A DNA stretch of 36,672 bases, taken from assembly GCA_013821605.1 (NCBI GenBank), contig JACDGP010000049.1:1-36672 (forward strand), given 5' to 3'. This DNA comes from Herpetosiphonaceae bacterium. GTDB taxonomy: Bacteria; Chloroflexota; Chloroflexia; Chloroflexales; Kallotenuaceae. Positions 1 to 36,672 of this stretch are shown in pieces. The notes below the pieces were generated by a model, which saw only the letters and a list, made by a program, of their open reading frames with translations, searched no databases and was not told the origin of the DNA. The translations under genes and the position numbers were made by a program. Numbering within the stretch: position 1 is the first letter of the stretch; every line of letters starts with the position of its first letter.

Positions 1-1
1 C

Positions 2-730
2 TTCGGGGGTGCCTTACGTGATGGGCTGCGGGATAATCGTGTCGACATAACCGATGTCGTGATCGATGAGGGGCAACCTTCGGGTGTCGCTTTAATCACG
101 GTGGAGACGCGCGGCGAGAATACAATCATTGTGGTGCCCGGTGCCAATGGGGCGGTGGGGGATGCCGATCTCCAGCGTTTGCAGGCGGCCTTGAACGATG
201 CGCGACTGTTACTCTTGCAGCTCGAAGTGCCACTCCCTGCAGTTGTCAGCGCTGCTCGGGCAGCACACGAGCGGGGGGTACTGGTGATGCTTGATCCGGC
301 TCCGGCCCAGCCCTTGCCCGCTGAACTCTACAGCCTCGTCGACATCTTAACTCCGAATGCGACCGAGGCTGAAATGCTCGTCGGCTTTCCGATCAAAGGC
401 GAGGCTGCTGCGCGGGGTGCGGGTAAGGCCCTGCTCGAACGTGGTGTGCGAACCGCTGTGATCAAGCTGGGCGAGAAAGGTGTCTATTGGTCCGAAGCCA
501 ACGGCCTTGATGAGTTTATGGGCGCGTTTCCCGTGCAGGTGGTGGATACTGTTGCGGCGGGTGACGCTTTCAACGGCGGATTGGCAACTGCTTTGAGTGA
601 AAATGCTCCATTTGCTGAAGCGATTCAGTGGGGGTTAGCGGCGGGCGGCTTGGCAGTGACCAAGCAAGGTGCGCAGCCTTCTTTGCCCAACCGCCAGGCG
701 CTGCTAACCCTGCTCGGCCAGCATACCTAA
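2..730 (+). CDS. rbsK: Ribokinase, 5' end cut by window edge
   Basis: This is a PfkB-family carbohydrate kinase that phosphorylates ribose (or a similar sugar) at O5 with ATP in the cytoplasm. The reading frame is open from base 2, and the residues before the first internal GTG (position 59) already match ribokinase (FGGALRDGLRD, then VDITDV, then the SGVALI strand), so the true start lies left of the window. The ADP/Mg region is seen as LTPNATEAE, and the PfkB signature 2 is VDTVAAGDAFNGG, whose Asp is the catalytic base. The visible part is 242 residues against about 300 for the family, so roughly 60 N-terminal residues are missing. The flavoenzyme gene starts 11 bases after the stop. The exact sugar cannot be read from the sequence. 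Confidence 0.9.
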   Translation, partial: FGGALRDGLRDNRVDITDVVIDEGQPSGVALITVETRGENTIIVVPGANGAVGDADLQRLQAALNDARLLLLQLEVPLPAVVSAARAAHERGVLVMLDPAPAQPLPAELYSLVDILTPNATEAEMLVGFPIKGEAAARGAGKALLERGVRTAVIKLGEKGVYWSEANGLDEFMGAFPVQVVDTVAAGDAFNGGLATALSENAPFAEAIQWGLAAGGLAVTKQGAQPSLPNRQALLTLLGQHT

Positions 731-741
731 AGGATGATGCG

Positions 742-1608
742 ATGAAGTTTGCCATTGATATTCCCTGCTTCGGGCTGCCGGGCAGCTCCGGTAATGATTT
801 TGGCGACCCACACTATGTGGCCGAGTTGGCTTACGAGGCTGAGCAAGCCGGCTGGGATGGCTTCTTTGTTTGGGATCATATGGGCGCGAATTGGCCGGTC
901 GCCGTCTCCGACCCCTGGATCCTACTGGCGGCGATCGCGATGCGGACCAAGCACATCAAGCTGGGGCCGATGGTCACGCCTATTCCGCGCCGCCGTCCCT
1001 GGAAACTGGCGCGCGAAACCGTCACCATTGATCGCCTTTCGGAAGGACGCCTTATCCTCGGTGTCGGCATCGGCGGAGGCAGCGAGTATAGCGCGTTCAG
1101 CGAGCCAGGTGATGATCGACAGCACGGTGAGATGCTGGACGAGGGGCTGGCCGTGCTAAAGGGCTTATGGAGCGGCGCACCGTTTAGCTACCAAGGACGG
1201 TACTACCAGGTCAGCGATGTGCATTTTATGCCGGCACCGGTGCAAGCGCAGATTCCTGTCTGGGTGGCGGGCTTCTGGCCAAACAAACGACCGTTCCGGC
1301 GTGCTGCAGCATGGCAGGGTGCCTTTCCGCTCGGGAAAGACCTTTCGCTGGTCGAGCAAATGGCGCCTGAAGGTATCCGGGAGGTGGCCCAGTACATTGC
1401 GGAACAACGCACCGCGAACGCACTGACAGAGCCTTATGATCTGGTGCAATGTGGTCTTACCGACGGGACCGATCCGGCAGCCGACGCTGCGCTTCTGGAC
1501 GAATATGCTGCGGCTGGGGCTACATGGTGGCTCGAAAATCTGACAAACGAACGGGGGTCAATGGAAGACCAACGCGCACGTATTCGGAAAGGGCCACCCC
1601 GGTTGTAG
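742..1608 (+). CDS. Luciferase-like (LLM class) flavin-dependent oxidoreductase
   Basis: This is a 288-residue TIM-barrel oxidoreductase of the bacterial luciferase superfamily, which uses FMN or F420. Visible family features are the N-terminal MKFAIDIPCFGLP strand, AYEAEQAGWDGFFVWDH (helix 1 and strand 2), KLGPMVTPIPRRRPWKLARE, and the glycine-rich loop LILGVGIGGG. A longer upstream extension is open in frame, but ATG 742 is preferred: it has an AAGGATG ribosome site and begins directly at the barrel's first strand. The gene follows ribokinase by 11 bases and is probably cotranscribed. It ends 7 bases before the stop of the convergent HAD gene, with no clear terminator between them. The substrate is unknown. 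Whether it uses F420 or FMN cannot be decided from sequence alone. Confidence 0.85.
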   Translation: MKFAIDIPCFGLPGSSGNDFGDPHYVAELAYEAEQAGWDGFFVWDHMGANWPVAVSDPWILLAAIAMRTKHIKLGPMVTPIPRRRPWKLARETVTIDRLSEGRLILGVGIGGGSEYSAFSEPGDDRQHGEMLDEGLAVLKGLWSGAPFSYQGRYYQVSDVHFMPAPVQAQIPVWVAGFWPNKRPFRRAAAWQGAFPLGKDLSLVEQMAPEGIREVAQYIAEQRTANALTEPYDLVQCGLTDGTDPAADAALLDEYAAAGATWWLENLTNERGSMEDQRARIRKGPPRL

Positions 1609-1615
1609 CGGCTAC

Positions 1616-2284
1616 CTAGTATGTGGCCAGTGTGTCCAGCAGAGCGACCATCGCTGCCGGTTCTGCTACGAAGTGATCGGCACCGGCAAGCGTTAGCTCT
1701 TCCACACTACCATAGCCATAGGTCACACCTACCGTACGCAGACCATTAAGTTTCGCGCCTTCGATATCGTGGCGACGGTCACCCGTCATCAAGGCCTGTT
1801 CTGGCCGCAACGCCTCTTGTGCAAGAATATGCCGAATCAAGTCACCTTTGTTGGCCAGTTCTCCGTTTAATTCACTACCATACGCCTGGTCAAAATACTC
1901 CATCAGCTCGAAGTGACGCAGAATATCGGCGGCATATGCAATCGGCTTAGAAGTCGCGACAAACAGGTGATAGCCCTGCTGCTTCAGCGTTGCTAGCATC
2001 TCGGGAACACCGGGATAGACTGCATTCTCCCACAGTCCAATCGTGGTGTACCGTTCGCGGTAGAGGCTAATAGCACGGTCAATCAGGGCAGGATCATCGG
2101 TTTCGAGCAACGTAGCAAACGTTCCAACTAGTGGTGGACCCAGGCACCAGTCTAAATTGTCCGCCTCGTTCGGCACTCGCCCGAGCTTCTGCAGGGCATA
2201 GATAATCGATCGGAGAATGCCGTGCTTGGAGTCGGTCAGCGTGCCATCCAAGTCGAACAACAGGTAACGAATGTCAGAAATCAC
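1616..2284 (-). CDS. HAD-family phosphatase (phosphoglycolate phosphatase-like)
   Basis: This is a 222-residue HAD hydrolase of the Gph/PpaX/nucleotidase type. Motif I is LFDLDGTLTDS, with the nucleophile and acid/base Asp. The alpha-helical cap covers about residues 15-85. Motif II is the Ser/Thr of LFVATSKP, motif III the Lys in NKGDLI, and motif IV MTGDRRHDIEGAK. The GTG start at 2284 is chosen because AAGGA lies seven bases upstream; the open frame extends further, but that part lacks family similarity and overlaps the methyltransferase gene. It is the last gene of a purM-methyltransferase-HAD operon, 13 bases after the methyltransferase stop. A small phosphorylated metabolite is likely; phosphoglycolate, pyrophosphate or a nucleotide are all possible. 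Confidence 0.85.
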   Translation of the reverse strand: MISDIRYLLFDLDGTLTDSKHGILRSIIYALQKLGRVPNEADNLDWCLGPPLVGTFATLLETDDPALIDRAISLYRERYTTIGLWENAVYPGVPEMLATLKQQGYHLFVATSKPIAYAADILRHFELMEYFDQAYGSELNGELANKGDLIRHILAQEALRPEQALMTGDRRHDIEGAKLNGLRTVGVTYGYGSVEELTLAGADHFVAEPAAMVALLDTLATY

Positions 2285-2297
2285 GTGCAGATCCTTA

Positions 2298-2996
2298 TTA
2301 TCGCTGGAGCCACCAGATGCCCGTACATTCTGGCAAGACAACCCGTCCGTCCGGCAACAGTGAAACAACCATCGGGCTGCCGAAGAAAAAGCCGGTGAGT
2401 TCTTCCGCCTCGGCCTGCGATGCAAAACGGTAGTCGGTACGAATGGTGGTGGTCGCAAATCCTTGCTCATCTTCGAGCCAGCGGTAGAACGCAGTGAGTT
2501 CCGGCGTCGGTGGCTGCGGTGTTTCACGCCCAGTGCCCATCGTCTCAAGGATAACGGCGGTGCCGTCGCTCCGTAGCACCCGCCGCATTTCTTGCACGGC
2601 TCCGTCGATCTCATCACGCCAAGCCTCGGCATGCCAGTCCGTAGCATGACCAAAGCTCCAGCCAGCGATGGCTAGGTCAGCGCTGCGAGCGGCCACGGGC
2701 AGCAGCTGGTTGTCGGCGACCGCTAATTGCCAGTTGGGTCGTAGGCTCTCCGGGAGCGTGGTGCGGGCGACGCTGAGCATGTGAGGTGAGCCGTCAAAGG
2801 CGTGGATCGTCCGGACGTGTGGTGCGAGCAGCCGGGTGAGCCGGCCGGTACCTGCTCCAAACTCGACCACGTCAAGCCCATCAAGCGGTCGAATGGGCTG
2901 GAGGGCCGGCAAGATGTTGCCGTTATAGTCTTCGCGTGCGACCAGCCGGTCATATTCCGGAGCGTGGTGGGCATAGATTTCCTTGAACCCTGGCAT
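2298..2996 (-). CDS. Class I SAM-dependent methyltransferase
   Basis: This is a 232-residue Rossmann-fold methyltransferase of the UbiE/Methyltransf_11 type. The SAM-binding motif I is VVEFGAGTGRLTRLL (about residues 44-58), followed by the acidic end of strand 2 (IHAFDGSPHML) and the strand-4 region SADLAIAGWSFGH. A C-terminal part carries EEDEQGF-like and VVLPECTGIWW segments. The open frame begins with GTG at 3002, but ATG 2996 is chosen because AGGAG sits five bases before it and is too close to the GTG. It lies between purM (27 bases upstream) and the HAD gene (13 bases downstream). The substrate is unknown. The operon position next to a purine gene does not by itself define it. Confidence 0.82.
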   Translation of the reverse strand: MPGFKEIYAHHAPEYDRLVAREDYNGNILPALQPIRPLDGLDVVEFGAGTGRLTRLLAPHVRTIHAFDGSPHMLSVARTTLPESLRPNWQLAVADNQLLPVAARSADLAIAGWSFGHATDWHAEAWRDEIDGAVQEMRRVLRSDGTAVILETMGTGRETPQPPTPELTAFYRWLEDEQGFATTTIRTDYRFASQAEAEELTGFFFGSPMVVSLLPDGRVVLPECTGIWWLQR

Positions 2997-3023
2997 AAGC
3001 ACTCCTGCAGCATCCCGGTTACG

Positions 3024-4034
3024 TTATACCAGCGTCACACCCTGCCCCGGCGCGATCTCGCCGATTACCACCAGTTCCTCCACCGCCGCTCGCGCCGCTG
3101 CAGCCTTCTCCGGTGCGACGATCAACGCCATGCCAATGCCCATATTGAAGGTGCGATAGGTTTCGATCGGGTCAAGCTGCACCGAACGGAGCAGAAACGC
3201 AAAGATCGGTGGGACTGGCCAGGTACCGGTATGAATCGTCGCACTCAGGCCCTCCGGTAAGACGCGTGGCAAATTATTGATGATGCCGCCGCCGGTCAGG
3301 TGCGCCATCCCTTTGATCTCCAAGCCCGCCCCCCACAACGTATCAAGCTGCGGCAAGTATGAACGGTGAACTTCGAGGAGCGCATCGCCCAATGAAACAC
3401 CGCCCAGTTCGGGCGGCGTAGCAGCATAGCCGATCGGCTCACAGATTTTGCGAGCCAGGGAATAGCCGTTCGTATGTAACCCGTTCGACGGCAGTCCCAG
3501 TACCACATCGCCCGATCTAATCGCGGCTCCGGTGATTAGTTGCGCACGGTCAACCACGCCGACCAGCGTCCCGGCCAGATCGAATGCCTGCGGCATATAG
3601 ATACCCGGCATTTCAGCGGTTTCCCCGCCAAGCAGGGCGCAGCCGGCTGCCTCACAGGCCGTTGCAACACCGCTGACGACGCGCTCTACCATCAGCGGAT
3701 CGAGCTGCGCTGCCGCGAAATAGTCCATGAAAAACAAGGGTCGCGCCCCTTGTACCAGCACATCGTTGATGCAATGGTTGACCAGATCCTGACCAACGGT
3801 ATCGAAGCGTCCGACGGCGGTGGCAACCATCGTCTTGGTGCCAACGCCATCGGTTGACGCGACGAGGACCGGATCGGTCATCTTCTGCAACGTCGCCCCC
3901 AACGCAAAGGCACCCCCAAAGGCACCGATGCCAGCAAGCACGGCCGGTCCGTGTGTGCGCCGAACCGCAACGGTCATCAGGTTTTTGGCATGCTCGGCTG
4001 CATCAATATCGACACCAGCAGATCGGTAACTCAT
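3024..4034 (-). CDS. purM: Phosphoribosylformylglycinamidine cyclo-ligase (AIR synthetase)
   Basis: PurM is a cytosolic enzyme that closes the imidazole ring in de novo purine synthesis (FGAM + ATP to AIR). The 336-residue product is the usual length. Visible landmarks are YRSAGVDIDAAE at the N-terminus, the glycine-rich GIGAFGGAF, STDGVGTK, HCINDVLVQGARPLFFMDYFA, the signature GGETAEMPGIY, and LTGGGIINNLPRVLP near the C-terminal ATP-grasp-like half. ATG 4034 is chosen over an upstream ATG because GGGAG lies six bases before it and the protein then starts at the conserved MSYRSAGVD. It is first in the operon with a methyltransferase and a HAD phosphatase. It is divergent from the GNAT gene, with 139 bases between the two starts holding the unresolved promoters. 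Confidence 0.95.
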   Translation of the reverse strand: MSYRSAGVDIDAAEHAKNLMTVAVRRTHGPAVLAGIGAFGGAFALGATLQKMTDPVLVASTDGVGTKTMVATAVGRFDTVGQDLVNHCINDVLVQGARPLFFMDYFAAAQLDPLMVERVVSGVATACEAAGCALLGGETAEMPGIYMPQAFDLAGTLVGVVDRAQLITGAAIRSGDVVLGLPSNGLHTNGYSLARKICEPIGYAATPPELGGVSLGDALLEVHRSYLPQLDTLWGAGLEIKGMAHLTGGGIINNLPRVLPEGLSATIHTGTWPVPPIFAFLLRSVQLDPIETYRTFNMGIGMALIVAPEKAAAARAAVEELVVIGEIAPGQGVTLV

Positions 4035-4173
4035 GGCGTGCTCCCAATGCAATTAGCCGCAACACGATAATGGAGCGGCTGCACTGTGTGACCCAATCCA
4101 TTATGTATGCCGGTGTCATGGTAGCATACGAGCAGATGGCTTGTTCAGGTCTAAGCTTACTCCGGAGGACGAC

Positions 4174-4701
4174 ATGGCAGGACGCGCATCAAACTCTTCG
4201 ACCGGCGCTGTCCTGCTACGGGATGTCACAGAAGCTGATCTTCCCATTTTCTTCGAACAGCAACGGAACCGAGAAGCCAACCGTATGGCCGCCTTCACCG
4301 CACGAGACCCCGAGGATCGCGCCGCCTTTATGGCGCACTGGACTAAAGTTTTAGCGGACGAGAGTATCACCAAGCAGACAATCGTGTTTGAGGAGCGCGT
4401 GGCGGGCAATATCGTGTGCTTCATGCAAGACGGGCATCTCGAAGTCGGCTACTGGATTGGCAAGGAATACTGGGGCAAGGGCATCGCTACCAAGGCACTC
4501 CTGGCTTTTCTCAATCACGTACCTGTACGTCCGCTGTATGCTTATGTAGCGAAAGATAATGCGGGCTCGCTTCGGGTGCTCCAAAAATGCGGCTTCACAA
4601 TGAGCGGCGAGGGCAAAGAATATTCGAATGCGCGCGGCGCGGAGGTTGAAGCGTGGGTGCTCATCCTGCGAGCAAATGTAGGCTATGATAGGGCCACGTG
4701 A
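4174..4701 (+). CDS. GNAT-family N-acetyltransferase
   Basis: This is a 175-residue acetyltransferase of the RimJ/RimL-like GNAT group that transfers acetyl from acetyl-CoA to an amine. The N-terminal strand is VLLRDVTEADLPIFFEQQ. The acetyl-CoA pyrophosphate loop is seen in GYWIGKEYWGKGIATKALLAF (about residues 93-113), and the family's C-terminal strand is SLRVLQKCGFTMSGE. ATG 4174 is chosen because GGAGG ends five bases upstream. Thirteen bases separate its stop from the start of the enolase-superfamily gene, so the two are probably cotranscribed. The acceptor could be a protein N-terminus, an antibiotic or a small amine; nothing in the sequence decides. Confidence 0.85.
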   Translation: MAGRASNSSTGAVLLRDVTEADLPIFFEQQRNREANRMAAFTARDPEDRAAFMAHWTKVLADESITKQTIVFEERVAGNIVCFMQDGHLEVGYWIGKEYWGKGIATKALLAFLNHVPVRPLYAYVAKDNAGSLRVLQKCGFTMSGEGKEYSNARGAEVEAWVLILRANVGYDRAT

Positions 4702-4714
4702 AAAGGAATTCAAC

Positions 4715-5842
4715 GTGAAGATTACTCGGATCCGCTGCTACCGGCCGAAGCGCCTCAATCCTACCTTCAACCAAAGTGATATGGTTGTGACGGTCGAAAC
4801 CGATGCTGGCATTACCGGCATCGGTGAGGGTGGTAGCCGTGATATGCTGCAGCAGTGCGCGGGCATGTTGATCGGCGAGGACCCGTCGCGCATACAGCAT
4901 CTGTGGCAGTTAATGTATCGCGGATTTTTTTATCCGGCCGGGCGTGAAAAGCTCCATGCCCTGGGCGCGCTCGACCTCGCGTTGTGGGACATTAAAGGCA
5001 AGGCGCTTGGTGTGCCGGTCTATGAGTTGTTGGGCGGCCGCACACGCGACTTCGTTCAATGCTACTCCACCGGGTATCCGAGCCAGGGTACGCTTGGCGA
5101 GACGGTGCGCGCTTGTGTTGAGGCCGGTTTCCGGGCGTTTCGTACGGCGGTGGCCGATCCGGGTGACGGCGTCTTTAATACGCGCCAGATGTTGACAAAG
5201 ACCGTGGAGCAGTGCCGGGCCATTCATGACGGTGTCGGCGCCGCGGGGGAGTGGGCCATCGACTTCCACACGCGCTTGGATATGGCCGATGCTGTACGCT
5301 TGTGTGGGCTGATCGAAGAACTCAACCCGTTGTTTGTGGAGGATCCGCTGCGCTCGGAAAACCCAGGTGCCCTTACCACGCTGCGTGGTCTAGTCAAAAC
5401 GCCGTTGGCGGTCGGCGAGCAGTATGGCGACAAGTGGGAAATTACCGAACTGGTTGAGCGGCATGTGATCGACTATACGCGCGTGACGTTGCCGAACGTC
5501 GGCGGTATTACTGAGCTGATCAAGATCGCGGCGATCTGTGAGACGCACTATGTGGGTCTGGTCCCCCACTTCACTGGCCCGATCTCATTGGCGGCCCTGG
5601 TGCATGTGCTGTGCGCACAGCCCGTCCCGGCTCTAATGGAGATCGCGGGAGCTCGTCCGGTCCAACCGCCCCATCTATCGCGCGGCTGCACGTTCCGCGA
5701 CGGCAAGCTGTGGCCGGAGCCGCATCCCGGTCTCGGTGTGGAGTTTGACTCGGCAGGTGCCGACTTGCTGTTTGATGTGACCGAGCACAACTCCCCAATC
5801 CCGCTGTTCCGGCGCCCGGATGGCTCGTTCACTAACTGGTAA
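4715..5842 (+). CDS. Enolase-superfamily sugar-acid dehydratase (galactonate/mannonate dehydratase-like)
   Basis: This is a 375-residue mandelate racemase/enolase-superfamily protein. The N-terminal capping domain is about residues 1-115, followed by the barrel. Metal ligands are readable in order: Asp in IDFHTRLD, Glu in LFVEDPL, and Glu in AVGEQYGDKWEI. The His two residues after the first Asp, the later VPHFTGPI His and the Glu of LMEIAG match the D-galactonate/D-mannonate dehydratase subgroup rather than the racemases, because the KxK pair on strand 2 is replaced (FRTAVAD). It probably dehydrates an acid sugar to a 2-keto-3-deoxy product. The GTG start at 4715 has AAGGA seven bases upstream. 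It sits between a GNAT gene and a lipid glycosyltransferase and may be cotranscribed with both. The exact sugar acid is uncertain. Confidence 0.82.
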   Translation: MKITRIRCYRPKRLNPTFNQSDMVVTVETDAGITGIGEGGSRDMLQQCAGMLIGEDPSRIQHLWQLMYRGFFYPAGREKLHALGALDLALWDIKGKALGVPVYELLGGRTRDFVQCYSTGYPSQGTLGETVRACVEAGFRAFRTAVADPGDGVFNTRQMLTKTVEQCRAIHDGVGAAGEWAIDFHTRLDMADAVRLCGLIEELNPLFVEDPLRSENPGALTTLRGLVKTPLAVGEQYGDKWEITELVERHVIDYTRVTLPNVGGITELIKIAAICETHYVGLVPHFTGPISLAALVHVLCAQPVPALMEIAGARPVQPPHLSRGCTFRDGKLWPEPHPGLGVEFDSAGADLLFDVTEHNSPIPLFRRPDGSFTNW

Positions 5843-5851
5843 AGGCGCGCG

Positions 5852-6988
5852 ATGCCACGTATTCTCCTTATTCATGCTTCGGTCGGAGGTGGTCATAAGC
5901 GTGCTGCGGCGGCGCTAGCCGACGCCTTCGGTCGCCGCCAGCCCGGCCAGGTCGAGATCGCGGATGTGCTGGATTACACCAACCCGGTCTTCCGCGAGGC
6001 CTACGCACGTTCCTACCTACAGCTGACCGACAAGCTCCCGCAGCTGTGGGGCTATATGTATGAGCAGACTGACCGCGAGCTCTTTCGCTTCACGGCAGAT
6101 GTGCGTGCTGTGGCGAATGAAATCTCGACTGCCGGCCTCGGGAAGCTGATGCGTAAGTTCCAACCAGAGGTCATCGTCTGCACGCATTTCTTGCCGGTTG
6201 AGATCTTGTCGGCGCGCAAGGGACGCAGTGGCTTGAAGCAGCCCCTGTATTGTGTTCTGACCGATTATGCCGCACACCAGTTCTGGGCCTACCGGAACGT
6301 CGATGGCTACTTCGTTGCCACCGACCAAACGCGCGATCAGTTAGTCACGCGCGGCGTGCCAGCTGCACTGATTCGGGTTGCTGGCATTCCGGTCGATCCT
6401 GCTATCGCTCGGCCAAAAACTATGGCTGCGACCCGTGCAGCGCATGACCTACCGCCCGAAGGTGAGCAGCCGGTAATCACGCTCTTCGGCGGTGGCTTGC
6501 AAGGCGCACATGTGCGCACCATCATCACCGAGTTGGCGGCGACCGGTCTACGCGCGACCCTTGTCGTCGTGGCCGGGCGCAACGCTGCCCTACAAACCGA
6601 ACTTGATGGCTTGACCAGCACGACCTCCTTAACCGTGCGCACGCTCGGCTTCATTTCCTACGTCGATGATCTGATCGTCGCCTCCGACCTCGTTATTACC
6701 AAGGCGGGCGGCTTAACCGTCTCCGAAGTGCTGGCGCGCGCACGGCCTATGATCATTATCGATCCCATCCCCGGCCAAGAAGAAAGCAACGCCGACTACC
6801 TCGTAGGCGTCGGCGCTGCACTGGGTATTCGTTTGCCGCAACACGTGCCCTTCGCCGTCACGCGCCTACTTGCCGATACAGACCGCCTTGACCAAATGAG
6901 GCTTGCAGCAGCACACGTCGCGCGTCCACGCGCCGCACTTGATATTGCAGAAGCGATCCTGCACGATCTAGGGGCGCGCCAAGGCTGA
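5852..6988 (+). CDS. MGDG synthase-like glycosyltransferase (GT28)
   Basis: This is a 378-residue GT-B glycosyltransferase resembling monogalactosyldiacylglycerol synthase and processive diglucosyl-diacylglycerol synthase (UgtP). The N-terminal acceptor domain starts with ILLIHASVGGGHKRAAAAL, the His/Gly loop typical of the MGDG_synth domain. The C-terminal half has the nucleotide-sugar site ITKAGGLTVSEVLARARPMIII, then PIPGQEESNADYLV. It would transfer a hexose from a UDP-sugar to diacylglycerol at the inner membrane face; there is no transmembrane segment, consistent with a peripheral protein. The start is nine bases after the dehydratase stop, so cotranscription is likely. A terminator hairpin overlaps its stop codon. 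Glycolipids of this type are known from Chloroflexota. Galactose versus glucose specificity cannot be read. Confidence 0.85.
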   Translation: MPRILLIHASVGGGHKRAAAALADAFGRRQPGQVEIADVLDYTNPVFREAYARSYLQLTDKLPQLWGYMYEQTDRELFRFTADVRAVANEISTAGLGKLMRKFQPEVIVCTHFLPVEILSARKGRSGLKQPLYCVLTDYAAHQFWAYRNVDGYFVATDQTRDQLVTRGVPAALIRVAGIPVDPAIARPKTMAATRAAHDLPPEGEQPVITLFGGGLQGAHVRTIITELAATGLRATLVVVAGRNAALQTELDGLTSTTSLTVRTLGFISYVDDLIVASDLVITKAGGLTVSEVLARARPMIIIDPIPGQEESNADYLVGVGAALGIRLPQHVPFAVTRLLADTDRLDQMRLAAAHVARPRAALDIAEAILHDLGARQG

Positions 6989-6999
6989 CGGCCCCTTTT
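6970..6999 (+). terminator. Probable intrinsic terminator after the glycosyltransferase
   Basis: AGGGGC (6970-6975) is complementary to GCCCCT (6991-6996), which runs into TTTT. The hairpin overlaps the last codons and stop of the glycosyltransferase gene and lies just before the convergent phosphoesterase gene. The loop is long (15 bases) and the T-run short, so the call is moderate. Confidence 0.45.
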
Positions 7000-7030
7000 G
7001 ATACCACGTCCTACTGCATGGCATCGTCGT

Positions 7031-8377
7031 CTAGATTGGCCATCCCTGCTTCTGGGCCAGCACTTTCAAGGCGCTCCACTGCTCCTCCGTCACAGGCCCG
7101 TTCGTCGAGCACGGGCCACCGAATGGACCGGGTGGCACGTTGAATTGTGGAGCCGAAAGATCAGGTGTCCGGAAGTTGAACTCGACAGCCGGATTGTTTG
7201 CTGTCTGGTCGCGGATCGTCAGCGCCGGCAAATTCCAGCGCCATTCGATCAGCTTGAGCACTGAGGTATGGTCATAGACGGTAGGTGATACATAACGGCG
7301 AGGTGCCCAGGGCGCGACAAACATGGCCGGCAGGCGAAACCCGCGCAAGTGATCGTGGGTCCCGGTGCGTGGCACCGCATCCGGCACCGGCGCGATCGGT
7401 GGCGGAACATGCTCGAAGAAGCCGCCCCACTCATCGAAGTTGAAGATCAGTACTGTGTGGGGCCACGCCGCACTGCTGGTGACCGCCGCATAGATCTGGT
7501 TCATAAACGCCTCGCCGTTGCGGATATCGGCATGCGGATGATCATCGTTCGATGTTCCTTTGCCCTCACCGAGGAAACGAGGATCAACGAAAGAAACGCT
7601 TGGCAATGTGTCGGCTGCGCAGTCCTGCAAAAACGTCTCAAAAGAGTGGCTAATCGACTGATACTTCAGCCCCCAGAGCGCCAGGAAAGGCAGGTCGCCG
7701 AAATAGTAGCGCCCGCTGATGCCGTGTTGCGCCAGCCGGTCCCAGATCGTCGGGAGTTGAGAAATGTTGAGCGTGTTGCTGATGCGATCGGTTTGTCCTG
7801 TGTGCTGGTACATGCGGTTTGGAAAGGTCTCCGACATAATCGCTGCGAAGTAGCGGTCGCAGGTCATCCAGTAGGGTGCCGCACTGCCCAGGAAGGCCAG
7901 ATCTTTGCTTTGGTAGTAGCCGATAGCATACTTATCGTTGCTGCCGGCGCGGAGCCAACCGTCACAGGCGCCGTTGTTCCACTCGGTGCGACCGCCATCA
8001 AAGGAGTGATCGGGGTCGGAATGCCCGCACCCCTGATAATCTGGCGCAAGTGGATACGTCGTATGCGGGATCCCTGCTGCATCTTTGTATGTTTGTCCCG
8101 CCTGCCGGCCATCAGCACCGGGAAGCCAGCCGAGGTAATGGTCGAACGAGCGGTTCTCCATCATCACGACGATGACATGCTTAATGCCGGAAGTTTCCGG
8201 TGGGGGCAGTGTCGCTGTCATCTGTTCTTGTGCGGCCCAAGTAGGCAGCGCAGCGCTCAATGCAACTCCTCCAGCGGTTGCCGCAATACCATGCAGAAAG
8301 TGGCGTCGAGAGACACGTCGCGGATCTTCGCCCGTCTGGGGAACTGCATCGTTGTCATTTAACAGATCATTGCTCAT
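7031..8377 (-). CDS. Tat-exported phosphoesterase (phospholipase C / acid phosphatase family)
   Basis: This is a 448-residue member of the phosphoesterase family that includes bacterial phospholipase C and AcpA acid phosphatase. The N-terminus has a twin-arginine signal (SRRHFLHGIAATAGGVAL, about residues 23-40) ending near TWAAQ, so it should be exported folded across the membrane. The mature part has the active-site signature HVIVVMMENRSFDHYLG, GCGHSDPDH, the central DDHPHADIRNGE and the metal-site segment FDEWGGFFEHVPPP. The ATG start at 8377 has GAGGTGA just upstream. It is convergent with the MGDG-synthase-like gene and divergent from the dioxygenase gene. It probably hydrolyses phospholipid or phosphate esters outside the cell for phosphate supply. 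Lipase versus phosphatase activity is open. Confidence 0.87.
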   Translation of the reverse strand: MSNDLLNDNDAVPQTGEDPRRVSRRHFLHGIAATAGGVALSAALPTWAAQEQMTATLPPPETSGIKHVIVVMMENRSFDHYLGWLPGADGRQAGQTYKDAAGIPHTTYPLAPDYQGCGHSDPDHSFDGGRTEWNNGACDGWLRAGSNDKYAIGYYQSKDLAFLGSAAPYWMTCDRYFAAIMSETFPNRMYQHTGQTDRISNTLNISQLPTIWDRLAQHGISGRYYFGDLPFLALWGLKYQSISHSFETFLQDCAADTLPSVSFVDPRFLGEGKGTSNDDHPHADIRNGEAFMNQIYAAVTSSAAWPHTVLIFNFDEWGGFFEHVPPPIAPVPDAVPRTGTHDHLRGFRLPAMFVAPWAPRRYVSPTVYDHTSVLKLIEWRWNLPALTIRDQTANNPAVEFNFRTPDLSAPQFNVPPGPFGGPCSTNGPVTEEQWSALKVLAQKQGWPI

Positions 8378-8561
8378 TGGTCACCTCATACAGTGTTCGC
8401 AGCGTGTCTGCGATCACTAGCACAGTCTACCCTGCCGGAGGACAAATGCCAACACCCTGAATCACGGCCATCTACATCATTTCCTTTGAGCTTCTTCACA
8501 TCTTCTGAACAATCGCCCCGTATACTGACGATCACTAGAAGACATGCAGAAGGATAGAGAC

Positions 8562-9437
8562 ATGGACCATGATGATCGTCAGATCGGGCGCATTCTGAGT
8601 CGCCGTCAGCTTCTTAAACTGCTCGGTGCCGCCGGAGCTTCGCTGCTTGTTGGCTGCGGACCGGCGATCTCTGGTTCGTCCCCGTCAACGACTGCCGGTG
8701 GCCAAGCTTCAACCAGTGGCACGACCTCGACTCCCATGCTCAACGCAGAGGCGCAGACGGCAGTTGCGACGGCAAGCAACCCCGTCATTGCTACAGCTAC
8801 ATCTGCGGACGCGACTACGACCGCTGTTGCAAATGCGTCAGCACTGCCCGCATGTGTCGTACGACCCGCAGTAACCGAGGGGCCGTATTATGTGGACGAG
8901 GAGCTCAAACGCTCCGATATTCGGTCCGATCCCGGCACCGGTGCGGTCAAAGACGGCGTACTCCTGGCGCTGACGTTCAACGTCTCAAAGGTGAGCGGCA
9001 GTGGCTGCGTCCCGTATCCGGGTGCCATTGTCGATATCTGGCACTGCGATGCGTCGGGAGTCTATTCGGATGTGACCGACCGGAGCTTTAACACCAAGGG
9101 GCAGAAGTTCCTGCGCGGCCTCCAGGTGACGGATGGAAAGGGGCTGGCCACCTTTACCACGATCTACCCAGGTTGGTATGCGGGCCGTGCTATCCATATT
9201 CACTTCAAGATACGCAGCCAGTCGAGTTCAAACCAGAGTGCGGTCTTCACCTCACAGCTGTTCTTTGACGACGCCTTCTCGGATCAAGTCTTGACACTGG
9301 CACCCTATGCGAGCAAAGGACGACGCGACACGTTGAATAGCAATGACGGCATCTACAAAGAGCAGCTGCTCCTTACACCCAAAAAGACCAACAAGGGCTA
9401 CGCAGCAACGTTCGATATCGGGATTCAGACAGCTTGA
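8562..9437 (+). CDS. Tat lipoprotein, intradiol ring-cleavage dioxygenase-like
   Basis: This is a 291-residue protein related to catechol 1,2- and protocatechuate 3,4-dioxygenases. It begins with SRRQLLKLLGAAGASLLVGCG, a twin-arginine signal combined with a lipobox (LVGC), so it should be a membrane-anchored lipoprotein outside the cytoplasm. A Ser/Thr/Ala-rich linker spans about residues 30-95. The catalytic domain shows TEGPYYVDE, VDIWHCDASGVYSD, and YPGWYAGRAIHIHFK, which supply the two Tyr and two His of the non-haem Fe(III) site. ATG 8562 is preferred to ATG 8544 because AAGGA lies seven bases before it. A TATACT at 8521-8526 could be its -10, but no good -35 is seen. Secreted intradiol dioxygenases are often of unknown substrate. 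Confidence 0.85.
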   Translation: MDHDDRQIGRILSRRQLLKLLGAAGASLLVGCGPAISGSSPSTTAGGQASTSGTTSTPMLNAEAQTAVATASNPVIATATSADATTTAVANASALPACVVRPAVTEGPYYVDEELKRSDIRSDPGTGAVKDGVLLALTFNVSKVSGSGCVPYPGAIVDIWHCDASGVYSDVTDRSFNTKGQKFLRGLQVTDGKGLATFTTIYPGWYAGRAIHIHFKIRSQSSSNQSAVFTSQLFFDDAFSDQVLTLAPYASKGRRDTLNSNDGIYKEQLLLTPKKTNKGYAATFDIGIQTA

Positions 9438-9983
9438 CCGTTTTCACACAAATCCATATCAAGGCCTGCATGAAAATCGTGTCACTCAGTGCCTGGACCA
9501 TGTCGCTCGTCGGTTTGAGTAATAGGTTTCACCATCGGCGCAACCGTCGTATTCGTGGTCGGGATAGGAGTAGGTGCTGGCACCGCTTCCGAATCGGACA
9601 CTGTTGAAGTCTGCGGTTGCTCCCTAACAGTCTGATCAGTGCCGGAGCCAGTGGGTGCTGGGTCTGTACCTGAGCCAGACGGGACTGCTTTCTCCGATTG
9701 GTCCATGAGTATGTCATCCCTCCTTCTGCCGGGCACAAAAACGCCCGGCTGTGTGCTCCGAGTGTTGATGCCGGGAGCAGCCGAGCCGGACGTCCGTAGA
9801 TCTTTGATAGATGCGCTGGAAAAAAAGTCAACCGACCTGTGCCTGATTACCCCCAACATCAACGCCAGAAGTGTAGCAGATCCGAGCGAAGAAATTTACC
9901 CCTGCTGTAAACATGAACGAGGCCGACGTATATCTACATCAGCCCCCGCTTGAAACGTGCAGCATACCCGGAGGTATACATAA
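9438..9983. other. 546-base gap, at most one weak small ORF
   Basis: The only candidate gene is on the minus strand, 9706 to 9482 (74 residues, ATG start). The product would be Pro/Thr/Ser-rich and hydrophilic (for example VPAPTPIPTTNTTVAP), with no recognisable domain or signal. An AAGGAGG lies 12 bases before the ATG, which is too far for an ideal ribosome site. A perfect hairpin, GCCGGGC (9728-9734) with GCCCGGC (9743-9749), lies just upstream of that site. No terminator with a T-run was found for the dioxygenase gene or after the 3' end of ssrA. The rest (9750-9983) shows nothing I can support. Confidence 0.3.
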
Positions 9984-10347
9984 TGGTGGAGATGGGGGGA
10001 ATCGAACCCCCGTCCAAAAAGGTCAGCCGCTGACATCTACGAGTGTAGACTGCTGATTATCTCCTCGCCTTCGACGCTCAACAGACCAAGCGTTGAGAAG
10101 ACCAGCCCGCTAATCTTAGGCGATGTGCACAGACACTTCCATCGCAGCAGCCCGACTAAATGACGCTCCCCACACACCGCCAGGCATAACATGCGGGGAA
10201 CGCGCTACACTAAACTAAATTAGGCAGCGAGCGCCATACGAGGCGCAGTGTTATGTTTGCCAGTTAAGGCGTTTGCCCTTTTTACGAAATTGGGCGTTTC
10301 GACTCGCAACCAACGACGTCAACTCCCTGTCGAAGCCAAGCATCCCC
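9984..10347 (-). ncRNA. ssrA: tmRNA (ssrA)
   Basis: This is the one-piece transfer-messenger RNA that rescues stalled ribosomes and tags the nascent peptide. On the minus strand the 5' end reads GGGGATGCTTGGCTTCGAC. The 3' end carries the T-arm GGGGGTTCGATTCCCCC followed by CATCTCC-A-CCA, which pairs with GGGGATG to close the acceptor stem; CCA is encoded. The tag frame runs from 10261 to 10220: resume codon GGC, then KHNTAPRMALAA and TAA, ending in the canonical ALAA. The total of 364 bases is normal for the family. It has its own promoter (10379-10407), so a short leader must be removed from the 5' end, normally by RNase P. Confidence 0.95.
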
Positions 10348-10378
10348 ATGTATTGTTCATGTGCTAGTGAACATGGGT

Positions 10379-10407
10379 AGTATACCGCGTCCACAGGCGG
10401 AGGACAA
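10379..10407 (-). promoter_or_regulatory. Sigma-70-type promoter of ssrA
   Basis: On the minus strand TTGTCC (10407-10402), a 17-base spacer and TATACT (10384-10379) form a good vegetative promoter. Transcription would begin about 10371, roughly 24 bases before the mature tmRNA 5' end. The leader contains the dyad TGTTCA (10354-10359) / TGAACA (10368-10373). Confidence 0.65.
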
Positions 10408-10491
10408 GTCGCCTGCAACAATACGTAAAGCTCTCACGTACTCCTACAGATGACTAAACTAACGGGACACTCACAGACGAGCTTTTTCCTC

Positions 10492-10518
10492 TTTACAAAA
10501 AATATTTAGTGCTATAAT
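10492..10518 (+). promoter_or_regulatory. Promoter of the RND-adaptor-MarR operon
   Basis: TTTACA (10492-10497), a 15-base spacer and a consensus TATAAT (10513-10518) lie in an AT-rich patch unlike its surroundings. Just downstream, at the expected start site, TGTT (10525-10528) and AACA (10536-10539) form a small dyad. It could bind the MarR protein encoded at the end of the operon, but this is only positional inference. Confidence 0.5.
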
Positions 10519-10584
10519 TATTCGTGTTGCGAAATAACAATGAAGTAAAATATTTGTCTAATTAAGTATAAAGGAACTATCTGC

Positions 10585-13500
10585 ATGAGCGGTGCAAAAG
10601 AGGAACTGAACGGAAATAGGATCGCCGACACCTCCATCAGGCAGCCCGTATTCATTGCCATGATCATGCTGCTTGCGCTAGTGATTGGGGCGCTAGCATT
10701 CACCACCCTGCCGGTCAATCTACTACCGGAAATATCGATCCCAACCATTGCCATCACGGTGGCCTATCCTGGTGCCGGGGCCGAGAGTGTTGCTGATCTG
10801 GTGGCTAAGCCGCTTGAGGATGCGATCAACACGGTCAACGGTGTCAAGCATATCACCTCTACCTCCAGTGAAGGTATCACGCAGATCACGGTCGAACTCG
10901 ATACGAGTGTGGTGCTGGACAAAGGCGAGCAAGATATCCGCGATAAGGTGAATACGGTTCGCCCACAGTTGCCGCTGGACGTGCGCGACCCCGTATTTGC
11001 CCGCTTTGATCCGAACGACCAGCCGATCGTGTCGATTGCCGTAACGAGCGATACGCGCTCCCCCTTGGAACTGCGCAAGCTGGTCGATAATGATATTGCC
11101 CCACGTCTTCAGCGCGCTCAGGGCGTGGGATCGGTCACCGTCAGCGGCGGTCAGGTACGCCAGATCAACGTGCAGATGAACCTGGCACGACTCAAGGCAC
11201 TCCAGATCTTGCCGGCCCAGCTCACGCACGCGATCCAGACGGCCAATACTAACCAAAGTCTTGGGACCATTAATGCTGGTGACCGGGATATCAACCTGCG
11301 TGCGCCGAGCATGCTTCAAACCCCTGCCGACATTACGCACATCCAGATCACTGGTACATCCTATAAGATCGGCGATGTAGCGACGGTTGAGGATGGCATC
11401 GCTGATGCGGATAGCTATGCCCGGCTGGATGGCAAAGATACCATCACGATCTCGGTCCTCAAACAATCGGGCTCCAACACTGTATCGGTGGCGGCTAATA
11501 CCCGGGCCGCACTTGCGGCTGTTTTTGCCCAGCAGTCCGACCTAAAATACACCATCCCCAACGACCAGTCGACCTCCGTCAGCGAGTCGGTCAATAGTGC
11601 AATTGAAGAGTTGCTGATCGCTGCGGTATCAGCGATGTTAGTCGTGCTGATCTTCTTCCGCGACCTGCGCAATACCCTGGTCACGGTCGCCGGTCTGCCC
11701 GTCATCATGATTGCCACCTTCGCCGCGCTCAAGCTCTTCGGCCTCACGATCAACCTTATCTCGCTGCTGGCGCTTTCGGTCTCTGTCGGTCTGGTGATCG
11801 ACGACGCGATCGTGGTCCGCGAAAATATCTTCCGCCGCATGGAGTATGGCGAAACGCCGCGTCTCGCCTCGAGCCGTGGCACGGCGGAGGTCGCCTTGTC
11901 AGTCCTGGCGATGTCGCTGACGGTTATCGCGGTGTTTCTGCCGGTCACCTTTACCGGTGGCATCACCGGCATTATCTTCAAATCCTTCGGCATTACGGTT
12001 GCTTCGGCGATGGCGATTTCGCTGGTCGAAGCCTTCACGCTGGCGCCGATGCTCTCGGCCTACTTTTTCAAGCAGCGTGTACCGAAAGCTTCCCATGCAG
12101 CGGCGGCAGCTAATGCCGGTGGTGAGCTCCCGGAGGAGGGCCATGAGGAATTGGGACGGCTGGCTCGCGGCTACGGGCGCATCCTTGCGTGGGGTCTGCG
12201 TCATCGCTCCGTGATCGTCCTACTTGCGCTCATTGTGTTGGTCGCCAGCGTTGTGGTTGCAAGCGGCCTCAAGTTCTCGTTCTTCGCGACGCAGGATAAT
12301 CATCAGTTGGTAGTTGGTTTCGATCTGCCGCCGGGCTCGCCTTTAGCTGCGACAAATAAACTGGCGCAACAGGCGGAGGGGGTGCTGCTGAAAGATCCCG
12401 GTGTGGAAAGTGTGCTGACTGCGGTTGGCGGTGCCGGACAAGCCGAGCATGGCCAGCTTACCCTGTTGCTACGCAGTACCGCGCAAACAGCGGTCGTCGA
12501 AGGACGAATGCGATCCGAGCTCGGCTTTCTGCCGAAGGTCGTTGTCGGCCGCACCGGCTTTGGCGGCGGTAGCACCAGTGTGTCGAGCCGGCAATTGCAG
12601 GTCAGTATTCAGACCTCCGGTACAGTGCAGGATCTCGTGCCGCTGCTTCAGTCACTGCAAGGGCAAGCGCAAACGATTCCAGGATTAACCGATATCGACT
12701 CGACCTACCAGCCCGGCAAGCCCGAGCTCCAATTTCAGGTTGATCCGGCCCGCTCGGGTGATCTAGGCATCACGAACGACGATCTGGCAACATCGGTACG
12801 GGCCTTGATCAACGGCGATAAGGCGACCACGCTGCGCCAGAATGGCGAGGATACGGATGTAGTCATACGTCTCGCGCCCGGTGATCGCGGGAATGTCAGT
12901 GATATTCGCAACATCAGCTTGCCAACCAAGCAGGGTAGCATCCCACTAAGCTCGTTGGCGCACATGCAGTTAACCTCGGGTCCAACCTCGATCCGGCGCT
13001 ATGACCGCCTCAACCAAGTGCTCATTGGCGCGAATGTCGTCGGTCGCAACGTAGCCGAGACGCAGCGCGATGTTACTGCAGCGCTCAAGCAAGTCGCGCT
13101 GCCGAATAATGTCTTCGTCAGCTTTACCGGTACGACCCAACAACAAAACGAGGGCTTTGCCACGCTATTTATTGCGATGGGGCTGTCGGTGCTGTTTGTA
13201 TATATGGTACTGGCCTCGCAGTTCGGCTCGTTTTTACAGCCCTTTGTGATCATGCTGGCTATGCCCTTCAGTTTTATCGGTGCTTTCCTTGCCCTGCGCA
13301 TCGTCGGGCTTGATCTCGATATCACAGGCATGATCGGCCTGATCATGCTGCTCGGTCTCGTGACCAAGAACTCGATTTTGCTGGTCGACCTCACCAACAA
13401 GTTGCGTGCTGCCGGCTCTGCCAAGCATGCCGCGCTCGAACGCGCTTGTTCCGTGCGGCTCCGACCGATCCTCATGACAACGCTGGCCCTGGTGGCCGGT

Positions 13501-13797
13501 GGTATTCCCTCGGCCATTGGCCTTGGCCAAGGCAGTGAATTCCGGCGCGGGCTATCGGTCGCCGTGATCGGCGGCTTGCTGACCTCAACGTTGCTGACCT
13601 TACTGGTCGTGCCGATCGCCTATAGCTTGCTTGACTCATTCACGACGCGCTTCACAGGTCTGTTCCGGCGTCAGCCGAAGGAGTCGAAGGCGCAGGCACC
13701 GGCCGCAACGGGCGGCGTGGCAATGCTGCAAGTAGGGGATGGTACACCGCTCACCGTGTCGGGTGATATCGCGCAACCTCAGATGGTACATGAATAG
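10585..13797 (+). CDS. RND-family efflux transporter (AcrB/HAE1-like)
   Basis: This is a 1070-residue resistance-nodulation-division transporter, close to the length of AcrB. The first transmembrane helix is FIAMIMLLALVIGALAF (about residues 23-39), followed by a large extracytoplasmic domain with VAYPGAGAESV and two further repeats after the midpoint. Proton-relay residues are present: adjacent Asp406-Asp407 in VGLVIDDAIVVREN and Lys928 in GLVTKNSILLVDL, corresponding to AcrB D407/D408 and K940. The start ATG has AAAGGA nine bases upstream. The adaptor lipoprotein gene begins 22 bases after the stop and a MarR gene closes the operon. It should export lipophilic drugs or lipids using proton motive force. 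No outer-membrane channel gene is present, which matters if the host lacks an outer membrane. Confidence 0.93.
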   Translation: MSGAKEELNGNRIADTSIRQPVFIAMIMLLALVIGALAFTTLPVNLLPEISIPTIAITVAYPGAGAESVADLVAKPLEDAINTVNGVKHITSTSSEGITQITVELDTSVVLDKGEQDIRDKVNTVRPQLPLDVRDPVFARFDPNDQPIVSIAVTSDTRSPLELRKLVDNDIAPRLQRAQGVGSVTVSGGQVRQINVQMNLARLKALQILPAQLTHAIQTANTNQSLGTINAGDRDINLRAPSMLQTPADITHIQITGTSYKIGDVATVEDGIADADSYARLDGKDTITISVLKQSGSNTVSVAANTRAALAAVFAQQSDLKYTIPNDQSTSVSESVNSAIEELLIAAVSAMLVVLIFFRDLRNTLVTVAGLPVIMIATFAALKLFGLTINLISLLALSVSVGLVIDDAIVVRENIFRRMEYGETPRLASSRGTAEVALSVLAMSLTVIAVFLPVTFTGGITGIIFKSFGITVASAMAISLVEAFTLAPMLSAYFFKQRVPKASHAAAAANAGGELPEEGHEELGRLARGYGRILAWGLRHRSVIVLLALIVLVASVVVASGLKFSFFATQDNHQLVVGFDLPPGSPLAATNKLAQQAEGVLLKDPGVESVLTAVGGAGQAEHGQLTLLLRSTAQTAVVEGRMRSELGFLPKVVVGRTGFGGGSTSVSSRQLQVSIQTSGTVQDLVPLLQSLQGQAQTIPGLTDIDSTYQPGKPELQFQVDPARSGDLGITNDDLATSVRALINGDKATTLRQNGEDTDVVIRLAPGDRGNVSDIRNISLPTKQGSIPLSSLAHMQLTSGPTSIRRYDRLNQVLIGANVVGRNVAETQRDVTAALKQVALPNNVFVSFTGTTQQQNEGFATLFIAMGLSVLFVYMVLASQFGSFLQPFVIMLAMPFSFIGAFLALRIVGLDLDITGMIGLIMLLGLVTKNSILLVDLTNKLRAAGSAKHAALERACSVRLRPILMTTLALVAGGIPSAIGLGQGSEFRRGLSVAVIGGLLTSTLLTLLVVPIAYSLLDSFTTRFTGLFRRQPKESKAQAPAATGGVAMLQVGDGTPLTVSGDIAQPQMVHE

Positions 13798-13819
13798 TCT
13801 CGAAACAAGGAGTTCACAG

Positions 13820-15895
13820 GTGAAATTCAAAGTTCTTGGAACGACGTTCCTGGTCGGAACGGTCTTGCTGAGCGGTTGTAGCATGCGTCCCAGCACTGCT
13901 GCGACCCCCAAAACTGTAGCCGTACAGCAGACAACCAAACTGCCATCAACCACTGCTGCCCCGGTCGCGTCGGCTACGACGACGCTAGGTGCTTTCGAGG
14001 CTGGTGTCGCGGCGACAGGGGAAATTAAGGCGGCGCAGAATGCTGATCTCAACTTTCAAGTACAAGGCATCGTTGCAGACGTTAAAGTGCAGGAAGGTGA
14101 CAAGGTCAGCAAGGACCAGGTCCTCGCTGTGCTGGATCTGCGTCCCTTCGACCAGCAGGTCGACGCGGCCAAGGCGAATCTCCAAACTGCCCAGGCTCGG
14201 CTAGAGCAGGCCACTACCGGCAAGGCGACCGATCAAGACCTTGCTAGCCAGCAGGCAGCCGTTAATGGGGCCGAAGCGCAAGCCAATAAGGCTGCTACCG
14301 GCAATGTAACCGCCAATGATATCGCGAGTGCTCAGGCCAATGTCCGAGCGGCGGATGCCAATGTCGAAAAGGCCCGTACCGGGGGCGTTAAACCGGGCGA
14401 CATTGCCGGTGCCCAGGCTGCCGTTAATGGGGCCGTGGCCAATCTGCAAAAAGCACGCACGGGCGGCGTCAGGCCGGAGGATATTGCCGGTGCCCAGGCG
14501 AGTGTGCGGGCTGCCGAGGCCAATCTCGAAAAGGCTCGCACCGCTGGCGTTAGACCGGAGGACGTGGCGAGCGCTGAGGCAGCCGTGCAAGCGGCAGAAG
14601 CACATCTTGCAACGGCAGCACGTGGTGCTCAGCCGGATAAAGTGAGCGCGGCACAAACGGCACTTCAGACCGCTACACAGAATTTGCAAAAGGTGCAGGC
14701 GGCCGATTCTGCGGCGAAGACCAGTGCCTATCAGGCGATGCAGCAGGCTGCCGACAACGTTCGTAAGGCCCAGTCAGCCTATAGCACAGCCAACTGGAAC
14801 TACCAGCAGGCCCAGAATGGTACGGACCCCAAGACCGGCAAATCGATTAACGAGCAAGCAACCGATAAAGATATTGTTATCCAGCAGTACAAGGATGCCT
14901 TTGACCAGGCCACACTGAGCCTTAGCCAAAGCCAGTCGGCCTTGGCCCAAGCCAATGTCACGTATGACAACGTCCGCCAACAAGAAGTTAATGATGTCGC
15001 AAATGCCCAGACTCAGGTCGATAATGCTCAGGTGCAGCTTAACCAGACCCTGAAGGGGCCTGAAGCAACGGATCTCATTCCCCTCCAGGCTGCGGTCGAT
15101 CAGGCGCGTGCGAATCTGCAAAAGCTGCAAGCCGGTGGAGCGGCTGCCGACGTGGCGGCAGCCCAGGCTGCGGTCGATCAGGCGCGTGCAAATCTGCAAA
15201 AGCTGCAAGCCGGCGGGGCACCTGCTGACGTGGCGGCAGCCCAAGCTGCGGTCGATCAAGCACGTGCGAATCTGCAAAAGCTGCAAGCCGGTGGAGCGGC
15301 TGCCGACGTAGCAGCGGCGCAGGCAGCGGCAGACGCCGCGCGTGCAACCTTGCGCAAACTCCAGGCGGGCGGTACCCCTGCCGATATCGCTGCCGCACGA
15401 GCGCAGGTCGATGCCGCCCGTGCACAGCTCGCTAAGCTTTCAGCCGCAGCTGCTCCTTCAGATATCGACATTGCGAAAGCGGGCGTCGAATCGGCCCAGT
15501 CGCAACTGAGTGCTGCTGAGTTAAACCGCGACTGGGCAACGCTGCACGCGCCTTTCGACGGCATCCTCACCGTGCGCAATGTCGATCCGGGTGCTGATTC
15601 AACCGCTGCGAACAAAGGCAACATTGCCTTCCATCTGGTCGATCCTTCGCAGTTGCATATTGACGTCAATGTCAATGAAACCGATATCACCCAGGTACGC
15701 GTGGGCCAGACCGCTAAAGTCACGGTCGATGCACTAAAGGGCCAGGAGATTCAGGGCAAAGTGGTCTATATCGCGCCTGATGCAACCGTATCAGCCAACG
15801 TGCGCACCTATATCGTCCGGATCTCGTTACCCAAAGACAATGCCAGCCTACGAGTGGGCATGAGCGCGTCGGTATTAATCGTTACGGGGCAGTAG
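13820..15895 (+). CDS. HlyD/AcrA-type adaptor lipoprotein with repeat-built coiled coil
   Basis: This is a 691-residue membrane-fusion (periplasmic adaptor) protein, much longer than the usual 370-400. The N-terminus is a lipoprotein signal (GTTFLVGTVLLSGCS), so it is anchored outside the membrane. Residues about 55-110 form the first half of the lipoyl/barrel-sandwich domain (GVAATGEIKAAQN, VQGIVADVKVQEGDKV). Residues about 115-560 are two blocks of tandem Ala/Gln-rich helical repeats, 27 residues each in the first and 26 in the second, separated by a linker around NGTDPKTGKS. The C-terminal part restores the sandwich (WATLHAPFDGILTVRNVDPG) and the beta barrel (ITQVRVGQTAKVTVDA). GTG 13820 has AAGGAG seven bases before it. 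It would couple to the RND pump encoded upstream. Confidence 0.88.
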   Translation: MKFKVLGTTFLVGTVLLSGCSMRPSTAATPKTVAVQQTTKLPSTTAAPVASATTTLGAFEAGVAATGEIKAAQNADLNFQVQGIVADVKVQEGDKVSKDQVLAVLDLRPFDQQVDAAKANLQTAQARLEQATTGKATDQDLASQQAAVNGAEAQANKAATGNVTANDIASAQANVRAADANVEKARTGGVKPGDIAGAQAAVNGAVANLQKARTGGVRPEDIAGAQASVRAAEANLEKARTAGVRPEDVASAEAAVQAAEAHLATAARGAQPDKVSAAQTALQTATQNLQKVQAADSAAKTSAYQAMQQAADNVRKAQSAYSTANWNYQQAQNGTDPKTGKSINEQATDKDIVIQQYKDAFDQATLSLSQSQSALAQANVTYDNVRQQEVNDVANAQTQVDNAQVQLNQTLKGPEATDLIPLQAAVDQARANLQKLQAGGAAADVAAAQAAVDQARANLQKLQAGGAPADVAAAQAAVDQARANLQKLQAGGAAADVAAAQAAADAARATLRKLQAGGTPADIAAARAQVDAARAQLAKLSAAAAPSDIDIAKAGVESAQSQLSAAELNRDWATLHAPFDGILTVRNVDPGADSTAANKGNIAFHLVDPSQLHIDVNVNETDITQVRVGQTAKVTVDALKGQEIQGKVVYIAPDATVSANVRTYIVRISLPKDNASLRVGMSASVLIVTGQ
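15086..15475 (+). repeat. Five tandem 78-bp units inside the adaptor gene
   Basis: Units begin at 15086, 15164, 15242, 15320 and 15398. The first three are nearly identical and differ at only a few positions; the last two have diverged. Each encodes 26 residues of the pattern AQAAVDQARANLQKLQAGG. An older block with an 81-bp period (27 residues, ending in GGVxPxDIAG-like turns) lies at about 14330-14580. Near-identity at silent positions shows recent duplication or gene conversion. Confidence 0.85.
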
Positions 15896-15919
15896 CGAGT
15901 GCTGCAAGGGAGCATGACT

Positions 15920-16393
15920 ATGGTGCTGCGGCAGGAATTGCTTGGTAAACTATCGGCAACCATGCGCACCCTCATCTGGCAATCGCACAAGCGCATGTCT
16001 GAGCTGGTTGATGCGAACGGGGTCACGGTGCCGCAAGCGATCGTGCTCACTGTACTTGAACAGCTGGGCGGACGCTGTACAATGAGCGACCTCGCGCGCT
16101 TGACACATCAATCGGGAGCAACACTAACGGGCATTGTGGATCGCCTGATTCATGCCGACTTCACTGTCCGTGACCGTGACGTGAACGACCGGCGGGTTGT
16201 CCACGTGATGTTGACCGGCGTGGGGCGAGCCAAGTTGGCCGAGCTCCACGCGCGGCGGGAAGCTGATAGCGCAGTCCTCATGGCTGCGCTCAGTAACGCT
16301 GAATTGGAACAACTCGAGCATCTGTTTGCTAAGATATTACAGGCGATGGAGCCGTCTCCCGACTCCCCAACATCGTCTCCTTGCTTGTTCTAA
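15920..16393 (+). CDS. MarR-family transcriptional regulator
   Basis: This is a 157-residue winged-helix regulator. The DNA-binding part is readable: VTVPQAIVLTVLEQLGGRCTM, SDLARLTHQSGATLTGIVDRL (recognition helix about residues 66-80), then the wing VRDRDVNDRRVVHVMLT with the conserved D-x-R-D Arg/Asp pattern. ATG 15920 is preferred to the GTG at 15899 and ATG 15914 because AAGGGAG then has a seven-base spacing. It begins 24 bases after the adaptor gene and ends the efflux operon, which fits autoregulation with ligand-released repression, as is usual for MarR proteins next to pumps. The ligand is unknown. Confidence 0.88.
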   Translation: MVLRQELLGKLSATMRTLIWQSHKRMSELVDANGVTVPQAIVLTVLEQLGGRCTMSDLARLTHQSGATLTGIVDRLIHADFTVRDRDVNDRRVVHVMLTGVGRAKLAELHARREADSAVLMAALSNAELEQLEHLFAKILQAMEPSPDSPTSSPCLF

Positions 16394-16406
16394 AACACAA
16401 CTGGTA

Positions 16407-16427
16407 GTGATCGTGGCTCGCGATCAC
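16407..16427 (+). terminator. Stem-loop after the MarR gene, possible weak terminator
   Basis: GTGATCG (16407-16413) and CGATCAC (16421-16427) form a perfect 7-bp stem with a 7-base loop, 14 bases after the MarR stop. There is no T-run, so it is at most a weak or factor-aided terminator. Confidence 0.3.
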
Positions 16428-16510
16428 GCGTATTCGTTGTCCAGCGCGCTGGTCGCTTCATCTAGCAGCAGGATGCGCGGGTCTTTAGAATAAGGTATAG
16501 ACCGCGTGTG
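16424..16510 (-). pseudogene. Remnant of an ABC-transporter ATPase (Walker B/D-loop)
   Basis: On the minus strand about 25 codons before a TGA at 16424-16426 read SKDPRILLLDEATSALDNEYA. This is the canonical Walker B motif (ILLLDE) plus D-loop (SALD) of an exporter-type ABC ATPase. Upstream of about 16495 the match fades, and no Walker A or signature motif is found in the window. The fragment is too conserved for chance and too short to function, so it marks the end of a deleted gene. It lies between the MarR and SDR genes, at the left border of an accessory stretch. Confidence 0.7.
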
Positions 16511-16594
16511 TAAACTGAATGCAAACCGAGCTACGGATGAGACGATGCTGTAGTTGGTGCACACGCGAGGCAGGAGCAGTGCGCGTAGTGGTGG

Positions 16595-17560
16595 CTAAGC
16601 AAGCGGTGCCCCGCGAGGCGTGCGATCAAGTATTGTCTCATACTGTACGCCGGTCAACTCCTCGGAGACCCTCCACAGCTGCTCTGCCACCACCCGATCA
16701 TAGGAGCGGGCACTGGAATGTACCTTGGCGGGCGACCCACGCATCTCCATGAAGCCGTCGGGACCAAAATACTCCCCGCCCTGTACATCAGGGGCTGTGG
16801 CTGCATAAATTATGGGCAGTGCCCCCCTTGCAGCACTTTGTGCCAGCACACGGTTTGCGACCGTCATCATTCCAGTTCTCAGCCTCGATCCTGCCATCTG
16901 CGGACCGGCAAGTTGCAGATTGGTCGCCGCGTAGCCGGGATGGGCTGCGACGCTGATTGCGGCTATCCCATGCGCTTCAAACTTACGCTGTAACTCATAG
17001 GCAAACAGGAGGTTCGCCAGCTTGCTCTGGCCATAGGCCCGCTGTGAATTGTAGCTTGTACGGCCCTGCAGATCGGCAAAGTCGATCTTGCCCGAGCGAT
17101 GGAGCACACTACTCATGGTCACGACGCGTGCTTGGGGCGTACGCAGGATGACGGGCAGCAGCAGCCCTGTCAGCGCGAAATGGCCCAGATGATTCGTCCC
17201 AAATTGCATCTCGAACCCGTCGGCGGTTTGCCGCATGGGCAGGTGCATCACCCCCGCGTTATTACACAGGATATCGAGTGCAGTGAAGCGCTGCACAAAC
17301 GTCGTGGCAAACTGTCGTACCGAGCCAAGATCGGCCAGATCAAGCGCCTCGACCACAAACGAGCCGGCGAGGTACTCGCGCTGCAGCATGGCGGCAGCTT
17401 CGGCACCTTTCGCCACGTCGCGACACGCCATCACAACATAGGCACCTTTACGCCCCAGTCCTTTGGCTGTTTCATAGCCTAGCCCACTATTAGCACCGGT
17501 AATAATCGCAGTTTTTCCCGTCAGGTCAGGGACCTGATCAATCGTCCAATGCTGAGCCAT
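16595..17560 (-). CDS. Short-chain dehydrogenase/reductase (retinol dehydrogenase-like)
   Basis: This is a 321-residue classical SDR related to the retinol dehydrogenase/WWOX-like group. The Rossmann nucleotide motif is TGANSGLGYETAKGLG (about residues 19-34). It is followed by VVMACRD, the structural motif LCNNAGVMHLP, the catalytic Ser in VVTMSSVLHRSG and the catalytic Tyr/Lys in YGQSKLANLLFA. The Arg after the second strand (ACRD) suggests NADP(H). The product is slightly longer than a minimal SDR because of a C-terminal extension. The ATG start has GGAGG seven bases upstream. It is divergent from the JAB-like gene; the 182-base gap contains two dyads. The substrate is unknown, probably a lipophilic alcohol or aldehyde. 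Confidence 0.88.
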   Translation of the reverse strand: MAQHWTIDQVPDLTGKTAIITGANSGLGYETAKGLGRKGAYVVMACRDVAKGAEAAAMLQREYLAGSFVVEALDLADLGSVRQFATTFVQRFTALDILCNNAGVMHLPMRQTADGFEMQFGTNHLGHFALTGLLLPVILRTPQARVVTMSSVLHRSGKIDFADLQGRTSYNSQRAYGQSKLANLLFAYELQRKFEAHGIAAISVAAHPGYAATNLQLAGPQMAGSRLRTGMMTVANRVLAQSAARGALPIIYAATAPDVQGGEYFGPDGFMEMRGSPAKVHSSARSYDRVVAEQLWRVSEELTGVQYETILDRTPRGAPLA

Positions 17561-17578
17561 CTGTTGCCCTCCCTATGC

Positions 17579-17651
17579 GGAGTATACTCCATGACATGAC
17601 TCAGTGGATGCCAGCGGCCTCCTTTCAACTGATGTATAAGCGTCATCAGTT
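17579..17651. promoter_or_regulatory. Two dyads in the SDR/JAB-like divergent gap
   Basis: GGAGTATACTCC (17579-17590) is a perfect 12-base palindrome that contains a TATACT on each strand; the minus-strand copy could be the -10 of the SDR gene. Forty bases on, AACTGATG (17627-17634) and CATCAGTT (17644-17651) form a perfect 8-bp inverted repeat with a 9-base centre, shaped like a repressor operator. No clear -35 box accompanies either. Confidence 0.4.
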
Positions 17652-17742
17652 CGGTAGAGTTGCCCGCCACATGTGTCAGCCAATCGAGTAGAATAGTGCG
17701 CTAGAAGCCGTTCGTCCCGCAGCGTAAGAAGGATGCTGGTAC

Positions 17743-18972
17743 GTGCAATCTCCAAACTCTCAACCCCGCATAGTCGTTGCCCGTTCGGTGATCGAGGTGC
17801 TACAGCAGGCCGCTATAGGACCGGTCATCGGCGGTATTCTGGTTGGCAAGCGACTGTCCGGCAACCAAATTGCCATCGTCGCAGCGAGTACGCCTGGTCC
17901 CGCGCCGGACAATCATCAGCTAGGCTTTGCCCTGGACCAAACGCATGCTAATGCCACGCTCGAAGATTGGTTCACGCGTGATGCTACTGTCGACTTCCTT
18001 GGCCTTTGGCATACCCATCCTACCGAGCTTGCTCGGCCCCCGGCGGCCGATGTGGCGGTCGCTCAGAAGCTGTTGGCTGATCCCGCCTACAACACGACCG
18101 AACTTGTCAACCTGATCGTACAGCTCGATCAGCGCGTCCCACACATCCGGTGTTTCTACCTGCACCACGACCTTGCCAGCACTGCTGCCGTCAACTTTGT
18201 CACCTATGAGATCCTGGATGACACCAATCCACGCCTGCTCAGGCCAAGCGTAGCGCAATCAACGAGCGCCCCTGCGAGCGAGGTCCCAGCGTTGGGCAAG
18301 GTCCCAACCGTTGTGCCTCGGACGAAGTTGCGCGCGGTAGCACTCGTATGCCTGCTGGCCGTGCTGCTGGTCGGCGGGCTGCTGGCTGCCCAGCAACTGA
18401 GTCGAGCCGGCAGTTCCGCTGCTGACGGGCAGTCTACAGCTGCGACGGCAACGCGCGGGAGCACTGACACGACCAGTCCGGCAACACGTGCGGCCGGTAT
18501 CGCACCGGCCACCGCTTCCATCACCACGCTCCCACCGGCCACGACTACGAGTAGGTCAGTGACGACGGAGCCTGCCGCCATTGTGGCAACGACGCCATCG
18601 CCGGTACCATCCCTCCAGTCCAGTACTGGCTTGCCATATGCCTTGCGGCTTGAACCGATGGACGCTGCCTACCGGCAAGGTTTCCTGAATCGGCTCCGCC
18701 TAGCCAAGTGCGTCGGCTGTTATAACATTGATATCGTCAGCCCGGTGCCATTTCGCGAGATGCGCCTCAAAATAGTCGGCAGTGGGGGGCCGCCACTGAC
18801 TACCTACGCAGCACCCAGTCCTGCCGAGTTCACGCCGCGCCCACAACCCTATACGCTGCAAGCCTTCGATCTCCAGGGCAATCCCCTGAGCGAGCCCCTC
18901 ACCTTTACCGTCGCTAGCGGTAGCTTCTACGTCCTGCGCATCACCCCAGTTCCCCAAAGTGCTGTCGGGTGA
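17743..18972 (+). CDS. Membrane-anchored JAB/MPN-like protein with altered JAMM motif
   Basis: This is a 409-residue protein in three parts. Residues about 8-165 resemble a JAB/MPN metalloprotease fold. The zinc motif is mostly present (His90-x-His92, then Asp103 after ten residues, in LWHTHPTELARPPAAD), but the catalytic Ser position is Pro100, and the upstream Glu expected before the GGILVG strand is not seen. Residues about 192-215 are a single transmembrane helix (AVALVCLLAVLLVGGLL). A Ser/Thr-rich linker follows, and then a C-terminal domain with CVGC. The N-terminal domain would be cytoplasmic and the rest outside. The GTG start has GAAGGA upstream. JAMM enzymes cleave isopeptide bonds of ubiquitin-like tags, but with two key residues changed this one may only bind. 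No E1, E2 or ubiquitin-like gene is adjacent. Confidence 0.65.
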   Translation: MQSPNSQPRIVVARSVIEVLQQAAIGPVIGGILVGKRLSGNQIAIVAASTPGPAPDNHQLGFALDQTHANATLEDWFTRDATVDFLGLWHTHPTELARPPAADVAVAQKLLADPAYNTTELVNLIVQLDQRVPHIRCFYLHHDLASTAAVNFVTYEILDDTNPRLLRPSVAQSTSAPASEVPALGKVPTVVPRTKLRAVALVCLLAVLLVGGLLAAQQLSRAGSSAADGQSTAATATRGSTDTTSPATRAAGIAPATASITTLPPATTTSRSVTTEPAAIVATTPSPVPSLQSSTGLPYALRLEPMDAAYRQGFLNRLRLAKCVGCYNIDIVSPVPFREMRLKIVGSGGPPLTTYAAPSPAEFTPRPQPYTLQAFDLQGNPLSEPLTFTVASGSFYVLRITPVPQSAVG

Positions 18973-19027
18973 TCAACCCTGTCCATTCAGTTGCATAATC
19001 TGAGTCTTGAACATCATTACTACTCAT

Positions 19028-19078
19028 GTATTATTGCGGCCATCGCCCACCTCAAGTACATACTCCGTGCAATAATAC
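19028..19078. repeat. Inverted repeat upstream of the antitoxin-like gene
   Basis: GTATTATTGC (19028-19037) and GCAATAATAC (19069-19078) are perfect 10-base inverted copies with centres 41 bases apart, about four helical turns. They end 31 bases before the antitoxin-like start codon. A pair of operator half-sites for autoregulation or a transcript hairpin are both possible. Confidence 0.6.
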
Positions 19079-19109
19079 CTTGCGCAAATACTGACTCTAG
19101 GCCACTACC

Positions 19110-19379
19110 ATGAATAACGTATATTCGTCACGAGAAACCGAGGTCGTTGTACAACTTCATCAGCCACTTATAGCTATCCCGTTTGAGCAGAATGGCGAAG
19201 AAGTCGTGCACTACTTCTTTGATGATGCGCAGGCTGACATAGCGCTTGGACAAGATGGTCGCCAAGGTGCCATCAAATTAGCTGCGGTATGGAGCGATCT
19301 AGATGGTGATGCAATGCTAGCCAGTCTTGAGCAATGGCGGCGTGAGAGCCCACCCACGCCTCCCTTAGAATCGCTCTAA
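19110..19379 (+). CDS. Small antitoxin-like protein
   Basis: This is an 89-residue, acidic, soluble product (start MNNVYSSRETEVVVQLHQPLI) with no domain I recognise with certainty. Its size, its C-terminal tail (ALEQWRRESPP-like in SLEQWRRESPP) and its position four bases before a PIN-type gene suggest the antitoxin of a VapBC-like pair. The sequence resembles no AbrB, RHH or Phd fold that I can identify. It is preceded by a perfect inverted repeat that could serve autoregulation, which is usual for such pairs. The partner gene looks damaged, so this may be an orphaned antitoxin. Function is inferred from context only. Confidence 0.5.
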   Translation: MNNVYSSRETEVVVQLHQPLIAIPFEQNGEEVVHYFFDDAQADIALGQDGRQGAIKLAAVWSDLDGDAMLASLEQWRRESPPTPPLESL

Positions 19380-19383
19380 CCTC

Positions 19384-19665
19384 ATGCGACGCTATCTGTT
19401 AGATACAGGCCCATTAGCTGCATACTTATTAGGTCGGCAACGAGCCATACAAACGATAGATCCGTGGCTTGATCGGCATGAGGCCGCGACGAGCATTCTA
19501 GTCTACAATGTTGTTTATATTGGCACTTTCGTACAAGCCGATCCGATTGACGAAGAGCGGCGTTCCAGCATCCGCCTGAACCATATTCAGTATGTTGGCG
19601 TTACGGACTTAAATTGGCTACAGTTTGCTGAAGGTGGGCAGAATCCTATACGGTACCTTCCCTAG
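19384..19665 (+). pseudogene. Degenerate PIN-domain (VapC-like) toxin
   Basis: The 93-residue frame starts like a PIN ribonuclease: MRRYLLDTGPLAAYLLGR, with the first catalytic Asp at residue 7, followed by a TSILVYN strand. The acidic residue expected just after that strand is replaced by aliphatic residues (YNVVYIG). The C-terminal half, which should hold the other acidic metal ligands and bring the length to about 130, is missing or scrambled. It follows the antitoxin-like gene by four bases. It is probably an inactivated toxin; a divergent short PIN protein is the alternative. Confidence 0.5.
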
Positions 19666-19667
19666 TT

Positions 19668-20527
19668 GTGTTCGCTCAGCCGCGTTATTTATATTGGAGC
19701 AGAAGCTCAACTTTGTACAATAGACCAAGCCAGGATAGCCACACCTGTTTTGCGATCATCCGTCACCCGCGTATGTTGCAGGTGCTGGTACTGCCTTCCT
19801 CAGGCGGCTGGGAGCTGCCGAGCGTTGCACTGCCGGGGCTGGAGGGCGATAGCTGGTGGCGCGAGGCTACAGCCATCAACGCAGCGTTCGGAGCATTGCT
19901 GGGTTGGACGGTCACCACGCAGTACTGCGCCGGGGTTGACACCTTCACGCCTGGGACTGGCAGTCTGTTTGTCCTGGAAGTCCATGACCTGGCTCCGGCA
20001 CTCCCCGTGGGCGGGCGTTGGGTGGATCGTGTAGAACTGGAGGCTCTCCACTTGGCGCTTCCTGCACACCGCTCGGTGCTACAGGCCGGATTTGCGGAGG
20101 TGACCCAGGGCCTCGATGTGACCGGTCGCCTAGCCTGGACTCGACCTGGCTGGTTTGCTACGGCGGCCACGTGGATCGAGGAACAGCTGCATGGCTGCGG
20201 CCTGGCGCCAGTTGGGCCGGTCGAACAGGTTCGCACTTGGCATTGGTCATGCATTCTGCGAGTGCCCACCACCGAAGGAGCAATCTATCTCAAAGCAGCG
20301 CCGCCAATGTATACCTACGAGCCCGTGCTGACGCAAAACCTAGCGGAGGGGTACTCAGAGCGGTTGCCACCCGTCCTTGCTGTCGAACCCCAGCGGGCCT
20401 GCTTTCTGGCGCATTGGGTCACCAACTCCAGCTAGCCGCTGCCCCACCGCTCTGGGATGCGGCGATCGCCCGCTCCAACCTGGCTTGGTGCTTACGGGAA
20501 CTCATCAAGGTGGTCCCGCTGGGCTAG
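19668..20527 (+). pseudogene. Broken NUDIX-like / phosphotransferase gene
   Basis: The first frame (to 20435) reads like a protein with an N-terminal NUDIX-type region (VLVLPSSGGWELPSV) and the beginning of an aminoglycoside/choline-kinase-like phosphotransferase (VEQVRTWHWSCILRVPTTEGAIYLKA, then LPPVLAVEPQRACF). It stops abruptly at HWVTNSS. A second frame carries the continuation (ALGHQLQLAAAPPLWDAAIA) to the stop at 20527, so a frameshift occurred near 20400-20430. The kinase catalytic loop and Mg site are absent, and the start region also lacks a convincing ribosome site. The gene is therefore both frameshifted and truncated. Family assignment rests on recalled similarity and is moderate. 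Confidence 0.5.
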
Positions 20528-20684
20528 CCGATCTTTGATGATACGATATCTACGGCTGGGGCAGAATATCTGCTCAAGAAGACGACCCGTCGTGGCCCGT
20601 GCCCGTTGTACGTATAAAGGCGTGGCTTAGGTGTGGAATACGGCTGGTGAGGCCCTACCCCACGCTCCACTGCAACGACGCCGA

Positions 20685-20713
20685 TTGACAAACCAAGACC
20701 CTCATGCTATCTA
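20685..20713 (+). promoter_or_regulatory. Promoter of the GH32 gene
   Basis: A consensus TTGACA (20685-20690), a 17-base spacer and TATCTA (20708-20713) lie upstream of the beta-fructosidase start at 20737. The rest of the 209-base gap (20528-20684) shows nothing I can assign. One short open stretch right after the broken phosphotransferase gene may be part of its decayed tail. Confidence 0.65.
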
Positions 20714-20736
20714 TCTACAAGCTGAGGGAGTATTAT

Positions 20737-22221
20737 ATGACAGATTCTGGTGCAACTACGAAATTGACACCATATCCCGAGCTTGACGCCGAGTTCCATG
20801 CCCGTATGGCAGCCGATCCGCATCGACCGGCCTATCATTTCCTCTCCGAAGGCAATTGGCTGAACGACCCAAACGGGCTGATCCAGTGGCAGGGAAACTA
20901 TCATCTCTTTTACCAGTACAATCCGTACGGTCCCTTTCATGGCACCGTCCACTGGGGACACGCCGCCAGTGCCGACCTTGTGCACTGGACGCACTTGCCG
21001 ATTGCCCTGGCCCCAACACCTGGCGGGGCAGACCAGGACGGCTGTTGGTCCGGCTGTGCCGTTGATAACAACGGGGTTGCAACGTTCATCTACACGGGAG
21101 TGCGGGGCAAGGATCAGCTACCCTGTATCGCGACCAGTACCGACGATATGCTCGTAACGTGGCAAAAGTATCCCGGCAATCCCGTCATTAAATCCCGACC
21201 GCCGGATCTCGATCTGATTGGCTATCGTGATCATTCGGTGTGGCATGAGAACGGCACCTGGTATCAAGTCATCGGTGCCGGCATCAAGGATGTTGGCGGC
21301 ACAGCCCTCCTGTACCGTTCTCCTGATCTGCTGACCTGGGAGTACTTACATCCCGTCCTGATCGGTGACAAGCAGGCCAGGGACCCGGTGTGGACCGGCG
21401 AGATGTGGGAATGCCCCGATCTCTTTCCGCTAGACGGTACCCACGTCTTAATGATGTCGGTCTGGAATGACCATCAGTTGTACTATACCGCCTATGTGGC
21501 TGGCGACTTCACCGAGTATCGCTTCACGCCGCAGAAGCATGGGATCGTCGATCCGGGTGGCAGCTTCTACGCGCCGCAAACCATGCTTGATGACCACGGT
21601 CGGCGGTTGATATGGGGTTGGCTCCGTGAAAACCGCACGTTGGAGGCTCAGCAGGCCGCTGGGTGGTCGGGGTGTATGTCCCTCCCACGCGTACTGTCAA
21701 TCTTGCCTGACGGTACATTGGGCCAGCAGCCGATGCCAGAGTTACAGCTACTGCGCGGCCGGCACTACGCCGCAGCTGCTATGGATCTGTTGCCACCGTT
21801 GCCCGAACGCTTAGACGACATGCATGGCGATACGCTCGAAATCATTGCCGAGTTCGATCTGGGTGATGCCACCGCAGTCGGTATCAACGTCCGCTGTTCA
21901 CCCGACGATGAGGAGCAAACACGGATTGTCTATGATCGTCGTGTTCAACGCTTGTTTATTGATCGTACCTATTCAAGTCTGACGTCGGATGTCGGGCAAG
22001 ACCTCTTCGACAGCCCACTTGCCGTTGCCAATGGTGAGGTGCTGCGCCTGCACGTCTTCCTTGACCGCTCGGTGGTCGAGGTTTTTGCTCACGGGCTGTG
22101 CACAACTGCTCGGATCTATCCGTCGCGCACCGATAGCTTGGGCGTCGAACTCTTCACGAAGGGCGGCTCTGCCCATGTCACACGAATTGATGCTTGGGAG
22201 ATGTCCTCCATGTGGACATGA
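20737..22221 (+). CDS. GH32 beta-fructosidase (sucrose/levan/inulin hydrolase)
   Basis: This is a 494-residue glycoside hydrolase family 32 enzyme that releases fructose from sucrose or fructans with retention. The N-terminal five-bladed propeller carries the nucleophile Asp in GNWLNDPNGLIQW, the FYQYNP strand, the WGHAASADLVHW blade, an RD pair (YRDHSVW) and the acid/base Glu in WECPDLFPL. The C-terminal beta-sandwich (from about residue 330) includes the LHVFLDRSVVEVFAH segment typical of the family. ATG 20737 has GAGGGAG six bases upstream. No signal peptide is seen, so the enzyme is probably cytoplasmic and acts on imported sucrose or oligofructose. Its stop overlaps the start of a broken second GH32-like gene. 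Confidence 0.92.
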   Translation: MTDSGATTKLTPYPELDAEFHARMAADPHRPAYHFLSEGNWLNDPNGLIQWQGNYHLFYQYNPYGPFHGTVHWGHAASADLVHWTHLPIALAPTPGGADQDGCWSGCAVDNNGVATFIYTGVRGKDQLPCIATSTDDMLVTWQKYPGNPVIKSRPPDLDLIGYRDHSVWHENGTWYQVIGAGIKDVGGTALLYRSPDLLTWEYLHPVLIGDKQARDPVWTGEMWECPDLFPLDGTHVLMMSVWNDHQLYYTAYVAGDFTEYRFTPQKHGIVDPGGSFYAPQTMLDDHGRRLIWGWLRENRTLEAQQAAGWSGCMSLPRVLSILPDGTLGQQPMPELQLLRGRHYAAAAMDLLPPLPERLDDMHGDTLEIIAEFDLGDATAVGINVRCSPDDEEQTRIVYDRRVQRLFIDRTYSSLTSDVGQDLFDSPLAVANGEVLRLHVFLDRSVVEVFAHGLCTTARIYPSRTDSLGVELFTKGGSAHVTRIDAWEMSSMWT

Positions 22222-22471
22222 TGCAATACTTTAAGCCAGCGGCCGCCGACCAATTCGTGGGCGATTGCATGCCCTTCTTCCACGACGGCACGTTCCACCT
22301 GTTTACCTGCTAGACGAGGAGCATCATCGGGCTAGAAATGGCTTCGGCGGCCACCAGTGGGCGCATGCGTCCTCCTCCGATCTGATCCACTGGCAGCATC
22401 ACCCCCTTGCCATTCCGATAGGAGCCGAGCAGGAGGTTGACTACCTGTCGATCTGTACGGGCTCGGTCTGA
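22218..22471 (+). pseudogene. Truncated, frameshifted GH32/GH43-like gene fragment
   Basis: ATG 22218 overlaps the GH32 stop (ATGA), which suggests original translational coupling. The first frame reads MMQYFKPAAADQFVGDCMPFFHDGTFHLF, the N-terminal blade of a beta-fructosidase-like propeller, and then stops. The other frame continues LLDEEHHRARNGFGGHQWAHASSSDLIHW and DYLSICTGSV before a stop at 22469-22471. So there is a frameshift near 22305 and everything after the first blade is deleted, with the 3' end of metH starting only 20 bases later. It is a decayed paralogous sugar hydrolase. Confidence 0.7.
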
Positions 22472-22490
22472 CGCAGCATTCTCCTATGCT

Positions 22491-25400
22491 CTACGCTGCG
22501 ACCTCCGCCATATCCACCTCGGCCCGTTCCGCGACCGAGCCTGCAATACTGAAGTAGGTCGCCTGCGGATGATGTACTACAATCGCCGCCGTAGATTGCT
22601 CGGGTATCAGCTGAAAGGCCGACGTCAGCGAGACACCGATCTCTTCTGTTGGCAAAATCTGGAAGAGCTTGGCATGCTCGTCGAGATCGGGGCAGGCCGG
22701 ATAGCCCCACGAGTAACGTTTACCCGCAGGCTCCGTAATCCCTAGCGACTGGCGGATGATGCGGTTGGTCCATTCTGCCAGTCCCTCGGCCGCCGTGACG
22801 CCCAGCCCGTGAATCAAGAACGAGCGATGGTAGTCGCCCTGGGCCTGCAACTCATCAATATACGTCGTCGCTGCCTGACCCATCGTCACGATCTGGAAGG
22901 CTGCCACGTCCATCCGCCCGCTGTCCTGCGAAGCAAAATAATCGGCAATACACAGCCGTTCACGCGCAGGCTGGCGCGGAAACGCGAAGTGCGTCAGCTC
23001 CTTGGTCTGGTCAGCCGGGTCGTACACGATCAATTCCTGTCCCGCCGACTGGACCGGGAAGAAGCCGTAACAAACCGCCGGCTGGAGCCAGCCCTGTTCC
23101 TTTGCCTCGCGCTGGAATTGGCGCAGTTGCGGCATAAACTCTTCGTCCAGCAGCTTCTGGTACTCCGCACCCTTCGCGTTCTTGGCGCCCCACTGCAGGC
23201 GGAACAAGGTGTTCAAGTCCATGCCGGCCCAGACATCCTCCAGGCGGACGCGCTTTGTGGCCTTGGCTCCCCAGAAGGGCGGTGTCGGGATCGGCACGTC
23301 GCTGCGGACCTTCGAGCGCACATGTGCATCACCGTTACGACCGACTTTTTCCAGCACGGTGCGCCCGCGCTCGGGCTTAGCTGCCCCTACTGCCGCTTCA
23401 GCCTTGATGCGCTCAACGAAGCTCGCCCGGTTGAGCGGGTTGCTCAACTGATCCATCGTCTCCAGACCCTCAAAGGCATCCTTGCAGTAAAATACGCCTG
23501 GCTCGTAGGGCACGCCCGGCTCGGTGAACAGGATGCGCTGGCCATATTGGCGGTTGATCGCTGCTCCACCAATGAGCACCGGATAACGCAGCCCACGCTT
23601 TGCAAGCTCTTGCACACACAGGGGCATTTGTTTGGACGTAGAGACCAACAACGCCGACAGGCCGATGGCGTCAGCACCCACTTCTTCGGCCTTGGCAATG
23701 ATGGTGTTCAGTGGCACCTGCTTGCCCAGGTCATACACCGTGTAGCCATTATTCGACAGGATCGTATTAACCAGATTCTTGCCGATATCGTGGACATCGC
23801 CGTAGACCGTTGCCAGCACCACCTTGCCCTTGGACGACCCCTCGATCTTATCCAGGTACTGCTCCAGGTGCGACACGGTCTTTTTCATCACCTCGGCCGA
23901 CTGGAGCACAAACGGCAGGATCAGTTCGCCCGCGCCGAACTTGTCACCGACCTCTTTCATCGCCGGGAGCAGCACCTCGTTCAGGATCTCGACCGCTGCC
24001 TCACCCCGAACCATGCCGTCGTCCATGCGGTTGTGGAGTGCTTCGTCAACATCCGCCTCGACCCCTTCTTTTTTGCGATGGACGATCTTCCAATGCAGGC
24101 GGGCCTCGACCGTCATACCCTCCGTTGGATCCGCTTTCGTCTCTTTCTCTGCTGCTGCCGTCGCTTCGCTGAAGAACTGGATGAAGTGACCCAGCGCATC
24201 TTCGGACGTGTTGAAGATCAGCGCTTCGCACACCGCACGCGCCTCTTGCGGAATATCGGCGTAGGCCGTGACATGCGCGGGATTAATAATCGCCGCATCC
24301 AGCCCCGCATCAACTGCATGCTTCAGAAAGACCGAGTTCAACGCGGCTCGGGCGTGCGTTGCCAGCCCGAAGCTCAAATTAGAAACGCCGAGCACGGTCA
24401 GGCAGCCGGGAATGGCCTGCTTAACCAGCCGGATACCTTCGAGCGTTTCGACCGCATTCTGACGCTCCTCGGCCTGACCGGTGGAGATCGGCAGGCACAG
24501 CACGTCGAACAAAAAGGTATCGGCCGGCAGGCCATATTCATCCTGGCCGATCTGAGCGATGCGCTCGGCGATCTCAAGCTTTTTTGCCGATGTGCGGGCC
24601 ATGCCGTCTTCGTCGATCGTCAGGGCAATCGTGGCAGCGCCATAGCGCGCTACCAGCGGTAGCACACGGTCGATCTTGTCGCCGCGACCACCTTCCAGTG
24701 ACACCGAGTTCGTGATCGCACGCCCCGGATACATCTCCAAGGCAGCTTGCAGCACGTCCGCTTCGGTTGAGTCGAAGACCAACGGCAGCTCGATGCTCAT
24801 AAAGAGCTTTTTGACGAGCTTTTGCATCTGTTGGCGCTCATCGCTGCGCTCGGTCATCGCTACCCCGACATCGAGCATATGCGCGCCGCCGTCCTGCTGC
24901 TCGTGGGCTACGCTCAATAAACTATCATAATCATCCCGTAGAAGCAGCTTCTTGACCTTGCGCGAGCCCGTCGAGTTCAGCCGCTCGCCGATCATCGTCA
25001 GCCCTGGCTTCTGGCTCAACGCCGTCGCTCGCATTGCCGACGCAACCGACGGTACATACTCAACTTCGCGCGACTTCGGTGCTCGGTCGTGGCCTAGCGT
25101 TTCGGCTAGCAGCTTAATATGCGCCGGTGTAGTGCCACAGCAGCCACCTACGACGTTCACGCCCAGTTCGTCCACAAACTCCATCAAGGTTTTGGTATAC
25201 GGCTCGGGCCCGAGTGCGTAGACCGCATTCCCTTCGACGTTAATCGGCAGCCCCGCATTTGGAATACACGATACCTTCAGCCGCGAGTTGGCGCGCAGAT
25301 AGCGGATCGGATCGCGCATCAGATCGGGACCGGTCGAACAATTAAGGCCGATCACATCCACGACCTGCAAGGCTTCAAAGGTCGCCAGCACTGCGCCGAT

Positions 25401-26048
25401 CTCCGAGCCAAGCAGTGTGCGTCCCGACACGTCAAGGAAGAACTGTGCCTGCACCGCAATGTCATGCCGGTCGGCGTCATGAAGATAGCGCCGGATGCCA
25501 TCTAACCCAGCCTTGACTTCGAGCACATCAAAGCTCGTCTCCATCAGCAGGAGATCGACACCACCTTCGACCAGCGCCTTCGCCTGCTCATAGACCGTAT
25601 CCGATAGCTCGGCAAAGCTCGTGTTGGACAGCGCCGGATCATCGGATGAGGGTAACTTACCCGTCGGCCCAATCGAGCCTGCAACAAACCTATTGCGACC
25701 ATCAAGCGCTTGGAAACGGTCCGCCACCTTGCGTGCCAGCTGTGCCGCCATAAAACTCAACTCATAGGTTTTGGCCCCGAGCCCCCACTCGTCAAGCCGC
25801 ATCCGCGTAGCTTGGAAAGTGTTGGTCTCCAGCACGTCACAGCCCGCCTCCATGAATGAGGTATGGATCTGCTCGATAACGTCGGGGCGGGTCAACGTCA
25901 AATAGTCCCGTGCCCCATTCGTCGCCTCGCCGCCAAAATCCTCCGGGGTCAAAGAAAACAAATCGAGGCTGGTCCCCATCGCCCCATCAAAAATCAGGAC
26001 CCGGCGCTCAAGTTCAGCTAGATAGCGGGATGATGTATGCTGTTGCAT
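22491..26048 (-). CDS. metH: Cobalamin-dependent methionine synthase
   Basis: This is a 1185-residue full-length MetH that transfers methyl from 5-methyltetrahydrofolate via B12 to homocysteine. The domains occur in order. The homocysteine domain has IFDGAMGTSLD, GLNCSTGP and the zinc Cys pair NVVGGCCGTTP. The pterin-binding domain starts at TMIGERLNSTGSRK. The B12 cap and Rossmann domain has the cobalt-ligand motif GDVHDIGKNLVNTIL. The C-terminal AdoMet reactivation domain has RYSWGYPACPDLDEHAKLF. ATG 26048 is chosen over the longer frame because GAGG lies seven bases upstream and the protein then starts at the family's N-terminus; the longer frame would run through the terminator. Expression is controlled by a SAM-I riboswitch. 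Its 3' end abuts a GH32 remnant. Confidence 0.97.
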   Translation of the reverse strand: MQQHTSSRYLAELERRVLIFDGAMGTSLDLFSLTPEDFGGEATNGARDYLTLTRPDVIEQIHTSFMEAGCDVLETNTFQATRMRLDEWGLGAKTYELSFMAAQLARKVADRFQALDGRNRFVAGSIGPTGKLPSSDDPALSNTSFAELSDTVYEQAKALVEGGVDLLLMETSFDVLEVKAGLDGIRRYLHDADRHDIAVQAQFFLDVSGRTLLGSEIGAVLATFEALQVVDVIGLNCSTGPDLMRDPIRYLRANSRLKVSCIPNAGLPINVEGNAVYALGPEPYTKTLMEFVDELGVNVVGGCCGTTPAHIKLLAETLGHDRAPKSREVEYVPSVASAMRATALSQKPGLTMIGERLNSTGSRKVKKLLLRDDYDSLLSVAHEQQDGGAHMLDVGVAMTERSDERQQMQKLVKKLFMSIELPLVFDSTEADVLQAALEMYPGRAITNSVSLEGGRGDKIDRVLPLVARYGAATIALTIDEDGMARTSAKKLEIAERIAQIGQDEYGLPADTFLFDVLCLPISTGQAEERQNAVETLEGIRLVKQAIPGCLTVLGVSNLSFGLATHARAALNSVFLKHAVDAGLDAAIINPAHVTAYADIPQEARAVCEALIFNTSEDALGHFIQFFSEATAAAEKETKADPTEGMTVEARLHWKIVHRKKEGVEADVDEALHNRMDDGMVRGEAAVEILNEVLLPAMKEVGDKFGAGELILPFVLQSAEVMKKTVSHLEQYLDKIEGSSKGKVVLATVYGDVHDIGKNLVNTILSNNGYTVYDLGKQVPLNTIIAKAEEVGADAIGLSALLVSTSKQMPLCVQELAKRGLRYPVLIGGAAINRQYGQRILFTEPGVPYEPGVFYCKDAFEGLETMDQLSNPLNRASFVERIKAEAAVGAAKPERGRTVLEKVGRNGDAHVRSKVRSDVPIPTPPFWGAKATKRVRLEDVWAGMDLNTLFRLQWGAKNAKGAEYQKLLDEEFMPQLRQFQREAKEQGWLQPAVCYGFFPVQSAGQELIVYDPADQTKELTHFAFPRQPARERLCIADYFASQDSGRMDVAAFQIVTMGQAATTYIDELQAQGDYHRSFLIHGLGVTAAEGLAEWTNRIIRQSLGITEPAGKRYSWGYPACPDLDEHAKLFQILPTEEIGVSLTSAFQLIPEQSTAAIVVHHPQATYFSIAGSVAERAEVDMAEVAA

Positions 26049-26074
26049 GCAGTTGCCTCGACAAATTTTGGTCC

Positions 26075-26105
26075 AACAAAAATCCCCTGCACAGTACGTG
26101 AGGGG
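26075..26105 (-). terminator. Riboswitch-controlled intrinsic terminator of metH
   Basis: On the minus strand CCCCT-CAC (26105 downward) pairs with GTG-c-AGGGG (to 26084), followed by ATTTTTGTT. The 5' arm (CCTCA) can instead pair with TGAGG, the 3' strand of riboswitch helix P1 and the base after it. This makes the usual antiterminator/terminator choice. Confidence 0.8.
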
Positions 26106-26118
26106 CCACCACTGCCAC

Positions 26119-26233
26119 CTCATCTGTCAGACTTGCGTCTGCCGGAATTGGCACCAAACAAATACATGTCCAAGGACACCTATTCTGGCTGCCGGGGCTT
26201 CGTAGGGCCGGTCCCTCCACCCCTCAGGATGAG
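26119..26233 (-). promoter_or_regulatory. SAM-I (S-box) riboswitch
   Basis: The minus strand shows the S-box core. P1 is formed by CTCATC (26233-26228) with GATGAG (26124-26119). Conserved segments in order are GGTGGAGGGA, GGCCC-tac-GAAGCCCCGGCAGCC (the K-turn and P2 region), GGTGCCAATTCCGGCAG (P3/J3-4 region), and a short P4 hairpin around GACGCAAGTC. SAM binding stabilises P1, frees the downstream terminator and switches metH off; at low SAM the antiterminator forms and metH is read. This fits the role of MetH in making the SAM precursor. Confidence 0.93.
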
Positions 26234-26251
26234 TATATTCGATTGGCAAGC

Positions 26252-26280
26252 AGTATAACAATCTGCAGGGATTACGTCAA
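26252..26280 (-). promoter_or_regulatory. Promoter of metH
   Basis: On the minus strand TTGACG (26280-26275), a 17-base spacer and TATACT (26257-26252) place the start near 26245, just before the riboswitch. Its -35 lies in a palindrome with the -35 of the divergent tRNA-Leu gene. Confidence 0.75.
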
Positions 26281-26295
26281 CGCCTCGTTGACGTA
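26273..26295. repeat. Palindrome holding both divergent -35 boxes
   Basis: TACGTCAAC (26273-26281) and GTTGACGTA (26287-26295) are perfect 9-base inverted copies around a 5-base centre. Each arm contains a TTGACG -35 hexamer, one for metH and one for tRNA-Leu. Confidence 0.8.
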
Positions 26296-26315
26296 TTGGA
26301 TAGGTATGGTATCAT
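26288..26315 (+). promoter_or_regulatory. Promoter of the tRNA-Leu gene
   Basis: TTGACG (26288-26293), a 16-base spacer and TATCAT (26310-26315) lie 11 bases before the tRNA 5' end. The expected start site is about 26322, so the 5' leader would be only a few bases. Confidence 0.6.
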
Positions 26316-26326
26316 CTCTCCACCGT

Positions 26327-26637
26327 GCCGGAGTGGTGAAATGGCAGACACGAGGGACTTTAGCGCTATTTGAGCACGTCATCCGGAAACTGTGACGTGA
26401 ATGGAGTCAAAGTCGGTGAACCCTTCTCAGCCTAGGCTGATGGCAACGCCGAGCGAAGGCCAGTGCGGGCTGGTAACGTGTAGAGACGAGACGGCTCCGC
26501 CCTAAGCATCTTTGTGATGTATGGGCAAGGCATCGTCCAGACCACAAACTGCCCCTGTGCAGGTAGCGAAAGCTATAGTGGTACGAAAATCCCTTCTCCG
26601 CAAGGGGGTGCGGGTTCGAGTCCCGCCTCCGGCACCA
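26327..26637 (+). tRNA. tRNA-Leu(UAA) split by a group I intron, CCA encoded
   Basis: Exon 1 (26327-26360) gives the acceptor strand GCCGGAG, a D-arm (GTG...CAC), the anticodon 5' stem AGGGA and loop bases CTT. Exon 2 (26586-26637) resumes AAAA-TCCCT, completing a UAA anticodon loop and stem. It continues with a long class II variable arm (CTCCGCAAGGGGG), the T-arm GCGGG-TTCGAGT-CCCGC, the acceptor strand CTCCGGC, A and CCA. The split lies directly after the U at position 34, the same place as in the known cyanobacterial and plastid tRNA-Leu(UAA) intron. The large variable arm confirms Leu identity. Standard tRNA scanners may miss or mis-call it because of the 225-base insert. Confidence 0.92.
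26361..26585 (+). ncRNA. Self-splicing group I intron in the tRNA-Leu anticodon loop
   Basis: The 225-base intron ends in the required terminal G (26585) and follows a U at the 5' splice site. The internal guide region TTTGAGC lets GAG pair with the exon CUU, with a U-G pair at the splice site. P2 is the hairpin CACGTC/GACGTG. Segment Q resembles ATGGCAACGCCGAGC. Segment R is GTAGAGACGAGAC (about 26480-26492), and segment S is AAGGCATCGTCC (26527-26538); GACGA of R pairs with TCGTC of S to form P7. P8 is the CATC/GATG hairpin inside CCC...GGG, and P9 has a GAAA tetraloop (TAGC-GAAA-GCTA). No homing-endonuclease ORF is present. It should splice without protein help, using guanosine. Confidence 0.88.
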
Positions 26638-26639
26638 TA

Positions 26640-26679
26640 CAAAATGGCGTAGTATGTGCAAACGTACTACGCCATTTTG
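26640..26679. terminator. Bidirectional terminator between tRNA-Leu and prs
   Basis: An almost perfect 18-bp stem (26640-26657 with 26662-26679, one G-U pair) is closed by a GCAA tetraloop. The outer part is CAAAATGGCG / CGCCATTTTG, so an A/T tract is presented on both strands. It starts three bases after the tRNA CCA and lies 31 bases beyond the prs stop on the opposite strand. Confidence 0.85.
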
Positions 26680-26709
26680 TTACTCGTTACTCTTGGCTGA
26701 TGTAGACGC

Positions 26710-27678
26710 TTACCAGCGGCCGAGTTGCTGGTGGCCATCAGCGAACATCGCGCCGACCGAGATGCCTTTGTGAATACGCAGCATCACCTCGCCCAACAAT
26801 GGAGCGATCGATACGACCTGCAGTCCGGGGACCTCGCTACCCGGTGGTAGGGGAAGCGAGTCAGTTGTGATCAGGCCAGAAATTGGGCTGCTGCGCAGCC
26901 GTTCCGCCGTTTTCTCGCAGAAGACCGGATGGACACAGGCCACAACCACCTTCTGTGCGCCGCGTTCATGGAGTAATTCCGCGACGCGCACCACAGTCTC
27001 GCCGGTAGCGATTTCATCGTCAACGATCACGCAACTCTTGCCCTCGACATTCCCCAGGAGGTTGCGTAGTGGTGCTCCCTCGGCAGGATGGCGGGTTTCG
27101 ACGAGGGCCAACGGGAGATTGATCGCTTCGGCGAAGTTACGGGCGCGTTTGGCAAAGCCGAGGCCCGACGAGACAATAATCCCGTCTTCCAGGTTAAGCT
27201 CCCGCACTTTGTCCCTAATCAGATGAAAGGCACTGATTTCGTCGAATGGGATCCGGAAAAAGCCCTGGATTTGGCCAGCGTGCAGGTCGAGTGACAAAAT
27301 ACGGTCGGCCCCTGCGACTTCGATCATGTCCGCAAATAGTCGCGCCGTGATTGGTACACGCGGTTGATCACGTTTATCGGTGCGGCTATACGGATAATAA
27401 GGCACGACTGCCGTAACACGTCCCGCCGAGTCGCGCTTTGCGGCATCGATCGCCATCAGCATCTCCATGATGCGGTCACTCAGCGGCGTATGCATGGATT
27501 GGACGATAAAGACATCCTGTTCACGCACACTTTCTTCGAGCTTTACAAATAAATTATCGTTGGCAAACTTGGTAATCTCAATCTCAGCCTGCCGAATACC
27601 GATATAGTTGCAGATTGCTTCCACCAGCGCCGGGCTACCGGTGCCACTGAAAATCCGCATGTCGTCGAAGCGACTCAT
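26710..27678 (-). CDS. prs: Ribose-phosphate pyrophosphokinase (PRPP synthase)
   Basis: This is a 322-residue class I PRPP synthase that moves pyrophosphate from ATP to ribose-5-phosphate, feeding purine, pyrimidine, His, Trp and NAD synthesis. Landmarks in order are MRIFSGTGSPALVEAI at the N-terminus, the flexible catalytic loop around VVPYYPYSRTDKRDQPR, the metal/ATP signature ILSLDLHAGQIQGFF, and the PRPP-binding loop CVIVDDEIATGETV. ATG 27678 is taken with AGGA nine bases upstream; a second in-frame ATG 18 bases later, right at MRIFSG, would also give a normal protein. It is the last gene of the long minus-strand array, 133 bases after rnc, and may have its own promoter there that I could not define. 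It faces the tRNA-Leu gene across a shared terminator. Confidence 0.95.
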   Translation of the reverse strand: MSRFDDMRIFSGTGSPALVEAICNYIGIRQAEIEITKFANDNLFVKLEESVREQDVFIVQSMHTPLSDRIMEMLMAIDAAKRDSAGRVTAVVPYYPYSRTDKRDQPRVPITARLFADMIEVAGADRILSLDLHAGQIQGFFRIPFDEISAFHLIRDKVRELNLEDGIIVSSGLGFAKRARNFAEAINLPLALVETRHPAEGAPLRNLLGNVEGKSCVIVDDEIATGETVVRVAELLHERGAQKVVVACVHPVFCEKTAERLRSSPISGLITTDSLPLPPGSEVPGLQVVSIAPLLGEVMLRIHKGISVGAMFADGHQQLGRW

Positions 27679-27811
27679 AACTTTATTCCTAGCTCTGTAT
27701 AGCTGACTGTAGCTTAGGTCCTGCCAAGATATTCACTAACGGGCTGTGAACGAACCTTGAGCGGCCCGGCAATACTATCGAGGAGCATGGGCGAATGCTG
27801 AAGCAGTAGTC

Positions 27812-28516
27812 TCACAGGCTACTCTCAGCCGTTGACAACTGTGCTAGCGCGTCACGGGCGGCAGCCTGCGCTGCAGCCTGCTTCGATGGCCCTTCGCCAA
27901 CGCCCAGCCGGTAGGCCCCAGCCCATACTTCGACAGTGAAACGCCGCTCGTGTTCAGGTCCTTCCACAGTAATCGTTTTATAGCGCGGTGTTTTGTTTCG
28001 CTGACCCTGTACCCATTCTTGCAGACGGCTCTTATCGTCCTGGATCAAGCCTTGCTCGCTGACGCGTTGCACCTCGCTCAGCAAGAAGCGCTGCAAAAAT
28101 TCGTTGGCAACCTCCAGGTCATTACTCAGAAAGATGGCAGCCAGCAGGGCCTCAAAGACATCCGCCAGCAAAGGATCGCGATCCCGGCCCCCATTTTGTT
28201 CTTCGCCTTTGCCGAGCTTGATGTAGGCACCAAGCCCCATCGCTCGTGACCAGCGTGCGAGCGTTGACGTCCGCACCAGAGCCGCCCGTAGGGAGGTGAG
28301 TTGCCCTTCGCCATGTTGCGGAAACGCGTTGTATAAAAAGCGCGCGGCCAGGAAGTTTAACACCGAATCACCCAGGAATTCGAGCCGCTCGTTGGACTGC
28401 AGTTCCACAGCCCACTGCTCGTGAACATATGAGCGATGCGTCAAGGCTGTTTCAAGCAATGGTTGATCGGTGACCGGGAGGTTAAGCGCCCGGAGCAAGG
28501 CGTCAATGGCTGGCAT
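27812..28516 (-). CDS. rnc: Ribonuclease III
   Basis: RNase III is a dimeric double-strand-specific endonuclease that processes rRNA precursors and structured RNAs. The 234-residue product has the catalytic domain with ALTHRSYVHE, the signature NERLEFLGDSVLNFL (metal-binding Glu/Asp) and the second acidic set in DVFEALLAAIF, then a C-terminal dsRNA-binding domain from about residue 160 (SRLQEWVQG, then GPSKQAAAQAAARDAL). ATG 28516 is preferred because the protein then begins at the family N-terminus; an upstream TTG at 28558 would add 14 residues. Neither start has a strong ribosome site. It follows fabF by 59 bases; the fabF-rnc order is common in bacteria, although acpP, often just upstream, is absent here. 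Confidence 0.95.
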   Translation of the reverse strand: MPAIDALLRALNLPVTDQPLLETALTHRSYVHEQWAVELQSNERLEFLGDSVLNFLAARFLYNAFPQHGEGQLTSLRAALVRTSTLARWSRAMGLGAYIKLGKGEEQNGGRDRDPLLADVFEALLAAIFLSNDLEVANEFLQRFLLSEVQRVSEQGLIQDDKSRLQEWVQGQRNKTPRYKTITVEGPEHERRFTVEVWAGAYRLGVGEGPSKQAAAQAAARDALAQLSTAESSL

Positions 28517-28575
28517 GCAGCCAATTATGAATGAACAACGTGCAATGGGCAAACGCAATCATGCCTGCTAGCGAG

Positions 28576-29820
28576 CTATGCCTCGTTATGCTTCTGAAAC
28601 ACCAGGCAGACGTTGTGGCCACCGAAGCCGAATGAGTTCGATGCAACCAGCTTGAGTTCGGCGTGGCGCGGTTCGTTGGGCACGACATCAAGCTGGCAGG
28701 CCGGATCGGGCACGCAGTGGTTAATCGTAGCCGGCACCAGCCCTTCACGGATCGCCAGCAACGAAATGATCGCTTCCACGGCCCCGGCCGCCCCAAGTAA
28801 GTGGCCAAACTGTGACTTCGACGACGAGACCGGCATCTTGGTGACATGCTCACCAAAGACCTGCTTGATGGCTAGGGTTTCTAAGCGGTCATTCGCCGGA
28901 GTCGACGTGCCATGTGCATTGACATAGTCAATATCTTGCGGCTGAACGCCCGCCTGCTTGATCGCCAGTCGCATTGCTTGCGCCGCCCCACTGCCGATTT
29001 CATCAGGCATCGTAATATGGTGCGCATCGCCGGTTGCGCCATACCCCACCAACTCTCCGAGGATCGGCGCACCACGTTCGAGTGCATGGTCAAGCCGTTC
29101 CAGGATCAGGATGCCGGCTCCCTCGCCCATTACAAAGCCATCACGGGTCGCGTCAAAGGGCCGCGAGGCATGGAGAGGATCATCGTTATTGGTGCTCAAC
29201 GTTTTCGCACTGGCAAAGGCCGCGATGGCGATGGGGGTGATCGACGCTTCGGCGCCACCGGCGATCATGACATCAGCATCGCCACGTCGGATGATCGAAG
29301 CTGCCTCGCCAATTGCATGACCACCGGTGGCGCACGCCGAGACGGTCGCGAAGTTGGGGCCTTTAGCCCCGGTCCGGATCGAAACCATGCCGGCCGGCAT
29401 ATCCGGGATCATCATCGGAATCATAAACGGCGAGACCCGGCCCGGCCCGCGCCGTAGTGCATCAAAGCCGTTAGAGAGTGTTTCCACCCCGCCGAAGCCG
29501 CTGCCGATCAGGACACCGACACGCTGGGCATTGCTCGCGTTAATCGTAAACTCACTGTTGCGGAGTGCCTCATCTGCGGCCCCGAGGGCATATTGAATCA
29601 CCCGATCGGTGCGGCGTGCCTCTTTGCGATCCTGTACGCTAAGCGGATCGAAACCCTGGACTTCGGCGGCGATCTGGGCATCGAAGCCCGTCGTATCGAA
29701 GCGCGTAATGCGTCCTACGCCGCTACGACAGTGCTTAATGCCCTCCCACAGCGTGGGAACATCCAGGCCGAGCGGTGTGATGGCACCGACACCGGTTATG
29801 ACGATACGTTGTTCTTGCAT
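28576..29820 (-). CDS. fabF: Beta-ketoacyl-ACP synthase II
   Basis: This is a 414-residue condensing enzyme of type II fatty-acid synthesis that elongates acyl-ACP with malonyl-ACP. The catalytic triad is visible: Cys in TVSACATGGHAIGEA, His in VNAHGTSTPANDRLE and His in SKSQFGHLLGAAGAVE. The C-terminus has the glycine-rich NSFGFGGHNVCLVF. ATG 29820 is preferred over an upstream start because the protein then begins MQEQRIVITGVGAITPLG, the usual N-terminus, and GGGGAA lies upstream. It sits between a CpXC gene (43 bases upstream) and rnc (59 bases downstream), all on the minus strand. No acyl-carrier-protein gene lies in the window. Confidence 0.96.
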   Translation of the reverse strand: MQEQRIVITGVGAITPLGLDVPTLWEGIKHCRSGVGRITRFDTTGFDAQIAAEVQGFDPLSVQDRKEARRTDRVIQYALGAADEALRNSEFTINASNAQRVGVLIGSGFGGVETLSNGFDALRRGPGRVSPFMIPMMIPDMPAGMVSIRTGAKGPNFATVSACATGGHAIGEAASIIRRGDADVMIAGGAEASITPIAIAAFASAKTLSTNNDDPLHASRPFDATRDGFVMGEGAGILILERLDHALERGAPILGELVGYGATGDAHHITMPDEIGSGAAQAMRLAIKQAGVQPQDIDYVNAHGTSTPANDRLETLAIKQVFGEHVTKMPVSSSKSQFGHLLGAAGAVEAIISLLAIREGLVPATINHCVPDPACQLDVVPNEPRHAELKLVASNSFGFGGHNVCLVFQKHNEA

Positions 29821-29863
29821 GCTACGTATTCCCCGCAAATGCGCCCATTATATCACGTTGCCC

Positions 29864-31018
29864 TTAGCCTTCAGCCTGTGCCTCTGGCGCTTGGTCCGGC
29901 AGCAGTGCACGCACCTGCGCCAGCCATGCGCGGCGCTCTGTTATCACTGCTGCACTCTCTGGCTCGGCCCCGTCACCGAGGCGCGCGAGAAGCTCGTCGG
30001 CTGCAGGAGTAAGGAGTTCACCATACTCAACAATCGTTGCCTCGATCTCTTCGGCTGTGTCGGCCTCCAGGAAGGCCTCCACCGCCTCCAAGACGGCGCG
30101 CTGTCGTTGATATTCGGCGCGCATGGCTTGGAGGGCACGCCGTCGTTCGTCCACGCCGTCGGCAATCCGGGGTTTCTGTGCTACACGTGCTGCCTGCGCC
30201 CATTGCTCCAACAGCATGTCACTGTTTTCATCAAGCAACTCAGGGTGCTGATCAACCACTGCTGCTAGGTCGGCTCCGCTTTGCGTTCGCAACACCGCAA
30301 AGGCGAGTTCGTCAAGCGGGTCTTCGTGGGAAGGAGGTGCGGGCACGGCTGCTATGGCAGCGTCTTCCGCCCGCTGTGGCTGGCTGAGCGCTTGCAGTTC
30401 GAGGATCAGATCCGCCGCACGGCTAAAACCGCTACCTGCTTCTTCTTCACCTTGTTGAAATGCAGCATGTGCAAGCTCGCGCAGAATCGCGATAGCTTGG
30501 GGCGATGCGAGGATCGGGTGGTCCTGCATAGCCTGTTGTAGCTCAGTAGGCGTGTGTGCCTGCAGGATAGCCTCGACCGCCAGGACAATTGGCGGCTTCT
30601 CGCCTGGTGCCTCCTCGGACGAGCCTGTGAGATGTTCTGCTGTGATCACCTGCGCGATCCCGTCCAGCCCTTGTTCGGCCTGAACTTGGCCTAGGTACGG
30701 CAAGCGTTGCACTTCAGGCAATGCGCCGATCAATGACCAAAGCAGGGTTTGGCCTACCTCCCGCCATTGCTCCTCGTCCATATCTGGTGGTACTGCGAAG
30801 AGTACTCGCTCGTTGCGCCCATCGTGATACAGCAGCGGCGCAGGCACCGCCCCATTTTGCCCGCACGTTGGACACTCAATGGTATGCAAGGAGCCATCAA
30901 GGATGCGCGCGACGAGGTCGGGCCGCTCCTCGGCATCGACAGTAATCCACGTTTCGGCCTCCAATGGCGCGTGACAACGTGGACACTCCAATTGTAATGG
31001 TTCAGCAAAAGAAAGCAT
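29864..31018 (-). CDS. CpXC-domain protein with helical-repeat tail (paralogue 1)
   Basis: The 384-residue protein has an N-terminal CpXC-like zinc-binding domain: CPRC at about residues 11-14 and CPTC near residue 50, spaced by ITVDAEERPDLVARILDGSLH, then PLLYHDGRNERVLFAVPP. The remainder is helical, with repeats of the form HPELLDENSDMLLEQWAQAA and a conserved helix-turn pattern (EAFLEADTAEEIEATIVEYGELL). It resembles Chloroflexota proteins of this domain type whose function is unknown. The start ATG is at 31018 with no strong ribosome site. It is a tandem duplicate of the neighbouring upstream gene (25 bases away) and precedes fabF. The zinc ribbons and protein-interaction repeats suggest a scaffold or adaptor role, but that is inference. 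Confidence 0.75.
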   Translation of the reverse strand: MLSFAEPLQLECPRCHAPLEAETWITVDAEERPDLVARILDGSLHTIECPTCGQNGAVPAPLLYHDGRNERVLFAVPPDMDEEQWREVGQTLLWSLIGALPEVQRLPYLGQVQAEQGLDGIAQVITAEHLTGSSEEAPGEKPPIVLAVEAILQAHTPTELQQAMQDHPILASPQAIAILRELAHAAFQQGEEEAGSGFSRAADLILELQALSQPQRAEDAAIAAVPAPPSHEDPLDELAFAVLRTQSGADLAAVVDQHPELLDENSDMLLEQWAQAARVAQKPRIADGVDERRRALQAMRAEYQRQRAVLEAVEAFLEADTAEEIEATIVEYGELLTPAADELLARLGDGAEPESAAVITERRAWLAQVRALLPDQAPEAQAEG

Positions 31019-31043
31019 AGGTAGGATTATAGATGCATTGCGG

Positions 31044-31961
31044 CTATTGCTGCGGCAACAGTTGGAGATTATACAGGAATGCGAGCGCCTCTGGCTGGTG
31101 CTCGGCTGCGGCTTGTTGTGCTAACCGCTCAATGAGCGCATCCAGGCTCGGACGTTGCTCCGGGGCAACGGCGATGCGTGCAGCGTACACCTCTTGCGGA
31201 TCAACAGCCTCAAGCATTGTGTGTAGCGCGGGCACAACCGCCACTTCCGCATCGGATAAGGGTGCTAGATCGTCTAGTAGGACCGCGAGCGCCACTTGCC
31301 GAGCGTGGAGCGTGCTGCGAAAGCGTGACAGTACGGCTTTCGCCTCCTGCGCTCTACGTCGCAGTTCACGATCCCCAGTCGCGCGCGCGCCCTGCGCGAT
31401 GTCGTCCAACGCTACCTCTGCTCGGTCGCTCAGGAGCAGCTTGCGATGTTCGGCCATGACCCGCCCAAACGTGAGTTCGCCGGTCACATTCAACAGTTCG
31501 CCCACCGCCAGTGCGACCATCCGATCCTCGATGACCGCGTCGGCACTGATCGCCTGCTCAATCAAGGCTGCGCGTAAGCCATCAAGCTCCGGCACCACTT
31601 CGACTTCGGCCAGGTATGGCTTACGCTCCTTCGCTGGCAATGCAGCGACCAAGCTCTGCAACAACTCTCCGACCAGTTCACGCGCAGCATCGGCGCTCTG
31701 GATCGTGAGGGGCATCGCACACAGCAGTTGTTCCCGTTCAGCATCATGGTACAGCATCGGATGGTTGATGCCGCCTTCCGCGCCACAATGAGGACAGCAC
31801 ATGACATTCAGTTCGCCATCAAGCAACGTGTGGACGAGATCGGGCCGTTCACGCTTATCAATGACCAGCCAAACCTCGGCTGTAAACGGTTGTCCGCAGG
31901 TTGGGCACTCTAGTTCAGCAGCTTCCTGCCGTGATCGTGGCGTAGCACGATCTTCCTGCAC
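31044..31961 (-). CDS. CpXC-domain protein with helical tail (paralogue 2)
   Basis: This protein of about 305 residues is homologous to the next gene over much of its length: CPTC and CPHC in the same spacing, ERPDLVHTLLDGELN between them, PMLYHDAEREQLLCAMP after, then a helical region (LVAALPAKERKPYLAEVEVVPELDGL matching ALPEVQRLPYLGQVQAEQGLDGI). It lacks the longer repeat tail of paralogue 1. The start is uncertain: GTG 31961 is used; TTG 31973 would overlap the aminotransferase stop by four bases (TTGA), and the frame stays open to TTG 32000. Its tight junction with the aminotransferase gene suggests translational coupling. Function is unknown; the Cys pairs probably bind zinc. Confidence 0.7.
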   Translation of the reverse strand: MQEDRATPRSRQEAAELECPTCGQPFTAEVWLVIDKRERPDLVHTLLDGELNVMCCPHCGAEGGINHPMLYHDAEREQLLCAMPLTIQSADAARELVGELLQSLVAALPAKERKPYLAEVEVVPELDGLRAALIEQAISADAVIEDRMVALAVGELLNVTGELTFGRVMAEHRKLLLSDRAEVALDDIAQGARATGDRELRRRAQEAKAVLSRFRSTLHARQVALAVLLDDLAPLSDAEVAVVPALHTMLEAVDPQEVYAARIAVAPEQRPSLDALIERLAQQAAAEHQPEALAFLYNLQLLPQQ

Positions 31962-31969
31962 TGGTCGAC

Positions 31970-33256
31970 TCAACTCGTCGCCTGCTCTAAGAGATCGCAA
32001 CAGCGGTCGATCTCTTCCTCCGTATTGTAGTGTGCCAGTCCGATGCGCAACATGCCTTCTTCGGCTTGGCCAAGTCGCTCAACCAACGCCAGGGCGTAAT
32101 AATTGCCGGACCAGGTGGCGATGCCATGGTCGGCCAGTAACTGCGCAAGTTTACGCGCGTTTGCATGTTGGTTGACCACCGCAAAGGTTGGAACACGTTC
32201 GGCCACCCGCTCAGGATCCCCAATACCATAGAGCCGCAATGACGGCAGTTGCTTTAACCGCTGCAGCATATGCCGGGATAGTTGCTGCTCGTACTCTCGA
32301 ATTGTGAGCATTGCTGCCCGCAGGTCACGTCGCCGGTCGCTCAAAGAGCCTAAATCGTCCATATAGCGGTCAAGCTGCTCACGTCCCAGTTGTTGCAAGT
32401 AGGTGACGGCAGCCAGCGTACCGGCTTGCCCCTCATGTGACTGCGTGCCCGTTTCCCATTTGCCCGGTAACTCGTCAGACGCGGGGCGTACCTTATAGGC
32501 ATGGAGCTGTTCCAAGAGCGCGCGTTTTCCCCACAGGATCCCCTGGTGCGGGCCAAAGAATTTATAGGCCGAGCATACCAGGAAGTCGCAGCCGAGTGCT
32601 TGAACATCTACGGGAATATGGGGTACGGCCTGGACCGCATCGACAAACACCAGCGCGCCCACACTACGGGCCATCGCGACGACTGGTCGTATATCGTTGA
32701 TTGTGCCGACGGCATTGCTGGCCATACCCACGGCGACGAGCTTCGTCCGTGGACCGATCAAACTCCCCATGTGATCGTAGTCGAGCGTGCAGTCTTCGGA
32801 ATCGATGTCAGTCCAGCGTATGGTGACGCCGCGCTCTTGTAGCTGGAGCCAGGGTGCAATGTTGCCATCATGATCAAGTCGCGTGACCACGATCTCATCG
32901 CCTGCACCCAGTTCCCGCCCTAACGAGCGCGACAGTGCGAAGGTCAGCGATGTCATATTCTGCCCGAAAATGATCTCGCCCGGCTCCGGCGCATTCAGGA
33001 GATCGGCCATAGCTGTATGCGCCTGGCTGATGATCTGATCGGTACGCTGCGAGGTTGCGAATGCGCCATGAATATTGGCATTGGCCGTTAGTAAGTAGCT
33101 GCTCATCGCGTCAGCGACCGACTGCGGCACCTGGGTGCCACCGGGGTTATCGAAAAAGATCTGGGGTCGCTCGCCGATTGACATCTGGAGCGCCGGAAAA
33201 TGCGCGCGATAGCCGGAAAGGTCAAGTGGTGCGTGCGTCAAGATTGATCCCCTCAT
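31970..33256 (-). CDS. Cysteine desulfurase-like PLP enzyme (class V aminotransferase)
   Basis: This is a 428-residue fold-type I PLP protein of the SufS/csd-like group. Visible parts are YRAHFPAL and IFFDNPGGTQVPQSVADAM (N-terminus), the strand ending in VFVDAVQAVPH with the Asp that binds the PLP nitrogen, and the Schiff-base Lys in FLVCSAYKFFGPHQGILWG. The catalytic mobile Cys segment typical of SufS is not obvious. It is therefore described as 'like' a desulfurase; another PLP lyase or transferase is possible. ATG 33256 has no ribosome site. GAGGGG followed by TTG 33241 is a credible alternative, giving a protein that starts THAPLDLSGYRAHF. It overlaps or abuts the CpXC gene downstream and follows a small membrane-protein gene by 11 bases. 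Confidence 0.82.
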   Translation of the reverse strand: MRGSILTHAPLDLSGYRAHFPALQMSIGERPQIFFDNPGGTQVPQSVADAMSSYLLTANANIHGAFATSQRTDQIISQAHTAMADLLNAPEPGEIIFGQNMTSLTFALSRSLGRELGAGDEIVVTRLDHDGNIAPWLQLQERGVTIRWTDIDSEDCTLDYDHMGSLIGPRTKLVAVGMASNAVGTINDIRPVVAMARSVGALVFVDAVQAVPHIPVDVQALGCDFLVCSAYKFFGPHQGILWGKRALLEQLHAYKVRPASDELPGKWETGTQSHEGQAGTLAAVTYLQQLGREQLDRYMDDLGSLSDRRRDLRAAMLTIREYEQQLSRHMLQRLKQLPSLRLYGIGDPERVAERVPTFAVVNQHANARKLAQLLADHGIATWSGNYYALALVERLGQAEEGMLRIGLAHYNTEEEIDRCCDLLEQATS

Positions 33257-33267
33257 CGTAAAAAAAA

Positions 33268-33426
33268 CTACCTACTGCGATATTGCCTAACTGCCCACGC
33301 CAGGGCGAGCGCCGCCGCAACCATCAGCCAACTGCCGGTATGTGCGAGCCAGTCCAGCGGCGGGTTCCAGAGCGCGACCAGCCCTAGGGCGATGACTAAC
33401 AGCAACGGGATGAGCCGGCGTTTCAC
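33268..33426 (-). CDS. Small membrane protein, 52 residues
   Basis: A GTG-started frame between the mutase and aminotransferase genes encodes 52 residues. It begins MKRRLIPLLLVIALGLVALW, a positively charged start followed by a hydrophobic helix. After a short NPPLDWLAHTGS loop comes a second helix, WLMVAAALALAWAV, ending in basic RQYRSR. The arrangement predicts a two-helix hairpin in the membrane with both ends in the cytoplasm. It lies 23 bases after the mutase and 11 bases before the aminotransferase on the same strand, so it fills the gap almost exactly. The ribosome site is weak. No family is recognised. The clean topology and position argue for a real gene. Confidence 0.55.
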   Translation of the reverse strand: MKRRLIPLLLVIALGLVALWNPPLDWLAHTGSWLMVAAALALAWAVRQYRSR

Positions 33427-33449
33427 TATTGTCGGCTCAGCCTGCAGCG

Positions 33450-35009
33450 TTAGATCGCGACTGCTGGGTGATATTCACCCCACGCCTGGCGCAGTACGCC
33501 ACATACCTCACCGATACTAGCTTGGCAGCGTAGCGCCTCGCGCATGGGAAGGAGCAGATTCGCGCTACCATCAGCCGCCCGCCGCACATCTTCCAATGCT
33601 GCATCGACGGCTGCTGCATCCCGTTGAGCGCGGCTGCGCTCCAATGCCGCGTGCTGGTCCTGGGCTACCGCTTCATTAGGCACAAACACCGGAACGCTTG
33701 CTACGTCACCACCCCAGCGATTGACGCCTACAATGACTTGCGTCCCGGCCTCAATCTGCTGCTGGACTTCGTATGCAGCGTCCGCAATCATGCCCTGAAT
33801 CATACCATCTTCGAGTGCTTTGACGGCCCCCCCGGCCTCCGAAATCTGTTCGATCAAGGTTTGTGCTTGGCGTTCGAGTTGATCTGTCAACGCTTCGACC
33901 AAGTACGAGCCACCCAAAGGGTCCGCGACATCAACGACGCCGCTCTCATAGGCAATAATTTGCTGTGTGCGAAGTGCCAAGGTGGCCGCTTCGGTCGTTG
34001 GCAGTCCCAGTGCTTCATCAAAGCCATTGGTATGCAAGGATTGGGTACCGCCCAGGACGGCTGCCAGTGCCTCGATGGTCGTGCGGACCACATTATTGAT
34101 GGGTTGTTGTGAGGTCAGGGTCGAGCCTGCGGTCTGGGTATGAAAACGTAGCTGCCACGAGCGTGGATCACGGGCGTGCCACCGATCTCGCATCAGTTGT
34201 GCCCACATACGGCGGGCTGCACGAAACTTGGCAATCTCCTCGAAAAAGTTGCTGTGGGCATTAAAGAAAAAGGACAAGCGCGGCGCGAAATCGTCGATAT
34301 TAAGCCCAGCACTCAGCGCAGCTTCGACATACGCAATGCCATCGGCCAAGGTAAACGCCAGCTCCTGAGCCGCTGTCGAGCCAGCTTCACGAATATGATA
34401 GCCCGAGATGCTGATCGTATTCCACTTGGGGATGTGCTGCTCACAATAGGCAAAGGTATCGGTGACTAACCGCATTGAGGGGCGTGGCGGGAAGATATAC
34501 GTGCCGCGTGCCGAGTATTCTTTCAAAATATCGTTCTGAATCGTCCCGGTGAGTTCTGCCGACGGCACACCCTGCCGCTCGCCGACCAGTTCATACATCA
34601 GCAGCAGGATCGCAGCCGGGGCATTAATCGTCATTGAGGTCGAAACCTTGTCGAGTGGAATGCTGTCAAGCAAAACGGCCATATCCTCGACCGTATCGAT
34701 CGCGACGCCAACTTTACCCACTTCGCCTTCCGCGCGTGGGTCATCGGAGTCGAGGCCGAGCTGTGTCGGTAGGTCGAAGGCCACGCTCAAGCCCATCTGT
34801 CCCTGCTTGAGCAGGAAGCGGAAGCGCTCATTGGTTTCGCGCGCTGATGAAAAACCCGCATACTGGCGCATTGTCCAGAGCCGCCCACGATACATCGTGG
34901 GGTAAATGCCACGGGTGTATGGAAACTGTCCGGGATCCGGCGGCGGCGCACCCACATCATCAGCGCGATAGATCAGCTTCGTTTCGTGCTCGGATTGCGT
35001 TGATTGCAT
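33450..35009 (-). CDS. Methylmalonyl-CoA mutase, large (catalytic) subunit
   Basis: This is a 519-residue catalytic chain that interconverts methylmalonyl-CoA and succinyl-CoA using adenosylcobalamin. The substrate-binding start is [35 protein letters not shown]. Further landmarks are [26 protein letters not shown], the barrel segment [19 protein letters not shown], and [16 protein letters not shown]. The C-terminal B12-binding domain is absent, so a separate small subunit elsewhere is expected, as in other split mutases. ATG 35009 is preferred because GAGGTGA precedes it closely; that site overlaps the stop codon of the Uma2 gene, implying coupled translation. The epimerase gene is two genes upstream. 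A related ethylmalonyl- or isobutyryl-CoA mutase cannot be excluded. Confidence 0.93.
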
Positions 35010-35011
35010 CG

Positions 35012-35671
35012 TCACCTCGCCCCTAGTTTGTCGGGGCCAACAATTTCGCCGAGTGCTTGGAGCGTCATAGGTAGCTCTGTTTGCCATAACCAGTCAACGA
35101 CCAAAAAAAAGTCGGGAAGTACCCTTGAGTGGTACCGCCCACTCTCATCTGCGAGGATCTCTTGATAGCGCCCTTCCCCGTTCAATTGATAAAAAGAAGC
35201 TCGGTTGCGATTGGGCCGGGGGTCGATGATCCAATATTCCTGGACGCCCACCGCTTCGTATTCGTCGTACTTGTCCACGCGGTCGCGATGCACGCTATCA
35301 TCTGAGATAACTTCGATGACCAGATCTGCCGGACCTTCTAACCGCTTGGCTGTTAGGCGATCAAGATGAGTAGTCGCGATAAACAAGAAATCTGGTTCGC
35401 GCCCCGACCCTCGCAGACCGACGCGCATCTCATACGGTGCGAAACGCGTTTTACCTAGGCCCAAGATCTGAACGAACGTATCGATTAAGTTGGCCAAAAA
35501 GCGGAGAAGATCTTGATGGCGGTCGTTCGGTGGCATAAAAACTGTTACCTCCCCATCGACCCATTCCGCATGGGTAGTATCAGTCCCGAAGCGCAAAAAC
35601 TCCTCGTAGGTCATCTTCAACCGCTGTTCGCCGGTCGCCTGTTCGGTTGCAGTTACATCCATGGTTGCCAT
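35012..35671 (-). CDS. Uma2-family (DUF820) putative restriction-endonuclease-like protein
   Basis: This is a 219-residue protein of the Uma2 family, which has a PD-(D/E)xK nuclease-like fold and is expanded in cyanobacteria and Chloroflexota. The N-terminus is [11 protein letters not shown] with [12 protein letters not shown]. The core has [10 protein letters not shown] (the Asp of the motif), then [36 protein letters not shown], containing the E-x-(I/V) acidic residue and the conserved Lys-Tyr. ATG 35671 has GAGGTGA eight bases upstream. Its stop is two bases from the mutase start, and it follows the epimerase gene by 42 bases. Uma2 genes often sit singly in unrelated operons; the biological role of the family is not settled. 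Confidence 0.85.
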
Positions 35672-35713
35672 CTTTAATCTCACCTCGTTGCAGACTTGAA
35701 CACTCTGCCAACC

Positions 35714-36142
35714 TCAGTATGTCTCGCTTGCATGTACATTCGTTGGTAGTTGTACGAGTTCAGTTAGGACTCCCATCGTAGCTTTAGGATGCAAAAAGGC
35801 GACACAGGTATGGTGAATACCCGGTCGTCCATGTGCGTCAACTAAGCGAATACCTCGGCCTTCTAATGTATGAAGAGAAGCTTCGATGTCATCCACTTCA
35901 TAGGCAATGTGGTGAACCCCTTCGCCATGCTCGGCAAGATAATTGGCAAAGGCCGCCTGGGGGTCAGTCGGGGTGATTAGTTCCAGGGATATATCACCGA
36001 TTCTGGTCACGGCAACAGCCATATACCGTTCGGGAATTTCGATGCGCTCCCACGCTGTAACACCGTAGGTCGCGCCATAAAAAGCTGTGGCCCGTTCTAA
36101 ATCGTTGACCGCAATCCCGATGTGATCAATTCGCTTGAGCAC
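35714..36142 (-). CDS. mce: Methylmalonyl-CoA epimerase
   Basis: This is a 142-residue VOC-fold (glyoxalase-like) enzyme that interconverts the (R) and (S) forms of methylmalonyl-CoA, giving the mutase its substrate. Paired beta-alpha-beta-beta-beta units are visible: LKRIDHIGIAVNDLERATAFY with the first metal His, ISLELITPTDP with a metal Glu, GVHHIAYEVDDIEASL with the second His, and GVLTELVQLP with the last Glu. The GTG start at 36142 has an AGAGGTGGG site upstream. It precedes the Uma2 and mutase genes on the same strand, which strongly supports the assignment. A TACAAT near 36165 on the minus strand may be a -10, but the -35 is poor. Confidence 0.93.
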   Translation of the reverse strand: MLKRIDHIGIAVNDLERATAFYGATYGVTAWERIEIPERYMAVAVTRIGDISLELITPTDPQAAFANYLAEHGEGVHHIAYEVDDIEASLHTLEGRGIRLVDAHGRPGIHHTCVAFLHPKATMGVLTELVQLPTNVHASETY

Positions 36143-36219
36143 CGTCCCACCTCTTGTCTACACAATTGTAGCACGGTGCGATGCAGGGTCCCTAGTTAGA
36201 GGAAAATGTGGTTCGGGTG

Positions 36220-36672
36220 TTAGTCATCGATCTTGATCTTATCGAGCCCCTTTTCAGCCGCTGGATACTGTGGGTTCATTACTTCCAGCGTATCGGCAAT
36301 TGTGCGCGCAATTACTAGATTGCGATACCACTTATGGTTGGCTGGCACGACGTACCATGGAGCGTATGCGGTTGAGCAATTATTGATCGCGTCCTCGAAG
36401 GCCTCCATATAGTTATCCCAGTAGGCCCGCTCCTTGAGATCGTTGCTCGAAAACTTCCAATGCTTGGATGGGTCTTCAAGCCGGCTTTCGAGCCGCTTTT
36501 TTTGTTCGTCCTTTGAGATATACAGGAAGAACTTCAGCACCGTGATATGGTTGAGCGTGAGCATATGCTCAAACTCGTTGATGAGTTGGTAGCGCTCCCG
36601 CCATACCTCTTCACCCACGATCTGCTTGACCCGCACGATCAGCACATCTTCGTAGTGTGAGCGGTTGAAGAT
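36220..36672 (-). CDS. PPK2-family polyphosphate:nucleotide phosphotransferase, 5' end cut
   Basis: The frame is open to the right edge (it begins IFNRSHYEDVLIVRVKQIVGEEVW), so the true start lies outside. The 150 visible residues form the C-terminal half of a PPK2-type kinase. The landmark IFNRSHYEDVL is followed by FEHMLTLNHITVLKFFLYISKDEQKKRLESRLEDPSKHWKFS with the lid Arg/Lys residues, WDNYMEAFEDAI, and APWYVVPANHKWYRNLVIARTI. These enzymes use polyphosphate to phosphorylate nucleotides (for example ADP or AMP). The Walker A and B region is beyond the edge, so the class (AMP, ADP or both) cannot be decided. It lies 77 bases upstream of the epimerase gene in the same direction. Confidence 0.9.
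   Translation of the reverse strand: MFNRSHYEDVLIVRVKQIVGEEVWRERYQLINEFEHMLTLNHITVLKFFLYISKDEQKKRLESRLEDPSKHWKFSSNDLKERAYWDNYMEAFEDAINNCSTAYAPWYVVPANHKWYRNLVIARTIADTLEVMNPQYPAAEKGLDKIKIDD

Follow-up and report, generated by a model that had tools for sequence, protein, structure and literature searches.

A membrane-anchored JAB/MPN protein with an altered active site in a Herpetosiphonaceae bacterium, possibly an orphaned pseudo-JAMM

Can a bacterial JAB/MPN protein that has lost key active-site residues still cut isopeptide bonds and, if not, what might it be kept for? This question is raised by a gene in 36,672 nt of contig JACDGP010000049.1 (GCA_013821605.1) from a Herpetosiphonaceae bacterium, the whole stretch of DNA that we analysed and call the window; its genome is coded G000. 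A sequence-only reading had noticed a JAB/MPN-like domain with two altered key residues joined to a membrane helix, and our analysis confirmed that this observation is real (Table 1). The ORF has 409 codons and no internal stop. GC by codon position is 0.66/0.535/0.653, similar to adjoining genes; of the six frames, the coding one has the highest codon score over the whole ORF. Sequencing error as the source of the altered residues was considered and rejected because the reading frame stays open on either side of the changes, which comprise two separate sites plus a deletion.

Table 1. Features of the JAB gene and its product, in window positions
Feature	Positions	Strand	Remarks
Shine-Dalgarno-like AAGAAGGA	17726..17733	+	9 bases 5' of GTG; read from sequence
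Complete ORF, 409 aa, GTG start	17743..18972	+	JAB/MPN domain, TM helix, low-complexity linker, C-terminal part
JAB/MPN domain, ~residues 7-158	17761..18216	+	Pfam PF14464, PADLOC JAB, AlphaFold, VIA
Residue 28, Val	17824..17826	+	relatives' catalytic Glu position; short deletion directly before
Metal-ligand motif H90-T-H92	18010..18018	+	
Residue 100, Pro	18040..18042	+	relatives' Ser position
Third metal ligand, D103	18049..18051	+	
TM helix core, residues 198-216, RTKLR just before	18334..18390	+	mean hydropathy 2.85; AlphaFold helix 194-223
Thr/Ala/Pro-rich linker, residues 224-295	18412..18627	+	pLDDT <50 at 228-260 and 262-295
C-terminal part, residues 299-402	18637..18948	+	low-confidence strands
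C323-V-G-C326	18709..18720	+	

The JAB/MPN domain and its active site

Several lines of evidence identify the N-terminal domain. Residues 30-111 match Pfam PF14464 (Prok-JAB) at E=1.9e-6 and 28.2 bits against a cut-off of 25 (30.9 bits in the genome scan), and residues 18-143 match the PADLOC JAB profile at E=1.1e-18. The sole solved relative by sequence is PDB 9ild, a peptidase entered in the fold library under the title Cap3 with CD-NTase (E=6.5e-5; with a profile, 6.9e-10). AlphaFold, given an alignment of the protein with 31 relatives, modelled approximately residues 1-160 well along with the helix at 194-223, and the remainder mostly with low confidence. By VIA-align the modelled N-terminal domain superimposes on the Rpn11 homologue 6fno_B (Z 17.5, rmsd 2.2 over 142 residues, model residues 4-156) and on the CBASS protein Cap3 (Z 16.6, rmsd 2.3 over 138 residues), and the Foldseek and VIA-align matches also include COP9 signalosome and proteasome-lid chains. 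The fold result depends on the sequence match and is not independent of it because the AlphaFold input alignment was made of JAB proteins. Structure prediction and comparison with MPN folds had been proposed as the check on the sequence-only reading, which an unrelated fold would have contradicted; the fold is MPN.

The residues of the active site were also as first read. The motif H-x-H-x10-D is intact as H90-x-H92-x10-D103. The Glu of the relatives' E-T-G-G motif is missing, with Val at the aligned position (GPVIGGILVG where the relatives have LETGGILVG), and just upstream of this segment the window protein lacks, as counted by eye, 5 to 8 residues that the intact rows of alignment A1 have. 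The active-site Ser, present in 21 of 23 aligned rows, is Pro100. Glu occurs in the same 21 rows, the two exceptions being the window protein and a protein from genome G025, and the second His of the motif is lost in G025 only. In a larger alignment (A5, 32 rows) H90, H92 and D103 are invariant and the Glu and Ser nearly so; homologues that failed to conserve the two His and the Asp would have spoken against the first reading. Thus, the active site is altered in the manner claimed: the protein has the His-x-His and Asp of a catalytic JAMM metalloprotease, the three metal ligands, but neither the Glu (now Val) nor the Ser (now Pro).

The changes extend beyond these two positions. Counting as conserved those columns shared by at least 10 of 11 intact rows gave 30 columns, of which the window protein keeps 20 and the G025 protein 17; the intact rows, each omitted in turn, keep 27-30 of 30-32. 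Lost residues include Glu23, Glu28, Thr29, Lys91, Ser100 and Gly102, and those kept include GG-x-L-x-G, W89, both His, D103 and D113-P114.

Membrane helix and predicted topology

The protein had also been read as membrane-anchored, which both hydropathy and the AlphaFold helix bear out. A single strong TM helix is present in the window protein and in each of nine relatives tested, and in having this helix follow the JAB domain the window protein resembles the Chloroflexia gene set described below. The window protein and two relatives have a further, less strongly hydrophobic stretch (1.72-1.86) elsewhere. Basic residues precede the TM helix, suggesting a topology in which the JAB domain lies inside and the linker and C-terminal part lie outside.

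The protein has Cys at 137, 203, 323 and 326, the last two forming a CxxC. The CxxC of the proposed extracytoplasmic domain is therefore present, and it is predicted to lie outside the cytoplasm. Modelled by itself, the C-terminal part gave a poor result (mean pLDDT 43), and its similarity to the same part of three relatives was not significant, with 31, 61 and 599 of 1000 shuffles scoring as high. In one relative (L024 78-1802, genome G086) the C-terminal part of the JAB protein matches LysM, which fits an outside location of the C-terminal part.

Relatives and their ubiquitin-like conjugation gene set

The gene upstream of the JAB gene is a divergent short-chain dehydrogenase gene (16595-17560). 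A Pfam scan of 18 neighbouring ORFs in the window found efflux, regulatory and metabolic genes among them and no gene for an E1, E2, ubiquitin-like protein (Ubl), CD-NTase or Cap2. The first reading had noted that no ubiquitin-like partner adjoins the gene. This is true of the window and does not extend to the family: seven genomes with relatives pair the JAB protein with an E1 and E2, as follows.

With the window protein as query, 11 of 158 genomes of the class were matched, and a 13-row JAB profile matched 12 of the 158. The profile matches show a step between nine genomes (13 genes) at E<=4.8e-55, where rows used in building the profile score high by construction, and three genomes at E>=7.6e-12. 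Eleven of the 13 strong genes, in seven genomes, encode all of the Glu, His, His, Ser and Asp. Sources of relatives include Candidatus Chloroploca sp. Khr17, Chloroflexales bacterium ZM16-3, Candidatus Chloroheliaceae bacterium and several Chloroflexi MAGs. A search of the phylum matched 12 of 400 genomes; apart from class genomes already known, all that it added was remote or questionable (E 3.2e-7 or weaker). Scanning genome contigs with the single protein returned no relatives; the same scan with alignment A2 returned 59 loci, which were not used to gauge how rare the loss of residues is, as the scan pattern, around W-H-x-H, favours intact sites.

Conserved neighbours had been proposed as a further check, and the relatives have them. 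Eight of the 11 intact JAB genes share their stretch with a ThiF-type E1 from a single cluster (cut at the contig end in L021); the remaining three sit on short contigs or next to a contig end. The one E1 scanned matches Pfam ThiF at E=2.2e-33. The gene set includes an E2 of ~150 aa in which a Cys is invariant in six aligned rows. Searching with a profile of this E2 recovered solved E2 proteins (6.1e-7 and 3e-4), and PADLOC E2 recognises one member (1.5e-19). Genes for kinase-WD40 and TPR proteins lie near some of the JAB genes. Several relatives' JAB proteins may also contain an RWD/E2-like part between the JAB domain and the TM helix, for which support is weak: it matches a ubiquitin-conjugating enzyme at E=1.1e-4, FANCL at 0.0037 and the E2 alignment (A3) at E=6.4e-4 with a probability of only 28%. 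One stretch (L020) also encodes a YukD-like protein, whose match (E=1.2e-4) falls short of the cut-off. A YukD search matched four of 14 genomes; YukD is unreliable as a marker of the gene set because G021, G084 and G086 have the set yet gave no match. Four tandem YukD-like matches fall in one 679-aa open frame of another genome (G006:C1476:3692-4660; L138, L141, L143, L144), a possible poly-Ubl in a genome that carries the JAB/E1/E2 set.

We examined whether broken active sites accompany missing partners. Strong E2 matches (E<1e-65) occur in seven of the 158 genomes, all among the nine with the strong JAB family; weak ones occur in four more (2.4e-17 to 1.3e-6). An E1 profile run on 15 genomes found a ThiF-like match in all, and the operon type (E<1e-85) only in the same seven. 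The seven genomes with E2 all have intact JAB sites, and the two with the JAB family and no E2, the window's and G025, both have broken ones. Profile searches of the window's own assembly (99.57% complete, 259 contigs) found no A3-type E2, operon-type E1 or YukD; an assembly gap as the cause of the E2 absence is unlikely but possible. G025 likewise has no A3-type E2 or operon-type E1 by profile search. Its JAB gene (L030 8776-11136) encodes a second degenerate orphan membrane JAB, in which Glu is Arg, the second His is Gln and Ser is Arg, and which has no Pfam Prok-JAB match. The exact chance of the association between E2 and active site in nine genomes is 1 in 36, although a fair figure is nearer 1 in 8 because odd residues were the reason for choosing the window, which leaves G025 as the sole independent case. 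The association is a lead and no proof.

The own genome contains other JAB genes. Two non-RadC Prok-JAB matches, on contigs C71 and C196, show Glu, H-x-H, Ser and Asp in their translations. On C196, away from the window JAB, is a sulfur-carrier-type set (L040 3629-6576) with genes in a row that we name by eye as cysteine synthase, JAB, CysO-like Ubl (94 aa) and MoeZ-like; the last is the genome's E1-profile match (1.3e-23).

Possible roles of the window protein

The reading that we favor, at a confidence only somewhat above even, is that the window protein is an orphaned membrane-anchored pseudo-JAMM, kept as a non-catalytic and probably metal-binding module. Its most likely origin would be the JAB deconjugase type of the Chloroflexia ubiquitin-like conjugation operons, which hold E1, E2 and in one case a Ubl. 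That ancestral type would have been tethered to the inner membrane by one helix, with the JAB domain inside and the linker and C-terminal part outside. The tree, in which only five of the 20 inner branches have good support, does not place the window protein within the membrane-anchored group but leaves it by itself; its identity to any row is 32% at most. Descent from the operon type therefore rests on the profile score, architecture and helix. In the window lineage the operon, and the RWD/E2-like part of several relatives, would then have gone missing. The JAB domain would have lost its general base (Glu to Val, beside the short deletion) and active-site Ser (to Pro) and retained its three metal ligands, so that metal binding at H90/H92/D103 seems probable. 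To judge from the residues, isopeptide cleavage has most likely been lost. Binding would be the likeliest remaining use of a metal-stabilised MPN fold, whether of a Ubl-like C-terminus or of some other protein, an active JAB partner for instance, in the manner of eukaryotic MPN-minus subunits. The earlier suggestion of a sensor or binding module rather than an isopeptidase is compatible with the data.

The main rival, which we consider rather unlikely, is a decaying relic: the gene would be drifting after loss of the conjugation operon, and His/His/Asp would be chance survivors. The missing matches to E2, operon-type E1 and YukD in the assembly are consistent with this, as are the 10 of 30 conserved columns altered in the window protein, the G025 protein that is further gone and has lost its second His as well, and the five other genomes of the window's family, none of which matches the JAB profile. 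Retention of 20 of 30 columns would also suit relaxed constraint, and selection is not measurable because the window protein is the only sequence of its genus. Against drift stand the 409 stop-free codons, the gene-like codon positions and the Shine-Dalgarno-like site, together with the survival of GG-x-L-x-G, W89, both His, D103 and D113-P114 and a confident MPN model, though one whose input alignment was of JAB proteins.

Less likely, and in our view improbable, is that the protein is still an active metalloprotease that uses another residue as general base on an altered substrate. All three metal ligands are intact, as this would require, but Glu and Ser are both lost, and JAMM Glu mutants are generally inactive. 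A substitute base is also hard to find nearby: the Glu at position 23, conserved in the 11 intact rows, is Ala, and residues 19-39, the segment bearing the relatives' Glu, contain no acidic residue. It is similarly improbable that the protein is a pseudo-partner that recruits the intact JAB of C71 or C196 to the membrane by dimerising with it, since, even with two such proteins in the genome and eukaryotic MPN-minus chains of such pairs among the fold matches, there is no gene linkage and both proteins lie in ordinary contexts.

The orphaned pseudo-JAMM that we favor can be set beside known systems. Eukaryotic MPN-minus pseudo-JAMMs (CSN6, Rpn8 and kin) likewise have an MPN fold without a working active site, and the COP9 signalosome and proteasome-lid chains noted above belong to this comparison. 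Unlike them, the window protein keeps the metal ligands and loses only Glu and Ser, has a membrane anchor, and belongs to no known complex. Compared with Cap3 of type II CBASS, it lacks the Glu and Ser and has the anchor and a predicted outer part. The closest NCBIfam models are Cap3 and ICE_VC0181, both scored far under their cut-offs (33.8 bits for the Cap3 equivalog NF050170, cut-off 200). Operons related to those of the Chloroflexia may be described by Burroughs and colleagues (2011), whose work is cited in PMC7159879.

Iyer et al. (2006, PMC1779556) described prokaryotic operons that comprise a Ubl and JAB along with E1, E2-like and RWD-like components, JAB being typically fused to E1. 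The relatives' sets also combine E1, E2 with Cys and JAB, in one case with a YukD-like Ubl, and their RWD/E2-like part without a conserved Cys recalls its operon type 6e. In place of E1, the Chloroflexia JAB carries a putative RWD-like part and a TM helix, and genes for kinase-WD40 and TPR proteins lie close by; none of the partners occurs in the window. BilABCD is a bacterial Ubl, E1, E2 and JAB set with BilC as its JAB (PMC11354881); our likening is by description, and the own genome is without the relatives' E2. Ubl systems with JAB, E1, E2 and E3 also appear among conflict systems (PMC7159879). The JAMM family is said to contain seven pseudo-DUBs, and pseudo-DUBs, most numerous in that family, to serve as allosteric activators and scaffold components (PMC10919355). 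Searching titles and abstracts, with subscription literature mostly outside the search, we found no paper on a membrane-fused gene set of Chloroflexia or a bacterial membrane pseudo-JAMM. What is new here is the family context of the window JAB, with its relatives of intact site and their conjugation gene set.

In this small set of genomes, absence of the conjugating E2 and E1 is accompanied by loss of the JAB protein's catalytic Glu and Ser. If true in more genomes, this would offer a natural test of why a JAB is kept when no conjugates are left to cleave, as well as a bacterial parallel to pseudo-deubiquitinases. A further point of interest is the Chloroflexia membrane-anchored JAB/RWD/E1/E2 gene set, which Pfam recognises only in part. 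A wider generalisation, unlikely enough that we offer it as speculation, is that membrane-tethered JAMM domains of Chloroflexia repeatedly outlive their conjugation operon and become metal-bound, non-cutting receptors at the inner membrane, in parallel to eukaryotic MPN-minus proteins; here such a receptor may read the CysO-like Ubl or tether an active JAB, its outer CxxC part passing on an envelope signal.

The window has other features outside the JAB gene. Downstream of it are two adjacent short ORFs (89 and 93 aa, 19110-19665) that by eye resemble an antitoxin and the beginning of a PIN-domain toxin; they have no Pfam match and a low third-position GC (0.44-0.45). A 255-aa ORF follows at 19668-20527, overlaps another frame and is perhaps a broken gene; a Pfam scan of 19668-20432 gave zero matches. 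A tmRNA gene with tag peptide GKHNTAPRMALAA lies at 9984-10347 on the minus strand. At 13739-15895 is a gene for an HlyD-type fusion protein with many near-identical repeats, which adjoins an AcrB-type pump and a MarR regulator.
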